From Candidatus Cloacimonadota bacterium (GTDB taxonomy: Bacteria; Cloacimonadota; Cloacimonadia; JGIOTU-2): a stretch of DNA of 64,000 nucleotides. Below the pieces are notes generated by a model. That model did not search any database, was not told the DNA's origin, and was given only the letters and a program-made list of their open reading frames with translations. Position numbers and translations under genes: made by a program. The DNA is taken from the NCBI GenBank assembly GCA_030613025.1, contig JAUWMT010000005.1, forward strand, positions 20,584 through 84,583. Reading direction: 5' to 3'. Shown here piece by piece: positions 1 to 64,000 of this stretch (position 1 is the first letter of the stretch; every line of letters starts with the position of its first letter).

Positions 1-2
1 TC

Positions 3-2975
3 ACTGCCGAGATCAGCAATATCTACAAAAAAAACGGAAAAGTTCGCAAGGTTCATAATGTGCTTTTTGCACCTGATTTCGAAACTGTTGAGAAGATTCA
101 AAACAAGCTCTCGCAAATAGGAAATATCACTTCAGACGGCAGACCGATCCTCGGTTTGGATTCACGCGATCTATTCGAAATAGTGCTTGAAAGCTCAAAT
201 GATGCTTTCCTTGTTCCTGCACATATCTGGACGCCGTGGTTTTCTGCACTTGGTTCAAAATCCGGTTTTGATACTATCGAAGAATGCTATGACGATCTTT
301 CTGAACACATTTTCGCAGTTGAAACAGGGCTTTCCTCCGACCCTCCGATGAATTGGGTCTGTTCATTCCTGGATAAATATACACTCATTTCAAACTCTGA
401 TGCACACTCACCATCGAAGCTTGGTAGAGAAGCAAATTTTTTTGATACAGAGCTCAGTTACCATACAATTCGTGATGCAATGAAATCCGGTAATGATAAG
501 CAATTTTTAGGAACTATAGAATTCTTTCCCCAGGAAGGGAAATATCATTTTGACGGTCACAGGAAGTGCGGAATTTGCTGGGATCCGCTCCAAACGATCA
601 AGCATAAAGGCATCTGCCCTGTGTGCGGGAAAAAGGTCACTGTCGGCGTGATCAACCGCGTTGCCCAGCTTGCAGACAGAGCCGATCCAAAAGCGAGACC
701 GCACAGGCATAATTTTCATTCTCTTATCACATTGGATGAAATTCTCTCAGAAATTCTGGGTGTAGGCAAAAATTCTAAAAAAGTTGCCCAAGCTTATGAA
801 GCATTGCTGCAGAAATTTACATCCGAGTTTGATATTCTCTTACATACTCCACTTGATGACCTGCAAATAAAAACCAATGAGATCCTTACCGAAGCCATCA
901 GAAGAATGCGTAACGGACAGGTGCATATCGAAGAGGGATTTGATGGCGAATATGGAAGAATAAGAGTTTTCACAAAGGACGAAATAAAGGATCTGCAAAA
1001 CCAGGAAGCTCTTTTTTCAGATTTTACTGAAGAGATTAAAGCGCCTCCTACAAAACCACTCATCAACTTTGATATCGCATCATTTCAGAAACTTTATACA
1101 AAAGAGGAAGAGCCCAAACTTTTTATCGAAAAAGTTGAAAAAAAAGTAATAGAACAAACTCCCTCTGACTTTCTTGAGGAACTCAACGAAGATCAAAAGC
1201 TTGCAGTACAGCACTATCCGGGACCGCTGCTCATTTTGGCTGGACCGGGAACAGGCAAAACAAGAACACTTACTGCACGCATTGCTTATCTCATCAAACA
1301 GCGCGGTATCAAACCGACAAATATTCTTGCGGTGACCTTTACCAATAAAGCTGCTGAGGAGATGAAAGATCGGCTCGATAAAATATTGGACACCACCTCA
1401 AAAGAGGAACTACATATCTCTACTTTTCACTCTTATGGATACTCGATACTCAAAGAGCATGCATCATATTTCAATCGGGATTCGCAATTCAGCATTCTTG
1501 ATGAAACAGAAAAGCATCGTTTTCTGATCGAAAAAGTGGGATGTGATAAGAAAAAAGTAAAAACCCTTTCTGAGGAAATATCGCATATCAAGCAGCAGGC
1601 AATATCACGATCAAAGATCAGAAAAAAAGCAACTAAGGAACTCTTTGCAAAATACGAAAAAGCTCTGCGGCAATTCAATCTTTTTGATATAGAAGACCTG
1701 ATCTATAAACCGATCATATTTTTAAAGAGCGAGCAGAAAATCCAGAAAAAATATCAGAAAAAAATACAGTTTATTCTCATCGATGAATTTCAGGACATCA
1801 ATGCAGCGCAGTACCAGCTCATCAAACTTATTAAGCCGGAAAAGCAGGCAAATATCACTGCGATAGGTGACCCGAACCAGGCAATTTACGGCTTTCGCGG
1901 AGCCGATGTCGGTTTTATTAAGAAATTCCAGAAAGACTATTCTCAGACTACTATCATTTCCTTGAAGCATAGTTACCGCTGCACCAATACAATTTTGAGA
2001 GCTTCCCACCAGGTTATTGAGGAGCAGGAAATACTCTCCGGTTTGCAGGAAGGTGTGAAGATCAATATTTCCTCTCATGCCACAGATAAAAGCGAAGCAG
2101 AATTTATAGCTCGTGAGATCGAGAAACTCATCGGCGGTGTACGATTTTTCTCGATGGACAGTTCTATCACCGATGGAAGCGAGGGCTCGAAAGTAGCAAG
2201 TCTTTCCGAAGTTGCAATCCTTTGTCGGCTGAAGGCACAAATGCCTGTGCTGGAAAAGGCGCTCAATGACCATTCGATCCCCTATCAGAAAGTAACAGAA
2301 AATTCATTTTTCTTTGAAGAGCCCGTAAAATCAGTGCTCGATGTGCTGCGTCTTGCACTCAACCCGAGAAATATGTTTCTCATAGATGAACTTATCAAAC
2401 GGAATATTTTGACCATCCCCGACCTGAACGAGCTTAAAACCTGTCTCATAGAAAAGAACGTGCAGCAAGCACTTGAAATGATAGTTCAAAAATTTTTCAA
2501 AGGAAAGATATCCCAGCTCGATGAATCTATGAAGAAATTGATGAATTGTGCCGAGAACTTTGATGATGATTTTGATGCATTTCTGAAGTTCGCAATTCTT
2601 GGTGCCGGCATTGACACAAACGACTTCACTTTGGAACGGGTGAATCTGCTCACACTCCATTCTGCAAAAGGTCTGGAATTTGACTGTGTATTCATCGCAG
2701 GTTGTGAAGAGGGCATACTTCCCTACTCATTGTTCGAAGATAAAAAATGCGACATCGATGAAGAGCGCAGATTATTCTATGTTGGTATGACCCGTGCAAG
2801 GAACCTGCTGTATCTGACAGGTTCACAAAGTCGCTTCATTTATGGAAAAACTTGTAATTTTCCCCAATCTTCTTACATTAAAGCGATCGAGCAGGAACTT
2901 CTTGAGGAGAAAAAAATAGAATATAAGAAAAAGAAGAAACCTTCACACCCACAATCACAGCAAGAGCTATTCTAA
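3..2975 (+). CDS. EndoQ-like PHP-domain nuclease fused to UvrD/PcrA-type helicase (5' truncated by window edge)
   Basis: Frame stays open upstream of the listed GTG at 60 to the window edge (..AEISNIYKKNGKVRKVHNVLFAPDFE). EndoQ/TIGR00375-like motifs (GRPILGLDSRDLFEIVLE, PAHIWTPWFSALGSKSGFD, SNSDAHSPSKLGREAN, Cys4 CGICWDP..CPVCGKK), then helicase motifs LNEDQKLAVQHYPGPLLILAGPGTGKTRTL, DEFQDINAAQYQL, GDPNQAIYGFRGAD, VNLLTLHSAKGLEF, EERRLFYVGMTRA. Confidence 0.9.
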   Translation, partial: TAEISNIYKKNGKVRKVHNVLFAPDFETVEKIQNKLSQIGNITSDGRPILGLDSRDLFEIVLESSNDAFLVPAHIWTPWFSALGSKSGFDTIEECYDDLSEHIFAVETGLSSDPPMNWVCSFLDKYTLISNSDAHSPSKLGREANFFDTELSYHTIRDAMKSGNDKQFLGTIEFFPQEGKYHFDGHRKCGICWDPLQTIKHKGICPVCGKKVTVGVINRVAQLADRADPKARPHRHNFHSLITLDEILSEILGVGKNSKKVAQAYEALLQKFTSEFDILLHTPLDDLQIKTNEILTEAIRRMRNGQVHIEEGFDGEYGRIRVFTKDEIKDLQNQEALFSDFTEEIKAPPTKPLINFDIASFQKLYTKEEEPKLFIEKVEKKVIEQTPSDFLEELNEDQKLAVQHYPGPLLILAGPGTGKTRTLTARIAYLIKQRGIKPTNILAVTFTNKAAEEMKDRLDKILDTTSKEELHISTFHSYGYSILKEHASYFNRDSQFSILDETEKHRFLIEKVGCDKKKVKTLSEEISHIKQQAISRSKIRKKATKELFAKYEKALRQFNLFDIEDLIYKPIIFLKSEQKIQKKYQKKIQFILIDEFQDINAAQYQLIKLIKPEKQANITAIGDPNQAIYGFRGADVGFIKKFQKDYSQTTIISLKHSYRCTNTILRASHQVIEEQEILSGLQEGVKINISSHATDKSEAEFIAREIEKLIGGVRFFSMDSSITDGSEGSKVASLSEVAILCRLKAQMPVLEKALNDHSIPYQKVTENSFFFEEPVKSVLDVLRLALNPRNMFLIDELIKRNILTIPDLNELKTCLIEKNVQQALEMIVQKFFKGKISQLDESMKKLMNCAENFDDDFDAFLKFAILGAGIDTNDFTLERVNLLTLHSAKGLEFDCVFIAGCEEGILPYSLFEDKKCDIDEERRLFYVGMTRARNLLYLTGSQSRFIYGKTCNFPQSSYIKAIEQELLEEKKIEYKKKKKPSHPQSQQELF

Positions 2976-2976
2976 T

Positions 2977-3201
2977 ATGGCAGATTCATCACGCATTATT
3001 ATCATAAAATGCGATAAATGCAAAAGCAAAATTTTCAAATATGAAAAAGTGGGAAGAGGACATATTTTACGCTGCTACAAGAAAAATATTTTGGAAGATC
3101 ATGCAGTATATGAGAACAAAAAAGTACTATGCTCATGCGGAAACAAAATAGGAGTTGACAAAGGAAAGTTCATTATGATGAATGTTGTTCATAATGTATG
3201 A
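2977..3201 (+). CDS. small zinc-ribbon protein
   Basis: 74 aa with CDKC..C..CSCG cysteine pairs; starts directly after the helicase stop. Confidence 0.6.
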   Translation: MADSSRIIIIKCDKCKSKIFKYEKVGRGHILRCYKKNILEDHAVYENKKVLCSCGNKIGVDKGKFIMMNVVHNV

Positions 3202-3218
3202 ATGAGAAGGAACAAACA

Positions 3219-5742
3219 ATGATAAAAACATGTATTATCATAACAATTCTACTCACTGTATTTCTTCCGGAAATCTTTGCAGACGACAACTACGTCACTT
3301 ACACGGAGACCTTCCCGTGGATAGGACCAGAGGGAGGAGATCCTGAATTTGTCTTTGCAGAATTCATTGAAAACCAAAGCTTGTGTTACGTTTCCCAGAA
3401 ATTTACATCAGGATTAAAAGAATTTTATGAACCGATTATATATTTCTATTCTGGAGAATATCAATTCAATTGTGAGAGAATTTACAATAACGAAGAATAC
3501 AAAATAAAATTATTCAAAAATAGACTAAGTAAAAAAGAAAAACCACGACCATACATCCCAAATCCAAATCCTCAAACAATCATCGTCGACATAAATGGCA
3601 CAGGAAATTATACAACCATACAGGAAGGTATCGATAATGCATCAGATGGAGATATTGTTCTTGTTTATCCCGGAACTTATTATGAGAACATAGATTATAT
3701 CGGGAAGAACATCACTGTTGCAAGTAAGTATTACACGACAGGAGATGAAGCATACATTGACAGCACAATAATAGATGGTAATAATAATGGAAGCTGTGTT
3801 ATCAATAAAGATGGAGGTATAGAAGCAGGTATACAAGGTTTTACAATCCAATACGGAAGTGGATATGATGCTTATTATAAATATGGTGGTGGGATATTTA
3901 TAGGTTATGGTGATGATATTATAAATACGTTTAACATTTTAAATTGTAAGATTGAAAATAATTATGCAGATATAGGAGGGGGAATATATGTTAACGATTG
4001 TTTGGAACTACATTTGATGGGGACAAGAATTATTAACAATTATGCAAGAACTTCTGGAGGGGGTATATCAAAAGGAAGTGATGATGTAGATATAAATTTT
4101 TCAGAACAAGACCGCTGTGATATTTATATGAACTACTCTCCAATGGGGAGTGATATATATAACCATGGGGGAGATATGACAGTTTTTGTTGATACATTTA
4201 CCGTGCAGGAACCTGATAAATTTTACGTGTATTCACGTAATGACAGCGTCACAATGAATATACTTAATTACAAGATAGAGCCAATCAACCAGGATGTTTA
4301 TGTGTCACCTGACGGAAATAACAACAATAGCGGACTAAGCTTGAATGAAGCATATCAGAATATCTATCATGCTTTGATTATGGTAAAATCAGACAGCACA
4401 CATCCAAATACGATCCATGTTGATGAAGGATTTTACTCACCATCTTACTACAGGTGAGTTCTTTGCTCTCGGTGGGAAAGAGCACATCTCCATCATTGGA
4501 GCAGGAAAAGAGCTGACGATTCTCGATGCAGAGCAGACAGGTAGATTATATACAATAAAAAATATATCTGAATTTAGGTTAGAAAATATGACTCTTCAGC
4601 ATGGATATGATACTACAGTCGGCGGAATCGGTATTAGTAATAATTCCAATCCTATTTTGAGAAACATTAATCTAATAGATAATAATATTTCCGGTGATTT
4701 AATTACAACACATCTATATTGTGCTGAATATTGCAATCCAGTTTACGAAAATGTAACAATAAGTACTTCTTATCAACAAGTAAATGAAAAAGCAATTACT
4801 TCTGAGTGGTATTCAAATCCAATATTTATTAATTGTTCGGTCGTAGGCAACAAAACAAATCCACAAACAGGACATATAGGAGCGATTGATATTGGTACCT
4901 ATGCGAATCCTGTATTTTTAAACACTTTAATAGCCGATAATTATGGTGACATATGTAGTGGAATATCTAGCATATATAGTGGTGACGAGATATATGCAAT
5001 TAACTGTACAATTGTTGATAACGATAACTGTTCTGAGGGCACAATACGATTAGTATATAATAGCCATATTACACTTATCAACACAATACTCAGGAATGAA
5101 CCTGCAACAGAGATATGGTTCCACCCACAACATGAGCCAAATTCTGCAACAATAGAGTACTGCAATATCGAGGGTGGGATAGATGCAATAAATACAAATA
5201 ATAACGGCACTGTTTACTGGGGAGAAGGTAATATAGACGAAGCCCCGTTATTTGTCGGTGGAGATCCTTACAGTTATAAGTTAACAAAATATTCTCCCTG
5301 CGTAGATAAGGGAACTCCGGATACAACCGGCTTGAATCTACCAGCAACGGACTTAGCGGGCAATCCGAGAATATTTAACGGGAGAATTGACATCGGAGCG
5401 TATGAATGCCAGGACACAATTGGAGTGGATATTCCTGATACAACTTTTATCAATAATCTGTATCTTTTTCAGAATACACCTAATCCTTTTTCTAATGAGA
5501 CAGAAATACTTTTCATAACTGCAGACTACGAACGGGTTGAGGATTATTCACTTTCTATTTACAACACAAAAGGGCAATTGGTAAGAAGTTTCGATGGAAC
5601 AACTCATGAATTCTGGGTGAAAACAAAGATAGTCTGGGATGGCACAGATGAACAGGGCAAGCAGGTCGCACCAGGCACCTATCTCTACAAATTGGAGTAT
5701 AACGGGAATGCAATTGTTAGAAAGATGGTTCTGCTTCGCTGA
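3219..5742 (+). pseudogene. secreted right-handed beta-helix (DUF1565/PbH1-like) surface protein with FlgD-like C-terminal sorting domain; interrupted by a 1-nt frameshift
   Basis: ORFs 3198..4457 and 4417..5742 join at about 4446: TCT-T-ACT ACA GGT gives ..FYSPS/TTGEFFALGG. Signal peptide MIKTCIIITILLTVFLPEIFA. Parallel beta-helix repeats. C-terminus LYLFQNTPNPFSNETEI..VWDGTDEQGKQVAPGTYLYKLEYNG. Confidence 0.75.
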
Positions 5743-5750
5743 CGCTTCGC

Positions 5751-5784
5751 AATGAAAAATGTAAAATGAAAAATGAAAAATGAT
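5751..5784 (+). repeat. AAAATGTAAAATG-type low-complexity repeat immediately after a gene end
   Basis: ATGAAAAATGTAAAATGAAAAATGAAAAATG. Confidence 0.6.
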
Positions 5785-5864
5785 CCGTCTTCATTGCATG
5801 ACAGCGTGATAAATCCGGCTTCGTTGCACTGCGTGGTTTCAAGTCGTGAGAGAATTAGGAAAAT

Positions 5865-5897
5865 CTCCTCTAAAAAGAGGAGTCCGGCTTTAGCCGG
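5865..5897. repeat. double hairpin intergenic element
   Basis: CTCCTCT-aaaa-AGAGGAG followed by CCGGCT-tt-AGCCGG. Confidence 0.55.
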
Positions 5898-6221
5898 GAG
5901 GTGTGTTAAAATAAGTAACTCCTGTTTCACCACAAACCGACGGATATGGTGTGACAAAAGAGCGTGGGGTGAGAAGGGAATAATAATAATCATCCTCGGT
6001 TTTCATTGTATATTCTGAACACAGTGAAGAATCTATTTACTCAAGCTAAGAGAAATCTAATTGGAATGGAATCCCTTTAGAACGATAGACTCTTCACAAG
6101 CTCAGAGTGACAAATATTATTTTTTTTTTCGTATTTTTAGGTCAATTCCGCTTCTATCAAAATCAGCACTCAGCAGCACGCGGATAAGGCGTGTAATATA
6201 ACAATTAATATTCTACCACCC

Positions 6222-6287
6222 TTAGGAAATGAGATAGGAGTTGACAAAGGAAAGTTCATTAAGATGAATGTAGTACATAATGTATGA
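6222..6287 (+). pseudogene. diverged copy of the 3' end of the zinc-ribbon gene 2977..3201
   Basis: Encodes LGNEIGVDKGKFIKMNVVHNV* versus CGNKIGVDKGKFIMMNVVHNV* at 3136..3201; the 54-nt core has 3 mismatches, two of them synonymous GTT/GTA. Confidence 0.8.
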
Positions 6288-6307
6288 AACTATAATGAAA
6301 GGTTTGT

Positions 6308-6979
6308 ATGGGAAAAATAACTGAGAATGTGAAGCGTTTGCTTTACGAAGTGCCGGAAGGAATCGAGGTCGTTGCCGCAGTAAAGGCCAGAACCGCTGAT
6401 GAAATTCTTGAAGCGGTTGAAGCTGGAATATCCAAAATTGGTGAAAATTATGTGCAGGAAGCGCTTGCAGTTTATGAATCTATCGGTAAGAAAGCGCAGT
6501 GGCATTTCATCGGGCATTTGCAGAGCAACAAAGTCGTGCAGGTCGTGCCGATCTTTGACATGATCGAAACTGTTGATTCTGCTAAACTCGCACGTAAGAT
6601 CGATAAATACTCTGAGCTTAATAATAAAATAATGTCCATACTTATTGAAGTAAACAGTGGACGCGAGCCGCAAAAGAACGGCGTGATGCCCGAGGATGTC
6701 GAGCTTATTATAAGAGAAATTTCACCACTTCCTCATGTAAAAATTATGGGACTTATGACCATGGGACCATTCACCGGTGATCCGGAAGATGCTCGTTCCT
6801 ATTTTGTGGAAACACGCAAAATTTTTAATCATATTAAAGATATGAACATTCCGGATGTTACGATGAAATACCTTTCCATGGGCATGAGCAATTCATATAA
6901 AGTTGCAATAGAAGAAGGTGCGAACATCATTCGAGTAGGTACCAAACTATTTGGTGAGAGGGCTTGTAAATATGAGTAA
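6308..6979 (+). CDS. yggS: YggS/PROSC-family PLP homeostasis protein
   Basis: VAAVKARTADEILEAVEAGISKIGENYVQEA, WHFIGHLQSNKVVQV, SMGMSNSYKVAIEEGANIIRVGTKLFGER. Confidence 0.92.
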   Translation: MGKITENVKRLLYEVPEGIEVVAAVKARTADEILEAVEAGISKIGENYVQEALAVYESIGKKAQWHFIGHLQSNKVVQVVPIFDMIETVDSAKLARKIDKYSELNNKIMSILIEVNSGREPQKNGVMPEDVELIIREISPLPHVKIMGLMTMGPFTGDPEDARSYFVETRKIFNHIKDMNIPDVTMKYLSMGMSNSYKVAIEEGANIIRVGTKLFGERACKYE

Positions 6980-7442
6980 AAAGAATAACGATATACGTAC
7001 TCTGAAAAAAGGTAAAGGAATCGGGCAGATCATGAGTTATGAAGAAGGTATAGAACTCGAACTGCCAATGTATAAATCGGAGATCAAAGCCGGGTTTCCC
7101 TCTCCTGCAAGTGATTATATCGAATCCACACTCGACCTTAATAAATTTCTTATCAAACATCCTGCAGCCACTTTTTTTGTGCGCGTGGAAGGTGATTCCA
7201 TGATCGATGCCGGGATACATTCGGGAGATATTCTCATTGTTGATAGAACAGTTCAAGCCGAGAAGCAGAAGATAGTTATCGCAGCAATTAATGGTGAATT
7301 AACCGTAAAAAGAATATGGTATGATGGAGACAGACTATTTTTACAATCCGGAAATATTAATTTTTCACCAATCGAGATCACACACGATATGGATTTCCAC
7401 ATCTGGGGCGTTGTCACCTATGTAATTCACAAACCTGTATAA
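6972..7442 (+). CDS. umuD: UmuD/LexA-like S24 peptidase (SOS mutagenesis)
   Basis: GFPSPASDYIESTLDLNKFLIKHPAATFFVRVEGDSMIDAGIHSGDILIVDR with the S24 Ser region; start overlaps the yggS 3' end by 8 nt. Confidence 0.9.
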   Translation: MSKKNNDIRTLKKGKGIGQIMSYEEGIELELPMYKSEIKAGFPSPASDYIESTLDLNKFLIKHPAATFFVRVEGDSMIDAGIHSGDILIVDRTVQAEKQKIVIAAINGELTVKRIWYDGDRLFLQSGNINFSPIEITHDMDFHIWGVVTYVIHKPV

Positions 7443-7451
7443 ATAAGAATA

Positions 7452-7706
7452 GAACGCAGATTTTCGCTGATGATGCTGATAAACACTGATTAAGAATAAG
7501 AAAAAATGAAGAAAAATAAAATATATCCATCTGTGTTAATCCGTGAAAATCCGTGTGCTATTACATTGAAGAATGGCACACAGATTTACACTGATGAAAC
7601 TGATTCGCGCAGATTAAGAAAAGAATAAAATGAAAAAGAAATTAAATACAAAATATTTAACAGCGAAAATCCGTCTAATCCGTGTTCATCAGTGTCCTAT
7701 TCTTAC
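7452..7706. repeat. two tandem inverted-repeat units of the ATCCGTG/CACGGAT intergenic family
   Basis: Units acgcagattttcgctgat..aacactgatt / atccatctgtgttaatccgtgaaaatccgtg, then cacagatttacactgatgaaactgattcgcgcagatt / gcgaaaatccgtctaatccgtgttcatcagtgt. Confidence 0.65.
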
Positions 7707-9002
7707 ATGAAAAATATCGTTGCCCTTGTTGATTGCAATAACTTCTATGCTTCCTGCGAGCGTTTATTCAGACCCGATCTTGAAGGCAAACCTATTATTG
7801 TACTTTCAAATAATGACGGTTGTGTAGTAGCCCGTTCAAACGAAGCAAAAGCTTTGGGCATGCCTTTTGGCAAACTGGTTTTCGAAGCAGAATATCTTAT
7901 TAAGAAGCATAATATCTATGTATTCTCTTCAAACTATTCTCTTTATGGCGACATGTCACATCGTGTGATGCAAACCTTGGAGCAATTCAGTCCTGACCTG
8001 GAAATCTATTCAATCGATGAAGCGTTTCTCGGGTTGACCGGTTTTGCTGATCGAGACCTGACTGAATATGGTTGGAAGATCAAAAACACAGTTACGAACT
8101 GGACAGGGATACCGGTTTCAATAGGTATCGCAGAGACAAAAACCCTGGCAAAGATCGCAAACCGTTTTGCAAAAAAATCAAATAAGTATAATGGAGTGCT
8201 CGACATCACATCCTTCAGCGAGCATGAGATCGATGAATTTCTAAAAAAGGTAGATGTGTCAGACATTTGGGGTGTGGGTTGGCAATATGAAAAGCTCCTT
8301 AAACGCAATAATTTCCACACTGCTTATGATCTGAAATATGCACCTGATAAATGGGTGAAGAAAAACATGACTGTTATGGGACTTACTACTGTTTTTGAGC
8401 TTCGGGGCACTCCATCAATAAATCTTGAAGAGGTTATTCCACACAAAAAAGAGATAGTGAGTTCACGCTCCTTTGGAAGACCTGTTGAAACTCTTGAAGA
8501 GATGGAAGAAGCTGTGGCGACATATATAACAATTGCTACCGAAAAACTCCGAAAACAGAAATGCCTTGCTTCTTTCGTTCAGGTTTTTGTGGCGACAAAT
8601 CGCTTCAAACCAAGGGAACCTCAATATTCTAATGCATACATGTATGAACTGCCTGAAGCTACAGATTGTACTGCGGAATTCATTTCCCGCGCTCATGAAA
8701 ATCTAAAAAAAATATTCAGGGAAGGATACCGCTACAAAAAGGCCGGTGTAATGCTTAGCGGAATTGTTGAGCAGGATAAGTATCAGCTCAATCTCTTTAC
8801 AGAATCCTATTTCCACAGCAGAAATCGAAAATTTACTCAGATCATAGACAACATAAATATGAAATGGGGAAGCAACACGCTGCACTATGCAGCTACTGGA
8901 ATTAAAAAACCATGGATGATGAAGCGTATGCACAAATCCCCTCATTTCACCACGCAATGGGACCAGATCCTCGTGGTAAAAACAGATGACAAAAAGGAGT
9001 AA
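7707..9002 (+). CDS. umuC: Y-family DNA polymerase V catalytic subunit UmuC
   Basis: MKNIVALVDCNNFYASCERLFRPDLEGKPIIVLSNNDGCVVARSNEAKALG, YSIDEAFLGL, GIPVSIGIAETKTLAKIANRFAKK; ORF-track GTG start at 7692 lies in the upstream repeat. Confidence 0.94.
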   Translation: MKNIVALVDCNNFYASCERLFRPDLEGKPIIVLSNNDGCVVARSNEAKALGMPFGKLVFEAEYLIKKHNIYVFSSNYSLYGDMSHRVMQTLEQFSPDLEIYSIDEAFLGLTGFADRDLTEYGWKIKNTVTNWTGIPVSIGIAETKTLAKIANRFAKKSNKYNGVLDITSFSEHEIDEFLKKVDVSDIWGVGWQYEKLLKRNNFHTAYDLKYAPDKWVKKNMTVMGLTTVFELRGTPSINLEEVIPHKKEIVSSRSFGRPVETLEEMEEAVATYITIATEKLRKQKCLASFVQVFVATNRFKPREPQYSNAYMYELPEATDCTAEFISRAHENLKKIFREGYRYKKAGVMLSGIVEQDKYQLNLFTESYFHSRNRKFTQIIDNINMKWGSNTLHYAATGIKKPWMMKRMHKSPHFTTQWDQILVVKTDDKKE

Positions 9003-9004
9003 TA

Positions 9005-9679
9005 ATGTGTGGAAGATTTGCTCGAATAAATACTGCAAAAGAGATAACGGAAATATTCAATCTCAATCAAATTGAGATCGAGCTCGGTCCAAGCTATAAT
9101 ATCGCTCCCACTCAGGACGTTGCGGTCATCATAGAAAATGGAAGCTCAGTACTCACTGCCATGCGATGGGGATTGATCCCTTTCTGGGCAAAAGATACTG
9201 CAATCGGCTCAAAACTCATCAATGCACGCGCAGAAACAGTCGATGAAAAACCAAGCTTTAAATACTCATTTCAGAAAAGAAGATGTCTCATAGTTGCAAA
9301 CGGATTTTATGAATGGCAGAAACGCGGATCAAACAAGTTCCCCTACTTCATCCATTTGAAGGATAATAAGCCCTTTTGCTTTGCAGGCATTTATGATAAC
9401 TGGAAATCTCAAGATGGCGAGAAGATTACTTCGTGCAGCATAATTACAACAGATGCTGCGAAGATCATAAAAAGCATTCATCCCCGTATGCCGGTTATTC
9501 TTTCTGAAGACAATTTCTCCTTTTGGTTCAAGAATAGTGACGCCAATACACTGAAGCAATTACTCATTCCCTATACAAAGAATGATCTCGATTATTATGA
9601 AGTCTCCACAGATGTAAATTCACCTGTAAATAATTATCCTGATTTAATAGAGCCATCCAATGATTTTCTTCATAATTAA
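9005..9679 (+). CDS. yedK: SRAP-domain protein (YedK/HMCES family)
   Basis: MCGRFA with catalytic Cys2, YNIAPTQ, MRWGLIPFWAKD, INARAETVDEKPSFK, RCLIVANGFYEWQ, HPRMPVIL. Confidence 0.93.
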   Translation: MCGRFARINTAKEITEIFNLNQIEIELGPSYNIAPTQDVAVIIENGSSVLTAMRWGLIPFWAKDTAIGSKLINARAETVDEKPSFKYSFQKRRCLIVANGFYEWQKRGSNKFPYFIHLKDNKPFCFAGIYDNWKSQDGEKITSCSIITTDAAKIIKSIHPRMPVILSEDNFSFWFKNSDANTLKQLLIPYTKNDLDYYEVSTDVNSPVNNYPDLIEPSNDFLHN

Positions 9680-9954
9680 TATTCCCTTTTCCTATTTTAA
9701 AAATTCAATTTACTTATTAGTTTGGGATTTTGGATTTAGAGTTAAGATTTTTTGTCATCAGGGAATGGTCCCTAACGACTCATAAAAAAATTACATTTAA
9801 TATTTCTCTTCGCTCCACTCTCTCCTACCTGCTGCGACGTAATCCCGCTGACTTGTCGGGGTTGGAAAGAAGACGAGTAGCGCCATCTTGCCAAGTCGTA
9901 TCCGCCAGCGGAGAAGACTGAAATGTAATGAAGGCGGATCACTTTTCACTTCTT

Positions 9955-9994
9955 CCATCCTGAGTCGTTCCCTTCGTGGCCGACTCGTGACTCG
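9955..9994. repeat. REP-like palindrome, copy 1 (right half only)
   Basis: catcctGAGTCGttcccttcgtggcCGACTCgtgactcg. Confidence 0.65.
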
Positions 9995-10097
9995 ATTATC
10001 ATATTCCTTGACGCAAAAATCGTAGTTTATTTCGTTGATAAATAATTTAAAATTCTCTTGTGAAAAAATAATCAGGAGGTCTCATGATATTTTTGAG

Positions 10098-10164
10098 ACA
10101 CGAGTCGGGTTGAAATCGTGCAAACTCCATCCCGAGTCATTCCCTTCGTGACCGACTCGTGATT
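10098..10164. repeat. REP-like composite palindrome, copy 2
   Basis: acaCGAGTCGGgttgaaatcgtgcaaactccatccCGAGTCattcccttcgtgacCGACTCGtgatt. Confidence 0.7.
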
Positions 10165-10185
10165 CCATGATAATATGTAATTATT

Positions 10186-10756
10186 ATGAGAGTAAAGAAA
10201 GAAAATTTTATTAAAGGAAGTTGTTTCCATATATACAATCACGCGGTTGAGCACCAAAATCTTTTCCGTAAAAAAAAATGATTATCTCAGAGTTATCAGT
10301 AAGTTTAAACAGAAAATACTATTATATCCCGCAACGATATTTTCTTATTGTTTAATGCCAAATCACTATCACTTCTTCATCCGGCAAGATAGTGATGTGC
10401 CCATATACAAAATCTTTAACGATATATTTTCGGGGTATACTTTATATTACAATCACAAATATAGCAGAAAAGGAACATTGTTTCGAAGTCCTTTGCAACA
10501 CAAAATAGTAGCAACAGAAAAATATTTTATCAGATTAAGCCTGTATATCCATTTCAATCCAGTGAAATCAAATCTTGTTAAAAGACCAGAGGACTGGATC
10601 TACTCAAATTATCTTGAATGGATTGGTAAACGAAAAGGGAAGTTATTTTGCAATGAGGTATGGGATTGGTTTGATCTAACACCGTTGGAATATTCAAAGA
10701 TGATGGAAGTTTATTCAGATGAAAAGTATGAGGAAGACAGGAAATTATTTGAATAA
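10186..10756 (+). mobile_element. REP-associated HUH (Y1) transposase, RAYT/TnpA_REP-like, with a frameshift at an A9 tract
   Basis: Frame from ATG 10186 (MRVKKENFIKGSCFHIYNHAVEHQNLFRKKK*) joins at A9 10270-10278 to ORF 10247..10756 (NDYLRVISKF..YCLMPNHYHFFIR HUH motif, LSLYIHFNPVKSNLV). Confidence 0.82.
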
Positions 10757-10782
10757 TGATAAACACGACTCAGCTTGCAAAG

Positions 10783-10846
10783 ATGAGTCGGGTTTAAAGA
10801 TTGAAATTCCATCCCGAGTCGTTCCCTTCGTGGCCAACTCGTGATT
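10783..10846. repeat. REP-like composite palindrome, copy 3
   Basis: atGAGTCGGgtttaaagattgaaattccatccCGAGTCgttcccttcgtggcCAACTCgtgatt. Confidence 0.7.
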
Positions 10847-10993
10847 TTCACAACCAACAAAAACATAATGTCATTCTCTCGAAAGCATGTCCTCAACTTG
10901 ATTGGGTATGGGAATCCAGTATTTTCGTATTCTCTGAATTCATATTTATCGCTTCCCTTCGCTTCACTCTCTACGCTCTTCTCTCCACGCTCT

Positions 10994-11956
10994 TCAAGCC
11001 TTCTTTTTCCTTCCAATACAGATATAAAAGAAAGAACTTCCCCAAAAAGCATAATAATGTTTCTTTTTTAACTCCTGCAAAATTTTGGAAGAAACATGTT
11101 GTTTTTGATCCTTAAGAAAATTATAATATTTTCTTAAAAGGTAGCGTGATCCCCCACCAGCTAATACTTTCTCATCGACTTCTTTTCTGATTGCTTTTTT
11201 ATCAAAGTGCTTCTTGCAATACCCTTTAATTTTTTGGGACATGTCTTTCTGCTCCGGCGTTTCGTAAGGCGGTAGCACAAATTTTACGATATCATTATTC
11301 CGAATATCGACATCCTTCAGATCTGCATCATGCATCAATTTTGGCAATTTAGAACCGATTCCCCAATCTCCTTCTCCGAGCTTTTTCCTACCCTCAGTCC
11401 AACAGAACTGCACCTTATGAATCAAAAGGAGTTCTTCCATAGAAAACTGATGAACAGAATTGTAACCCACCCTCATAGAGTTTGAAAGATTATCCGGTTC
11501 CATACAAATCACAATGCCGCCGTGTTTGACTATTCGCTTCATCTCGGCAATTGCTTTGTCCGGCTTTTCCAGATGCATCAGCAATGTTTGGCACATAACG
11601 AAATCAACTGAACTGTCCGGGAGGGGTAATGCGTAAATATCACCGACTAAAAACTCTGCAGAGCCCTCTTTCACCCAATCATTGGAAATTTCTTTTGTTT
11701 CAGAGATGAGCTTTTCCGATATATCGATGCCTATATATTTTCCACCTTTGCCGAAGTATTTCCAAAAAGTCCAGCCAAGATAACCAAGTCCGCAGCCCAC
11801 GTCAACACCTGTCATCCCGGATTTCAAGCCGATCCATTTTGCATACAGTTCGATGGAATCTTCTCTCCATAAAAACTTCCGCTCCTCGATAATGTGCTTT
11901 TTATACTCATTTTTCGACCAGTCGATTTTATCTGTTTTTTGATTCTTCTTTTTCAT
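10994..11956 (-). CDS. class I SAM-dependent methyltransferase
   Basis: GMTGVDVGCGLGYLGWTFWKYFGKGGKYIGIDIS, LPLPDSSVDFVMCQTLLMHLEKPDKAIAEMKRIVKHGGIVICMEPD. Confidence 0.85.
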   Translation of the reverse strand: MKKKNQKTDKIDWSKNEYKKHIIEERKFLWREDSIELYAKWIGLKSGMTGVDVGCGLGYLGWTFWKYFGKGGKYIGIDISEKLISETKEISNDWVKEGSAEFLVGDIYALPLPDSSVDFVMCQTLLMHLEKPDKAIAEMKRIVKHGGIVICMEPDNLSNSMRVGYNSVHQFSMEELLLIHKVQFCWTEGRKKLGEGDWGIGSKLPKLMHDADLKDVDIRNNDIVKFVLPPYETPEQKDMSQKIKGYCKKHFDKKAIRKEVDEKVLAGGGSRYLLRKYYNFLKDQKQHVSSKILQELKKKHYYAFWGSSFFYICIGRKKKA

Positions 11957-11974
11957 GATGCAAATCTCCAATCC

Positions 11975-13036
11975 TTATTCATTAATCCTATTTTTTCTTC
12001 GAGTTACGATACCTGTTTTTATACTTTTCCCAAGCTCTTCACAACGCTCCCAAAAATGCTTTATATTCTCAATAGCTTCATGTGAAATATAAAAATCTTT
12101 GTAGCTTTCCTCGAAAACCAAACAGCGTTTACGAAATACCTCCCAGAAAAATTCATCTTCAGACCCATCGATCTCAAAATTTGTGTTCAATCGATTGAAA
12201 TACTTGAACAATTTCTTATGGATATAGTCCGCAGTCCTCGCATCAGATTCACATTTTTCAAGATCGAAATCATCTAAATCATCGTCCGTCCTGAAAGTAG
12301 TTTTTAACTGTTCATAACATCTTTTGCATATTTTTTTCACCGGTTCTTTGTTATTTTCTATGATCCATTCCGAAGGTGGAATCTGAAAAAATAAAATGTC
12401 TATCGTTTTTTCAAATTCCGTTATATCTGTTTTAAAAATATTGGAATTAAAATCATCAAAAGCAGATCTTATCAAATCAGTGATGCGTGAGACGGAAATA
12501 TGTTCGGGATTGAATTGAAAATGCAAATTTGAAAAACAGAAATAGCGTAGTGCATCCAGATGTCCTGTGCAGGAATTAGTTGTTTTTATACCTGGAAGTG
12601 AATTCCAGATGAGCACTGCCCTTTCTGCGATCGTGTCGATGCTTATAAATTCTTCAATGCTTAATTTCCCTATCACACGTTGCCAGTCATCATTGCTTAT
12701 ATCGAGGTCGTTAAAGGTATAACTGAAATATTGAATGATCTCTGAATCATCAACTTTTCTTTTATTACTTCCATTCTGATGAGATTTGTAATAAAGTCTG
12801 TGCAATACCGGAATATCCGGCAAGACATCTGGAGTTCCAAAATAATTCGCAATGTTCAAAGCTTTGCGTATATGCTCTAAACGTAATGTCCCGCAAGGTA
12901 ATTCCAATCGGTCAAAGGTGAAAAGGTTTTTATTTATCAATACTTGAAGTTCATTAACATCTTTGCATTTGTCGATAAGAGCTTCTATTTTTTCTTTTGA
13001 ATAAGAAGGATTTGCGAAAACAATCTTATAGTTCAA
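11975..13036 (-). CDS. hypothetical protein
   Basis: 353-aa ORF co-oriented with neighbours; no family recognised. Confidence 0.6.
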   Translation of the reverse strand: MNYKIVFANPSYSKEKIEALIDKCKDVNELQVLINKNLFTFDRLELPCGTLRLEHIRKALNIANYFGTPDVLPDIPVLHRLYYKSHQNGSNKRKVDDSEIIQYFSYTFNDLDISNDDWQRVIGKLSIEEFISIDTIAERAVLIWNSLPGIKTTNSCTGHLDALRYFCFSNLHFQFNPEHISVSRITDLIRSAFDDFNSNIFKTDITEFEKTIDILFFQIPPSEWIIENNKEPVKKICKRCYEQLKTTFRTDDDLDDFDLEKCESDARTADYIHKKLFKYFNRLNTNFEIDGSEDEFFWEVFRKRCLVFEESYKDFYISHEAIENIKHFWERCEELGKSIKTGIVTRRKNRINE

Positions 13037-13054
13037 TGATTCTCCCTATTTTAT

Positions 13055-13110
13055 TTTGGGTTAAATTTTATATTTTACATTTTTCATTTTACATTTTCCA
13101 TTTTTACATT
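13055..13110 (-). repeat. AAAATGTAAAATG-type low-complexity repeat at a gene 3' end
   Basis: RC reads aatgtaaaaatggaaaatgtaaaatgaaaaatgtaaaatataaaattt, covering the last codons and stop of the DUF512 gene. Confidence 0.6.
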
Positions 13111-14295
13111 ATCAAGCGTCACACCATCAACATTGAACATCTCATTGGGAAGTATAAGTACATCATAGTTTTCTTTTTGAATTGCCTTCATCACATCCTG
13201 ACCAGCCAGCAAACCGGCGACTGTCACATCCTTACCAAGAAATTCATTCTCGACCTGAATTACTTTCCACTTTTGATCCTCTTTAGAATTAAGCTCATCG
13301 ACCAATCCCTTTAAGATAGAATAGAAAGAAACGCCCGTCACAAAGAGCACCTTTTTGTTCCTGTGCTGTTTTAGCAATTCATTGGAATAATTTTTCCAAT
13401 TATCAATAAAATCACGAACAAGTCCGATACCATTCTCAATCTGGGGAAAATCCTCATAATACTCATCTGCTGGAATCGGCTCATCAGCAAGAAGAAAGAA
13501 TTCATCGGCAAGTGAAACAATTCCTGAACTATATTTCTCCAGAAATTCTCGCCGCCATTTTTCCGATTGTAAAATAACTTCTTTTGCCTGAGCTTTGCTC
13601 ACTTTGGGGAGTCGAGTTAGATCTTCCCTGAATTTCGTTAAACCAACCGGCACAATCCCGATTGACTGAACCGCAGGATATAGAGAAGCAAGATCAAATA
13701 CAGATCTTTCAAGTTCTACGCCATCATTCCAACCTGGAATAAGCACGATCTGAGTATGCAAAGTAATTCCATTATCTGCGAGGAACGTAAGCTTCTCCAT
13801 GACTGAAATTTCTTTTTTATACCTCATTATCTTCTGCCGCAGGGCATTATTTGTAGTATGCACAGAAATGTATAAAGGTGAGAGATGCTGTTCAATAATC
13901 CTCTCATAATCTTTTTTAGTGAGATTTGAAAGCGTGATAAAATTCCCGTGAAAGAATGAGAGCCGAAAGTCATCATCCTTCACTTTGAGCGAGGGTCGTG
14001 CATCAGGATGGATCTGATCTACAAAGCAAAAAATGCAGTTACAACCACACTTACAAACCTTCATCGGATATAATTCAAGTCCAATATCCTCATCGATATC
14101 TTTCTCAAAAAAATGGGTGAATGTTCTTTCTCCCCTTTTAATCTGCAGCGTAATCTGCTCATCAGATTGATAAAATATGTAATCAAGCTCATCATGAATT
14201 GCATGACCGTTTATTAAAAGAAGGATATCTTCTGACTGGATCCCGATTTCATCAGCGATAGTATCAGGTACGATAGATTGTATTTTTACAGGCAT
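13084..14295 (-). CDS. DUF512 family protein (PDZ-like N-terminus plus radical SAM-like cysteine motif)
   Basis: IQSIVPDTIADEIGIQSEDILLLINGHAIHDELDY, CKCGCNCIFCFVDQIHPDARPSLKVKDDDFRLSFFHGNFITLSNL, GWNDGVELERSVFDLASLYPAVQSIGIVPVGLTKFRE. Confidence 0.9.
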   Translation of the reverse strand: MPVKIQSIVPDTIADEIGIQSEDILLLINGHAIHDELDYIFYQSDEQITLQIKRGERTFTHFFEKDIDEDIGLELYPMKVCKCGCNCIFCFVDQIHPDARPSLKVKDDDFRLSFFHGNFITLSNLTKKDYERIIEQHLSPLYISVHTTNNALRQKIMRYKKEISVMEKLTFLADNGITLHTQIVLIPGWNDGVELERSVFDLASLYPAVQSIGIVPVGLTKFREDLTRLPKVSKAQAKEVILQSEKWRREFLEKYSSGIVSLADEFFLLADEPIPADEYYEDFPQIENGIGLVRDFIDNWKNYSNELLKQHRNKKVLFVTGVSFYSILKGLVDELNSKEDQKWKVIQVENEFLGKDVTVAGLLAGQDVMKAIQKENYDVLILPNEMFNVDGVTLDNVKMENVK

Positions 14296-14344
14296 AATAA
14301 TAAGAAAGGCGGGAATGAACCCGCCTTTGAAATGTTTTTATAAC

Positions 14345-15487
14345 TTAGAATTTGTATTCTTTTGCGAGAATTTCCTGAGCTGCCGAAAGACCTGCCCCCC
14401 ACTTGAAATTCCATCCAAGTTCGTGAAGCACTATTTCCAGTGCAGAGAGCACCGAAATAATATCGAATATCTCGATGTAACCCATGTGAGCAATACGGAA
14501 TATCTTACCCTTAATGGGAGCTTGTCCACCTGCAATAGTGAAGCCATATTTATCACGAAGTGTCTTCACCAGCGCAAGCCCGTCCACAGATTCTGGTACT
14601 TTGACCGCAGTTGCCACATCACATGAAGGATGGGCGTAGATTTCCAAGCCAAGTGCTTCTGCTGCTGCACGTACAGCTTTTCCAAGCACTCTGTACTGAT
14701 AGAACATATTTTCGAGTCCACGCTCTTTTATCATGTCAATTGCAACAAGAAGACCTTTTATGTGAAGCACAGAACCGGTATAGGGATCAGTATTTGCAGC
14801 TAATTTTTTGCGATATTTCTTCCAATTAAAATAATAATTTGGTTGTATGCATTCATCGATAACTTTCCATGCTTTCTCACTAATCGCAGCATAGGCGTGT
14901 CCCGGAGGAAGCATAAGTCCTTTTTGCGAGCCAGCAACACAGATATCAACTTTCCAGTCATCCATGTAGAATTCCTGTCCGCCGAGTCCGGATATCGCAT
15001 CAATAACGAGCAACGCATCGGTTTTACTTACGATTTCACCGATCTCTTTTACCGGCTGCACACTACAAGTTGAAGTTTCTGTAAGCTGCGTGTACACGCC
15101 TTTTACGTCGGGATTTTCCTTGAGAAGTTTCTCGATTAGAGCAGGATCGACAGCGGTGCCCCATTCAATATCAACATACAGTGGCTGTGCACCGAATTTT
15201 TCTGCGATCTCACCCCAGCGTTCACCAAATTTACCACCGCGAATAATGATGGCTTTATCGCCTGGATTGAGCACATTGGACATAGCTCCTTCCATTGCGC
15301 CTGTACCGCTGGATGAGAATATCAATACATCATTTTTGGTCTGGAAGATATATTTCAGACCTTCGATCACTTTTCCTACCTTTTCTTTGAACGCAGGGGT
15401 TCTATGATGAACCATTGGCTCTGCCATTACCTGCAGGATCTTTTCCGGAACCGGTGTAGGACCGGGTGCTAATAGATATTTTTTCAT
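14345..15487 (-). CDS. class V PLP aminotransferase (alanine-glyoxylate/serine-pyruvate type)
   Basis: LLAPGPTPVPEKILQVMAEPMVHHRTPAFKE, LIFSSSGTGAMEGAMSNVL, VAGSQKGLMLPPG. Confidence 0.92.
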   Translation of the reverse strand: MKKYLLAPGPTPVPEKILQVMAEPMVHHRTPAFKEKVGKVIEGLKYIFQTKNDVLIFSSSGTGAMEGAMSNVLNPGDKAIIIRGGKFGERWGEIAEKFGAQPLYVDIEWGTAVDPALIEKLLKENPDVKGVYTQLTETSTCSVQPVKEIGEIVSKTDALLVIDAISGLGGQEFYMDDWKVDICVAGSQKGLMLPPGHAYAAISEKAWKVIDECIQPNYYFNWKKYRKKLAANTDPYTGSVLHIKGLLVAIDMIKERGLENMFYQYRVLGKAVRAAAEALGLEIYAHPSCDVATAVKVPESVDGLALVKTLRDKYGFTIAGGQAPIKGKIFRIAHMGYIEIFDIISVLSALEIVLHELGWNFKWGAGLSAAQEILAKEYKF

Positions 15488-15511
15488 TGCTACTCCCTTC
15501 TTTGTGAGTAT

Positions 15512-16645
15512 TTATTTTTTGCTGTATTCTTTAATTATTTCCATAACCCACAGGGTTACTTTTTCCATATCATCGATTTTAATATTTTCATGAGTGGAAT
15601 GCACATCATTCATGCCTGTGCCAATAATAGGAACTACAATACCATGTTCAAAAAATATATTTGCGTCACTCCCACCTCCACCAGTCTCTATTTTGGGTTC
15701 GATACCGATATTCCTTGCCGCCTGTTCAGCAATTTTCACGATCTCTTCTTCTTCGTTGATCTTGAGTGTAGCAAAATCTTTGATCACATGGGCTCTTGAG
15801 TGTGCCTTGAATACATTTGAATCAAACTTCACCTCATACTTGGAGGCAACTTCTTCAAAGGTTTTTATGATGTTATTAGTGACTTTTTCAAGTTTTGCTT
15901 CGTTGTGACTGCGAACCTCGCCGCTGATAAAACACTCTTTCGGAACAATATTATGTGCAAGCCCACCTTTGACATTTCCTACATTAGCAGTGGTTTCAAA
16001 ATCAATTCGTCCAAGTTTCAGTTTACCAAGAGCTTCCCCTGCAACCTGAATTGCATTGATACCTTTTTCAGGAGACCCGCCTGAGTGGGCTTCTTTACCT
16101 GTAACGATAATCTCAAAAACATTCAACGATGGAGCATGTGTGACGATCGTACCAACTCCATGCCAGTCCAGCGCAAAACCAACTTCGGCTTTAATGAGAG
16201 AATAATCAAGGTTCTTCGCACCAAGTAGACCGATCTCTTCTGAAATAGTGAACAAAACCTGGATCGGCGCATATTCGTAACCCTCCTCATCAAGGCGCCT
16301 TATCGCCTCAATGATCTGGGCAATTCCTGCCTTATCATCACTGCCAAGAACTGTTGATCCATCAGTTGATATAAGACCATCTTTGATAAGTGGCTTAATA
16401 CCTTTTCCAGGTACAACCGTATCAGTATGAGCACAGAGAAGAAGAGGTGCTTTATTGATCTTCCCTTTGAAATTTGCTATAAGATTTCCAATATTTCCCT
16501 GTGTCGTATGATGCGCATTATCAAAGATAACTTCCGCACCCATTTCAGAAAGATCATTCGCAATTTTTTCAGCTACCATCTTTTCATCTTTGGATTCACT
16601 ATTAATTTCAACTAATGAAATAAAATAATCAACTAATCTGTTCAC
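15512..16645 (-). CDS. M20-family metallopeptidase (PepT-like)
   Basis: LLLCAHTDTVVPGKGIKP, STVLGSDDKAGIAQIIEAI, FTISEEIGLLGAKNLD, GKEAHSGGSPEKGINAI, ETGGGGSDANIFFEHG. Confidence 0.92.
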   Translation of the reverse strand: MNRLVDYFISLVEINSESKDEKMVAEKIANDLSEMGAEVIFDNAHHTTQGNIGNLIANFKGKINKAPLLLCAHTDTVVPGKGIKPLIKDGLISTDGSTVLGSDDKAGIAQIIEAIRRLDEEGYEYAPIQVLFTISEEIGLLGAKNLDYSLIKAEVGFALDWHGVGTIVTHAPSLNVFEIIVTGKEAHSGGSPEKGINAIQVAGEALGKLKLGRIDFETTANVGNVKGGLAHNIVPKECFISGEVRSHNEAKLEKVTNNIIKTFEEVASKYEVKFDSNVFKAHSRAHVIKDFATLKINEEEEIVKIAEQAARNIGIEPKIETGGGGSDANIFFEHGIVVPIIGTGMNDVHSTHENIKIDDMEKVTLWVMEIIKEYSKK

Positions 16646-16822
16646 TATATCTCCTACAATATCATAATTTCAAACTAAACAATAAATTATTTTAGTTGGT
16701 TAATAGGTTTGCTGGTATATTCTTTGTCAAATATTTCAATTCCACCTTTTCTTTTGCTCGCCGAACACCTCTGTTATCCCTCTATTTTTGATCCAACCTC
16801 GCATTTTTATCTATCTGTTTTT

Positions 16823-17998
16823 TTATCCCACTTTCAGTACTTTAAACCAGATTTCATCATTCACAATAACCGCTTTGTATTGTACATTGTCGGCAATATA
16901 ATAAGTTTGATCGTCAATCAAAATCAATTCGCGGTCTTCCGGAAGGGTCTCGATCATCGCTCCAACAGGAATTTGCACGATGTCATATTCATCTTCATCG
17001 ATGACTTTGATGACCTTGAACCAGATCTCATCATTCACGATAACTGCTTTGTATTGAATTGCATCAGCAATAAAGTATGTTTCACCATCAACGATCAATT
17101 TCTCACTATAGTCCGGGATCGTCTCAACCACTGCACCGATCGGTGGACAGACTACCACGTACTCCTCTTCCTCTTCAACATAAATGTAGTAAACATTGCA
17201 GCAATAATAATACTCGATATCACGATACCAGAAAGCATAATAGTAAGGAGGAAGCCATCCTATTCGAAATCCAAAAGGAGGCCACACTCGGATGTAGTAA
17301 TCCCACCAAGGTTCGTAATAATAACCGTAATACCAACGATATTCAATATTATTGTAGATAATGATTTGAATGTTATCAAGCTCCTCGATTTCATTGATCT
17401 CAATAGTTTGTCGAGGAACATAATGGTTGATGTCGCTTGTAACAGTACCTTTGTTTAAAGGATTTTTTATCATCTCAGGATTGATGGAATTCTGCTTATC
17501 TGTGCTAGATTGGGTATTTGTAATGGACTCAGATTTGGATATGTATTTTTTTTGAGCATCAAAATTAAATCGCTTTGAGTCGTCAGTTGTTTTATTAGAA
17601 ACTTTCTCGATGATAGTCTTATTTGAAGATGGAATCCCTATCTTTTCGATTGGTACTTTGTTTTTGGAATCCTCTACTTTTTTTGTAGTGGGAATTTTTA
17701 CCACGGGCTTTTTCTTGTCAGAAGATTTATCATTTTCATCATCAGTTGTAGTGTTCTTCTTTACATCAGAGCTTTTTGTGCTTGTAACATCAGTGGACTT
17801 TTTATCAGTAGTTGGTTTCGTATCTGTCTTTGGTTTCTTCTCGACTTGAACTTTTTTGGTATCTTTAACGTCTGTTTGTTTCGTACTATTGGTTAGTTTT
17901 GTATTAGTACCAGCAATAGATTGGGAGGAAAATAGAAGCACAGTAAGAGAAAGGAGAAAGGTGAAAACTATGACATACTTAATCTTTCTTTTTTTCAT
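16823..17998 (-). CDS. secreted/envelope protein with K/T-rich linker, W/Y-rich core and duplicated DUF6515-like C-terminal module
   Basis: MKKRKIKYVIVFTFLLSLTVLLFSSQSIAG signal; repeats YFIADAIQYKAVIVNDEIWFKVIKV and YYIADNVQYKAVIVNDEIWFKVLKV. Confidence 0.7.
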   Translation of the reverse strand: MKKRKIKYVIVFTFLLSLTVLLFSSQSIAGTNTKLTNSTKQTDVKDTKKVQVEKKPKTDTKPTTDKKSTDVTSTKSSDVKKNTTTDDENDKSSDKKKPVVKIPTTKKVEDSKNKVPIEKIGIPSSNKTIIEKVSNKTTDDSKRFNFDAQKKYISKSESITNTQSSTDKQNSINPEMIKNPLNKGTVTSDINHYVPRQTIEINEIEELDNIQIIIYNNIEYRWYYGYYYEPWWDYYIRVWPPFGFRIGWLPPYYYAFWYRDIEYYYCCNVYYIYVEEEEEYVVVCPPIGAVVETIPDYSEKLIVDGETYFIADAIQYKAVIVNDEIWFKVIKVIDEDEYDIVQIPVGAMIETLPEDRELILIDDQTYYIADNVQYKAVIVNDEIWFKVLKVG

Positions 17999-18174
17999 TT
18001 TAACCACCCTGTAATTTTTTATCGTTTGTTTAGATGAACGATTATCTAAAAGGTTTAATGTTTTAAAACATATTACTTTCACGTGTCGAATGATTTTATT
18101 GACAAAATAATTTCCTCATTTTCTTGTCAAGATGGCTATGATAAAAAAATATATTCCATAGCAAAGAGGTAACA

Positions 18175-19839
18175 ATGAAAAATGAATATAACAAATTTCT
18201 TCCGAAAAATCGTAGGGATTTTTTTCTGATAATAATCATTCCTCTCTGTTTAATATTCCTTTTTTCATCTTGCACAACATCCGTCGAACCTGATGATTCA
18301 TTGAGTTTTTCATTTCCTTTACTGCCCCAAAAGCACGACCTTTACTACCATCTTGATCATACTGCCCGGTCTATCGAAATACTTTTTTCTGAGAACATAG
18401 ATGAAGCGACAGTAGCCAATAATATTGATTTTTCCGATGTGACCGGCTTCTTGAACTCTCATTACGATATTGAAGTATTCGGTAAGATCATTACTTTACA
18501 ATTTCATACTGAATTTTTCCTGAATGATGGCTGGAAGTATATACTCACCATAAGCACAGGATTGAAATCGACAGATGGTAATTGTTTGAAAAAAACGGAG
18601 GATATCGAGTTCAGGACTACCGGCAAACCCCTAGCTAATATTGGTAGTTTGCAGCGAACCTCAATTGTATGCATAAGTGATATTCACATGGGAGATGAAA
18701 GAGCAGTTTCCGGTAATTATTGCTGGTTTGATGAAAATGCAGATGCTCTTGAAAACTTCCTCGATTATGTTATGAGCTGTCCCGATGTAAAACAGCTTGT
18801 CATTCTTGGAGATCTTTTTGATGAATGGCTTGTTCCTTATGATGTTTCCCCTTTTGACTCAACCGTGAACATACACAATTCTGAGGAATATTTCCATGCA
18901 ATTGCAAATTGCCCGACCAATGTGCCGATAATCAATAAATTCAGAACGATCGTCAACGAAGGTGAGATTGAGCTGATCTATGTGCCCGGTAATCATGATA
19001 TGTTACTCACTGAGGAAATCCTGGATGAAATAATTCCGGACATAACCTGGATGGGCGATGTAACAGGACTTGGGAAATATTCCCCTGTGGATAGGATCAT
19101 CATGGAACACGGACACCGCTACGATCTGTTCAACTGCCCACAGCCATTAATAAATCCTTCACACATGTTACCGCCTGGATATTTTATTGCACGACTTTAT
19201 GCAACGGGTTTGGCATCGCAAGCTGCTTACAATCCTCAAAAATTAATCAGCGAAAAAGGTTCTTTTGAATTCTTTGTAGGATGGAACCTTGCCTTTCTTA
19301 AAGTGTTATCAGATTTCAATATGGACTGCCCTCCATTGTATACACCTATTGTGCAGATGAGCGGTATTGATAGCTATTTTGACCCTTTATCTTTTAATGG
19401 TGCCTACGAGATGTATGCAGACAGCATCGAAACGCTATGGCTGGAAACACAAAACGTAAATGCAGTTCCGGTTCCTACAAGTGTGATGGCAGGCATCTGG
19501 CATGGTGTTGACCTGTCCGGCGCTCCTATCACAGAGTATATGACAAATCCTTCGACTGAACCATACAAGATCATTGCTTTCGGACATTCGCACTATCCGC
19601 ATCTAATGGTTTATCCAAGTAAATACAGCTATACGAGCATCTATGCAAATTCGGGCTCGTGGATTGACGAGGAATATTGTACTCATGATGTGAGAACTTT
19701 TCTCATAATAAATCCGGGAGAATGGACTGGCTCGGAGCTCGATATTGTGATGCTTTATAGATTTGATCCTATCTGTGGCAACTCAAAAACCGAATACAAA
19801 CTTGTTTTGCTTGCTGAGGAGAGTATTGAGGTTGATTGA
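18175..19839 (+). CDS. lipoprotein with SbsA Ig-like (Big_5) domain and calcineurin-like metallophosphoesterase domain
   Basis: LIFLFSSC lipobox; SIEILFSENIDEATVANNIDF; ISDIHMGD, LGDLFDEW, VPGNHDMLL, HGHRYD, FGHSHYPH. Confidence 0.85.
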   Translation: MKNEYNKFLPKNRRDFFLIIIIPLCLIFLFSSCTTSVEPDDSLSFSFPLLPQKHDLYYHLDHTARSIEILFSENIDEATVANNIDFSDVTGFLNSHYDIEVFGKIITLQFHTEFFLNDGWKYILTISTGLKSTDGNCLKKTEDIEFRTTGKPLANIGSLQRTSIVCISDIHMGDERAVSGNYCWFDENADALENFLDYVMSCPDVKQLVILGDLFDEWLVPYDVSPFDSTVNIHNSEEYFHAIANCPTNVPIINKFRTIVNEGEIELIYVPGNHDMLLTEEILDEIIPDITWMGDVTGLGKYSPVDRIIMEHGHRYDLFNCPQPLINPSHMLPPGYFIARLYATGLASQAAYNPQKLISEKGSFEFFVGWNLAFLKVLSDFNMDCPPLYTPIVQMSGIDSYFDPLSFNGAYEMYADSIETLWLETQNVNAVPVPTSVMAGIWHGVDLSGAPITEYMTNPSTEPYKIIAFGHSHYPHLMVYPSKYSYTSIYANSGSWIDEEYCTHDVRTFLIINPGEWTGSELDIVMLYRFDPICGNSKTEYKLVLLAEESIEVD

Positions 19840-19867
19840 AGATAATTATTTAAAATTAATCTATCTC

Positions 19868-20233
19868 CTACTCATATCCATGCTCTTCCAACCACTGCTC
19901 AATGCCCTGTTCTTTCATCTCTTTTAATCGTTGAACAGCTTTAGTGTGATGTTCGTATTCAGCGCCCCCCTTCTTCAAAATATCGCATGGAAATTCATCA
20001 CATTCCGAACAATAAGCCAGTTCCTTCTTATACACACAGCATACTAATATCGGACAAGCAGGAGACCAGTGGTTTCCTTCCAAACTCGACCTGCACCCAT
20101 CGCATCTGATCGTGTCGAGATCAACTTTTTGCTCCTCCCAGTATGCAAGTTCTTCATCTGTTCTAAGATGAATGCTGCATGTATCACAGGATAATGCACA
20201 CGGGCTTAACCAATAGCAATCGGTTTTTTTCAT
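19868..20233 (-). CDS. DUF3795-like cysteine-rich protein
   Basis: SPCALSCDTCSIHLR, CDGCRSSLEGNHWSPACPILVCC, CSECDEFPCDIL. Confidence 0.7.
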   Translation of the reverse strand: MKKTDCYWLSPCALSCDTCSIHLRTDEELAYWEEQKVDLDTIRCDGCRSSLEGNHWSPACPILVCCVYKKELAYCSECDEFPCDILKKGGAEYEHHTKAVQRLKEMKEQGIEQWLEEHGYE

Positions 20234-20281
20234 AATAAATTACTTCCAAAAATACAAACATTATCGCCAAAAAAATATTGA

Positions 20282-20695
20282 TCAATCATTTTTAGTGATT
20301 CTTTGTATCTCTCTTTCGAGATAATCTAGAAAGTATTGTTGAATCTCTTCAGCTTTTTTTGATAATTCGATGAAAAATTCTGTCGCAGACAAATTTTCAT
20401 TGTCTTTTAATTTTTTTTGGAAAGCCAAGGTACAACTTTGATACTCATGCAATTTCCCAATTAGAATTTTTTCTATTTCTGTCGGGAATGCAATTGCTTT
20501 GAAAGCATTTCTCAAATCCAACGCTAAAGGTTTTATCATATCCATAATTAATTGATAAAATTCATTGTAGTCAACAGCCCCACTACTTTTCAAAATCCTT
20601 TTAATACGTTGATTTAAAATTTCCGTATATCTTTTTGCTGATTTTTTGCTTTTTATAAGAAGCGAATATAATTTATCTTTTGGTGCTAATGTTTT
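20282..20695 (-). CDS. hypothetical helical protein or C-terminal extension of the upstream C39-like protein (same frame, after a TAA)
   Basis: Open in the same frame from directly after TAA 20696-20698: KTLAPKDKLYSLLIKSKKSAKRYTEILNQRIKRILKSSGAVDYNEFYQ..; no ATG in the linker, TTG at 20593 is the listed start. Confidence 0.45.
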   Translation of the reverse strand, partial: KTLAPKDKLYSLLIKSKKSAKRYTEILNQRIKRILKSSGAVDYNEFYQLIMDMIKPLALDLRNAFKAIAFPTEIEKILIGKLHEYQSCTLAFQKKLKDNENLSATEFFIELSKKAEEIQQYFLDYLEREIQRITKND

Positions 20696-21259
20696 TTATA
20701 AATAACCGATTATGAATGTATGAGTATGCCTTGCTTCGATACCTTCCAATAATTTTGCTGAATGAATTTTATAAGATACATTTTTTTCAACATCGATAAA
20801 CTTATTCTCTTTATCCCTATTAATACCGCCATCAGGATCATAAATACAAAAACAGTCATCTTTGAAATTAAAAATAACGACAGCATGACCGGACGAGTTA
20901 TTTTTATGAGAATAGCACGGACAAGGTAAAAATCCTTTTGCAACACTCGTTATAAACGGGATTTCATTCTCCAATAATCCCTTTGCATAACCGAGATACT
21001 GTGCTCCATTATCGAATCTTTTTCCCATGTATTCAAGCCCAAAATTATTGGGTATGAGATTCAATATCTCTTTACTTTGCATTAATACACCCGCTGTGAA
21101 AGATTCGTGGGTATCATCATATTCGATCATATACGACATTTTAGATTCTGCTATGATATTATAATCCTCTTTATTAATGTCATGCTCGCTTAACAGCATT
21201 GCCAAACACGCCGGCACGCAAGCATTGTTAATGTGTTGCTGTTTCCATTTCATTTTCAA
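20696..21259 (-). CDS. C39-like papain-fold cysteine peptidase
   Basis: WKQQHINNACVPACLAMLLSEH with Gln-Cys region; SSGHAVVIFNFKDDCFCIYDPDGG with His/Asp region. Confidence 0.65.
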   Translation of the reverse strand: MKMKWKQQHINNACVPACLAMLLSEHDINKEDYNIIAESKMSYMIEYDDTHESFTAGVLMQSKEILNLIPNNFGLEYMGKRFDNGAQYLGYAKGLLENEIPFITSVAKGFLPCPCYSHKNNSSGHAVVIFNFKDDCFCIYDPDGGINRDKENKFIDVEKNVSYKIHSAKLLEGIEARHTHTFIIGYL

Positions 21260-21266
21260 TATTTTT

Positions 21267-23237
21267 TCACCTCACAAGAAGACATTTCTCCAAAGCTTCA
21301 GTTTTGCCATTAATACTCAGCTTGTAGAAATAAATTCCCGGTTTCACTTCTTTTCCAGCTTCATCCTTACCATCCCAGACCACTTCATTAATTTTTAATT
21401 TTAAATTTTGAATTTTGAATTTTCTCACAAGCTGCCCTTTTATATTGTAAATATTAATTTGTGAAAATTCGTGTAAATTAGTGGTTCCATAATAAGAAAT
21501 TGTTGTTGACTGCCTGAAAGGATTAGGAAAATTATGTAGTTCGTATGGATTTATATATGGTTCCTCAGGATCAGCGCTTACAACAATATGTTGATTTTCA
21601 TAATAATTGAAAGTGCCGTCATAATTACCTAAAGCCAGATCGATATCACCGTCATTATCCATATCGACTAGAGCAGGAGTAGTATTTTGTCCTCCTGAAA
21701 TTCCTGAAACGAAATAATGATTCTCTGTCCAGTTACCTTCAATATTTTCGAAGAATTGCAATTCACCGCTTATATCACCCGTTACAATATCCAAGCTGCT
21801 ATTCATACTGAGATCGCCTACAGTCGGAGCGCAATCAGTGCCGACATCGATACTTCCGAAATATCCTGCTACCTCTACCCAATCCGGTGTAGAGGGAGTG
21901 CCCTGATTCTCGAAGTAGAAAAGATTTCCATTTTCGTTACCTGCAACGATATCCAGGTCATTGTCATTATCCATGTCAACAAGGCGTGGAGCAGACCAAC
22001 CTCCCAATGAGACAAAAGAAAGCACATCGCTTTCAAAAACATAACCGAAGCCGGTGTTTCGATGAAAATAGAAATGTCCGCTTAGATCTCCAACGATTGC
22101 ATCCGGCAGTCCGTTATTATACACATCTCCAAGCGTGATCGCGGAATAAATAGAATGGTCGATGCTTGCAAAATAGGCATTGTCCTCTTCCCAGGCAGGT
22201 GCATATGCTGTGCCAATATTTTCAAAATATTTGATATCTCCAAGCTGGCTTCCGCTTACCATGTCAAAATCTCCATCTCCATCAAAATCATAGAAAAAAG
22301 GATTGCTTGCACCGCCCACATCGAGCACTCCACCGAAAAGTGTCGTATTCACGAGCCAAGATGGTAATGTAGGTGTTCCATTGTTCTCATAATAATGCAG
22401 AGGACCTGCTGCAGTGCCAAAAATCAGGTCAATAGTTCCATCTCCATTAATATCAGTAAGTCCTGGTGAGTTCCAGTATGTATCATTTCCTATGCCAGTG
22501 AAAACACTTTCATTTACTTCCCACATTCCGCTTTGAGGAGTGCCGTTATTTTGATAATACACAAATCCATGAATATCCCGCCCCACAACAATATCCTGAT
22601 CACCGTCCGCATCCAGATCGCAGAAATTCGGATATGCATACAGACCGACATCACCAATATATACAACATCACTTTCTGAGAATTGAGCAACAGTAACTGT
22701 CCCAATATTGATATAGATCTTCACTCCACCATCTTCACTCAACCCGACAACCATATCCAGATCATTATCATCATCCACATCTGCAAGATCGGGAACCGGA
22801 TTCTGCCCTGCGTTCAAACCATAGAAAAAATCATTTACTTTTTGAAAAACCGGAAAGTACATATTTGCGATATTCTCAAAGAAATTCAAGCCGGTATAAC
22901 CACCAGTAATAAAATCCAGATCTCCATCATTATCCAGATCTGCACACACGCCCATCTCCGCATCGAGTTGAGAAATGCCTGTAAAAATTTCAAAACCTGG
23001 GGCAAAAGCTGGATTTGTCGGCGTTCCTAAATTCTCTATATAAACGGGAGCATCATTTATATTTCCCAATATCATATCCTGATCACCCTCCGCATCCAGA
23101 TCTGCAAAACGGGGTTGAGAAAAAGGCAAACTCGGCACACCGCTTGAATTAAAGACCGCATCGTTCTGCAGCCAGGGCTGGGAAAAGAGTATGCTTTCAA
23201 CCAGTAGTAGAAGTATCAAAATTATAATTTTTTTCAT
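21267..23237 (-). CDS. secreted FG-GAP/VCBS repeat protein with FlgD-like C-terminal sorting domain
   Basis: Repeated DLDADGDQDIVVGR / DFDGDGDFDMVSG / DMDNDNDLDIVAGN units; signal peptide; C-terminal LHNFPNPFRQSTTISYYG..NIYNIKGQLVRKF..VVWDGKDEAGKEVKPGIYFYKL. Confidence 0.88.
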   Translation of the reverse strand: MKKIIILILLLLVESILFSQPWLQNDAVFNSSGVPSLPFSQPRFADLDAEGDQDMILGNINDAPVYIENLGTPTNPAFAPGFEIFTGISQLDAEMGVCADLDNDGDLDFITGGYTGLNFFENIANMYFPVFQKVNDFFYGLNAGQNPVPDLADVDDDNDLDMVVGLSEDGGVKIYINIGTVTVAQFSESDVVYIGDVGLYAYPNFCDLDADGDQDIVVGRDIHGFVYYQNNGTPQSGMWEVNESVFTGIGNDTYWNSPGLTDINGDGTIDLIFGTAAGPLHYYENNGTPTLPSWLVNTTLFGGVLDVGGASNPFFYDFDGDGDFDMVSGSQLGDIKYFENIGTAYAPAWEEDNAYFASIDHSIYSAITLGDVYNNGLPDAIVGDLSGHFYFHRNTGFGYVFESDVLSFVSLGGWSAPRLVDMDNDNDLDIVAGNENGNLFYFENQGTPSTPDWVEVAGYFGSIDVGTDCAPTVGDLSMNSSLDIVTGDISGELQFFENIEGNWTENHYFVSGISGGQNTTPALVDMDNDGDIDLALGNYDGTFNYYENQHIVVSADPEEPYINPYELHNFPNPFRQSTTISYYGTTNLHEFSQINIYNIKGQLVRKFKIQNLKLKINEVVWDGKDEAGKEVKPGIYFYKLSINGKTEALEKCLLVR

Positions 23238-23338
23238 ATTTTTCTCCAATTATAGAGAGATGTCATGGACCACTCCATGACACTTTGTTCTATTATTTTC
23301 TGTTACGGATTGGTCTATGACAACTCATTCAAATAATA

Positions 23339-24550
23339 TCACGGTCCCTGATAATCTACGATACCCTTACAGAAGTCATAAAGGTCCACACTCGTACTGT
23401 CGAAGTAAGAAAGCGTATTTTTTACTGCGTAGATCTGCGGTTCGATCACTCCCTCATAATGCATTACATTGTAGTAAACGTAGAGAAATTCACGCCATGA
23501 AGAATCTGTAGGAAAATCAATGATCTCGTCTAAGTAGCTGTAGTAAAACATATCAGGGGTGTATCCCTGGTAGGAAGCAGGCCAATAGATTGAAATTCCT
23601 CCGGCAGATTCGTAATGCAAACCATTCTTTTTGTAAACTACTGCATCATCGATCGCATCGACCACAACCTGTGCTTTTGTCTGCACAGAGGTAAATGGTA
23701 CACTGTCCAGAATGGTCACTGCGAGGTCTGTAACCGCTTCGGTCACGGCAGGCATTTTATTGAATTGTACCGTTGAAAGGGTGATCGTTGTGTCTGCACT
23801 GTGGATATCATAATAGAAATCGCATATCTCTTTCCCGAGGTTTGCTGCGGTGATCTCAGGGTCATCGGTGATTGCCTGGAGTATCTGTGTAAATGCCCAG
23901 GTTGTGCCGAGATTTTCCGAGCCAACTAGAATATCAATTGGAGTATCTCTGAGTTCATACATAACCTCGATCATCTGCATAGAGCACGCATTGAGCGCCA
24001 GCAAATCAAATTGAATGCCCGAACTGTTCAGGGCATCTTCCATTCCTCTGACCGTCATGAAATCTCCATCACTTGTCATATCCATGATCAGCCCCTGCCA
24101 GCCAAAACCATGATCTGCGAGCATTAGAGCATAGTGGTCAGCAGGATACTGAGCTGCAGCCCATGTAATAAATGACTGAAGCGTTGCCGGATCAGACATA
24201 TCTACTTCTCTCCCGCCCTGTCCATCTCCCCAATCCGCAATTGCATTGTTCGGAGTCGGCTCCAAACCGGGAGTGTAATAAAATCTATGAGCGATCTCCC
24301 AGCCACCGAAATCATCCATGTGCGGATATCTGTCGAACTGAATAATAATATTTACCTCGTCATTACTTCCCACTTCTGCGGCTATGATATTATAAAAAGC
24401 AGCAATGAAGTCTTGCTGCATACTTACCTCGTCTCCGTCCAGATACCACATGAAGGTCCATGTTTTGTTATTTTGGTCAGGGTTTGTGAGCTTACAGCAT
24501 CCGAATAATGCAAGTGCAAGTAGTAAACCAATTATTATAATCTTTTTCAT
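23339..24550 (-). CDS. clostripain-family (C11) cysteine peptidase, lipoprotein
   Basis: MKKIIIIGLLLALALFGCC lipobox; WTFMWYLDGDE; HYALMLADHGFGWQG; FDLLALNACSMQMIEVMYEL; DILVGSENLG. Confidence 0.9.
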   Translation of the reverse strand: MKKIIIIGLLLALALFGCCKLTNPDQNNKTWTFMWYLDGDEVSMQQDFIAAFYNIIAAEVGSNDEVNIIIQFDRYPHMDDFGGWEIAHRFYYTPGLEPTPNNAIADWGDGQGGREVDMSDPATLQSFITWAAAQYPADHYALMLADHGFGWQGLIMDMTSDGDFMTVRGMEDALNSSGIQFDLLALNACSMQMIEVMYELRDTPIDILVGSENLGTTWAFTQILQAITDDPEITAANLGKEICDFYYDIHSADTTITLSTVQFNKMPAVTEAVTDLAVTILDSVPFTSVQTKAQVVVDAIDDAVVYKKNGLHYESAGGISIYWPASYQGYTPDMFYYSYLDEIIDFPTDSSWREFLYVYYNVMHYEGVIEPQIYAVKNTLSYFDSTSVDLYDFCKGIVDYQGP

Positions 24551-24620
24551 CAGGTCTCCTTTGAAAAGAGTTTCATTTTTTTGATGCAGAAAGGATTTAA
24601 GTTGTCAAGTTGTTTGGGAT

Positions 24621-24664
24621 ATTTACATATAAATACAGTTTGTTAAATTTGTTGACAGGGAAAT
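24621..24664 (+). repeat. direct repeat flanking the AbiE module, left copy
   Basis: atttacatataaataCAGTTTGTTAAATTTGTTGACAgggaaat; core identical to the copy at 26481-26525. Confidence 0.65.
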
Positions 24665-24765
24665 TGGATTTTAAGTAATTACGAATACATATAATCTATA
24701 ATAAGAAAAAATATGAAAGTTAATTATATAAGGTATTATCTACAGTTACTTAACATAACAATGTA

Positions 24766-24802
24766 TTTGCGATCTACTACACTTTATGTAGCGTTACGCA
24801 AA
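24766..24802. promoter_or_regulatory. candidate AbiEi operator (inverted repeat)
   Basis: TTTGCG-at-CTAC..GTAG-cgtta-CGCAAA ending 20 nt before the AbiEi start; contains GCGT-t-ACGC. Confidence 0.4.
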
Positions 24803-24821
24803 CGAATCGGTATTCTTCATA

Positions 24822-25610
24822 ATGTATTATAATCAATTAGAGAATTATCTCAGGGAAATTCAGTCATCAGGAAGATACGCAGTTACTTTGGATAAACTGA
24901 AAGACAAATTTAATATATCAGAAAAAGCTATACTACAAAGCATATATAGGTTAAAAAGTAGAAATCAATTAGCCCAAGTACGAAAAGAATTCTATGTGAT
25001 TATCCCCCCACAATACTCACACAGAGGAATGGTTCCCCCAACTTTATTTATAAATGATATGATGGACTTTCTTCATAGAGATTATTATGTAGGACTACTC
25101 TCGGCTGCAGCGTTACATGGTGCAGGACATCAACAACCGATGGAGTTTCAGGTGATAACAGAAAAACCACCTTTAAGAAAAATAAATAATCAAAAATTGA
25201 AGTTGAATTTTTTTACCAAATCTGAATGGAATGAAGAGGATATCATCGAAAAAAAAACTGATACTGGATACATCAAGGTTTCAACTCCCGAACTGACTGC
25301 ATTTGACCTTGTTAGTTATAGTAAAAAAATTGGTGGTATAAATCGTATCATACCGATATTAGAAGATTTGATCGAAAGCATTAAACCTGATCGATTAAAA
25401 GATACTTCCAAAAATCAAAAAAACACAACCATTCAAAGACTTGGATATTTATTTGATCAATTTGGGGATAAAACACTCTCCAATACTTTATATCAATCAA
25501 TCCGAAATGTAAGAACTCATAGTATCCTTTTGTCTCTTTCGCATAAGAAAAATCATAGTAAACTTAATAAAAAATGGAACATAATAATTAATACTTACCT
25601 TGATATTTAA
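24822..25610 (+). CDS. AbiEi-like antitoxin/transcriptional regulator
   Basis: N-terminal winged-helix; YVGLLSAAALHGAGHQQPMEFQVITEKP; TPELTAFDLVSYSKKIGGINRIIPILEDL; overlaps an AbiEii ORF as TAATG. Confidence 0.85.
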   Translation: MYYNQLENYLREIQSSGRYAVTLDKLKDKFNISEKAILQSIYRLKSRNQLAQVRKEFYVIIPPQYSHRGMVPPTLFINDMMDFLHRDYYVGLLSAAALHGAGHQQPMEFQVITEKPPLRKINNQKLKLNFFTKSEWNEEDIIEKKTDTGYIKVSTPELTAFDLVSYSKKIGGINRIIPILEDLIESIKPDRLKDTSKNQKNTTIQRLGYLFDQFGDKTLSNTLYQSIRNVRTHSILLSLSHKKNHSKLNKKWNIIINTYLDI

Positions 25611-26398
25611 TGCTACCCAAAAGTTATATACATGAATGGAAAAAATTTGCTCTTTGGTCAGAAGACTCTCAGGTAGAACAAGACCTTATAATTGAAAAAG
25701 CACTTTTACATATATTTTCAGATTCTTATCTTCGGGAAAGGTTGGCACTTAGGGGTGGTACCGCTTTACACAAAATATACTTGAAACCACAGGTCAGGTA
25801 TTCTGAAGATATAGATCTCGTGCAAATCAAAAAAGAGCCAATTGGGAAAACAATAAACGCAATAAAAAAGCAACTTGATTTTATTGGCAAACCATCATTT
25901 AAACAAAAGCTAAACAATAACACGTTAATTTACCGATTCGAATCTGAAATTGAACCGATTATTAATCTTCGTTTAAAAATTGAAATTAATTGCCGTGAGC
26001 ATTTTACTGTAATGGGATACAAAGAAATTGAGCACACCATTAAGAATACTTGGGCAAATGGTTCATTCTCTCTCAAAACATACGCAGTTGAAGAAATGCT
26101 TGGAACAAAATTACGAGCTCTGTATCAACGAAAAAAAGGTCGAGACTTGTTCGATTTATACTATGCTCTATCCAATTTGGAACCGGACATCTCTTCCCTT
26201 CTGAAATGCTATAAGGAATATATGGCTTTTTCCGTGGACAATCCTCCAACGAAAAAACAATTTTTATTTAATATAGAAAAGAAACTCGGGGAGCCGGATT
26301 TTCAGGGAGATATTTATGGTTTGCTTAGGTCAGGAGTAGAGTATCACCAGCCAATAGCGTTTGAATTGGTAAAAAAAGAATTGATAGATAAATTATAA
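25610..26398 (+). CDS. AbiEii-like nucleotidyltransferase toxin
   Basis: LRGGTALHKIYLKPQVRYSEDIDLVQ nucleotidyltransferase motif; EEMLGTKLRALYQRKKGRDLFDLYYAL. Confidence 0.9.
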   Translation: MLPKSYIHEWKKFALWSEDSQVEQDLIIEKALLHIFSDSYLRERLALRGGTALHKIYLKPQVRYSEDIDLVQIKKEPIGKTINAIKKQLDFIGKPSFKQKLNNNTLIYRFESEIEPIINLRLKIEINCREHFTVMGYKEIEHTIKNTWANGSFSLKTYAVEEMLGTKLRALYQRKKGRDLFDLYYALSNLEPDISSLLKCYKEYMAFSVDNPPTKKQFLFNIEKKLGEPDFQGDIYGLLRSGVEYHQPIAFELVKKELIDKL

Positions 26399-26480
26399 AA
26401 TCTTAACTCCTTTAGTTTTTCATAATCATAAACTTGATTTTCAAGATAGGAATTGGATAAAGCTCTTAGTTAGTTCTGAT

Positions 26481-26525
26481 TATTTATATACGAATGCAGT
26501 TTGTTAAATTTGTTGACAAGGAAAT
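26481..26525 (+). repeat. direct repeat flanking the AbiE module, right copy
   Basis: ttatttatatacgaatgCAGTTTGTTAAATTTGTTGACAagaaat. Confidence 0.65.
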
Positions 26526-26618
26526 AGACTATAAACATTTAAAAAAATAATATTATTTTTGTCCGTTTATTATAATATATTATAAAGGAAAAATTATCGC
26601 TGGTTGAATAATAAATAT

Positions 26619-27455
26619 ATGGAAATTAAAAATCACTCTAAATACTATAAACCTTACGCTGCTGATATCTTAAAAAAAATACTTTTTGATAATATTGAAG
26701 ATATTGATATGTATGTAGAACAAATTATCATTTGCGATGATGACGATTTAGCAAATGAGGTGAGGAAATTTAATCCTAACAAGGGGCTAACTAACTTAAC
26801 AGGTTGTAGTGTTGAAGGTAAAACAATAAGAGGTTCTTTTAAATCAATAATTTTTATTTCTACAGTTGTAATCAAAGGTCTACTTGATAAAATTATTATA
26901 ACTGATGAAGAAAAAATCATTTTTAATGATGAGTCGCTAGTTCCCTTGAAAACAATATTCCATGAAGTAGGTCATGCTGTTAGAATTTCAAAACATGGTG
27001 AATTTAGGTTAAAAAGGTTTGCGGATAGTTATTTTGACATGCTAAATGAACACTGGAAAATATTACAAGATGAGTACTATGCGGAAAGCTATTGCTCAAA
27101 CTTACTCAAAATAAAACAATCATTATCATGGTATGGAAATTTTAATGATGAAGTTGAATCGAAAAATTTTTTATTATATTTTTCAGAATATATAGATAAA
27201 GAGAATAATCCAGACGGTGCTTATGCATTTTATATGCTTAATCATTATTATTTTATTCCATTATTTCAAAAAGCAGGTTTTTTACACGGGGCTAAATACT
27301 TTATTCGTCTAAAAAATATCAAAATTTGTCAAACTGTTAAGGAAATACAGAATTTAATGACTGAAAAAAATACTCATGTCCCTCAAGAATTCAATTCTAT
27401 AATACTTAAAAAATGGAACGAGTTTCGAATAGGAGATTTATTATCCAGAAATTAG
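26619..27455 (+). CDS. hypothetical HExxH zincin-like protein
   Basis: LKTIFHEVGHAVRISKHGEF with downstream DEYYAESYCSNLL; no family recognised. Confidence 0.55.
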   Translation: MEIKNHSKYYKPYAADILKKILFDNIEDIDMYVEQIIICDDDDLANEVRKFNPNKGLTNLTGCSVEGKTIRGSFKSIIFISTVVIKGLLDKIIITDEEKIIFNDESLVPLKTIFHEVGHAVRISKHGEFRLKRFADSYFDMLNEHWKILQDEYYAESYCSNLLKIKQSLSWYGNFNDEVESKNFLLYFSEYIDKENNPDGAYAFYMLNHYYFIPLFQKAGFLHGAKYFIRLKNIKICQTVKEIQNLMTEKNTHVPQEFNSIILKKWNEFRIGDLLSRN

Positions 27456-27502
27456 AATAGTAAATTAAAATTTAATAAATTAATACGAAAGAGTTGATTA
27501 AC

Positions 27503-27712
27503 ATGAATCCCAATATCCTCAAATTCCTCATAGCCATCATCGGTTTTGTCTTCCTCTGCTTCGGTTATAGAGGACTTACGAATGGAGAAGTCACCGTCAG
27601 ATTGGGTTACAAAATATCAAAAGAAGAGAAGCCGGCACTCTACTGGATCAATGTCATTGTCTATTGTGCCGCAGGTGTTACGGGGATAGTATTAGCACTT
27701 GTACTTCATTGA
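27503..27712 (+). CDS. small membrane protein
   Basis: Two hydrophobic segments, 69-72 aa. Confidence 0.5.
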   Translation: MNPNILKFLIAIIGFVFLCFGYRGLTNGEVTVRLGYKISKEEKPALYWINVIVYCAAGVTGIVLALVLH

Positions 27713-27777
27713 ACTCACAGTGCGATGAAACAGGAAATTATTGACAAGAACCTGCACAGTTCGATCTACATAAATTT

Positions 27778-28239
27778 ATGAAATTCTACCAAAGCACAAT
27801 AAAAAATGATCTCGGCTTCATTACTCTCACTTTTTCGGATGAGGGTTTGCATACTTTAAATCTCAATGGCAATGTTGAGGATGTGATCTTTGAGCTTTCA
27901 AAGAATAACAAATACTTAACACAGCTCAAAGAATATTATGCGGGAAAGAGAAAAACCTTTGATCTGCCACTCGTACTTGTAGGAACTCCTTTTCAAAGAA
28001 ATGTATGGGAATACATTCAGCACATTCCCTATGGCGAAACTCAAACCTATAATGAAGTTGCTCAAGGTATAGGTCATCCAAACGCACAGCGCGCAGTAGG
28101 AAATGCACTTCATGTCAATCCAATCCCGATCATAGTTCCCTGTCATCGTGTCATCCGTTCAGACGGCGGACTAGGTGGCTTTGGTTTAGGAATAGATGTA
28201 AAACAAAAATTATTAGATCTCGAAAGACAACAGTTATGA
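27778..28239 (+). CDS. ogt: methylated-DNA--[protein]-cysteine S-methyltransferase
   Basis: GTPFQRNVWEYIQHIPYGETQTYNEVAQGIGHPNAQRAVGNALHVNPIPIIVPCHRVIRSDGGLGGFGLG. Confidence 0.95.
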   Translation: MKFYQSTIKNDLGFITLTFSDEGLHTLNLNGNVEDVIFELSKNNKYLTQLKEYYAGKRKTFDLPLVLVGTPFQRNVWEYIQHIPYGETQTYNEVAQGIGHPNAQRAVGNALHVNPIPIIVPCHRVIRSDGGLGGFGLGIDVKQKLLDLERQQL

Positions 28240-29291
28240 TAAAAAGAAAGAAAACCAGACAAATCTCAGTTGGTAAAGTAAAGATTGGTGGCAATGCACC
28301 AATTTCAGTCCAGTCAATGACCAATACGGACACACGAGATGCAGAGAAAACACTCGATCAAATCCGGCAATGCGCAGCTCACGGTTGTGATATTATCCGG
28401 GTTGCATTACCTGACATGAAAGCTGTTGAAGCACTTCCGAAAATTTTGGACGGATCCCCCATTCCGGTCATCGGAGACATTCACTTCAATCATGAGCTTG
28501 CGGTCAAAGCAATTGAGAACGGAGTGCAGGGCATCCGTATCAATCCGGGAAATATCGGCAGCTCGGAAAAGATCAAAAAAGTTATCGATGCTGCAAAGAA
28601 TGCTAATATTCCTATTCGTATTGGTATTAACGCAGGTTCTTTGGAAAAGGATATAAAGAAGAAATTTGGTGTAACTGCTGATGCCCTTGTGGAAAGTGCA
28701 CTCAGGCACGTTCATTTTTTTGAATCACAAAATTTTTACGATATAAAACTCTCATTAAAAGCATCATCAGTTCCCTTAACTATATCTGCGTACAGAAAGA
28801 TCAGCGAGAAGTGTGACTTCCCGTTACATCTCGGCGTCACAGAAGCCGGTACGGCTTTCTCAGGCACGATTCGTTCTTCAATTGGCATCGGAACACTCCT
28901 TGCAGAGGGAATCGGCGATACGATACGCATATCGCTTGCAGATGAGCCCGTGGAAGAGGTCAAAGTCGGACTCGAACTTTTGCGAGCACTCGATCTGCGA
29001 AAAGGTCCGCACATAATTGTATGCCCCACCTGCGGAAGAACTGAAATCGATATCATAAGCATTGCAAAGGAAGTGGAAAAGGAAGTTCAAAAATTGCAGA
29101 TCAATAAAAATATATCCATTGCTGTTATGGGTTGTGTAGTGAATGGACCAGGTGAAGCAGAAGAAGCTGATGTCGGTATTGCAGGCGGGAAAGGTCAAGC
29201 AGTGCTTTTCAAAAATGGAAAAATAATCCGGAAAATTCCTGAGCAACAGATCGTAGCTGAATTGCTCAAAGAAATAAACATAATATTATAA
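28236..29291 (+). CDS. ispG: 4-hydroxy-3-methylbut-2-enyl diphosphate synthase
   Basis: GKVKIGGNAPISVQSMTNTDTRD, IPVIGDIHFNHELA, GIRINPGNIG, CPTCGRTEID, VMGCVVNGPGEAEEADVGIAGGKG. Confidence 0.97.
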   Translation: MIKRKKTRQISVGKVKIGGNAPISVQSMTNTDTRDAEKTLDQIRQCAAHGCDIIRVALPDMKAVEALPKILDGSPIPVIGDIHFNHELAVKAIENGVQGIRINPGNIGSSEKIKKVIDAAKNANIPIRIGINAGSLEKDIKKKFGVTADALVESALRHVHFFESQNFYDIKLSLKASSVPLTISAYRKISEKCDFPLHLGVTEAGTAFSGTIRSSIGIGTLLAEGIGDTIRISLADEPVEEVKVGLELLRALDLRKGPHIIVCPTCGRTEIDIISIAKEVEKEVQKLQINKNISIAVMGCVVNGPGEAEEADVGIAGGKGQAVLFKNGKIIRKIPEQQIVAELLKEINIIL

Positions 29292-29298
29292 TTCCTCA

Positions 29299-30195
29299 AT
29301 GAAAACCATCTGTTCTGTCATAGATGTAGGAACTAATTCAATTCTGTTGCTTATTGCTGAGAAAGCAGACAATTCATGGAAAGTTCTTCATCGTGATGCA
29401 CAAACTTCCTCGCTTGGAAAAGGTATGAAAGATGGCTTCCTTACTAAAGAAGGAATTGCACTTGCCCAAGAAATTATTGAGAATTATATCACCATTTCAA
29501 AATCCTATCACGCAGAAAAAATAATCATAACCGGTACTTCTGCCTCGCGGGAGGCAAAGAATATTTCACAACTTTCCAACTGGCTTTCGGATAAGTATAA
29601 TTTGAAGTATCATATTCTTTCAGAAGAGCAGGAAATCTACTATATATATCTCGCAAACAAACACGAGTTTAACGAGCATGAAAATCTCATTATTTTTGAT
29701 ATTGGTGGTGGAAGTACTGAGTTCGTGATAGTGAAAAATGGCGATCTGGATTTCTCAATTAGCTTAAAAATGGGAGTTCGAAGACTTAACAATTTTTTTG
29801 ATAATGATGAGGAAAAATATGCTTTTTGTCAGAATATATTGGCACAGTCAGAAATTATTAAACATGCTCAAACTTCTTTTGAATGTGTCGGTGTAGGTGG
29901 TACAGTAACGAATCTTATTGCAGTGAAAAATGGTTTGAAAGAATGGATTTCAGAAAAAGTTCACAAACAGGTTCTTACTTTAGATGACGTTCTTCATTTC
30001 AAAGATTTGTGGAAGAAATTGTCTTATGAAAAGATAGAAAAACTCATTCCCTTTGATCCACACCGTTCCGATGTGCTGTTGTCAGGAACTATACTTCTTG
30101 AAAGTATTTTCTCTTATCTTGGTATTGATAAGATATTTGTAAGCGATTTCGGTTTACAGTTTGGAATTTTGCAGGATATTGAGAAATTTAACTAA
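29299..30195 (+). CDS. Ppx/GppA family phosphatase
   Basis: SVIDVGTNSILLLIAE, ITGTSASREAKN, IIFDIGGGSTEFVI, GVGGTVTNLIAV. Confidence 0.9.
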   Translation: MKTICSVIDVGTNSILLLIAEKADNSWKVLHRDAQTSSLGKGMKDGFLTKEGIALAQEIIENYITISKSYHAEKIIITGTSASREAKNISQLSNWLSDKYNLKYHILSEEQEIYYIYLANKHEFNEHENLIIFDIGGGSTEFVIVKNGDLDFSISLKMGVRRLNNFFDNDEEKYAFCQNILAQSEIIKHAQTSFECVGVGGTVTNLIAVKNGLKEWISEKVHKQVLTLDDVLHFKDLWKKLSYEKIEKLIPFDPHRSDVLLSGTILLESIFSYLGIDKIFVSDFGLQFGILQDIEKFN

Positions 30196-30198
30196 TCT

Positions 30199-30405
30199 TT
30201 AATTCGTAAAGAAATCAAAGATATTCATTAACGAGCTTGTAGCAGCTTTGTAGATTTCTGTGTATTTACAGCGGGTACAGGTAACTGTTGTAAATTTCTT
30301 AGACTGAATATTGAAAAGTTTGGTGAAAGTTCCACCTGTTGCCTGGAACTGGTCGGTTTCATATTCTGTGTTTTTGCACTTCGGGCATATCCATTTGCCT
30401 TGCAT
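30199..30405 (-). CDS. zinc-ribbon protein (PF09855-like)
   Basis: CPKCKNTEYETDQFQATGGTFTKLFNIQSKKFTTVTCTRCKYTEIYK..IFDFF. Confidence 0.8.
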   Translation of the reverse strand: MQGKWICPKCKNTEYETDQFQATGGTFTKLFNIQSKKFTTVTCTRCKYTEIYKAATSSLMNIFDFFTN

Positions 30406-30654
30406 TTTGACTCCTACATATAAATATTTTTACCATGAAAAGCACGAAAACAGGTTTTAAAAGAAAATATTCTTCTAAACATTATTTTATCATTTTTGTG
30501 TATTTCGCTTGCCCCGTAAGGAAGAATGACTGTATCGGGGGTGTATTTCGCCTGCGTCGGCGTCCTGTCGGGGCGTAACGAAGTGAAGACTGAAGCGCAG
30601 TGAAGACGTGTTGTTCAGCATTTTTCTTATTAATAAATTTTACTTTTTTGTACC

Positions 30655-30693
30655 AAAACAAACAGCCCAGGCAGAGGGGAGGCCACCTAGGCT
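30655..30693 (-). terminator. candidate intrinsic terminator of the ribosomal super-operon
   Basis: RC: AGCCTAGG-tggcctcccctctg-CCTGGGCT followed by GTTTGTTTTGG. Confidence 0.45.
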
Positions 30694-30757
30694 GAGGAGG
30701 TCTTTAAAGCAATATTACTACCGCTTTAAGGGGGGAAATTTTATATAAAATTAATCA

Positions 30758-31522
30758 TTAAGATTTTTCTTTTTTAACTGATTCTTCAGGTTTTTCTTCT
30801 TTCGCAGATTCAGTTTCATCATTAGATTCCGGTTCTTCTTTCTTTTCTTCATCAACCTTTTCTTCGACTGTTTCCACTTCTTTTTCTGCCGGAACTTCTT
30901 CTACGACTCCCTCATTCAACGCTTCTTCCACTTCTTCTTTGCTCTCTTCAAGATCTTCCTGCTTCTCTTCAATTTCCGGTTCCACAGTCTCGGGAATTTC
31001 TACTTTTTCTTCAGTTTCTGGTTCCTTTTCAATCTCAACTTTAACTTCTTCTTTTTTCTCAGCTTTAGCTTTTGGCTTCTCTTGCTTTTTCTTCTCTACA
31101 GCAGGTTTCTTTGATGTTTTCGGTTTATCAGTTTTTGATTTCTTTTTCTTCTTATCAGCAATTTCTTCTTCTACAAATTCGACAATAGCTGTGGGAGCTG
31201 CGTCACCAATACGGAAACCGGTTTTAATTACTCGAGTATAACCGCCATTTCTGCTTTTATACTTTGGTGCTATTTCATCAAAGAGTTTTTTTACCAGATC
31301 TCTGTTTTTTAAAATTTTATATGCCTGTCTGCGTGCATGAACAGTACCTTTTTTTCCGTATGTGATCAGTTTTTCTGAAAGACGTCCTGTTTCTTTTGCA
31401 CGGGTAAGAGTAGTTTCAATTCTCTCATTTTGCAGGAGTGCTTTGACGAGATTATTCAAGAGAGCTTTTTTCTGCCCTAAAATTCTGCCAAATGATGTTG
31501 TGCCTTTTTTGCGATGTCTCAT
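30758..31522 (-). CDS. rplQ: 50S ribosomal protein L17 with long E/K-rich C-terminal extension
   Basis: MRHRKKGTTSFGRILGQKKALLNNLVKALLQNERIETTLTRAKE then about 130 aa of E/K/P-rich sequence. Confidence 0.95.
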   Translation of the reverse strand: MRHRKKGTTSFGRILGQKKALLNNLVKALLQNERIETTLTRAKETGRLSEKLITYGKKGTVHARRQAYKILKNRDLVKKLFDEIAPKYKSRNGGYTRVIKTGFRIGDAAPTAIVEFVEEEIADKKKKKSKTDKPKTSKKPAVEKKKQEKPKAKAEKKEEVKVEIEKEPETEEKVEIPETVEPEIEEKQEDLEESKEEVEEALNEGVVEEVPAEKEVETVEEKVDEEKKEEPESNDETESAKEEKPEESVKKEKS

Positions 31523-32529
31523 TTTTGTTCCTCAATTTTTTTGAGAGCGTCAAGTTGGTCATCAATTTTTTTAATATCCATACCAAGTTTCAATCCGTAA
31601 CGGTCAAGTACAGTTTTCACTTCATCAAGAGATTTCTTGCCGAAATTACGCAGGCGCAGAAGCTGGTTCTCTGTTTTTGCAACCAGTTCTTTTACGAATC
31701 CGATCTTTGATGCTGCAAGACAGTTACTGCATCGGACACTCAGCTCAAGTTCGCCGACCTTCATTTTCATAAGTTTTTGAAGATTTCTCAGCTCAGGATC
31801 GATCTTTTCTCTCTTAATATATTTTGGTTCCTCTTTGAATTGAATAATTGCCTGGAAACAATCTTTCAATATTTTTGCTGCAAGACTAAGTGCTTCTTCC
31901 GGCACGATACTTCCATCAGTCCACATCTCAAGAATGATCTTGTCATAGTCGATCTTCTCATCAACTCTTTCCCTGCCGATATTGAAATTTACCTTTCGTA
32001 TCGAGGAATAAATTGAATCAATGGGGATCATCCCTATCTGTATTTCTGATGTATCATGTTCATTTTCACGAACGTAGCCGATACCGTTATTTGCCCAGAG
32101 TTCCATGTGAAAATCAACATCATCGACAAGTTCAAGGAGATACAGGTCTTTATTTATGATCTCAACGTTTTTGGGTACGGTGATCTGTCCTGCAGTGATT
32201 TTACCGGGACCTTTTATAGAAAGTTCGAGCTTCTCTTCTTTATTGCTGTTGATCTTGAGCACAAGATTTTTCAGGTTAAGAATAAGTTCGACATAGTCTT
32301 CCCGTGCCCCGGGAATCGCAGCATATTGATGCTGGAGTCCATGCACCTTCACAAAACGTACTGCGCCACCCTGTATTGTAGACAAAAGCACTCGACGGAA
32401 AGAATTTGCGATCGTAGTGCCGAATCCCTGCTCAAAGGGAGCGATGGTGAATTTACCATAGGTTTTTGAATAGGTCTTTTCGTCCTTATCAATATATGTA
32501 GGCATTTGTATTGGTTCTAAATCAACCAT
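31519..32529 (-). CDS. rpoA: RNA polymerase alpha subunit
   Basis: KFTIAPFEQGFGTTIANSFRRVLLSTIQGGAV; alpha-CTD LELSVRCSNCLAASKI..LLRLRNFGKKSLDEVK. Confidence 0.98.
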   Translation of the reverse strand: MVDLEPIQMPTYIDKDEKTYSKTYGKFTIAPFEQGFGTTIANSFRRVLLSTIQGGAVRFVKVHGLQHQYAAIPGAREDYVELILNLKNLVLKINSNKEEKLELSIKGPGKITAGQITVPKNVEIINKDLYLLELVDDVDFHMELWANNGIGYVRENEHDTSEIQIGMIPIDSIYSSIRKVNFNIGRERVDEKIDYDKIILEMWTDGSIVPEEALSLAAKILKDCFQAIIQFKEEPKYIKREKIDPELRNLQKLMKMKVGELELSVRCSNCLAASKIGFVKELVAKTENQLLRLRNFGKKSLDEVKTVLDRYGLKLGMDIKKIDDQLDALKKIEEQK

Positions 32530-32544
32530 GTGTACTCCTATGTA

Positions 32545-33174
32545 TTATTTAGAGTAGAATTCAATAATTAATCTATGATCAATATCCTGCGGAAGCTGAT
32601 CTGCAGTTGGCAGAGCTTTCACATAACCCGAAAATTCTTCAGGATGAACTTCAAGCCAGTTGAACTGATCAAGTGACTTATGTGCTTCCATAGCTTCGTG
32701 GATATTGGGTATTTGTCTACTTTTACTTCTTATTTCTATCTTTTGTCCGGGTGCAATGAGAAATGATGGAATATCAACTTTTTTACCATCGACCAGCACA
32801 TGTCCATGATTAACAAGCTGGCGAGCAGCATTTCGTGAGGTTGCAAAACCCATTCTATAGATAGTATTATCTAAACGTATTTCGAGAAGTCTTAAAAGAT
32901 TTTCACCGGTCACACCCTTCATTTTGGATGCTTTCTTGAAATAATTCTTGAACTGTTTTTCAAGAAGACCATAGGTTCTCTTTGCTTTTTGCTTTTCACG
33001 AAGATGTATCCCATAGTCACTCAATTTTGCGCGATATCTTCTTTTACTCTCTCCGGGAGGAGTATTTCTGCGTTCAATACTGCACTTTTGAGTGTAACAA
33101 CGTGCACCTTTCAAAAAGAGTTTAACACCTTCTCTTCTACATAACTTACATTTTGATCCTAAAAATCTAGCCAT
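32545..33174 (-). CDS. rpsD: 30S ribosomal protein S4
   Basis: GSKCKLCRREGVKLFLKGARCYTQKCSIERRNTPPG, S4 domain RLDNTIYRMGFATSRNAARQLVNHGHVLVDGK. Confidence 0.98.
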   Translation of the reverse strand: MARFLGSKCKLCRREGVKLFLKGARCYTQKCSIERRNTPPGESKRRYRAKLSDYGIHLREKQKAKRTYGLLEKQFKNYFKKASKMKGVTGENLLRLLEIRLDNTIYRMGFATSRNAARQLVNHGHVLVDGKKVDIPSFLIAPGQKIEIRSKSRQIPNIHEAMEAHKSLDQFNWLEVHPEEFSGYVKALPTADQLPQDIDHRLIIEFYSK

Positions 33175-33185
33175 TCTGAATCCTC

Positions 33186-33587
33186 TTAAATTCTTCTTCG
33201 TTTGGGTGGACGACAGCCATTATGAGGAATGGGAGTCGTATCAAGAATTGACAATACATTCAAACCTTCTGACTGAAGTGAACGAACTGCAGAATCTCTT
33301 CCGGAACCAGGTCCACTCACCCTAACATGTATATTTCGTAAACCCATATTTAACACTTTACTTGCGATATCCTTTGCAGTCTGCTGAGCTGCATAGGAAG
33401 TGCTTTTCTTGGAATTCTTGAAACCATTTTTGCCACAGCTTGACCAGGCGATCACATTACCTTTTCTATCAGTAATTGTGATAATAGTATTATTAAAAGT
33501 TGCCTGGATATGGGCTACGCCGTCTGTTTCCTGGAGACGGACTTTCTTTTTTCTTACTGTTTTCTTCTGTTTGCTTTTTACTGCCAT
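33186..33587 (-). CDS. rpsK: 30S ribosomal protein S11
   Basis: [64 protein letters not shown]-track start 33710 is too far upstream. Confidence 0.97.
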
Positions 33588-33598
33588 CTTTTCTCCTG

Positions 33599-33964
33599 TT
33601 ACTTCCTGCCGACTCGGCTGCTTCGTGGTCCTTTTCTTGTACGGGCATTTGAATGTGTGCTTTGTCCGCGAACAGGAAGACCGATACGATGACGCAAACC
33701 ACGATAACAACCAATCTCCATGAGACGTTTGATATTCATGGTTCTTTCCTTGCGCAGATCACCTTCGATCATATAATTATCTCTGATGATATCACGCAGT
33801 TTAATAACGTCCTGGTCAGTAAGATCTTTTACTTTTTTATTGATATCGACACCAGCTTTTTCCAGTATCTTATTAGAGGTGGAACGACCTATACCAAAAA
33901 TATAAGTCAAGCCGATCTCTATTCGCTTTTCATTTGGTAAATCAACACCTGCTATTCGTGCCAA
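33599..33964 (-). CDS. rpsM: 30S ribosomal protein S13
   Basis: [60 protein letters not shown]. Confidence 0.98.
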
Positions 33965-33977
33965 AGTGCCTCCTTGC

Positions 33978-34094
33978 TTAACCTTGTCTCTGTTTATGTT
34001 TTGGGTTTGATGAACAAATTACATATATGCGCCCTTTGCGCTTTACAATCTTACAATCTTTACAAAGTTTCTTTACTGATGCTCGAACTTTCAT
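33978..34094 (-). CDS. rpmJ: 50S ribosomal protein L36
   Basis: RC reads [38 protein letters not shown]; absent from the ORF track because of length. Confidence 0.97.
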
Positions 34095-34111
34095 AAAAAA
34101 AATCCTCTATA

Positions 34112-34333
34112 TTATTTATAACGATAAACGATACGTCCCATATTAAGGTCATAAGGAGAGAGTTCCATCTTCACCTTATCACCGACAAGAATGCGGATAT
34201 AGTGCATTCTCATTTTACCGGAAATATGGGCATGAACTTTATGACCATTTTCCAGTTCCACGATAAATTTCGTGCCGGGAAGCGCTTCAACGACTGTACC
34301 GTCAACTTCTATGAGGCCGTCTTTAGCCATCAT
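34112..34333 (-). CDS. infA: translation initiation factor IF-1
   Basis: [73 protein letters not shown]. Confidence 0.97.
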
Positions 34334-35097
34334 GAACTCCTTGTTTTCGTTAAAATTTCCGGTTCATTCTCTGTGATAAGAACGGTGTTTTCGAAATGTG
34401 CAGATGGTGAACCATCCATCGTGTAAAAAACCCATTCTTTTTCTACAGTTTTTGAAGTTCCAATATTGAACATCGGCTCAATGGAAATGGTCATGCCCGG
34501 TTTGAGCACAGGTCCTGTTCCCTTTTTGCCGACATTCGGTACCAAAGGGTCTTCATGCAATGTACGCCCGATTCCATGCCCTGTGAGCCATTCTGCCACA
34601 TGCAATCCATTATCCATCGCAGTTTTTTCAATTGCTGCAGAAATATCTCCGACCCTTTTGCCGGGCTTGCACTGTGTGATGGCATTTTCAAGGGCTTTTC
34701 TTGCACAATCGAGAAGGAACTGAACTTCCTTGGAAATATTTCCAACTACAAAAGTTCGGGCTCCGTCACCACAGAAGCCATTCAATTTAATACCCACATC
34801 TATGCCGATTACATCACTACTTTTTAATACTTTATCTTTGGTCGAATAACCATGAACGATCTCACTGTTTACAGATGAACAAATCGAATATTCATACGGA
34901 TCAAGACCGTCCATTTCATAACCTTTGAAAGCAGACTCTGCACCATGCTCTTTCATGATATCTTCTGCTCGGGCATTCAAATCAAAAGCATTCACGCCAG
35001 GTTTGATCATGTCATGAAGCTCATCAAGAATGAACGCAACAAGAGAATTGCTCTCCCTCATGAGTTTTATTTCCCGGGTATTCTTTATCGTGATCAT
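34330..35097 (-). CDS. map: type I methionyl aminopeptidase
   Basis: [55 protein letters not shown]. Confidence 0.97.
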
Positions 35098-35099
35098 TC

Positions 35100-35771
35100 T
35101 TATTCGAGTATTGTCACGATCTGCTTGAATACTTCTTCAAGAGAGTTTACGCCATCCGCTATGTGAAGAACATTCTTCTTTGTGAAATAATTAATAAGAG
35201 GTTCGGCAGTATTATGAAAAACCTTCAACCGATTCTTAATGGTATCGACTTTATCATCATCACGAATAATAAGCTCTGTGCCACAATTATCACAAAAGAA
35301 GGAATCTCCATCTTTTTTCTTAGGAATTTTATGGATGAGATTATAAATGCTTTTACAGCTCGGGCAATATCGTCGATTAGATAACCGTTTGATAACCTCT
35401 TCATCAGGTATATCGATGAGAATGGCACACACTTTTGCATTTGTGGATACATATTCCATATCAAAGAACATTTCTGCTTGTTCTTCATTTCTTGGAAATC
35501 CGTCAAACAAAGCACCTTCAGCACAATCCGGCTGCAGTACTCTGTCTTTTACCATCTCGATGATAAGATCGTCAGGAACAAGATCACCTTTGTGCATGAA
35601 TTTATGTGCTTCAATACCAAGGGGAGTTCCTTTATCGATGTTATCACGTAGGATCTCACCGGTAGAGATATGAGGAATATGAAATCTCTCTTTGATATAT
35701 GCTGCCTGAGTGCCTTTCCCTGCTCCGGGAGGACCCAATAATACAACTATACGTTTTTTCTTGTCGATCAC
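35100..35771 (-). CDS. adk: adenylate kinase
   Basis: VVLLGPPGAGKGTQAAYIKERFHIPHISTGEILR, LFDGFPRNEEQAE, Cys4 lid CPSCKSIYN..CDNCGTEL. Confidence 0.97.
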   Translation of the reverse strand: MIDKKKRIVVLLGPPGAGKGTQAAYIKERFHIPHISTGEILRDNIDKGTPLGIEAHKFMHKGDLVPDDLIIEMVKDRVLQPDCAEGALFDGFPRNEEQAEMFFDMEYVSTNAKVCAILIDIPDEEVIKRLSNRRYCPSCKSIYNLIHKIPKKKDGDSFFCDNCGTELIIRDDDKVDTIKNRLKVFHNTAEPLINYFTKKNVLHIADGVNSLEEVFKQIVTILE

Positions 35772-37081
35772 CTTGATCTCCCTCGCAATTTACCTTTCTT
35801 CATAAATCCGTCATAATGACGCATAACAAGATGAGATTCTATCTGCTTCAGTGTATCGAGCGCCACCCCAACGATAATGATCAACCCTGTACCTCCGAAA
35901 TAGAATGGAAGTCTGGCATATTGGATAAGAAATGTCGGTGTAACTGCGATGAATGCAAAGAATATTGCACCGGGTAAGGTGATACGAACAATCACATTGT
36001 TTATATATTCAGCAGTTCTCTTACCGGGCTTACGTCCGGGAATGAAGCCGCCATATTTTTTCATATTTGCTGCAATCTCTGTCGGATTGAGTACAATAGC
36101 AGTATAGAAGTAGGCAAAGAATACGATCATTATCACATAGAGAACCGTATGCAGGAAAGCACCGGGTGAGAGCCAACTTGAGAGCATATGCATGAAATCA
36201 CTATCCTTAAAGAATGTCGTGATCGTTTGCGGGAACATGAGTACGGATTGCGCAAAAATAATAGGAATAACACCTGCGGAGTTTACCTTCAGTGGAATAT
36301 ACGTTGCCTGTCCGCCATAGATCTTTCTGCCTATGACTCGCTTTGCATATTGCACCGGGATCTTTCGAGTCGCTTCAGTTATGAAAATAACTGCAGTAGT
36401 GGCAAGCACCATAAACACGAGAACCGCAATAGCAAGTATTAGGGGAAGGGTACCTGTTGCAACCATTTTGAACGTATTTATAAATCCGTTTGGATATTGA
36501 GCAATAATACCAATAAAGATGATAAGAGAAATACCATTCCCAATACCTTTTTCTGTGATCTGCTCACCAAGCCACATTATGAGTATCGTGCCGGTTACAA
36601 GAGTGAGTACGGTCACGAATTTGAACATCAAACCCGGATATGGAACAACTGCTGCACCGGAAGGAGTAGTAATACTCTCAAGAAAAGTAGTTATCCAGAA
36701 CGCATTAAAAATACCGACAATAAGCGTACCGTAACGCGTATATTGGGTAATTTTTTTCTGACCTTCAGGACCCTCTTTTTTAAGCTTTTCAAAATAAGGA
36801 ATTACTCCGCCGAGAAGCTGCATCACAATAGAAGCAGTAATGTACGGCATGATACCGAGAGCGAAGATGGTTGCCTTGCTCAGGTTTCCACCCACAAAAA
36901 GGTCGATCATACCGAATATGGTATTACCTTGCGTTGCAAAAAACTCTCCAAGCGCTGCGGTATTGATACCCGGAGTGGGAATATGACTCCCTAAACGATA
37001 AGCAATAAGAATTCCAAGAGTGAAAAGAACTTTCTTCTTTAATTCAGGAACTTTAAAGATGTTAAATAGTGATTTTAGCAC
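35768..37081 (-). CDS. secY: Sec translocase subunit SecY
   Basis: SHIPTPGINTAAL, GIMPYITASIVMQLL, YGGFIPGRKPGKRTAEYI. Confidence 0.98.
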   Translation of the reverse strand: MLKSLFNIFKVPELKKKVLFTLGILIAYRLGSHIPTPGINTAALGEFFATQGNTIFGMIDLFVGGNLSKATIFALGIMPYITASIVMQLLGGVIPYFEKLKKEGPEGQKKITQYTRYGTLIVGIFNAFWITTFLESITTPSGAAVVPYPGLMFKFVTVLTLVTGTILIMWLGEQITEKGIGNGISLIIFIGIIAQYPNGFINTFKMVATGTLPLILAIAVLVFMVLATTAVIFITEATRKIPVQYAKRVIGRKIYGGQATYIPLKVNSAGVIPIIFAQSVLMFPQTITTFFKDSDFMHMLSSWLSPGAFLHTVLYVIMIVFFAYFYTAIVLNPTEIAANMKKYGGFIPGRKPGKRTAEYINNVIVRITLPGAIFFAFIAVTPTFLIQYARLPFYFGGTGLIIIVGVALDTLKQIESHLVMRHYDGFMKKGKLRGRSR

Positions 37082-37536
37082 TATACAACCTCTACTTTCC
37101 CGCCAACCTTCTGAATGATTTCAATTGCTTTTTTGCTAAAACCGTTGGCTTTGATTACTTTCTTTTTATCAAATTTATTTTCCTTATTTGCAAGAACTTT
37201 CACCATTTGAACTTTGTGATTTTGAATTTCAATCAACCCACGTTTTTCCATGAGTTCGATATCAATAATGCTTTCATCGATTTCAGCAAGAGTGTTCAAA
37301 GAGACAATTCTATATTTCTTGGAAAATCTACTATTATTAAAACCCTTAATAGGCAATCTGCGATGTATGGGCATTTGACCGCCTTCAAACCAGTTAGGAA
37401 TGCTGGCGCCGCTTCTGCACTTCTGCCCATTCATGCCGTGACCGCTGGTTTTTCCTTTTCCAGAGCCGTCACCTTTGCCCAGACGAAATTTTTTCTTACG
37501 AGAATTTTGAGGAGGTTTTAATTCATTTAATTTCAT
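37081..37536 (-). CDS. rplO: 50S ribosomal protein L15
   Basis: MKLNELKPPQNSRKKKFRLGKGDGSGKGKTSGHGMNGQKCRSG. Confidence 0.97.
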   Translation of the reverse strand: MKLNELKPPQNSRKKKFRLGKGDGSGKGKTSGHGMNGQKCRSGASIPNWFEGGQMPIHRRLPIKGFNNSRFSKKYRIVSLNTLAEIDESIIDIELMEKRGLIEIQNHKVQMVKVLANKENKFDKKKVIKANGFSKKAIEIIQKVGGKVEVV

Positions 37537-37730
37537 TTGGAACCTCTTCTTCCTTTAATTTCTTCAACTTCAACTAAATGTGCTACAGTATTGATCATTC
37601 CCAAAATGGGGGGTGTGTCTTTTTGAATAACAGAATGATGGAGCTTGCGAAGTCCCAATGCTTCAACAGTTTTCCTGGTTTTGGGCTTCTGTCCTATCGT
37701 GCTTTTTACTAATGTAATTTTAAGTTTCAT
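37533..37730 (-). CDS. rpmD: 50S ribosomal protein L30
   Basis: KITLVKSTIGQKPKTRKTVEALGLRKLHHSVIQKDTPPILGMINTVAHLVEVEE. Confidence 0.96.
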   Translation of the reverse strand: MKLKITLVKSTIGQKPKTRKTVEALGLRKLHHSVIQKDTPPILGMINTVAHLVEVEEIKGRRGSK

Positions 37731-37748
37731 TTCTTGATCAACCTTTAT

Positions 37749-38255
37749 TTATGATAGAAGTTCTGATACAGTTTTTCCACGTAGTTTTGCGACTTCTTCA
37801 TGTGAGCGGAGAGCTTGAAGTGCACGAACTGTGGCTTTCACCATATTGTGTTTTGTGCTTGACCCAAGGGATTTAGTCAGCACATTTTCCACACCTGCAG
37901 CTTCAAGGATCGCACGTATTGGTCCACCAGCGATAACACCAGTACCGGGTGCGGCTGGCTTGAGGAGCACTTTACTACCTCTGAATTTACCAACGATCAT
38001 GTGCGGGATCGTGCCATTACGAATCGGGAAACCGAAGAGAGATTTTCTTGCTTTATCCTTGGCTTTATTTATGGCAGGAATAACTTCATTGGCTTTTCCC
38101 ATGCCGACACCGACTTTTCCGTTTTTATCACCAACTACTACTGTGGCATTAAAGCTGAAGTGTCTTCCACCCTTGATCACTTTGGAAACACGGTTGGTAT
38201 CAACAACTTGTTCGTAAACTAATTCATTTTCATCACGTCGTCTTTCGTTTCGCAT
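37749..38255 (-). CDS. rpsE: 30S ribosomal protein S5
   Basis: [37 protein letters not shown]. Confidence 0.98.
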
Positions 38256-38263
38256 ATGCTCTC

Positions 38264-38641
38264 CTAGAATTCCAAACCGGCTTTTCGTGCACCTTCTGCA
38301 AGGGCTTTTACACGACCATGGTATTTGAAACCATTTCTATCAAAACAAACTTTTTTAATTTTCTTCTTAAGACATTTCTTGGCAAAAAGCTCGCCAATAA
38401 GCCCAGCTTTTGCAATTGGCTTCATACCGTCTTTTGCCTGCTTTTTATACTCAGGACTGAGACTGGAAACCGCACAGAGCGTTACACCATTCTCATCATC
38501 AATTACTTGGGCATAGATATGCTTCAAGCTTCTATAAACACTGAGACGCGGCTTTTCTGCTGAACCGGAAATTTTGTTTCGGATAGCAACTTTTCGACGA
38601 TTTCTTAGTAATATATTTTTTCTTACCTTTTTCTTTAACAT
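38264..38641 (-). CDS. rplR: 50S ribosomal protein L18
   Basis: [52 protein letters not shown]. Confidence 0.97.
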
Positions 38642-38650
38642 TTATGCTCC

Positions 38651-39235
38651 TTAAGCCACTGCTCCGCCAGCAACTTTACCGGGTTTGATACGGATATGCT
38701 CATCAGCATATCGAATACCTTTTCCTTTATAACATTCCGGAGGTTTGATATCTCGAATAGCGGCGCAGACTGCACCAAGCATTTCTTTATCATGGCTGCG
38801 GAAATCAAGGATCGCCTGCAGACCGGATATACTGCTTGCTTCTGCACGACCGATCTTTTCAATTTCTATTTTCACTTCTTTAGGAATTTCAAAATACACT
38901 TCATGAGAAAAACCAAGAGTGAGCACAAGCCACTTGCCTTTAACCTCTGCCTTGTAACCGGTTCCAACGATCATAAGTTTTTTTAAATAACCGTTAGATA
39001 CACCTTCTACCATATTGGCAACGAGAGATCGGTTCAATCCATGAAGACTTCGTGTCTGCTTTTCATCATCTTTTCGTGTTAAAATTGCTTGATTATCTTT
39101 TATTTTAATAGTAATTCCATCATTGAGATCGCGTTCCAGTGTTCCTAAAGGACCTGTCACTTTAACATGCTGTCCTTTTACATCGACTGTAACTTTTTCA
39201 GGAATAACTATTGGTTCTTTTCCTACTCTGGACAT
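38651..39235 (-). CDS. rplF: 50S ribosomal protein L6
   Basis: MSRVGKEPIVIPEKVTVDVKGQHVKVTGPLGTL..PPECYKGKGIRYADEHIRIKPGK. Confidence 0.98.
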   Translation of the reverse strand: MSRVGKEPIVIPEKVTVDVKGQHVKVTGPLGTLERDLNDGITIKIKDNQAILTRKDDEKQTRSLHGLNRSLVANMVEGVSNGYLKKLMIVGTGYKAEVKGKWLVLTLGFSHEVYFEIPKEVKIEIEKIGRAEASSISGLQAILDFRSHDKEMLGAVCAAIRDIKPPECYKGKGIRYADEHIRIKPGKVAGGAVA

Positions 39236-39246
39236 TGACTACTCCT

Positions 39247-39660
39247 TTACCAAATATTACAGATATACTCACCGCCAACATTATATTTCCTGGCATCTCT
39301 ATCAATAAGGACACCTTTGTTGGTGGAAAGAATTGCAATTCCTATATGATTTAACACAACGGGAATATTTAATGAATTAACATACACACGCTTACTGGGC
39401 TTGCTGATTTTTTTCAAGCCCTTGATAACAGACTCAAAATTATTCACATAGCGAAGATTTATCTTTATCTGTTCGAACTTGCGATTTTCTTGTTCAGATG
39501 GCTCGAGGACAGAATATTTTGTGATGAAATTCTCCTCGTGAAGGATTCTTATAATATCTTTTTTCAGGTTTGAAGAATCAACTACAACGAATTTCTTCTT
39601 TGCCTGAATTCCATTACGGATAACTGTGAGCATTTGTGCGATTGGATCAAAATTTGCCAT
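39247..39660 (-). CDS. rpsH: 30S ribosomal protein S8
   Basis: MANFDPIAQMLTVIRNGIQAKKKF..GIAILSTNKGVLIDRDARKYNVGGEYICNIW. Confidence 0.97.
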   Translation of the reverse strand: MANFDPIAQMLTVIRNGIQAKKKFVVVDSSNLKKDIIRILHEENFITKYSVLEPSEQENRKFEQIKINLRYVNNFESVIKGLKKISKPSKRVYVNSLNIPVVLNHIGIAILSTNKGVLIDRDARKYNVGGEYICNIW

Positions 39661-39671
39661 ACATCCTCCGA

Positions 39672-39857
39672 CTACCAACTAGCCTTTTTCACACCGGGTA
39701 TTTTACCTTCCAGTGCGAGCTTCCTGAAACATAATCTGCAAATTCCGAAATCTCGTAAATATGCACGGGGTCTTCCGCACAGTTCACATCTATTATATTC
39801 TTGAACTTTGAACTTTTTTTCTCTTTTCGATTTGACAATTAATGCTTTACGTGCCAT
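39672..39857 (-). CDS. rpsN: 30S ribosomal protein S14 (zinc-type)
   Basis: [40 protein letters not shown]. Confidence 0.97.
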
Positions 39858-39874
39858 ACAATTCCTTATTATTT

Positions 39875-40417
39875 TTATTTCTGAGCAAAGGGCATGCCAA
39901 GAGCTTTCAGAAGATTGAATCCATCTTCATCAGTCTTTGCTGTTGTCACAAATGTGATATTTAAACCACGAACTTTATCCACTTTATCATAATCTATTTC
40001 AGGAAACACGATCTGCTCTTTGATACCCAATGTATAATTACCACGTCCATCAAATCCATGAGGTGAAACGCCATTGAAGTCACGGAGACGCGGAAGCACA
40101 ATACTGATCAGTTTATCGACGAATTCATACATCATTTCGCCTCGCAAGGTCGTCATCGTACCGATAGGCATACCTTTACGTAATTTAAAATTTGAGATTG
40201 ATTTCTTTGCATGAGTAATCACTGCATGCTGTCCTGTGATCGCTTCAATTTCCTTACGTGCATTATCCAGTGATGCTCTGTTCTCGGTTGCTTCTCCCAC
40301 ACCAATATTCACTGTTACCTTTTTCAGTTTGGGAACATCCATCACATTGGCATACTCATGTTTTTTCGTAAGATCAGGTACGATTTCCTTTTTGAATTTT
40401 TCTTGTAATCTACTCAT
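39875..40417 (-). CDS. rplE: 50S ribosomal protein L5
   Basis: [58 protein letters not shown]. Confidence 0.98.
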
Positions 40418-40426
40418 TGTTCCTCG

Positions 40427-40735
40427 TTAGACCATATCACCGCATTTAGTGCAGTATCGAATTCTACTTTTGTCATCTAATATTTTCATTTTGACTTTAG
40501 AAGGTTTTCCACATTTCGGGCAAACGAATTGGACATTGGAAACATGTATAGGCGCTTCCATCTCAATAACGCCACCAGAAGGATTCTGTTGAGTGGGACG
40601 CTGATGTTTCTTGATGAAATTTACCTTTTCCACAATTAGCTTATTCTTGTCGCGGAAAGATTTTAACACATGTCCTTCGACACCTTTATATTCGCCGGAA
40701 ATAACTTTTACTTTATCATCTTTTTTGATTCTCAT
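40427..40735 (-). CDS. rplX: 50S ribosomal protein L24 with C-terminal zinc-ribbon cysteines
   Basis: MRIKKDDKVKVISGEYKGVEGHVL..VCPKCGKPSKVKMKILDDKSRIRYCTKCGDMV. Confidence 0.96.
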   Translation of the reverse strand: MRIKKDDKVKVISGEYKGVEGHVLKSFRDKNKLIVEKVNFIKKHQRPTQQNPSGGVIEMEAPIHVSNVQFVCPKCGKPSKVKMKILDDKSRIRYCTKCGDMV

Positions 40736-40744
40736 ATAAAACTC

Positions 40745-41113
40745 CTACACAACCTCAGGGGCTAGAGAAAGTATCTTCATGAACTTTTTCTCTCTTAATT
40801 CACGAGCAACCGGACCGAAAATACGGGTTCCTTTTGGCTCCATAATTTCATTTATCAGCACAACTGCATTATCACCAAAACGGACATAAGAACCATCCGC
40901 GCGGCGCACTGCTTTCTTTGTGCGCACGATCACTCCCCTGTGCAAGCTGCCTTTTTTCACATCACTGTGAGGGATAGCAGATTTAACAGAAAGCACGATC
41001 ACATCACCAAGACTAGCATATCGACGGTGTGAACCACCCAAAACCTTTATACATTTCACCACTTTTGCACCGGAATTATCTGCGACTTTAAGAACTGTCT
41101 CCTGCTGTATCAT
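40745..41113 (-). CDS. rplN: 50S ribosomal protein L14
   Basis: [55 protein letters not shown]. Confidence 0.98.
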
Positions 41114-41131
41114 TAGAACTCCCTAAATTTC

Positions 41132-41401
41132 CTACTTGCTTCTTTCAATGATTTCGATGAGTTTCCAGCGTTTTGTTTTGCTGACAGGTTGAAATTCTTC
41201 AATTTTTACTTTATCACCGATATTGGCATCATTTTTCTCATCGTGGACATGAAATTTTTTATGTTTTCTAATATATTTTCCATAGAGCGGGTGCTTATAT
41301 TTTCGCTCAACACGAACTACCACAGTTTTATCCATCTTATCGCTAACTACGATACCGATTCTTGTGGGTTTTTGACGGATTGACACTTTTTCCTTATCCA
41401 T
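41132..41401 (-). CDS. rpsQ: 30S ribosomal protein S17
   Basis: [42 protein letters not shown]. Confidence 0.97.
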
Positions 41402-41410
41402 TTAGACCTA

Positions 41411-41620
41411 CTACACTTCCTTATTATCAATTTGTTGTTTTTCACGAATAATTGTCTTTACCCGTGCAATATCTCTTCGAGCTTCGTGAAGCTTCCAGGG
41501 ATTTTCCAATCGGTTCGTCACTTTCTGTAAACGAAGATTGAAAAATTCTTCTTGAAGGTCCTGCTCTTTCATTATCAGTTCAGCAAGATTCATTTCTCTG
41601 ATTTCATTTGGTTTCAGCAT
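41411..41620 (-). CDS. rpmC: 50S ribosomal protein L29
   Basis: REMNLAELIMKEQDLQEEFFNLRLQKVTNRLENPWKLHEARRDIARVKTIIRE. Confidence 0.96.
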   Translation of the reverse strand: MLKPNEIREMNLAELIMKEQDLQEEFFNLRLQKVTNRLENPWKLHEARRDIARVKTIIREKQQIDNKEV

Positions 41621-41621
41621 A

Positions 41622-42041
41622 TTAACCTCTCACCTCATCACGAATTACGAACTTGGTTTTTACAGGGAGCTTATTCCCTCCGAGTTCCAGTGCTCTTTTT
41701 GCAACGTTTTCATCTACACCTTCAATTTCAAAAAGTACACGCCCTGGTTTGACAACAGCGACCCAATATTCAGGAGCGCCTTTACCTTTTCCCATACGAG
41801 TTTCTGCGGGTTTAAGAGTTATCGGCTTATCCGGGAATACTCTTATCCAGACTTTTCCTATTCTCTTCATATAGTGAGTAATTGCCACACGAGCTGCCTC
41901 GATCTGACGAGCAGTAAGCCATCCGGTATCAAGAGTAACAAGACCATACTGACCGAAATCGATGTTGGAACCTGAATATGCTTTTCCGCGTCTTTTTCCA
42001 CGATGCTGTTTACGATGTTTAACTTTCTTTGGCTGTAACAT
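41622..42041 (-). CDS. rplP: 50S ribosomal protein L16
   Basis: [60 protein letters not shown]. Confidence 0.98.
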
Positions 42042-42058
42042 ATATCCAATACCTTATA

Positions 42059-42730
42059 TTATGATTGATGATGCTCTTTAAGCGTCAGTTCACCCTTGCA
42101 GATCCAAACCTTAATTCCAATTATACCATAGCGGGTATGAGCTAAGGATAATGCATAATCAATATTGGAACGAAGGGTATGGAGGGGTGTTCGACCATCT
42201 TTATATTCTTCACTTCGAGCAATTTCAGCGCCGTGAAGTCGTCCGCTGGTTTTGATCTTGATACCTTCAGCACCGGCTGACATTGTACGTTCAATAGCTC
42301 TTTTCATTGCTCTACGATAAGAAATTCTATTTTCTATCTGACGAGCGATATCCATACCGACAAGACGAGCATTGAGTTCAGGTCTTTTCACTTCCTGTAC
42401 GTCAATAGCAAGCTTAGAATAGTCATCCTTGGTATTCATGTCTAAAAAAGTTATAAGCTCTTGCTTTACTTTTTCGATCTCGACACCTTTTCTGCCGATC
42501 ACAATACCCGGACGGGCAGTATGGATTATAACTGTCAATTTATCACTTTTACGATGTATTTCTATTTTAGAGACCATAGCGTCTGACAATCTTTTAGTCA
42601 GATAATCTTTGATCCGCATATCTTCATAGAATGTTTCAACATACTCTTTGCGAGTATTAGCGAACCATATAGATTCCCAGTCTTTATTATAACCTATTCG
42701 AAAACCAACGGGATTAGTTTTTTGACCCAA
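42059..42730 (-). CDS. rpsC: 30S ribosomal protein S3
   Basis: MGQKTNPVGFRIGYNKDWESIWFANTRKEY, VIIHTARPGIVIGRKGVEI. Confidence 0.98.
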   Translation of the reverse strand: MGQKTNPVGFRIGYNKDWESIWFANTRKEYVETFYEDMRIKDYLTKRLSDAMVSKIEIHRKSDKLTVIIHTARPGIVIGRKGVEIEKVKQELITFLDMNTKDDYSKLAIDVQEVKRPELNARLVGMDIARQIENRISYRRAMKRAIERTMSAGAEGIKIKTSGRLHGAEIARSEEYKDGRTPLHTLRSNIDYALSLAHTRYGIIGIKVWICKGELTLKEHHQS

Positions 42731-42738
42731 TGTGCCTC

Positions 42739-43083
42739 CTAATCTTCCATTTCATCTGTTACGGATAAAGCAATATGATGAGTTCTTTTGAAGATCATAT
42801 CAGCTCGACCCATTGCACGAGAACGCCAGCGTTTCATAGTGATGCCCTCATCCACGGTGATCTTATTTATATATAATTTATCAATTTCAACTTTACCTGA
42901 TTTTGTTGCAGCATTTGCTACGGCAGAATCGAGTATTTTAAGGATACTGCGTGCAGCACGCTTTTTTGAGAAGTTCAGAATATCTCTTGCATCGTCAACC
43001 CGTTTTTTACGAATCAAATCTGCTACAAGACGTACTTTTCTTGGTGAACCTTTTTGATTTTTTATTCTTGCAATCGCTTCCAT
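42739..43083 (-). CDS. rplV: 50S ribosomal protein L22
   Basis: GSPRKVRLVADLIRKKRVDDARDILNFSKKRAARSILKILDSAVANA. Confidence 0.97.
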   Translation of the reverse strand: MEAIARIKNQKGSPRKVRLVADLIRKKRVDDARDILNFSKKRAARSILKILDSAVANAATKSGKVEIDKLYINKITVDEGITMKRWRSRAMGRADMIFKRTHHIALSVTDEMED

Positions 43084-43085
43084 AA

Positions 43086-43373
43086 TTAACCATGTTTCCT
43101 TGTAAGTTTTTCTCTCTTACCTTTATGTCCACGGAACGTTCTGGTAGGAGAGAACTCTCCAAGCTTATGTCCAACCATTGATTCTGTTACAAAGACAGGT
43201 ACGAACCTTTTACCATTATGAACTGCAAAGGTATGACCAACGAATTCGGGCATAACAGTAGAACGACGGGACCAGGTCTTGATGACCTGTTTTTTATTCA
43301 GTTCATTCAACTTTTCTACTTTGCGCATCAGATGCTCATCGTAAAAGGGACCTTTTTTGAGTGATCTTGCCAT
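43086..43373 (-). CDS. rpsS: 30S ribosomal protein S19
   Basis: [69 protein letters not shown]. Confidence 0.98.
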
Positions 43374-43389
43374 TAAAAAAATCCTCCGC

Positions 43390-44220
43390 TTATTTACGTT
43401 TCTTCTTAATCACGTATGGATCAGAATATTTCTTTTTCTTTCTGGTTTTGAATCCCTTTGCGGGAGTACCCCACGGAGAAACAGGATGACGACCACCAGA
43501 TGATTTACCTTCACCACCACCCATTGGATGATCAACAGGATTCATGGCAACACCTCTTACATGAGGACGACGTCCAAGCCAGCGTTTTCTGCCTGCTTTA
43601 CCATAAGAAATCTTGGAATGATCAATATTGCTGACCTGTCCAATGGTTGCATAGCAGTCTGAACGAAGAAGCTGAATTGTGCCTGAAGGCATTTTTATAT
43701 GAACATAACCACCTTCTTTGGCAACAACTTCTGCATTGACACCTGCACTGCGTGCGATCTGAGCACCGCGACCGGGCTTGAACTCAATATTGTGGATCAT
43801 AGTACCAATCGGAATCTTCCTTATTGGAAGGGCATTCCCCGGCTTGATCTCCACATTTTCACCGATCATGACTACATCATTAACCTGCAGTTTGTCAGGA
43901 GCAATAATATAACGCTTTTCGCCATCAACATAGTAAAGCAATGCAATTCGTGCTGAACGATTGGGATCATACTCAATTGAATGCACTCGGGCTTCGATCC
44001 CTTTCTTATTATGTCTTTTAAAATCTATTATTCTATAAAACCGTTTATGACCACCACCACGATGACGAATAGTAATTCTTCCCTGGTTATTTCTTCCAGC
44101 ATTTCTCTTTGCCGGTTCAACCAGAGATTTCTCGGGTTTGTCCTTTGTGATCTCATCAAAGGAGTAACCCGTATAATGCCGTCTCGAGGGTGTAATAGCC
44201 TTATATTTCTTTATTGCCAT
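43390..44220 (-). CDS. rplB: 50S ribosomal protein L2
   Basis: [58 protein letters not shown]. Confidence 0.98.
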
Positions 44221-44306
44221 GAATTACATCTCCATTTTAGGGATAGGTGTAAAAAACCTAACAGTTAATATTTTATGTCAATTAAAACGAGAAGTAGAAA
44301 CATTTT

Positions 44307-44603
44307 TTACTGCATCACTTCAAATTCGCTTATAGATTCGCCTTTTACAAGATATACAATAGCTTTTTTCCAGTTAGATCTTCTGCCTTGATAGCGGCCA
44401 AGATTCTTCGGCTTACCCTTGCAATTTATAGTATTTACCTTGCGAACTTGTACCTGAAAAATTTCTTGTATAGCGTTCCGTATTTCTATCTTATTTGCAT
44501 CAAGGCGCACTTTGAATAAATATCCACCAGCTTCTTCCTGAATATGAGTTCCTTTTTCAGTTATCAACGGATGTAAAATAATTTGTCTTGGATCTTTGTT
44601 CAT
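44307..44603 (-). CDS. rplW: 50S ribosomal protein L23
   Basis: IILHPLITEKGTHIQEEAGGYLFKVRLDANKIEIRNAIQEIFQVQVRKVNTINCKGKPK. Confidence 0.96.
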   Translation of the reverse strand: MNKDPRQIILHPLITEKGTHIQEEAGGYLFKVRLDANKIEIRNAIQEIFQVQVRKVNTINCKGKPKNLGRYQGRRSNWKKAIVYLVKGESISEFEVMQ

Positions 44604-45217
44604 TTGAATACCTCTACCATTTTCTCTAACGCCTTTTCAGTTATGATCATATCACTTGCATGAAGGATATCGTGAGCATTTAAGTCCTCAGCACGAATAC
44701 TGGAAACATTCTTGATATTTCTCAGTGAACGGACTAAATTGGGCTCATTGTCTGACATCACGAACAAGCAGCGCTGAAAAGGTATCTTTGTTGCATTCAA
44801 AATATCCCGAGCAATTTTTAGACTGGGTTTTTCCATTATGATATCTTCAATGACTGCAACATGATCTTTTTTACTGCTGAGTGCTGATTTTAATGCAATT
44901 CTTTTTTTCTTCTTTGGAATGGTTCCATGCCAGTCCTTTGGTCGAGGTCCGAATGCTACGCCACCGCCGACTCTTATGGGGCTTTTTTTACTACCTGCTC
45001 TGGCTCGACCGGTTCCCTTTTGACGATATAGTTTTCGTGTTGAACCATGCACATCAGAGCGTCCTTTGACACAAGCTGTTCCCAAGCGCTGATTCTGCCT
45101 GAAAAGTGTAATCACTTCATGAAGAACTGCCTTGTTCACTTCCATATCAAATAGATGTTCCGGCAAAGTAACTTTTCCAATTTCTTCACCTGTTTTTGAA
45201 TACTTTATTGCTTCCAT
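44600..45217 (-). CDS. rplD: 50S ribosomal protein L4
   Basis: GTACVKGRSDVHGSTRKLYRQKGTGRARAGSKKSPIRVGGGVAFGPRPKDW. Confidence 0.97.
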   Translation of the reverse strand: MEAIKYSKTGEEIGKVTLPEHLFDMEVNKAVLHEVITLFRQNQRLGTACVKGRSDVHGSTRKLYRQKGTGRARAGSKKSPIRVGGGVAFGPRPKDWHGTIPKKKKRIALKSALSSKKDHVAVIEDIIMEKPSLKIARDILNATKIPFQRCLFVMSDNEPNLVRSLRNIKNVSSIRAEDLNAHDILHASDMIITEKALEKMVEVFK

Positions 45218-45228
45218 AACAAAACCTT

Positions 45229-45858
45229 TTACTTAGTTTTTTGAATCATTACAATACTGTTTCTATGACCTGGGATCGCTCCTCTTACCATAAGAAGATT
45301 TCTCTCTCCATCGATCTTGTACACAGTGAGGTTGCGGACTGTAACCTTATCATTTCCATATTGACCGGGCATTTTTTTACCGCGGTGAACTCTCGAAGGT
45401 GTGGCACACATACCGATAGAACCGGTTCCGCGAAAGCTCTCATGGGTTCCATGAGTTTGAGTTTTCCCATGAAAATTATGGCGTTTAATAACACCGGCAA
45501 AGCCCTTTCCTTTTGAAATTCCAGTCACATGAATTTTATCTTTTGGCTTGAAAATATCCACTTTAATTTCTGCACCAGGAGAATAATCATTCATCACATC
45601 TTCATTTACTCTAAACTCTTTCATGATTTTGAAAGCTGAGACATTGTTTTTCTTAAAATGTCCCCAAAGAGGTTTAGTGAGCTTTTTCTCAGGAACTTCC
45701 TGAAATCCAAGTTGAAGTGCGGAATAATTATCTTTCTCTTTGGTTTTATGACTGGTAACAGTACAGGGACCCGCTTCAATAAGTGTCACAGCAACGGAGT
45801 CACCATTTTCTGTGAATAATCGAGTCATTCCAATCTTTTTACCAATTATGCCTAACAT
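45229..45858 (-). CDS. rplC: 50S ribosomal protein L3
   Basis: MLGIIGKKIGMTRLFTENGDSVAVTLIEAGPCTV, GISKGKGFAGVIKRHNFHGKTQTHGTHESFRGTGSIGMCATPSRVHRGKKMPGQYG. Confidence 0.97.
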   Translation of the reverse strand: MLGIIGKKIGMTRLFTENGDSVAVTLIEAGPCTVTSHKTKEKDNYSALQLGFQEVPEKKLTKPLWGHFKKNNVSAFKIMKEFRVNEDVMNDYSPGAEIKVDIFKPKDKIHVTGISKGKGFAGVIKRHNFHGKTQTHGTHESFRGTGSIGMCATPSRVHRGKKMPGQYGNDKVTVRNLTVYKIDGERNLLMVRGAIPGHRNSIVMIQKTK

Positions 45859-45892
45859 TTTTTTCTCCTAAAAATTTATATTTAAATATAGT

Positions 45893-46195
45893 TTAGGTTT
45901 TGATTTCTATATGAACACCAGCAGGTATGTTCAAATTCTTGATTGCATTCGTTGTTTTTGGTGTTGGGTTTTCTATGTCAATAATTCTCTTATAAATCTT
46001 CATTTCGAATTGCTCGCGAGATTTTTTATCAACATGGGGTGAACGCAAAACCGTGTACAATCTACGTCTGGTAGGAAGCGGAATAGGACCGATGATCTTA
46101 GCCCCGGTTCCTTTTGTGTTTCTTATGATCTCTACAACAGACTTATCCAAGAGAAAATGATCATACGCCTTTAATTTGATTCTTATCTTATTCAT
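45893..46195 (-). CDS. rpsJ: 30S ribosomal protein S10
   Basis: [65 protein letters not shown]. Confidence 0.98.
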
Positions 46196-46207
46196 ATCTC
46201 CTCAATT

Positions 46208-48322
46208 CTAATAACCGCGCATTTTGTTTATAATTTGATTTGAAATATTTTCCGGAACCATTTCATACTCTTTGAATTCCATAGAATAGGATGCTCTTCC
46301 CTGAGATGCAGAACGAAGAGCAGTAGTATATCCAAAAGTTTCACTTAATGGTACCAAGCCACTTAATATTTTTATTGAATCTTTGTCTTTAACTTCTAAG
46401 ATCTTGCCACGACGGCTGTTAAGATCATTTATCACATTGCCCATATACACTTCAGGTGTAATAATAGTGATGTTCATAATTGGCTCAAGCAAAGCAAATT
46501 TAGCATGCTGAAGTGCTTGTGAAAACGCCATTGAACCTGCAATTTTGAATGCAATTTCTGATGAGTCAACAGGATTGAATGAGCCACCTGTGATGAGTAC
46601 TTTGATATTTTCCATTCTGTTCCCGGTAAGAGGACCACTCAATGCAGATTCCAGAATACCGCTTTTCACCGCCTGAATAAAATCCTTCGGAATTTCTTCT
46701 TCAGATGATTTATTCTCGATCAGTATCCTATGTTTGGAATCTTCCAACTTGATGCTATAAGGTTCAATATGCAGTTTCACTTTTGCAAATTGTCCATGAC
46801 CACCAATGTTTCTTTCGAGCTTTACTTCGCCATCAGCTTCACTGATGATAGTTTCTTTGTAATTAACTCGAGGTTTACCCACATTTACACTAATCTTGAA
46901 TTCCCGTTTTAATCTATCAACGAGTATATCCAGGTGCAGCTCACCCATTCCGTAAATGAGTGTTTGTCCTGTATCTTTATCTTCGGTAATAATATAGGTA
47001 GGATCTTCTTCAAGGAGACGTGGAAGGGTATCTTTTAGATTTTCCTGATCGTCTTTTGTTTTTGGCTCAATAGCAATCGACATCACAGGATCAGCAAAGT
47101 TGATACGTTCAAGCAACATGGGATTGTGCAATGCAGTAATGCTGTCACCGGAAACCGTTTCATTCAGACCGGCTACTGCGGAAATCTCACCAGCCCTAAT
47201 GCAGTCCACATTAACCGATTTGTTTGCATGCATGTGCATGATACGTGTAATTCTTTCCTTTTTGCCTGTGTTGACATTCAGCACATGATCACCCTTGTTT
47301 ATCTTACCGGAATATGCTCTAAGATACGTTAGCTTGCCCACATAGGGATTCACCTGTATTTTGAAAGCGAGTGAAGAAAATGGTAATGCTTCATCAACTT
47401 TGATTTTCTTTTCCTCACCTGTTCTCGGATCAACACCATTGACTTCGGGAACATCTATGGGTGACGGAAGGTATCTCACAATTGCATCAATGAGAGGTTG
47501 AATTCCTCTATTTCTGAGTGCTGCACCGCAAAGGATCGGCACGAATTCGCAGGATAAAGTAACTTTCCTCAATGATTCATCAATGTCCTCTTCAGTAATT
47601 TCTTCTTCATCAATGTATTTTTGAAGAAGTACTTCATCGAATTCCGCTAATTTTTCAATGAGCTTAGTTCTTCTTTCTGCAACATTCTCGATAAGTTCAG
47701 GAGAAATTCTCTCATCATCAAGTGATACGGTTGAAAATTCCAAACCCATGTCATCCTGATCATAGATGTAAGCATTCTGATTTACCAGACTGATAATACC
47801 GATGAATTCATCTTGATATATGATGGGAAGTTGTACCGGAAATGCATTTGGCTGAAGTTTAGTTCTGATCGTTTTCACTGTGTAATCAAAATCGGAGCCG
47901 ACTCTATCCAACTTGTTAATGAATGCAATTCGTGGAACATGATATCTGTCTGCCTGATGCCACACAGTTTCAGATTGAGGTTCCACACCTCCGACACCGC
48001 AGAAGATCACTACAGCACCGTCAAGAACACGCAATGAACGCTCCACTTCAACAGTAAAATCAACATGTCCTGGAGTATCGATAATATTGATCCTATTATC
48101 CTTCCAGAAACAAGTTATGGCTGCGGAAGTAATTGTTATGCCGCGTTCTTTTTCCTGAACCATCCAATCCATTGTTGCTGTTCCTTCGTGTACTTCACCC
48201 ATTTGGTGCACTATACCTGTGTAGAAAAGGATCCGTTCAGTGACGGTCGTCTTTCCTGCATCAATATGAGCGATAAGCCCGATATTGCGGATATTTTCCA
48301 AGGCATAGTGTTTTTGTTGCAT
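46208..48322 (-). CDS. fusA: elongation factor G
   Basis: [67 protein letters not shown]. Confidence 0.98.
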
Positions 48323-48324
48323 TG

Positions 48325-48795
48325 TTAGATTCTAAAATGTGCAAATGCTTTGTTCGCTTCTGCCATTCTCCAGACTTCTTCACGCTTCTTGATCGATGAA
48401 CCTTCGTTGTTGTATGCAGCGATAAATTCACCAGCCAACTTCTCATCAATAGTCTTTTCATGGCGTTTACGCGCAAAATTAACGATCCATCTGAAAGCAA
48501 GTGTTTGCTGTCTTTCCCTATTGACTTCCATAGGAACCTGGTAGTTCGCACCACCGATTCTGCGAGTTTTTACTTCAACTCTGGGCTTCACGTTATCAAG
48601 CGCCTGCTTGAAAACTTTTATCGGATCTTCCTGTGTCTTCTTCTCTATGATCTCCAAAGCGTGATAAAATTTGCGTTCAGCAAGACTCTTCTTGCCGCGC
48701 ATCATCAATTGATTGATGAATTTTGCAACAATGATATCACCATATTTTGGATCAGGAAGTATCTGTCTTTTTTGAGCTCTTTTTCTTCTAGACAT
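48325..48795 (-). CDS. rpsG: 30S ribosomal protein S7
   Basis: [50 protein letters not shown]. Confidence 0.98.
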
Positions 48796-48804
48796 TTAAA
48801 CCCA

Positions 48805-49185
48805 CTATCCTAATTTCTTGGTTTTCTTTGTTCCATATTTGGAACGGCTTTTCTTTCTGCTGTCCACTCCGCTTGCATCGAGAGTTCCACGAATAACGTG
48901 GTAACGCACACCTGGCAAGTCCTTTACACGACCACCTCTTATCAAGACAATGGAGTGTTCCTGCAGATTGTGTCCCTCACCTGGAATGTAGCATGTAACT
49001 TCAATTCCATTTGAAAGACGCACACGGGCAACTTTACGCAGCGCAGAGTTGGGCTTTTTGGGAGTTGTTGTATACACTCTTGTACACACACCTCTTTTTT
49101 GAGGACAACCCTGCAAGGCCTTATTCTTTTTGGCTTTCTTCTGTTTCTGTCTGCCCTTTCTGATAAGTTGTGAAATTGTAGGCAC
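48805..49185 (-). CDS. rpsL: 30S ribosomal protein S12
   Basis: [64 protein letters not shown]. Confidence 0.98.
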
Positions 49186-52100
49186 TTACGCCTCCTGTTC
49201 TTTTATGTTTTTTTCAAATTCTTCTTTAAATAATTTTTTTACCGTTTTCTCTAAACTCAACTCTTCATCAAGAGCGTTTTTTACCTTATCACGCCAATAT
49301 TTCGCACCGGTTCCGGCAGGAATTCTATGACCGATGATCACGCTCTCTTTAAGCCCTTCCAGAGTATCAACTTTGCCATAAATTGCAGCTTCGGTCAGCA
49401 CTTTTGTGGTATTCTGGAATGAAGCTGCAGAGATAAAGCTATCAGTTATCAAAGCAGATTTTGTGATACCCATGAGAAGCTGTTCAAATGTAGCGACTTT
49501 GCTACCATCCTGTTCAACTTGGATATTCACTTTCTTCACATTAAGTTTATCAACGATCTCGCCTTCAAGGAAAATTGTATCACCCGGATCTAGTATTTTT
49601 ACTTTCTGCATCATCTGGCGAACGATCACACGAATGTGCTTGTCATTGATATCCACACCTTGTTTACGGTAAATTTCCAGAATTTCATTTGTGATGAATT
49701 CCTGAGTTGCGACCACACCTTTTGCAGTAAGAATATCATGAGGATCGAGTGGTCCATCTGATAACGGATCGCCATTCTCGACAACATCACCTTCATGTAC
49801 AATGATCCTTCTTCCATAAGGAATGGTATAGTCCTTATCAATTCCTGATGCTTCAGAAGAAATGGTAACTTTTCTTCCAAGACGCGTCAACTTGCCTATT
49901 TTTACTACACCATCGATTTCAGTAATAACTGCTTTGCTTGAAGGAGAGCGAGCTTCAAATAGTTCTACCACACGTGGCAAACCACCTGTGATGTCTCGCT
50001 GTTTCACTGTTACACGAGAAGTTTTACCGAGAATTTCTCCGGGGAATACTCGTGAATCCTCTTCAATTTCAAGGTTTAGTCCGGCAGGTAATGGCATTCG
50101 TATCTTCTTTTTCTCATCAGTTTCAATTATAAGTGTTGCCTGTTTACCTACATCTCTTGATTCAAGAATTGTGATTTCAGTACGTCCTGTCAGCTCATTG
50201 AATTCTGTTTTATATGTTTCATCTGCAATAAAATCATCATAGTGAACAGTTCCTTTTACAGTGGAAATCAATGGCGTATTATAGTTATCCCAACTGAACA
50301 AAAGAGTATCTTTTACTACTTTCTGTCCTTCTGAGACATAAATAGTTGCACCATACTCAACTTTATAACGACTGAGTTCTTCTTTTGATTCAGGATCGAT
50401 AATTCCAATTTTTCCCTGATAACTTGATGCGATCTTTTGTCCATCTCTATTTACGACATGATCCAATCTAACATATTTTATAATACCATCTTTTTCCGCA
50501 TTAACTTCTGCTTTTTCCACCAGAGTACTTGCTGCACCACCAATATGGAAAGTACGAAGCGTAAGCTGAGTTCCGGGCTCACCGATACTCTGCGCTGCGA
50601 TCACACCGACAGGTTCACCAATTGTTGCAGGTTTTCCTGTAGATAGATTTCTTCCATAGCATTTTGCACAGATACCTTTATCTGCTTCACAGGTCAGCAC
50701 AGAGCGAATTCTAACCACTCTTATACCGTGTTTTTGAATAAGATTTGCTTTTTCATCAGAAATGGTTTCACCAGCTTCTACAATGATGTTTCCGCTTACA
50801 GGATCAACAACCTCTTCTACAGCAGTACGTCCCGTAATTCGATAACTCAAAGGTTCAATTATCTTATTACCTTCTTTGAGGGCGGTCATATCGACACCCT
50901 GCATAGTACCACAATCATGTTGCGAGATAACGACCGATTGTGCAACGTCAACCAAACGACGAGTAAGATACCCGGCATCAGCGGTTTTTAGTGCAGTGTC
51001 AGCCAATCCTTTTCTTGCACCATGTGTTGATATGAAATATTCCAGAATTGTCAGACCTTCTTTGAAGTTTGATTTAATAGGATTCTCAATGATCTCACCC
51101 ATTTCACCGGTAAGTTTTCGGGAAGGTTTTTCCATCAAACCTCTCATAGCACCGAGCTGCTTGATCTGATCTCTTCCACCACGCGCACCTGATACTACCA
51201 TGATCCATATAGGATTGAATCCATGTCTATCCAGTTTGAGTTCTTCCATCATTTTATCAGTAATTTCTTCAGTTGCGATCTTCCACTGGTCGATCAAACG
51301 GTCATAGCGTTCACTTTCTGTAATAATACCAGTATCATATTCTTCCTGAATCTCCACAACCACATCTTCGGATTGCTTAAGAATGCTCGCTTTTTCTTTT
51401 GGAACAATAACATCAGCCATCCCAAAAGTGGTTCCTGATTTCGTTGCATATTTAAAACCGATATTTTTCAGATCATCGAGATAATATGCAGTACGCTCAG
51501 CGCCATATTTTTCATAAACTTCATAAGTAAGCTGATTTATTTTACCTTTATCAAAATTATAATTTTTAAAACTAATGTCTTCGGGAATGATTTGATTAAA
51601 GATAACTCTCCCGACAGTAGTGACTATACGCTTTCCTGATCCGGGGCATTTGTATTCGATCCATGAGTGAATATGCAAACCGGTATCTTCTTCTTTATTT
51701 TCATACTTCTGATAGGACTTCGTTCCCTGAAGTTCATAAGCGATAAGCACTTCGTCAGTTGAATTAAATTTGGAAAGTTCTTTTACATCCTCAGGTTCTT
51801 CAGAAGTAGCAATAGTAAGGAAATATACACCAAGAACAATATCTTGACTTGCCATAAGCACCGGTTTTCCGTTCGCAGGTGAGAGAATATTGTTCACAGG
51901 AGTCATCAGCACACGAGCTTCCATTTGAGCTTCCCCTGAAAGAGGAATATGTACAGCCATCTGGTCACCATCAAAGTCAGCATTGAAGGGATAACATAGA
52001 AGCGGATGCAGTTGAATAGCTTTCTCTTCAATAAGCACGGGGAGAAATGCCTGCATACTCAACCTATGAAGTGTAGGAGCTCTATTCAGAAGAACAGGAT

Positions 52101-53343
52101 AGTCCTTTATCACTTCTTCTAGAATCTTCCAGACTTCTGGTTTCTTCTCTTCCATGAGGCGTTTTGCTTGCTTGGTCGTGGTGACACCTTCAAACTTCTC
52201 TATTCTTTCAATTATATAAGGTTTGAAAAGTTCCAAAGCCATTTTCTTTGGTAATCCACACTGATTGAGCTGCAGATCAGGACCGATTACAATAACGGAA
52301 CGTCCCGAATAATCAACACGTTTTCCGAGAAGATTCTGTCTAAATCGACCCTTTTTCCCTTTAAGTTGATCACTTAATGATTTGAGAGGTCTATTTCCTC
52401 TGCCTTTTACGGGTCTGGATTTTCTACTATTATCCAAGAGTGCATCAACTGCTTCCTGAAGAATTCGCTTTTCATTACGCAGAATAACTTCAGGAGCATG
52501 TCCTTCAATAAGTGCTTTCAGCCGATTATTTCTTGTAATAACTCTTCTGTAAAGGTCGTTGAAATCGGCAGTTGCAAAACTTCCGCCCTCAAGATACACA
52601 AGGGGTCTAAGATCGGGTGGCATGACTGGAATTGTCTCAAGTATCATCCATTCCGGATGGTTACCTGAATTAATAAATGCATCTACAATTTTCAGTTTTT
52701 TAATAAGTTTTATTTTTGCCTGCTTTGTCTCGAATTTTATCGAGGTTCGCAGTTTATCAACTTCGTCATTAAGCTCAATCTCAGAGAGGAGTTTTCTAAT
52801 AGGTTCAGCACCCATTTCGGCTTCAAAGCCGGTGGGATATTTTTCTTTTGCCTGCTGATAGGATTCTTCATCAATAACATCACCGACATTATATTCAGAT
52901 GCCCCTGGATTGAGAACAATATAGGATTCATAATAAAGAACCCGATCCAATTCTTTTGATTTGAGATCGAGTAGCAACTGTATTGAACTGGGCATTTGTT
53001 TTACAAACCAGATGTGAGCAACTGGTACTGCAAGCTCGATATGTCCCATTCTATGACGACGTACCTTTGAGGAAGTAACCTCAACACCACAGCGGTCACA
53101 GATCAAACCTTTAAAACGATATTTTTTATACTTACCACATGAACATTCATAGTCTTTTTCAGGTCCGAATATTCTTTCACAGAAGAGTCCATCTTTTTCG
53201 GGCTTTAGTGTTCTGTAATTTATCGTTTCAGGTCGAGTTACCTCACCATAAGACCAGTCACGGATATTCTCGGGAGAAGCAATCTTTATGCTTACATAAT
53301 CGTAATCTTTTACGACATTGTCTCTTTTTAGTTCTCTAATCAT
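49186..53343 (-). CDS. rpoC: RNA polymerase beta' subunit
   Basis: [85 protein letters not shown]. Confidence 0.99.
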
Positions 53344-53371
53344 GTATGACCCTCATATTTTGGGGTGTTAC

Positions 53372-56300
53372 TTAACTATTTGTACTTTCAGATTTTTCTG
53401 AAAGCAGTTCGAAATTCAAACATAAACTTCTCAACTCACTTGCCAGCACATTAAAGGATTCAGGAATACCCGGTTTAGGTAATTCCTTACCTTTTGTAAT
53501 AGCTTCATATGTTTTATTTCGACCATCAACATCATCAGATTTTACTGTGAGCATTTCCTGAAGGAGACGAGATGCTCCATATGCTTCTAATGCCCAGACT
53601 TCCATTTCTCCGAGTCGTTGACCACCATGCTGGGCTTTACCACCAAGCGGTTGCTGAGTTACAAGTGAATAGGGACCGGTTGAACGAGCATGCATTTTAT
53701 CAACAACAAGGTGATTCAATTTCATCATGTAAATAACACCTACAGTAACCCGTTCGTGCATTGCTTCACCGGTTTTACCATCATAAAGCACAACTTTTCC
53801 GTCTTCAGTTAAGTTCGCTTTTTTCAGCTCATCGGTAATTTCCTGAATTGTCGCTCCGTCAAATATCGGAGTTTCTACATCGTATCCAAGAGCTCGGGCA
53901 GCCCATCCAAGATGAGTTTCAAGAATCTGTCCAATATTCATACGAGAAGGCACACCGAGAGGGTTAAGAATAATATCCACAGGAGTTCCGTCTTCAATAA
54001 AGGGCATATCCTGTATAGGAGCAATTTTTGCAATCACACCTTTATTACCATGGCGTCCAGCCATTTTGTCGCCAACTTCAATCTGTCGCTTCTTTCCGAT
54101 GAAAATTTTCACCATCTTCAGCACACCGGATGGAAGTTCATCTCCATATTTAATACGATCCCTGTGCTTCTTAAAGTAATTTTCATTCTCATCAAGAGCA
54201 TTTTTTACATCTATGATAATATCTTTATAGATATGTTCATTCTTCTTTTCATCTGTGATAAGCTTGTTTTCCAGATTCAATTTCTTATAAGAGATTTTTT
54301 TCAGTTCTTCATCAGTTATTTTTTTATTTGGGGGAATAAAGAAACGACCAGTTTTTACTTCAGTAATTCTATATGCAGTTTCGCCAATTAACAAGTTTGT
54401 CAGTTTAGATTTGAGGAATTTATATATCTTCTTATTTTCTGTATCATATTTGGTTTTCAATTTTGATAACTTCTCTTCTTTTTCCTGCTCGGAGAGTTCA
54501 TCGCTTTCTGCTTTTGAGAAGAATTTTACATCAACGACAACACCTTCCATGCCAGGTTTTGCTTTTAATGAGGTATCCGAGAAATCACCAGCGCGTTCTC
54601 CGAATAATGCTCGCATTAATTTTTCTTCAGGCGACAGATCAACAGTTGACGATTTAGGTGTTATTTTTCCAACCAATATGTCGCCAGATTTGACATGAGA
54701 GCCGACACGTACAACACCGGTCGTATCAAGATTTCTCAGTGCAAATTTCGGAACATTGGGAATATCGTCAGTGAGTTCTTCGTCACCTTCTCGAGTGCTA
54801 CGTACGAGCACTTCAAGTTCCTCGATATAAATTGAGGTAAGCTCATCCTCACGGGCAACTTTTTCGTTAATGATTATTGCATCTTCATAGTTGTAGCCAT
54901 ACCACGGCATGAATGCCACGATCATATTAGTACCAAGAGCAAGCTCACCATTTTTAATTGCAGGACCATCTGTGATCAGTTCACCTTTTTTGACTTTCTG
55001 TCCCACCACAACTTCAGGGTGCTGATTAATACATGTTTCCTGATTCGTTCGTTGGAATTTTTTAAGTTTAAAAGATCTCTTGTCTTCCATCGCTGAAATT
55101 GATTCCTTTTCATCATCTTTGAAAATCCTTTTTAATACGATCTCATCTGATGAAATTTTTTCTACCTTAGCGTCAAATGGGGCTTTAATTGCCAATTCAG
55201 AATCTTGAGCAACTAATTTTTCAATTCCAGTGGCGACAACTGGTGGTCTTGGTTTTATTAGAGGGACTGCTTGGCGCTGCATATTTGATCCCATCAGTGC
55301 TCTGTTTGCATCATCATGATCAAGGAAAGGTACCAGCCCCGCAGAAACACTTACGATCTGCTGTCTGGAAGAATCGATGTAATTAACTTCTTCTCTTGGA
55401 ATGAGAACAAAGTCGCCACCCGAGAGACAGAAGACACGCTCTTTTAAGATTTTACCTTTTTTATCAACTTCTATACCTGCTTGTGCGATTTTCATATTCT
55501 CTTCCTGAGTAGGATCGAGATAATCAACCTGATGGGTTACTTTGCCGTTTTCGACCTTAATATAAGGAGTTTCTAAAAAACCGAATTTGTTCACCCGAGT
55601 ATAGATTGCCGGTGAAGTTAAAAGACCGATATTCGGTCCTTCCGGTGTTTCAATAGGACAAATTCTTCCATAATGTGAATAGTGCACATCACGTACTTCA
55701 AAACCAGCCCGTTCTCTGGTTAGTCCACCTGGACCCAATGCACTCAAACGTCGCATGTGAGTTATTGCTGCAAGAGGATTTGTTTGCTCCATGAACTGAG
55801 AAAGTTCACCAGTAAGGAAGAAGGAATTCACGACAGCCATCAAGGCATTTGTATTCACCAAACCCAATACTGATGCATCATCGCTGGAACTTAGTGTCAT
55901 TCTTTCACGTGCAATTCTCGCTACTCTGGAAAGTCCAATTGAAAACTGATTGGCGACAAGTTCACCAACACCACTTACACGGCGATTACTGAGATGATCA
56001 ATATCATCAGTTGCACTGACCCCTTTGTATAAACGAATAATTTCATTAATAATTGCGATGAAATCATCCTTTGTAAGTATTTGTGTTTCTATTGGGATAT
56101 CAAGATGAAGGCGTCTGTTTAGTTTATACCTTCCAACTTCACCGAGACTGTATCTCTTAGGATTAAAGAATATCCTATTAATGAGTTCACGTGCAGCGTC
56201 AATGGGAGGTTCTTCTCCAGGACGAATAATATTATAGATGAATTTAAGGGCTTCTTCTTCCGAAGCTGTCGGATCTTTTGCAAGAGTGCTTTCTACGATC

Positions 56301-57181
56301 CTTCTTTCATCTTCCTGGCTTTCGTGGATGACCTTGACTGTCTTAACTTTAGCGTTTAAAATCTTATCGGCAAGACCTTCTGTAAGAAGCGCACCACCTT
56401 CAGCAATTACCTCACCACTTTTTTTATCGATAATATCTTCAAAAAGAACCCTCTCAAGAAATTCTTCTTTAGTAAGATCAAGCTCTTGAGGAGTATAAAA
56501 AGTTTTTCTTATTGAATCATTATCGGAAAGCCCCTGACATCTAAGAATGGTGGTAACAGGCACTTTATGTCGTTTATCAATAAGAACATAGATGATATCC
56601 TGAGTGTCTGTAAGAAATTGGAACCATGAACCCTGAACAGGAATTACCTTTGCGTTGTAGAGAACTTTACCACTTCCATGAGTTTCACTGGTAAAAGTGA
56701 TACCCGGAGAACGGTGGAGCTGACTTATAATAACGCGCTCCTCACCATTAATGATGAAGGTTCCCCTATCGGTGATCATTGGAATTTCACCGAGGAAAAG
56801 GTCTTTTTCTTTTACACTTTTAACTCTCTGCTGTTCGCCTTCCACAGTTTTCTCAAAAGTCGTTAAACGGAATTTAACTTTTAATGGAGAACTATAAGTC
56901 AGGTTTCGTTCAATACATTCATCAGGAGTATATTTCTCCTTGAGAACATTATATTGAATGAACTCCAGCAGGAATTGACCTTGCGTATCCTCTACAGGAA
57001 AATGATTATTAAATACTTCCTGCAAGCCGATATCTTCTCTTTTTTCGGGCAAAATGTCCTTTTGCAGAAACTTGAAATATGAACCCTTCTGCATAGTGAG
57101 CAGATTGGGTATCTCCACATCGGGAAGTTTAAACCCATGAAGACGTTCAGCCATTTTGGAAAAACTTTTTCTTTCCTTCAT
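53372..57181 (-). CDS. rpoB: RNA polymerase beta subunit
   Basis: GELSQFMEQTNPLAAITHMRRLSALGPGGLTRERAGFEVRDVHYSHYGRICPIETPEGPNIGLL; GDKMAGRHGNKGVIAKI; GGKAQHGGQRLGEMEVWALEAYGAS. Confidence 0.99.
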   Translation of the reverse strand: MKERKSFSKMAERLHGFKLPDVEIPNLLTMQKGSYFKFLQKDILPEKREDIGLQEVFNNHFPVEDTQGQFLLEFIQYNVLKEKYTPDECIERNLTYSSPLKVKFRLTTFEKTVEGEQQRVKSVKEKDLFLGEIPMITDRGTFIINGEERVIISQLHRSPGITFTSETHGSGKVLYNAKVIPVQGSWFQFLTDTQDIIYVLIDKRHKVPVTTILRCQGLSDNDSIRKTFYTPQELDLTKEEFLERVLFEDIIDKKSGEVIAEGGALLTEGLADKILNAKVKTVKVIHESQEDERRIVESTLAKDPTASEEEALKFIYNIIRPGEEPPIDAARELINRIFFNPKRYSLGEVGRYKLNRRLHLDIPIETQILTKDDFIAIINEIIRLYKGVSATDDIDHLSNRRVSGVGELVANQFSIGLSRVARIARERMTLSSSDDASVLGLVNTNALMAVVNSFFLTGELSQFMEQTNPLAAITHMRRLSALGPGGLTRERAGFEVRDVHYSHYGRICPIETPEGPNIGLLTSPAIYTRVNKFGFLETPYIKVENGKVTHQVDYLDPTQEENMKIAQAGIEVDKKGKILKERVFCLSGGDFVLIPREEVNYIDSSRQQIVSVSAGLVPFLDHDDANRALMGSNMQRQAVPLIKPRPPVVATGIEKLVAQDSELAIKAPFDAKVEKISSDEIVLKRIFKDDEKESISAMEDKRSFKLKKFQRTNQETCINQHPEVVVGQKVKKGELITDGPAIKNGELALGTNMIVAFMPWYGYNYEDAIIINEKVAREDELTSIYIEELEVLVRSTREGDEELTDDIPNVPKFALRNLDTTGVVRVGSHVKSGDILVGKITPKSSTVDLSPEEKLMRALFGERAGDFSDTSLKAKPGMEGVVVDVKFFSKAESDELSEQEKEEKLSKLKTKYDTENKKIYKFLKSKLTNLLIGETAYRITEVKTGRFFIPPNKKITDEELKKISYKKLNLENKLITDEKKNEHIYKDIIIDVKNALDENENYFKKHRDRIKYGDELPSGVLKMVKIFIGKKRQIEVGDKMAGRHGNKGVIAKIAPIQDMPFIEDGTPVDIILNPLGVPSRMNIGQILETHLGWAARALGYDVETPIFDGATIQEITDELKKANLTEDGKVVLYDGKTGEAMHERVTVGVIYMMKLNHLVVDKMHARSTGPYSLVTQQPLGGKAQHGGQRLGEMEVWALEAYGASRLLQEMLTVKSDDVDGRNKTYEAITKGKELPKPGIPESFNVLASELRSLCLNFELLSEKSESTNS

Positions 57182-57272
57182 GTGCTCCTTATTTAGCCAA
57201 AGACATCTTCACTCGTGTGAATGAAGAGTCTATTAGTATTTGAATGAAATGTGTTATAGAACACGTCATTAT

Positions 57273-57656
57273 CTACTTAATCTCTACAGAGCCACCTTCA
57301 GCTTCGATCTTCTCTTTAATTGACTGCGCTTCATCTTTTGAAACACCTTCTGCTACTGGTTTTGGTGCTTCATCAACTAAGGCCTTGGATTCTTTCAATC
57401 CTAATTTTGTAATCTGACGGACAACCTTAATGACCTGGATCTTCTTTGCTCCGGAATTAGTTAAGATCACGTCAAATTCTGTTTTCTCTTCTTCTTTTGC
57501 GGCTTCGCCTGCTACAGGACCTGCAACCGCAACTACTGGTGCTGCAGCTGACACACCAAATTCTTCTTCTAAAGCTTTCACTAAATCAGCTAATTCCATT
57601 ACGTTGAGTTCTTTTACGAGCTCAATAATCTTATCTTTTTTGCTGCCTTCTGCCAT
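57273..57656 (-). CDS. rplL: 50S ribosomal protein L7/L12
   Basis: [67 protein letters not shown]. Confidence 0.98.
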
Positions 57657-57734
57657 TATATCCTCCTATAATTAAGCATATTATTATTTTTATTTATTAT
57701 ATTACGGCTAATATTCAAATGCAGTTAAATACGT

Positions 57735-58277
57735 TTATGATTGCTGTTTGTTCTTGATCTCATTGAGCACAAGAACCAACTTCTGCAAAATACTGTTAAG
57801 GGTATATACCAATCCAGAGATAGGTGAATTGAAACTTCTGACAACTTGTGCAAGCAATTCCTGTTTGGATGGCAGGTTTACTATTCTTTCGAGTTCCTGA
57901 ACATCCATAAGCTGATTATCAATTATCCCAACTTTGAATTTGAAAAAATCTTTCTCATCGGGAAGACTCTTCATAAAATCCGAAATTAATCTCGGAGGAG
58001 TGACTTCATCTTCCTTTGATACTGCGATAGCGGTGGGTCCGACAAGATATTCATCAAGACCTTCAATTGATAAATCTTTTACAGCTAATTTTAACAGTGT
58101 ATTTTTTGCAACAAAGTAATCAACTTTATTATCTCTAAATTTGCTTCTCAGATCTGTATCTTCCTGAACAGATATCCCTTTATAATCTACAAGCACTATA
58201 GCTTTTGCTTTATCCAAACGTTCTTTTAACTGTTGAACATTTTCTATATTTCTTGGATTTACAGCTTTCTGTTCCAT
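57735..58277 (-). CDS. rplJ: 50S ribosomal protein L10
   Basis: LKERLDKAKAIVLVDYKGISVQEDTDLRSKFRDNKVDYFVAKNTLLKLAV. Confidence 0.97.
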   Translation of the reverse strand: MEQKAVNPRNIENVQQLKERLDKAKAIVLVDYKGISVQEDTDLRSKFRDNKVDYFVAKNTLLKLAVKDLSIEGLDEYLVGPTAIAVSKEDEVTPPRLISDFMKSLPDEKDFFKFKVGIIDNQLMDVQELERIVNLPSKQELLAQVVRSFNSPISGLVYTLNSILQKLVLVLNEIKNKQQS

Positions 58278-58289
58278 ATAATATCCTAT

Positions 58290-58997
58290 TTATTTCGCTT
58301 GAATTTCTTTAATGTAGCCGACTGAATCTATCTTAATACCCGGGCTCATAGTTGAGCATATGGTAATATTTTTTACATATCGACCTTTGGCTGATGCCGG
58401 TCTGTCACGAAGTATTGCACGCATTAATGCCTCTGCATTTTCTGCCAGTTTTTCATTTTCAAATGATACTTTCCCAAGTGGGACATGAATGTTTGAAAAC
58501 TTATCAATTCGATATTCGACCTTACCAGCTTTTGCTTCTTTAACTGCCTTCTCAATGTCATTGGTAATAGTGCCTGCTTTGGGATTGGGCATTAACTTTC
58601 TGGGACCAAGAATACGAGCCAGTTTACCAACCTTACCCATCATATTAGGAGATGCAATTGCAACATCAAAATCTGTCCAGCCGCCCTGAATCTTTTCTGC
58701 AAGATCATCCATACCAACATAGTCAGCACCAGCGTTTTTTGCTTCATCAACTTTATCACCTTCTGCAAAGACAAGAACCTTCACATCTTTACCGGTTCCA
58801 TTAGGAAGCACCACTGTTCCACGAACCATCTGGTTTGCCTTTTTGGGATCAACACCTAAGCGAAAGTGAAGCTCAACGGTTTCATCGAAATTTTTATTTG
58901 CAATTTCTTTAAGCAGATTCAGAGATTCATCAAATCCATATGCTTTTTCTGCTTCAAGCTTCTCCAAACCCTGATTATATTTCTTGCCTCTTTTCAT
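58290..58997 (-). CDS. rplA: 50S ribosomal protein L1
   Basis: [65 protein letters not shown]. Confidence 0.98.
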
Positions 58998-59019
58998 GAA
59001 GTATGCTCCTCTATTTCAC

Positions 59020-59445
59020 TTAATGCTGAATGGTAACACCCATACTACGGGCAGTACCTGCGACCATTTTCTTCGCAGCTTCGATGTTTGCAGCATTCAA
59101 ATCTTCCATTTTGATCTTTGCGATCTTTTCGACCTGTTCGTCTGTGATCGAACCGATCTTTTCTCTATTGGGTACACCGGAACCCTTTGCCAAACCAGCT
59201 TCCTTTTTTATCAGAACTGCTGCGGGTGGTGTTTTTGTAATAAAGCTGAATGTCCTATCAGCCCAGACAGTGATCTCTGCAGGAATGATCATTCCCGGCT
59301 GATCTTTTGTCTTATCATTGAATTGCTTGCAGAACTCTCCAATATTCACTCCGTGCTGTCCCAAAGCTGGACCAACCGGAGGAGCAGGAGTTGCCTGTCC
59401 TGCAGCCAATTGTATCTTAATTTTTGCTAAAACTTTTTTTGCCAT
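59020..59445 (-). CDS. rplK: 50S ribosomal protein L11
   Basis: [57 protein letters not shown]. Confidence 0.98.
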
Positions 59446-59459
59446 AGTAATAGTAACCT

Positions 59460-59990
59460 TTAATCGAGTTTTTCTACTTGACTGAAACCGACCTCGACCG
59501 GTGTGATACGACCAAAAACGGTCACATTCACAACAAGTTTTTCCTTGTCTCCAATAATTCTCTCTATTGCACCATCAAAATCATCAAAGGGCCCGTCAAT
59601 GATCTTTATGCGATCACCAACGAGGAATTTCATTTCGCTGGACACAGAGTCTTTATCTTTCTTCACTCCGAGAATTCTATTTACTTCTTTTTCAGATAAT
59701 GGTTTCGGAGTTTTATCGCTGCCTAAAAATTTTGTTGTGGCAGGTAATCGAAGCACAAACTGAAAGGTTGCAGGAATCATATTCATTTCAATAAGAACAT
59801 AATTTGGAAAGATCTTCTTTTCCTTAACGATCTTTTTACCATCTCTGATAATAAAGGTCTTGTGAGAAGGTATTATTATCTCACCGAAGTGTTCTTTAAG
59901 ATCACTTTCTTCAAGAAACTTTTCAATTGCTTCCTTAACCTTTTTCTCTTTGCCCACATAAGTGTGGAGCACGTACCATTTTTTTTCCAT
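59460..59990 (-). CDS. nusG: transcription termination/antitermination factor NusG
   Basis: [61 protein letters not shown]. Confidence 0.97.
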
Positions 59991-60178
59991 TATCTAAATA
60001 ACACCAAATTCACAATCTGCGTGAAAATATTATCAACGATCCAAATAAAAATACCCAGAAGTACAGAGAAAGCAATAACTACAGAAGTACCTTCTTTGAG
60101 GTCTGCTTTTGTTGGCCATACTACATTGCGTAGCTCTTGGCGAACTTCTTTTAAAAATTTTGCTATTTTTTTAAACAT
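59990..60178 (-). CDS. secE: preprotein translocase subunit SecE
   Basis: MFKKIAKFLKEVRQELRNVVWPTKADLKEGTSVVIAFSVLLGIFIWIVDNIFTQIV; ORF-track N-terminal 17 aa overlap tRNA-Trp. Confidence 0.95.
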   Translation of the reverse strand: MFKKIAKFLKEVRQELRNVVWPTKADLKEGTSVVIAFSVLLGIFIWIVDNIFTQIVNLVLFR

Positions 60179-60199
60179 AAATTTCTTTCTAGAAAATAA

Positions 60200-60275
60200 T
60201 GGCAGGGCTGGCAGGAATTGAACCCGCACTCTTCGGTTTTGGAGACCGCCGCTTTGCCAATTAAGCTACAGCCCT
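60200..60275 (-). tRNA. tRNA-Trp(CCA), CCA tail encoded
   Basis: RC: agggctgtagcttaattggcaaagcggcggtctCCAaaaccgaagagtgcgggttcaattcctgccagccctgcca folds as cloverleaf. Confidence 0.95.
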
Positions 60276-60285
60276 ACACATAGAA

Positions 60286-60435
60286 TTATTTAATTTCTTT
60301 GTGAAGTGTATGCTTTCTACATTTCGGACAATACTTTTTACACTCCAATTTATTTGGATGAGTTTGTTTATTCTTCGTGGTCACATAGTTACGTGATTTG
60401 CACTCCGAACAAGAAAGTTTAATATAAATTCTCAT
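60286..60435 (-). CDS. rpmG: 50S ribosomal protein L33
   Basis: [51 protein letters not shown]; not in ORF track. Confidence 0.96.
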
Positions 60436-60445
60436 TATATTGTCC

Positions 60446-61636
60446 TTATTCTATTATCTCCGTGACAACTCCAGCACCGACTGTACGTCCACCTTCACGA
60501 ATTGCGAAACGAAGTCCTTTTTCCATAGCGATAGGAGTAAGAAGTTCAATTTCCATAATTACTCTATCGCCGGGCATAACCATATCTGTTCCTTCAGGAA
60601 GCATTAAGGTTCCGGTCACGTCAGTAGTTCTGAAATAGAACTGAGGTCTGTAACCAGAGAAGAAAGGTTTGTGTCTTCCACCTTCATCTTTTGTAAGAAT
60701 ATAGGTTTCGCCTTTGAATTTCTTGTGAGGGGTAATACTGCCTGGTTTTGCAAGAACCATACCACGTTCGACTTCATCTTTTGCAATACCACGAATCAAC
60801 ACACCAACGTTATCACCAGCTTCGCCACGATCCAGAAGTTTTCTGAACATTTCGACACCGGTCACAACGATTTCACGGGTTTCTCTGATCCCAACACGTT
60901 CGACTTTGTCTCCAACTTTAACAACACCACGCTCGATTCTTCCTGTAGCCACTGTTCCACGTCCGGGAATACTAAAGATATCTTCAATGGGCATCAAGAA
61001 AGGCATATCTGTCTTTCTGTCTGGAATCGGGATGTACTCATCAATTGCAGCAATAAGGTCATGAATACATTTTGTTTTTTCAGGATCATCAGGGTTATTC
61101 AATGCTTCGAGAGCACTACCGGGTATGATCGGAACATCGTCGCCGGGGAATTCATAATCATTGAGAAGGTCACGAACTTCAAGTTCAACCAATTCAATGA
61201 GTTCTGGATCATCGACCATATCGATCTTGTTCAAGAATACCACAACATAAGGCACATTCACTTGCTTTGCAAGAAGAATATGTTCTCTTGTCTGTGGCAT
61301 GACACCATCTGCAGCACTGACGACCAAAATTGTGCCGTCCATCTGTGCAGCACCTGTGATCATGTTCTTAATATAGTCAGCATGACCGGGACAATCTACG
61401 TGCGCGTAGTGTCGTTTATCACTCTCATACTCAACGTGAGCAGTTGCAATAGTGATACCACGCTCTCTTTCTTCCGGGGCATTATCGATCTGATCGAAAG
61501 AGACATATTCTGCCTGCCCCTTTTTAGAAAGAATAAGTGTCATTGCAGCGGTTAATGTGGTCTTACCATGGTCGATATGACCGATGGTACCAACATTAAC
61601 ATGCGGTTTCGTTCTCTTATAAGTTTCCTTTGCCAT
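60446..61636 (-). CDS. tuf: elongation factor Tu
   Basis: [72 protein letters not shown]. Confidence 0.99.
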
Positions 61637-61664
61637 GTATCCTCCTAATATAATACATTTTCAA

Positions 61665-61740
61665 TGGAGCTCATGACCGGGATTGAACCGGTGACCTCAT
61701 CCTTACCAAGGATGTGCTCTACCGACTGAGCTACATGAGC
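61665..61740 (-). tRNA. tRNA-Thr(GGT), CCA encoded
   Basis: RC: gctcatgtagctcagtcggtagagcacatccttGGTaaggatgaggtcaccggttcaatcccggtcatgagctcca. Confidence 0.95.
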
Positions 61741-61741
61741 A

Positions 61742-61818
61742 TGGAGCGGGAAACGGGGTTCGAACCCGCGACCCTTAGCTTGGAAGGCTAATGCTCTAGC
61801 CAGCTGAGCTATTCCCGC
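61742..61818 (-). tRNA. tRNA-Gly(TCC), CCA encoded
   Basis: RC: gcgggaatagctcagctggctagagcattagcctTCCaagctaagggtcgcgggttcgaaccccgtttcccgctcca. Confidence 0.95.
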
Positions 61819-61824
61819 AATTTA

Positions 61825-61909
61825 TGGTGGGGAGAGAAGGATTTGAACCTCCGCAGGCTTCGCCGGCAGATTTACAGTCTGCTCCCTTTGACCACTAGGG
61901 TATCTCCCC
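61825..61909 (-). tRNA. tRNA-Tyr(GTA), CCA encoded
   Basis: RC: ggggagataccctagtggtcaaagggagcagactGTAaatctgccggcgaagcctgcggaggttcaaatccttctctccccacca; long variable arm. Confidence 0.95.
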
Positions 61910-61923
61910 ATTTAAAATAATTC

Positions 61924-61999
61924 TGGAGCCACCAGAGGGATTTGAACCCCCGACCAGAGGTTTACAAAACCCCTGCTCTACCCCTGAGCTATGGTGGCT
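61924..61999 (-). tRNA. tRNA-Thr(TGT), CCA encoded
   Basis: RC: agccaccatagctcaggggtagagcaggggttTGTaaacctctggtcgggggttcaaatccctctggtggctcca. Confidence 0.95.
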
Positions 62000-62162
62000 A
62001 CTATATTTAACACACACTTATACCACTTATATAGTTAGAAAATACAGATTGCCGAAATGACGAAAATACTGTCAAATTTTTTATACATTTTATATAATTT
62101 TATATGAATTAAATAACTTAGTAATAATCTCATAAATGAAAAAAAATAAGTGAAAAATTATT

Positions 62163-63584
62163 TTATGATTTCATACGCCAGAATGTGCCTTCTGCATTAT
62201 CGCGAACTTCTACTCCCATTCCACTCAATTTGTGTCTTATTTCATCAGATTTAGCCCAATTTTTACTCTTCCGGGCTTCATCACGCTCCTTGATAAGATG
62301 CTCCACAAGTTTTACATCAACCTTCTGCTGGGCTTCTTCCTCAAGAATCTGTTCTGCTTTATCAAGCTGCAAACCAAAAATCCTATCAAAATCGAGCACG
62401 AGTTCGTACTTTTCCTTATTGCCGATTTCATTAGAGCGAAGCATCTGCCACATCACTGCAAGAGCTTCCGGCATATTCAGGTCGTTATTGATTTTCTCTT
62501 GGAATTCCTGTATAACCTTCTCAACATATTCTGGATTTGGTTTACTTTCATCTCGATTTTTCTTTATCTCAATAATAATATTTACCAAACGATTATATGC
62601 ATATTTTGCAGTTTCGATTGCCTCGTCGCTGAAGGTCAAGGGCTGTCTGTAATGCGCGCCAAGACAGAAATATCTATACACCATCGGTGGATAACCCATT
62701 TCTTCGAGTTTAGTCAAGGTTAGAAAATCACCTTTGGATTTGCTCATTTTCTCTTCATTCATAATGAGAAATTCCGCATGAAGCCAGTAATTGACACTTT
62801 TTTTCCCGGTTGCCGCTTCACTTTGCGCGATCTCGTTTGTATGATGAACAGGAATATGGTCGATGCCGCCACAGTGAATATCAAAACTATCGCCAAGATA
62901 GCACATGGAAATTGCCGAGCATTCAATATGCCAGCCCGGATAACCCCTACCCCACGGGCTGTCCCACTTCATTTCTTGATCATCGAACTTGGATTTGGTG
63001 AACCAAAGTACAAAATCGAGCGGGTTCTTTTTTGCAGAATCAATCTTAATACGCGCACCGGGCTTTAGACTTTTGACATCCAACCGGGCAAGTTTGCCGT
63101 AATTTTTGAATTTCGAAATGTCAAAATACACATTGCCATCTGCAATATATGTGAAGCCCTTATCTTCTAATCTTTTAATAAGATCGATCATCTGCCGAAT
63201 ATGCGCTGTCGCCTTTACATGATGATCCGGCGGTATAATATTGAGCTGTTTGAGATCCTTTTCAAATGCCTTTGTATAATAATCAGCAATTTCCCAAACA
63301 TCCTTGCCTTCCTTTTTTGCTTCCTTGACCATCTTATCCTCTCCAGTATCAGCATCGGATGTAAGATGTCCAATATCAGTAATATTCATCACATGGATGA
63401 CTTTGTAACCATCAAATATGAGCACTCGTTTGAGAACATCCTCAAAAATATAGGTGCGAAGGTTTCCAATATGTGCATAGTTATAAACAGTGAGTCCGCA
63501 AGTATAAAGCCCGACTTCATCTTTTTTGATGGGTACGAAATCTTCTTTTTCGCGAGTAAACGTATTATATAATTTCAGACTCAT
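62163..63584 (-). CDS. cysS: cysteinyl-tRNA synthetase
   Basis: DEVGLYTCGLTVYNYAHIGNLRTYIFEDVLKRVL, HVMNITDIGHLTSDAD, GWHIECSAIS, DIHCGGIDHIPVHHTNEIAQSEA, KMSKSKGDFLTL. Confidence 0.98.
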   Translation of the reverse strand: MSLKLYNTFTREKEDFVPIKKDEVGLYTCGLTVYNYAHIGNLRTYIFEDVLKRVLIFDGYKVIHVMNITDIGHLTSDADTGEDKMVKEAKKEGKDVWEIADYYTKAFEKDLKQLNIIPPDHHVKATAHIRQMIDLIKRLEDKGFTYIADGNVYFDISKFKNYGKLARLDVKSLKPGARIKIDSAKKNPLDFVLWFTKSKFDDQEMKWDSPWGRGYPGWHIECSAISMCYLGDSFDIHCGGIDHIPVHHTNEIAQSEAATGKKSVNYWLHAEFLIMNEEKMSKSKGDFLTLTKLEEMGYPPMVYRYFCLGAHYRQPLTFSDEAIETAKYAYNRLVNIIIEIKKNRDESKPNPEYVEKVIQEFQEKINNDLNMPEALAVMWQMLRSNEIGNKEKYELVLDFDRIFGLQLDKAEQILEEEAQQKVDVKLVEHLIKERDEARKSKNWAKSDEIRHKLSGMGVEVRDNAEGTFWRMKS

Positions 63585-63806
63585 ACTGTTCCTTTCTTCG
63601 GTTCATTTTAAATTTTAATCGAGTCGATATTATTGAAATAAAAGAATCTGAATTTCCAATATCCAACACGGAATAACCAATATCCATTTAACTTCTGTCT
63701 CTCTCAACACTTTTAAAGCTACTTTCAATTTAGGAATAAAATCCGCTTTTTATTCAACACTTTGTACCTATCCGTAATTGGGAGCAGGTGATGTTCCGCT
63801 TGTGTT

Positions 63807-63862
63807 GGTTACCAAGCCAGTCTTCATTCCATTACACCTTGATAAACAGGGGGTTGGTAACC
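63807..63862. repeat. inverted repeat GGTTACCAA..TTGGTAACC
   Basis: Perfect 9-bp arms with a 38-nt loop. Confidence 0.45.
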
Positions 63863-63932
63863 AGAATCTAGTGATAAGTCAATGGTTAAATGACGTAAAT
63901 TGAATTTTAACAAAGTTTGAAACCTCATCCTA

Positions 63933-63955
63933 ACCTTCTCCTATCTGAGGAGAAG
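63933..63955. repeat. intergenic hairpin CCTTCTCCT-atctg-AGGAGAAGG
   Basis: Perfect 9-bp stem in acctcatcctaaccttctcctatctgaggagaaggc. Confidence 0.5.
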
Positions 63956-64000
63956 GCAATATAAGGAATGTCAAAATTCAATTACCATTTCCAATCGAAG

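Follow-up and report, generated by a model that had tools for sequence, protein, structure and literature searches.

The window analyzed here is a 64,000-nucleotide stretch on contig C20 of a Cloacimonadota metagenome bin (G000; 98 contigs, 2.83 Mb, 98% complete). Its first 7 kb carry the following features, among them two copies of one gene's 3' end that we term L and R.

60–2975, plus strand: UvrD-type helicase ORF, the upstream conserved flank (Pfam UvrD-helicase, E 5e-78).
2977–3201, plus strand: small CxxC (zinc-ribbon-like) gene of 74 aa, intact (ORF).
3139–3201, plus strand: L, the left copy of the duplicated 3' end, in frame within the intact CxxC gene (repeat search).
3203–6224, no strand: inserted block of about 3.0 kb, missing in three congeners and with an unrelated 1.4-kb block in its stead in G001.
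3237–4457, plus strand: 5' part of a beta-helix surface-protein gene, with its own N-terminal stretch and then beta-helix (ORF; the paralogue alignment breaks at about 4446).
4417–5742, plus strand: 3' part of the beta-helix gene, with an FlgD_ig / T9SS-type C-terminal sorting domain (Pfam FlgD_ig, 1.8e-8; CHU_C; Por_Secre_tail).
5853–5908, no strand: interspersed intergenic repeat, close to the insert's right end (many 47–56-nt matches in the family; query 2650–2705).
6225–6287, plus strand: R, the right copy of the 3' end, a displaced tail abutting the yggS leader (repeat search; orthologous R in G001).
6308–6979, plus strand: gene for a yggS-family PLP-binding protein, the downstream conserved flank (Pfam Ala_racemase_N, 5e-23; orthologs).

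The synteny of the helicase is kept in G001, G003, G005, G006, and G007, and orthologs of the 74-aa CxxC gene are present in most members of the family. The name zinc ribbon, given to this gene in an earlier sequence-only reading of the window, rests on the CxxC pairs in its sequence, as Pfam returns only a sub-threshold match to the UBR-box.

The defining feature of the locus is that the last 63 nt of the CxxC gene are present again at 6225–6287, as established by a repeat search of the window. The complete direct repeat (3139–3202 and 6225–6288) measures 64 nt, of which 58 are identical (91%, six mismatches), with a spacing of 3086. A chance origin was ruled out: a 48-nt pattern derived from the repeat matches in these two places only and in none of 100 shuffles, and self-alignment of the repeat gives an E value of 4e-18. 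The figure of three mismatches in about 54 nt that had been reported holds for the last 54 nt (3148–3201 against 6234–6287), while the accompanying list of synonymous changes needs correction on two points, as AAC/AAT lies outside this stretch and one of the three mismatches within it is a replacement, ATG/AAG. The 2.83-Mb genome contains only two copies of the tail, the next best match being 22 nt long, and the suggestion that the same 54-bp sequence might surround other cassettes of this genome was thus not borne out; what recurs elsewhere is the architecture, built with the 3' ends of other genes and in other genomes. Beyond the native gene, the tail was not found in 125 genomes of the class, and it had no match in viral contigs, so carriage by a phage or virus is not supported. 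A reading of CATAATGTAT as a dif/Xer site was dropped by eye since the second arm is missing, and inspection by eye revealed no form resembling attC, the mark of integron gene cassettes, in either repeat copy.

Between the two copies, the block holds a single gene for a beta-helix surface protein; Pfam identified a FlgD/T9SS-type domain at its C-terminus, and its family has approximately 100 homologous stretches in the G000 genome. The beta-helix gene described earlier is thus present, but it is split by a frameshift near 4446, as indicated by a 742-aa paralogue on contig C11; the first part of the gene (3237–3588) has no counterpart in this paralogue. Searches with Pfam and NCBIfam identified no recombinase in the window insert or in the G001 and G006 inserts described below (3.0, 1.4, and 4.6 kb, respectively), and no transposase with terminal inverted repeats was found at or in the window insert, where inverted pairs of at least 24 nt were searched.

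The same junction in related genomes exists in empty, filled, and differently filled states. In the congeners G003, G006, and G007 the site is empty, with the CxxC gene stop codon lying 26–27 nt 5' of yggS, which bears out the predicted empty site and establishes the uninterrupted order of helicase, small zinc-ribbon-like gene, and yggS as real in these three genomes. Together with the intact 74-aa ORF, the empty sites also support the earlier proposal of a cassette placed at the 3' end of a gene that stays complete. In G001, the closest relative, whose helicase shares 91% nucleotide identity with that of G000, the same duplicated tail surrounds a different insert of 1.4 kb, and the second tail copy again fronts yggS. 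This insert encodes a 222-aa ORF with no family match and has no significant sequence in common with the G000 insert; the two sister lineages have therefore used one site for different cargo. Pairwise genome alignment showed that the flanks overlap by 62–68 nt exactly at the insert, as predicted by insertion with end duplication. In other genera of the family, the gap is short in G009 and G010, and in G012, G015, and G016 it holds an ORF read from its sequence as MBL-fold-type. The short, empty, and differently filled gaps indicate that the conserved genes enclose a variable junction. In G005, the contig ends inside the CxxC gene (L113, contig C50) and yggS was not found in the 93% complete bin; a variable insert may be present there too.

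Two alternatives are addressed directly by these comparisons. The first is that the whole gene was duplicated in tandem, with cargo entering between the copies while the second decayed, and it draws on the fact that R has kept a clean coding tail that ends in a stop codon. Nevertheless, three congeners have one gene only beside yggS, a second full CxxC gene was not observed in this position in any relative examined, and the 250 nt 5' of R contain no significant trace of a gene body in either G000 or G001 (28 and 20 of 200 shuffles, respectively, score as high). The tandem duplicate that had been offered as the competing outcome thus fails, and we regard it as very unlikely. Instead, the empty sites combined with the unrelated insert of G001 within the same duplicated tail support the window block being an insertion at a hot spot. 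The second alternative, an artefact of assembly, is conceivable for a bin in 98 fragments, and the G005 contig does stop inside the CxxC gene; however, G001 was assembled separately and has the same architecture with a homologous right copy, which makes an artefact the least credible explanation of all.

The recurrence of this layout became apparent from a scan for duplicated CDS ends in 1.13 Mb of sequence from ten family members, mostly around beta-helix genes. In the congener G006, the 3' end of a Mut7-C RNase gene is duplicated over 82 nt with one mismatch, reaching 30 nt beyond the stop codon, and the copies enclose a 4.6-kb insert with two T9SS-type surface-protein genes, 5' of rpmE. The corresponding site is empty in G001 and G005, and the same gene end is followed by a different insert in G007 and G002. 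In G015, which belongs to another genus, the last 132 nt of a SHOCT-domain gene are duplicated (89%) on either side of an insert containing an IS256-type transposase remnant and an ORF6N gene; a few nucleotides beyond the far copy match the native downstream sequence of G016. Three of the four inserts examined have no recognizable recombinase. The four CDS-end cases (G000, G001, G006, and G015) in 1.13 Mb of mostly beta-helix-selected sequence, against none in 567 kb of other G000 regions, are too few for a claim of enrichment at beta-helix or surface-protein genes. Moreover, pairwise genome alignment identified several other intergenic inserts between these genomes that have no end duplication, showing that end duplication is not a general rule and that the layout is recurrent but not universal. 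Three further repeats were left uncounted: a tRNA-Glu case in G003 (L185), where the tRNA contributes just 9 nt to the start of a 163-nt repeat and the flanking sequences point to a different history; a 59-nt repeat upstream of a gene (L206); and a paralogous gene pair (L218).

Next to these architectural observations, weight had been placed on synonymous divergence between the two copies, an argument that we find weak and too thin for a diagnosis. Across the last 20 codons of G000, stop included, L and R differ in three silent and two replacement codons. Between G000 and G001, 3 of 60 positions distinguish the R copies, each a silent change, and four distinguish the L copies, and L differs from R at 6–7 of 60 positions both within and across genomes, with three of these differences common to G000 and G001. 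The last 24 nt of R in G000 equal those of G007, while the last 24 nt of L in G001 equal those of G003 and G006, so that L and R lean to different relatives, but they do so on two to three sites only and are contradicted by the leader, which directly after R in G000 resembles that of G006. Because the allele affinities conflict and the codon changes are mixed, we rest the case on neither. R can be compared with the four-fold sites in neighboring genes, 25.5% of which (154 of 603) differ between G000 and G001; the 3 of 60 in R depart from this with p 3e-5, indicating that R is clearly more conserved than free or neutral DNA. The low divergence extends over the yggS leader and the first yggS codons and then climbs. 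This conservation could stem from constraint acting on the yggS leader, from a recent exchange tract, or from R having had a coding role until recently.

This pattern of change bears on the possibility of a long target-site duplication, in which a staggered break of 60–130 nt would be filled in and foreign DNA joined between its ends. Both copies would then be resident, and the event would be seen at gene 3' ends because elsewhere the gene would break. The variable repeat length (63, 82, or 132 nt) suits such a process, as does the single difference in 82 positions between the G006 Mut7-C copies, which is what a recent resident duplication would leave. At the window locus, however, three L/R differences are common to G000 and G001, and R has changed silently only, unlike free DNA. 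The target-site duplications of transposons likewise place direct repeats on both sides of an insert, but the repeats here measure 63–132 nt rather than a short fixed length, and neither the window insert nor that of G006 contains a transposase. Elements producing duplications of such length (60–130 nt) are not known to us, and we consider this route unlikely.

Integrative elements (ICEs, IMEs, and islands) rely on tyrosine recombinases to enter the 3' ends of genes, and the present locus has several features in common with them: the 3' end is duplicated as direct repeats, the gene is intact, and relatives are empty. The window block could thus be the remnant of an integrative element, or one mobilized in trans, whose att lay in the gene 3' end; the 63-nt copies would be attL and attR, the att of the element would have restored the gene, and two different elements, one in G000 and one in G001, would have made use of this site. 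The restored gene 3' end, the clean empty sites, and the loss of left-copy identity within a few nucleotides of the stop codon in G000 and G015 are all consistent with this reading, as is the left edge of R, whose position barely differs between G000 and G001 despite their different cargo. A site-specific endpoint could account for this edge, and so, equally, could a single founding event common to both genomes. In contrast to known integrative elements, the inserts here lack integrase and mobilization genes, measure only 1.4–3 kb, and occupy three unrelated target genes; the integrase is absent from the 4.6-kb insert as well. The tail is also confined to its two copies in the genome and, beyond the native gene, is found neither in the 125 class genomes nor in viral contigs. 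An integrative element is accordingly possible but, in our assessment, rather improbable.

Two further systems offer parallels. Minimal mobile elements carry alternative cargo between two conserved genes and are moved by homologous recombination. The locus resembles them in its conserved flanks, in the different cargo that lies between the same conserved genes in the sister lineages G000 and G001, and in having no mobility genes, but it differs in the duplicated gene end at its border. A published model of homology-facilitated illegitimate recombination has been proposed for the displacement of T6SS effectors in V. cholerae and has been applied to Rhs loci as well: a conserved stretch of the incoming DNA would anchor by homology and the other end join illegitimately, so that the old 3' part is left downstream (PMC5361080). 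As in these C-terminal displacements, the incoming module attaches within or behind a conserved region of a gene, alternative modules occupy one place, no integrase is involved, and the old 3' part is kept downstream, R being contiguous with yggS and the site empty in relatives. Mobility genes are likewise missing from the modules of the window, G001, and G006, the G015 case having its IS256-type remnant. The differences lie in the tail, which is 63 nt long and comes from a small gene of housekeeping type that has no relation to the cargo, and in the cargo itself, a T9SS-type beta-helix surface protein.

By this analogy, a combination of one-sided homologous and illegitimate joining appears to fit the locus best and would need no recombinase. 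We place the probability that a block with a surface-protein gene was inserted between the CxxC gene and yggS in this manner at about one in two. The incoming surface-gene block would have joined at the junction of the CxxC gene 3' end and yggS. Homology on one side would have been provided by the CxxC gene itself, carried on the incoming DNA of a relative, and the other side would have been joined illegitimately. The CxxC gene would thereby keep or gain a complete tail; it is whole because its full 3' end lies 5' of the cargo, while the second tail copy, most likely the original, was displaced behind the cargo and still fronts yggS with its leader intact. Later swaps of cargo could proceed by ordinary recombination in the conserved helicase and yggS flanks. 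Since no donor was found that has the cargo behind the CxxC gene but lacks the second tail, the one-sided homologous joining is a step that we infer.

The locus exemplifies how large families of surface proteins spread through the compact operons of an uncultured phylum without visible recombinases, and its empty, filled, and differently filled states are all represented. Displaced gene tails represent a searchable signature for mapping such events genome-wide and for testing one-sided homologous joining. A far broader proposal would be that Cloacimonadota harbor recurrent recombinase-free cassettes, mostly of T9SS-type surface genes, that enter the 3' ends of ordinary genes and carry or create a second 3' end, making operon junctions safe docking sites for surface-protein swaps; we view this generalization as speculative and doubtful.

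Several other repeats and mobile features were observed in the family genomes. Further along the window, a REP-associated (Y1, IS200-like) transposase gene (10247–10756) adjoins TCCATCC..GAGTCGTTCCC repeats at 9954, 10126, and 10808. On the reverse strand of G001 (L109), an extra ORF of about 130 aa, GxxExxY-type by eye, lies between the S24 and polV genes (oriented 6361–7109) inside intergenic repeats of the CGCAGATT type, and G000 has the repeats alone at 7442–7700. Directly 3' of gene stop codons in L248 (1418), L249, and L234 (16181, minus strand) there is an interspersed repeat that begins GGCACTTAAAAA..AAACTTAC; it may represent the end of an IS256-type element and has many copies in G009. 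In G006, the region with the uncounted paralogous pair (L218, contig C67) encodes at 1008–2093 a tyrosine recombinase closely similar to integron integrases (TIGR02249, 231 bits against a cut-off of 265); small ORFs and the gene pair come after it. Elsewhere in G000, intergenic repeats at 11982–15785 of L302 (contig C33) are attC-like by eye (TAACAAGCGTGTCAGCGGG..CCGCACACGCCAAACATTAT, minus strand), and in L296 (contig C26) a repeat of 65–126 nt is located directly 3' of several ORFs in one array (7315–7440, 9226–9291, and 14257–14382).
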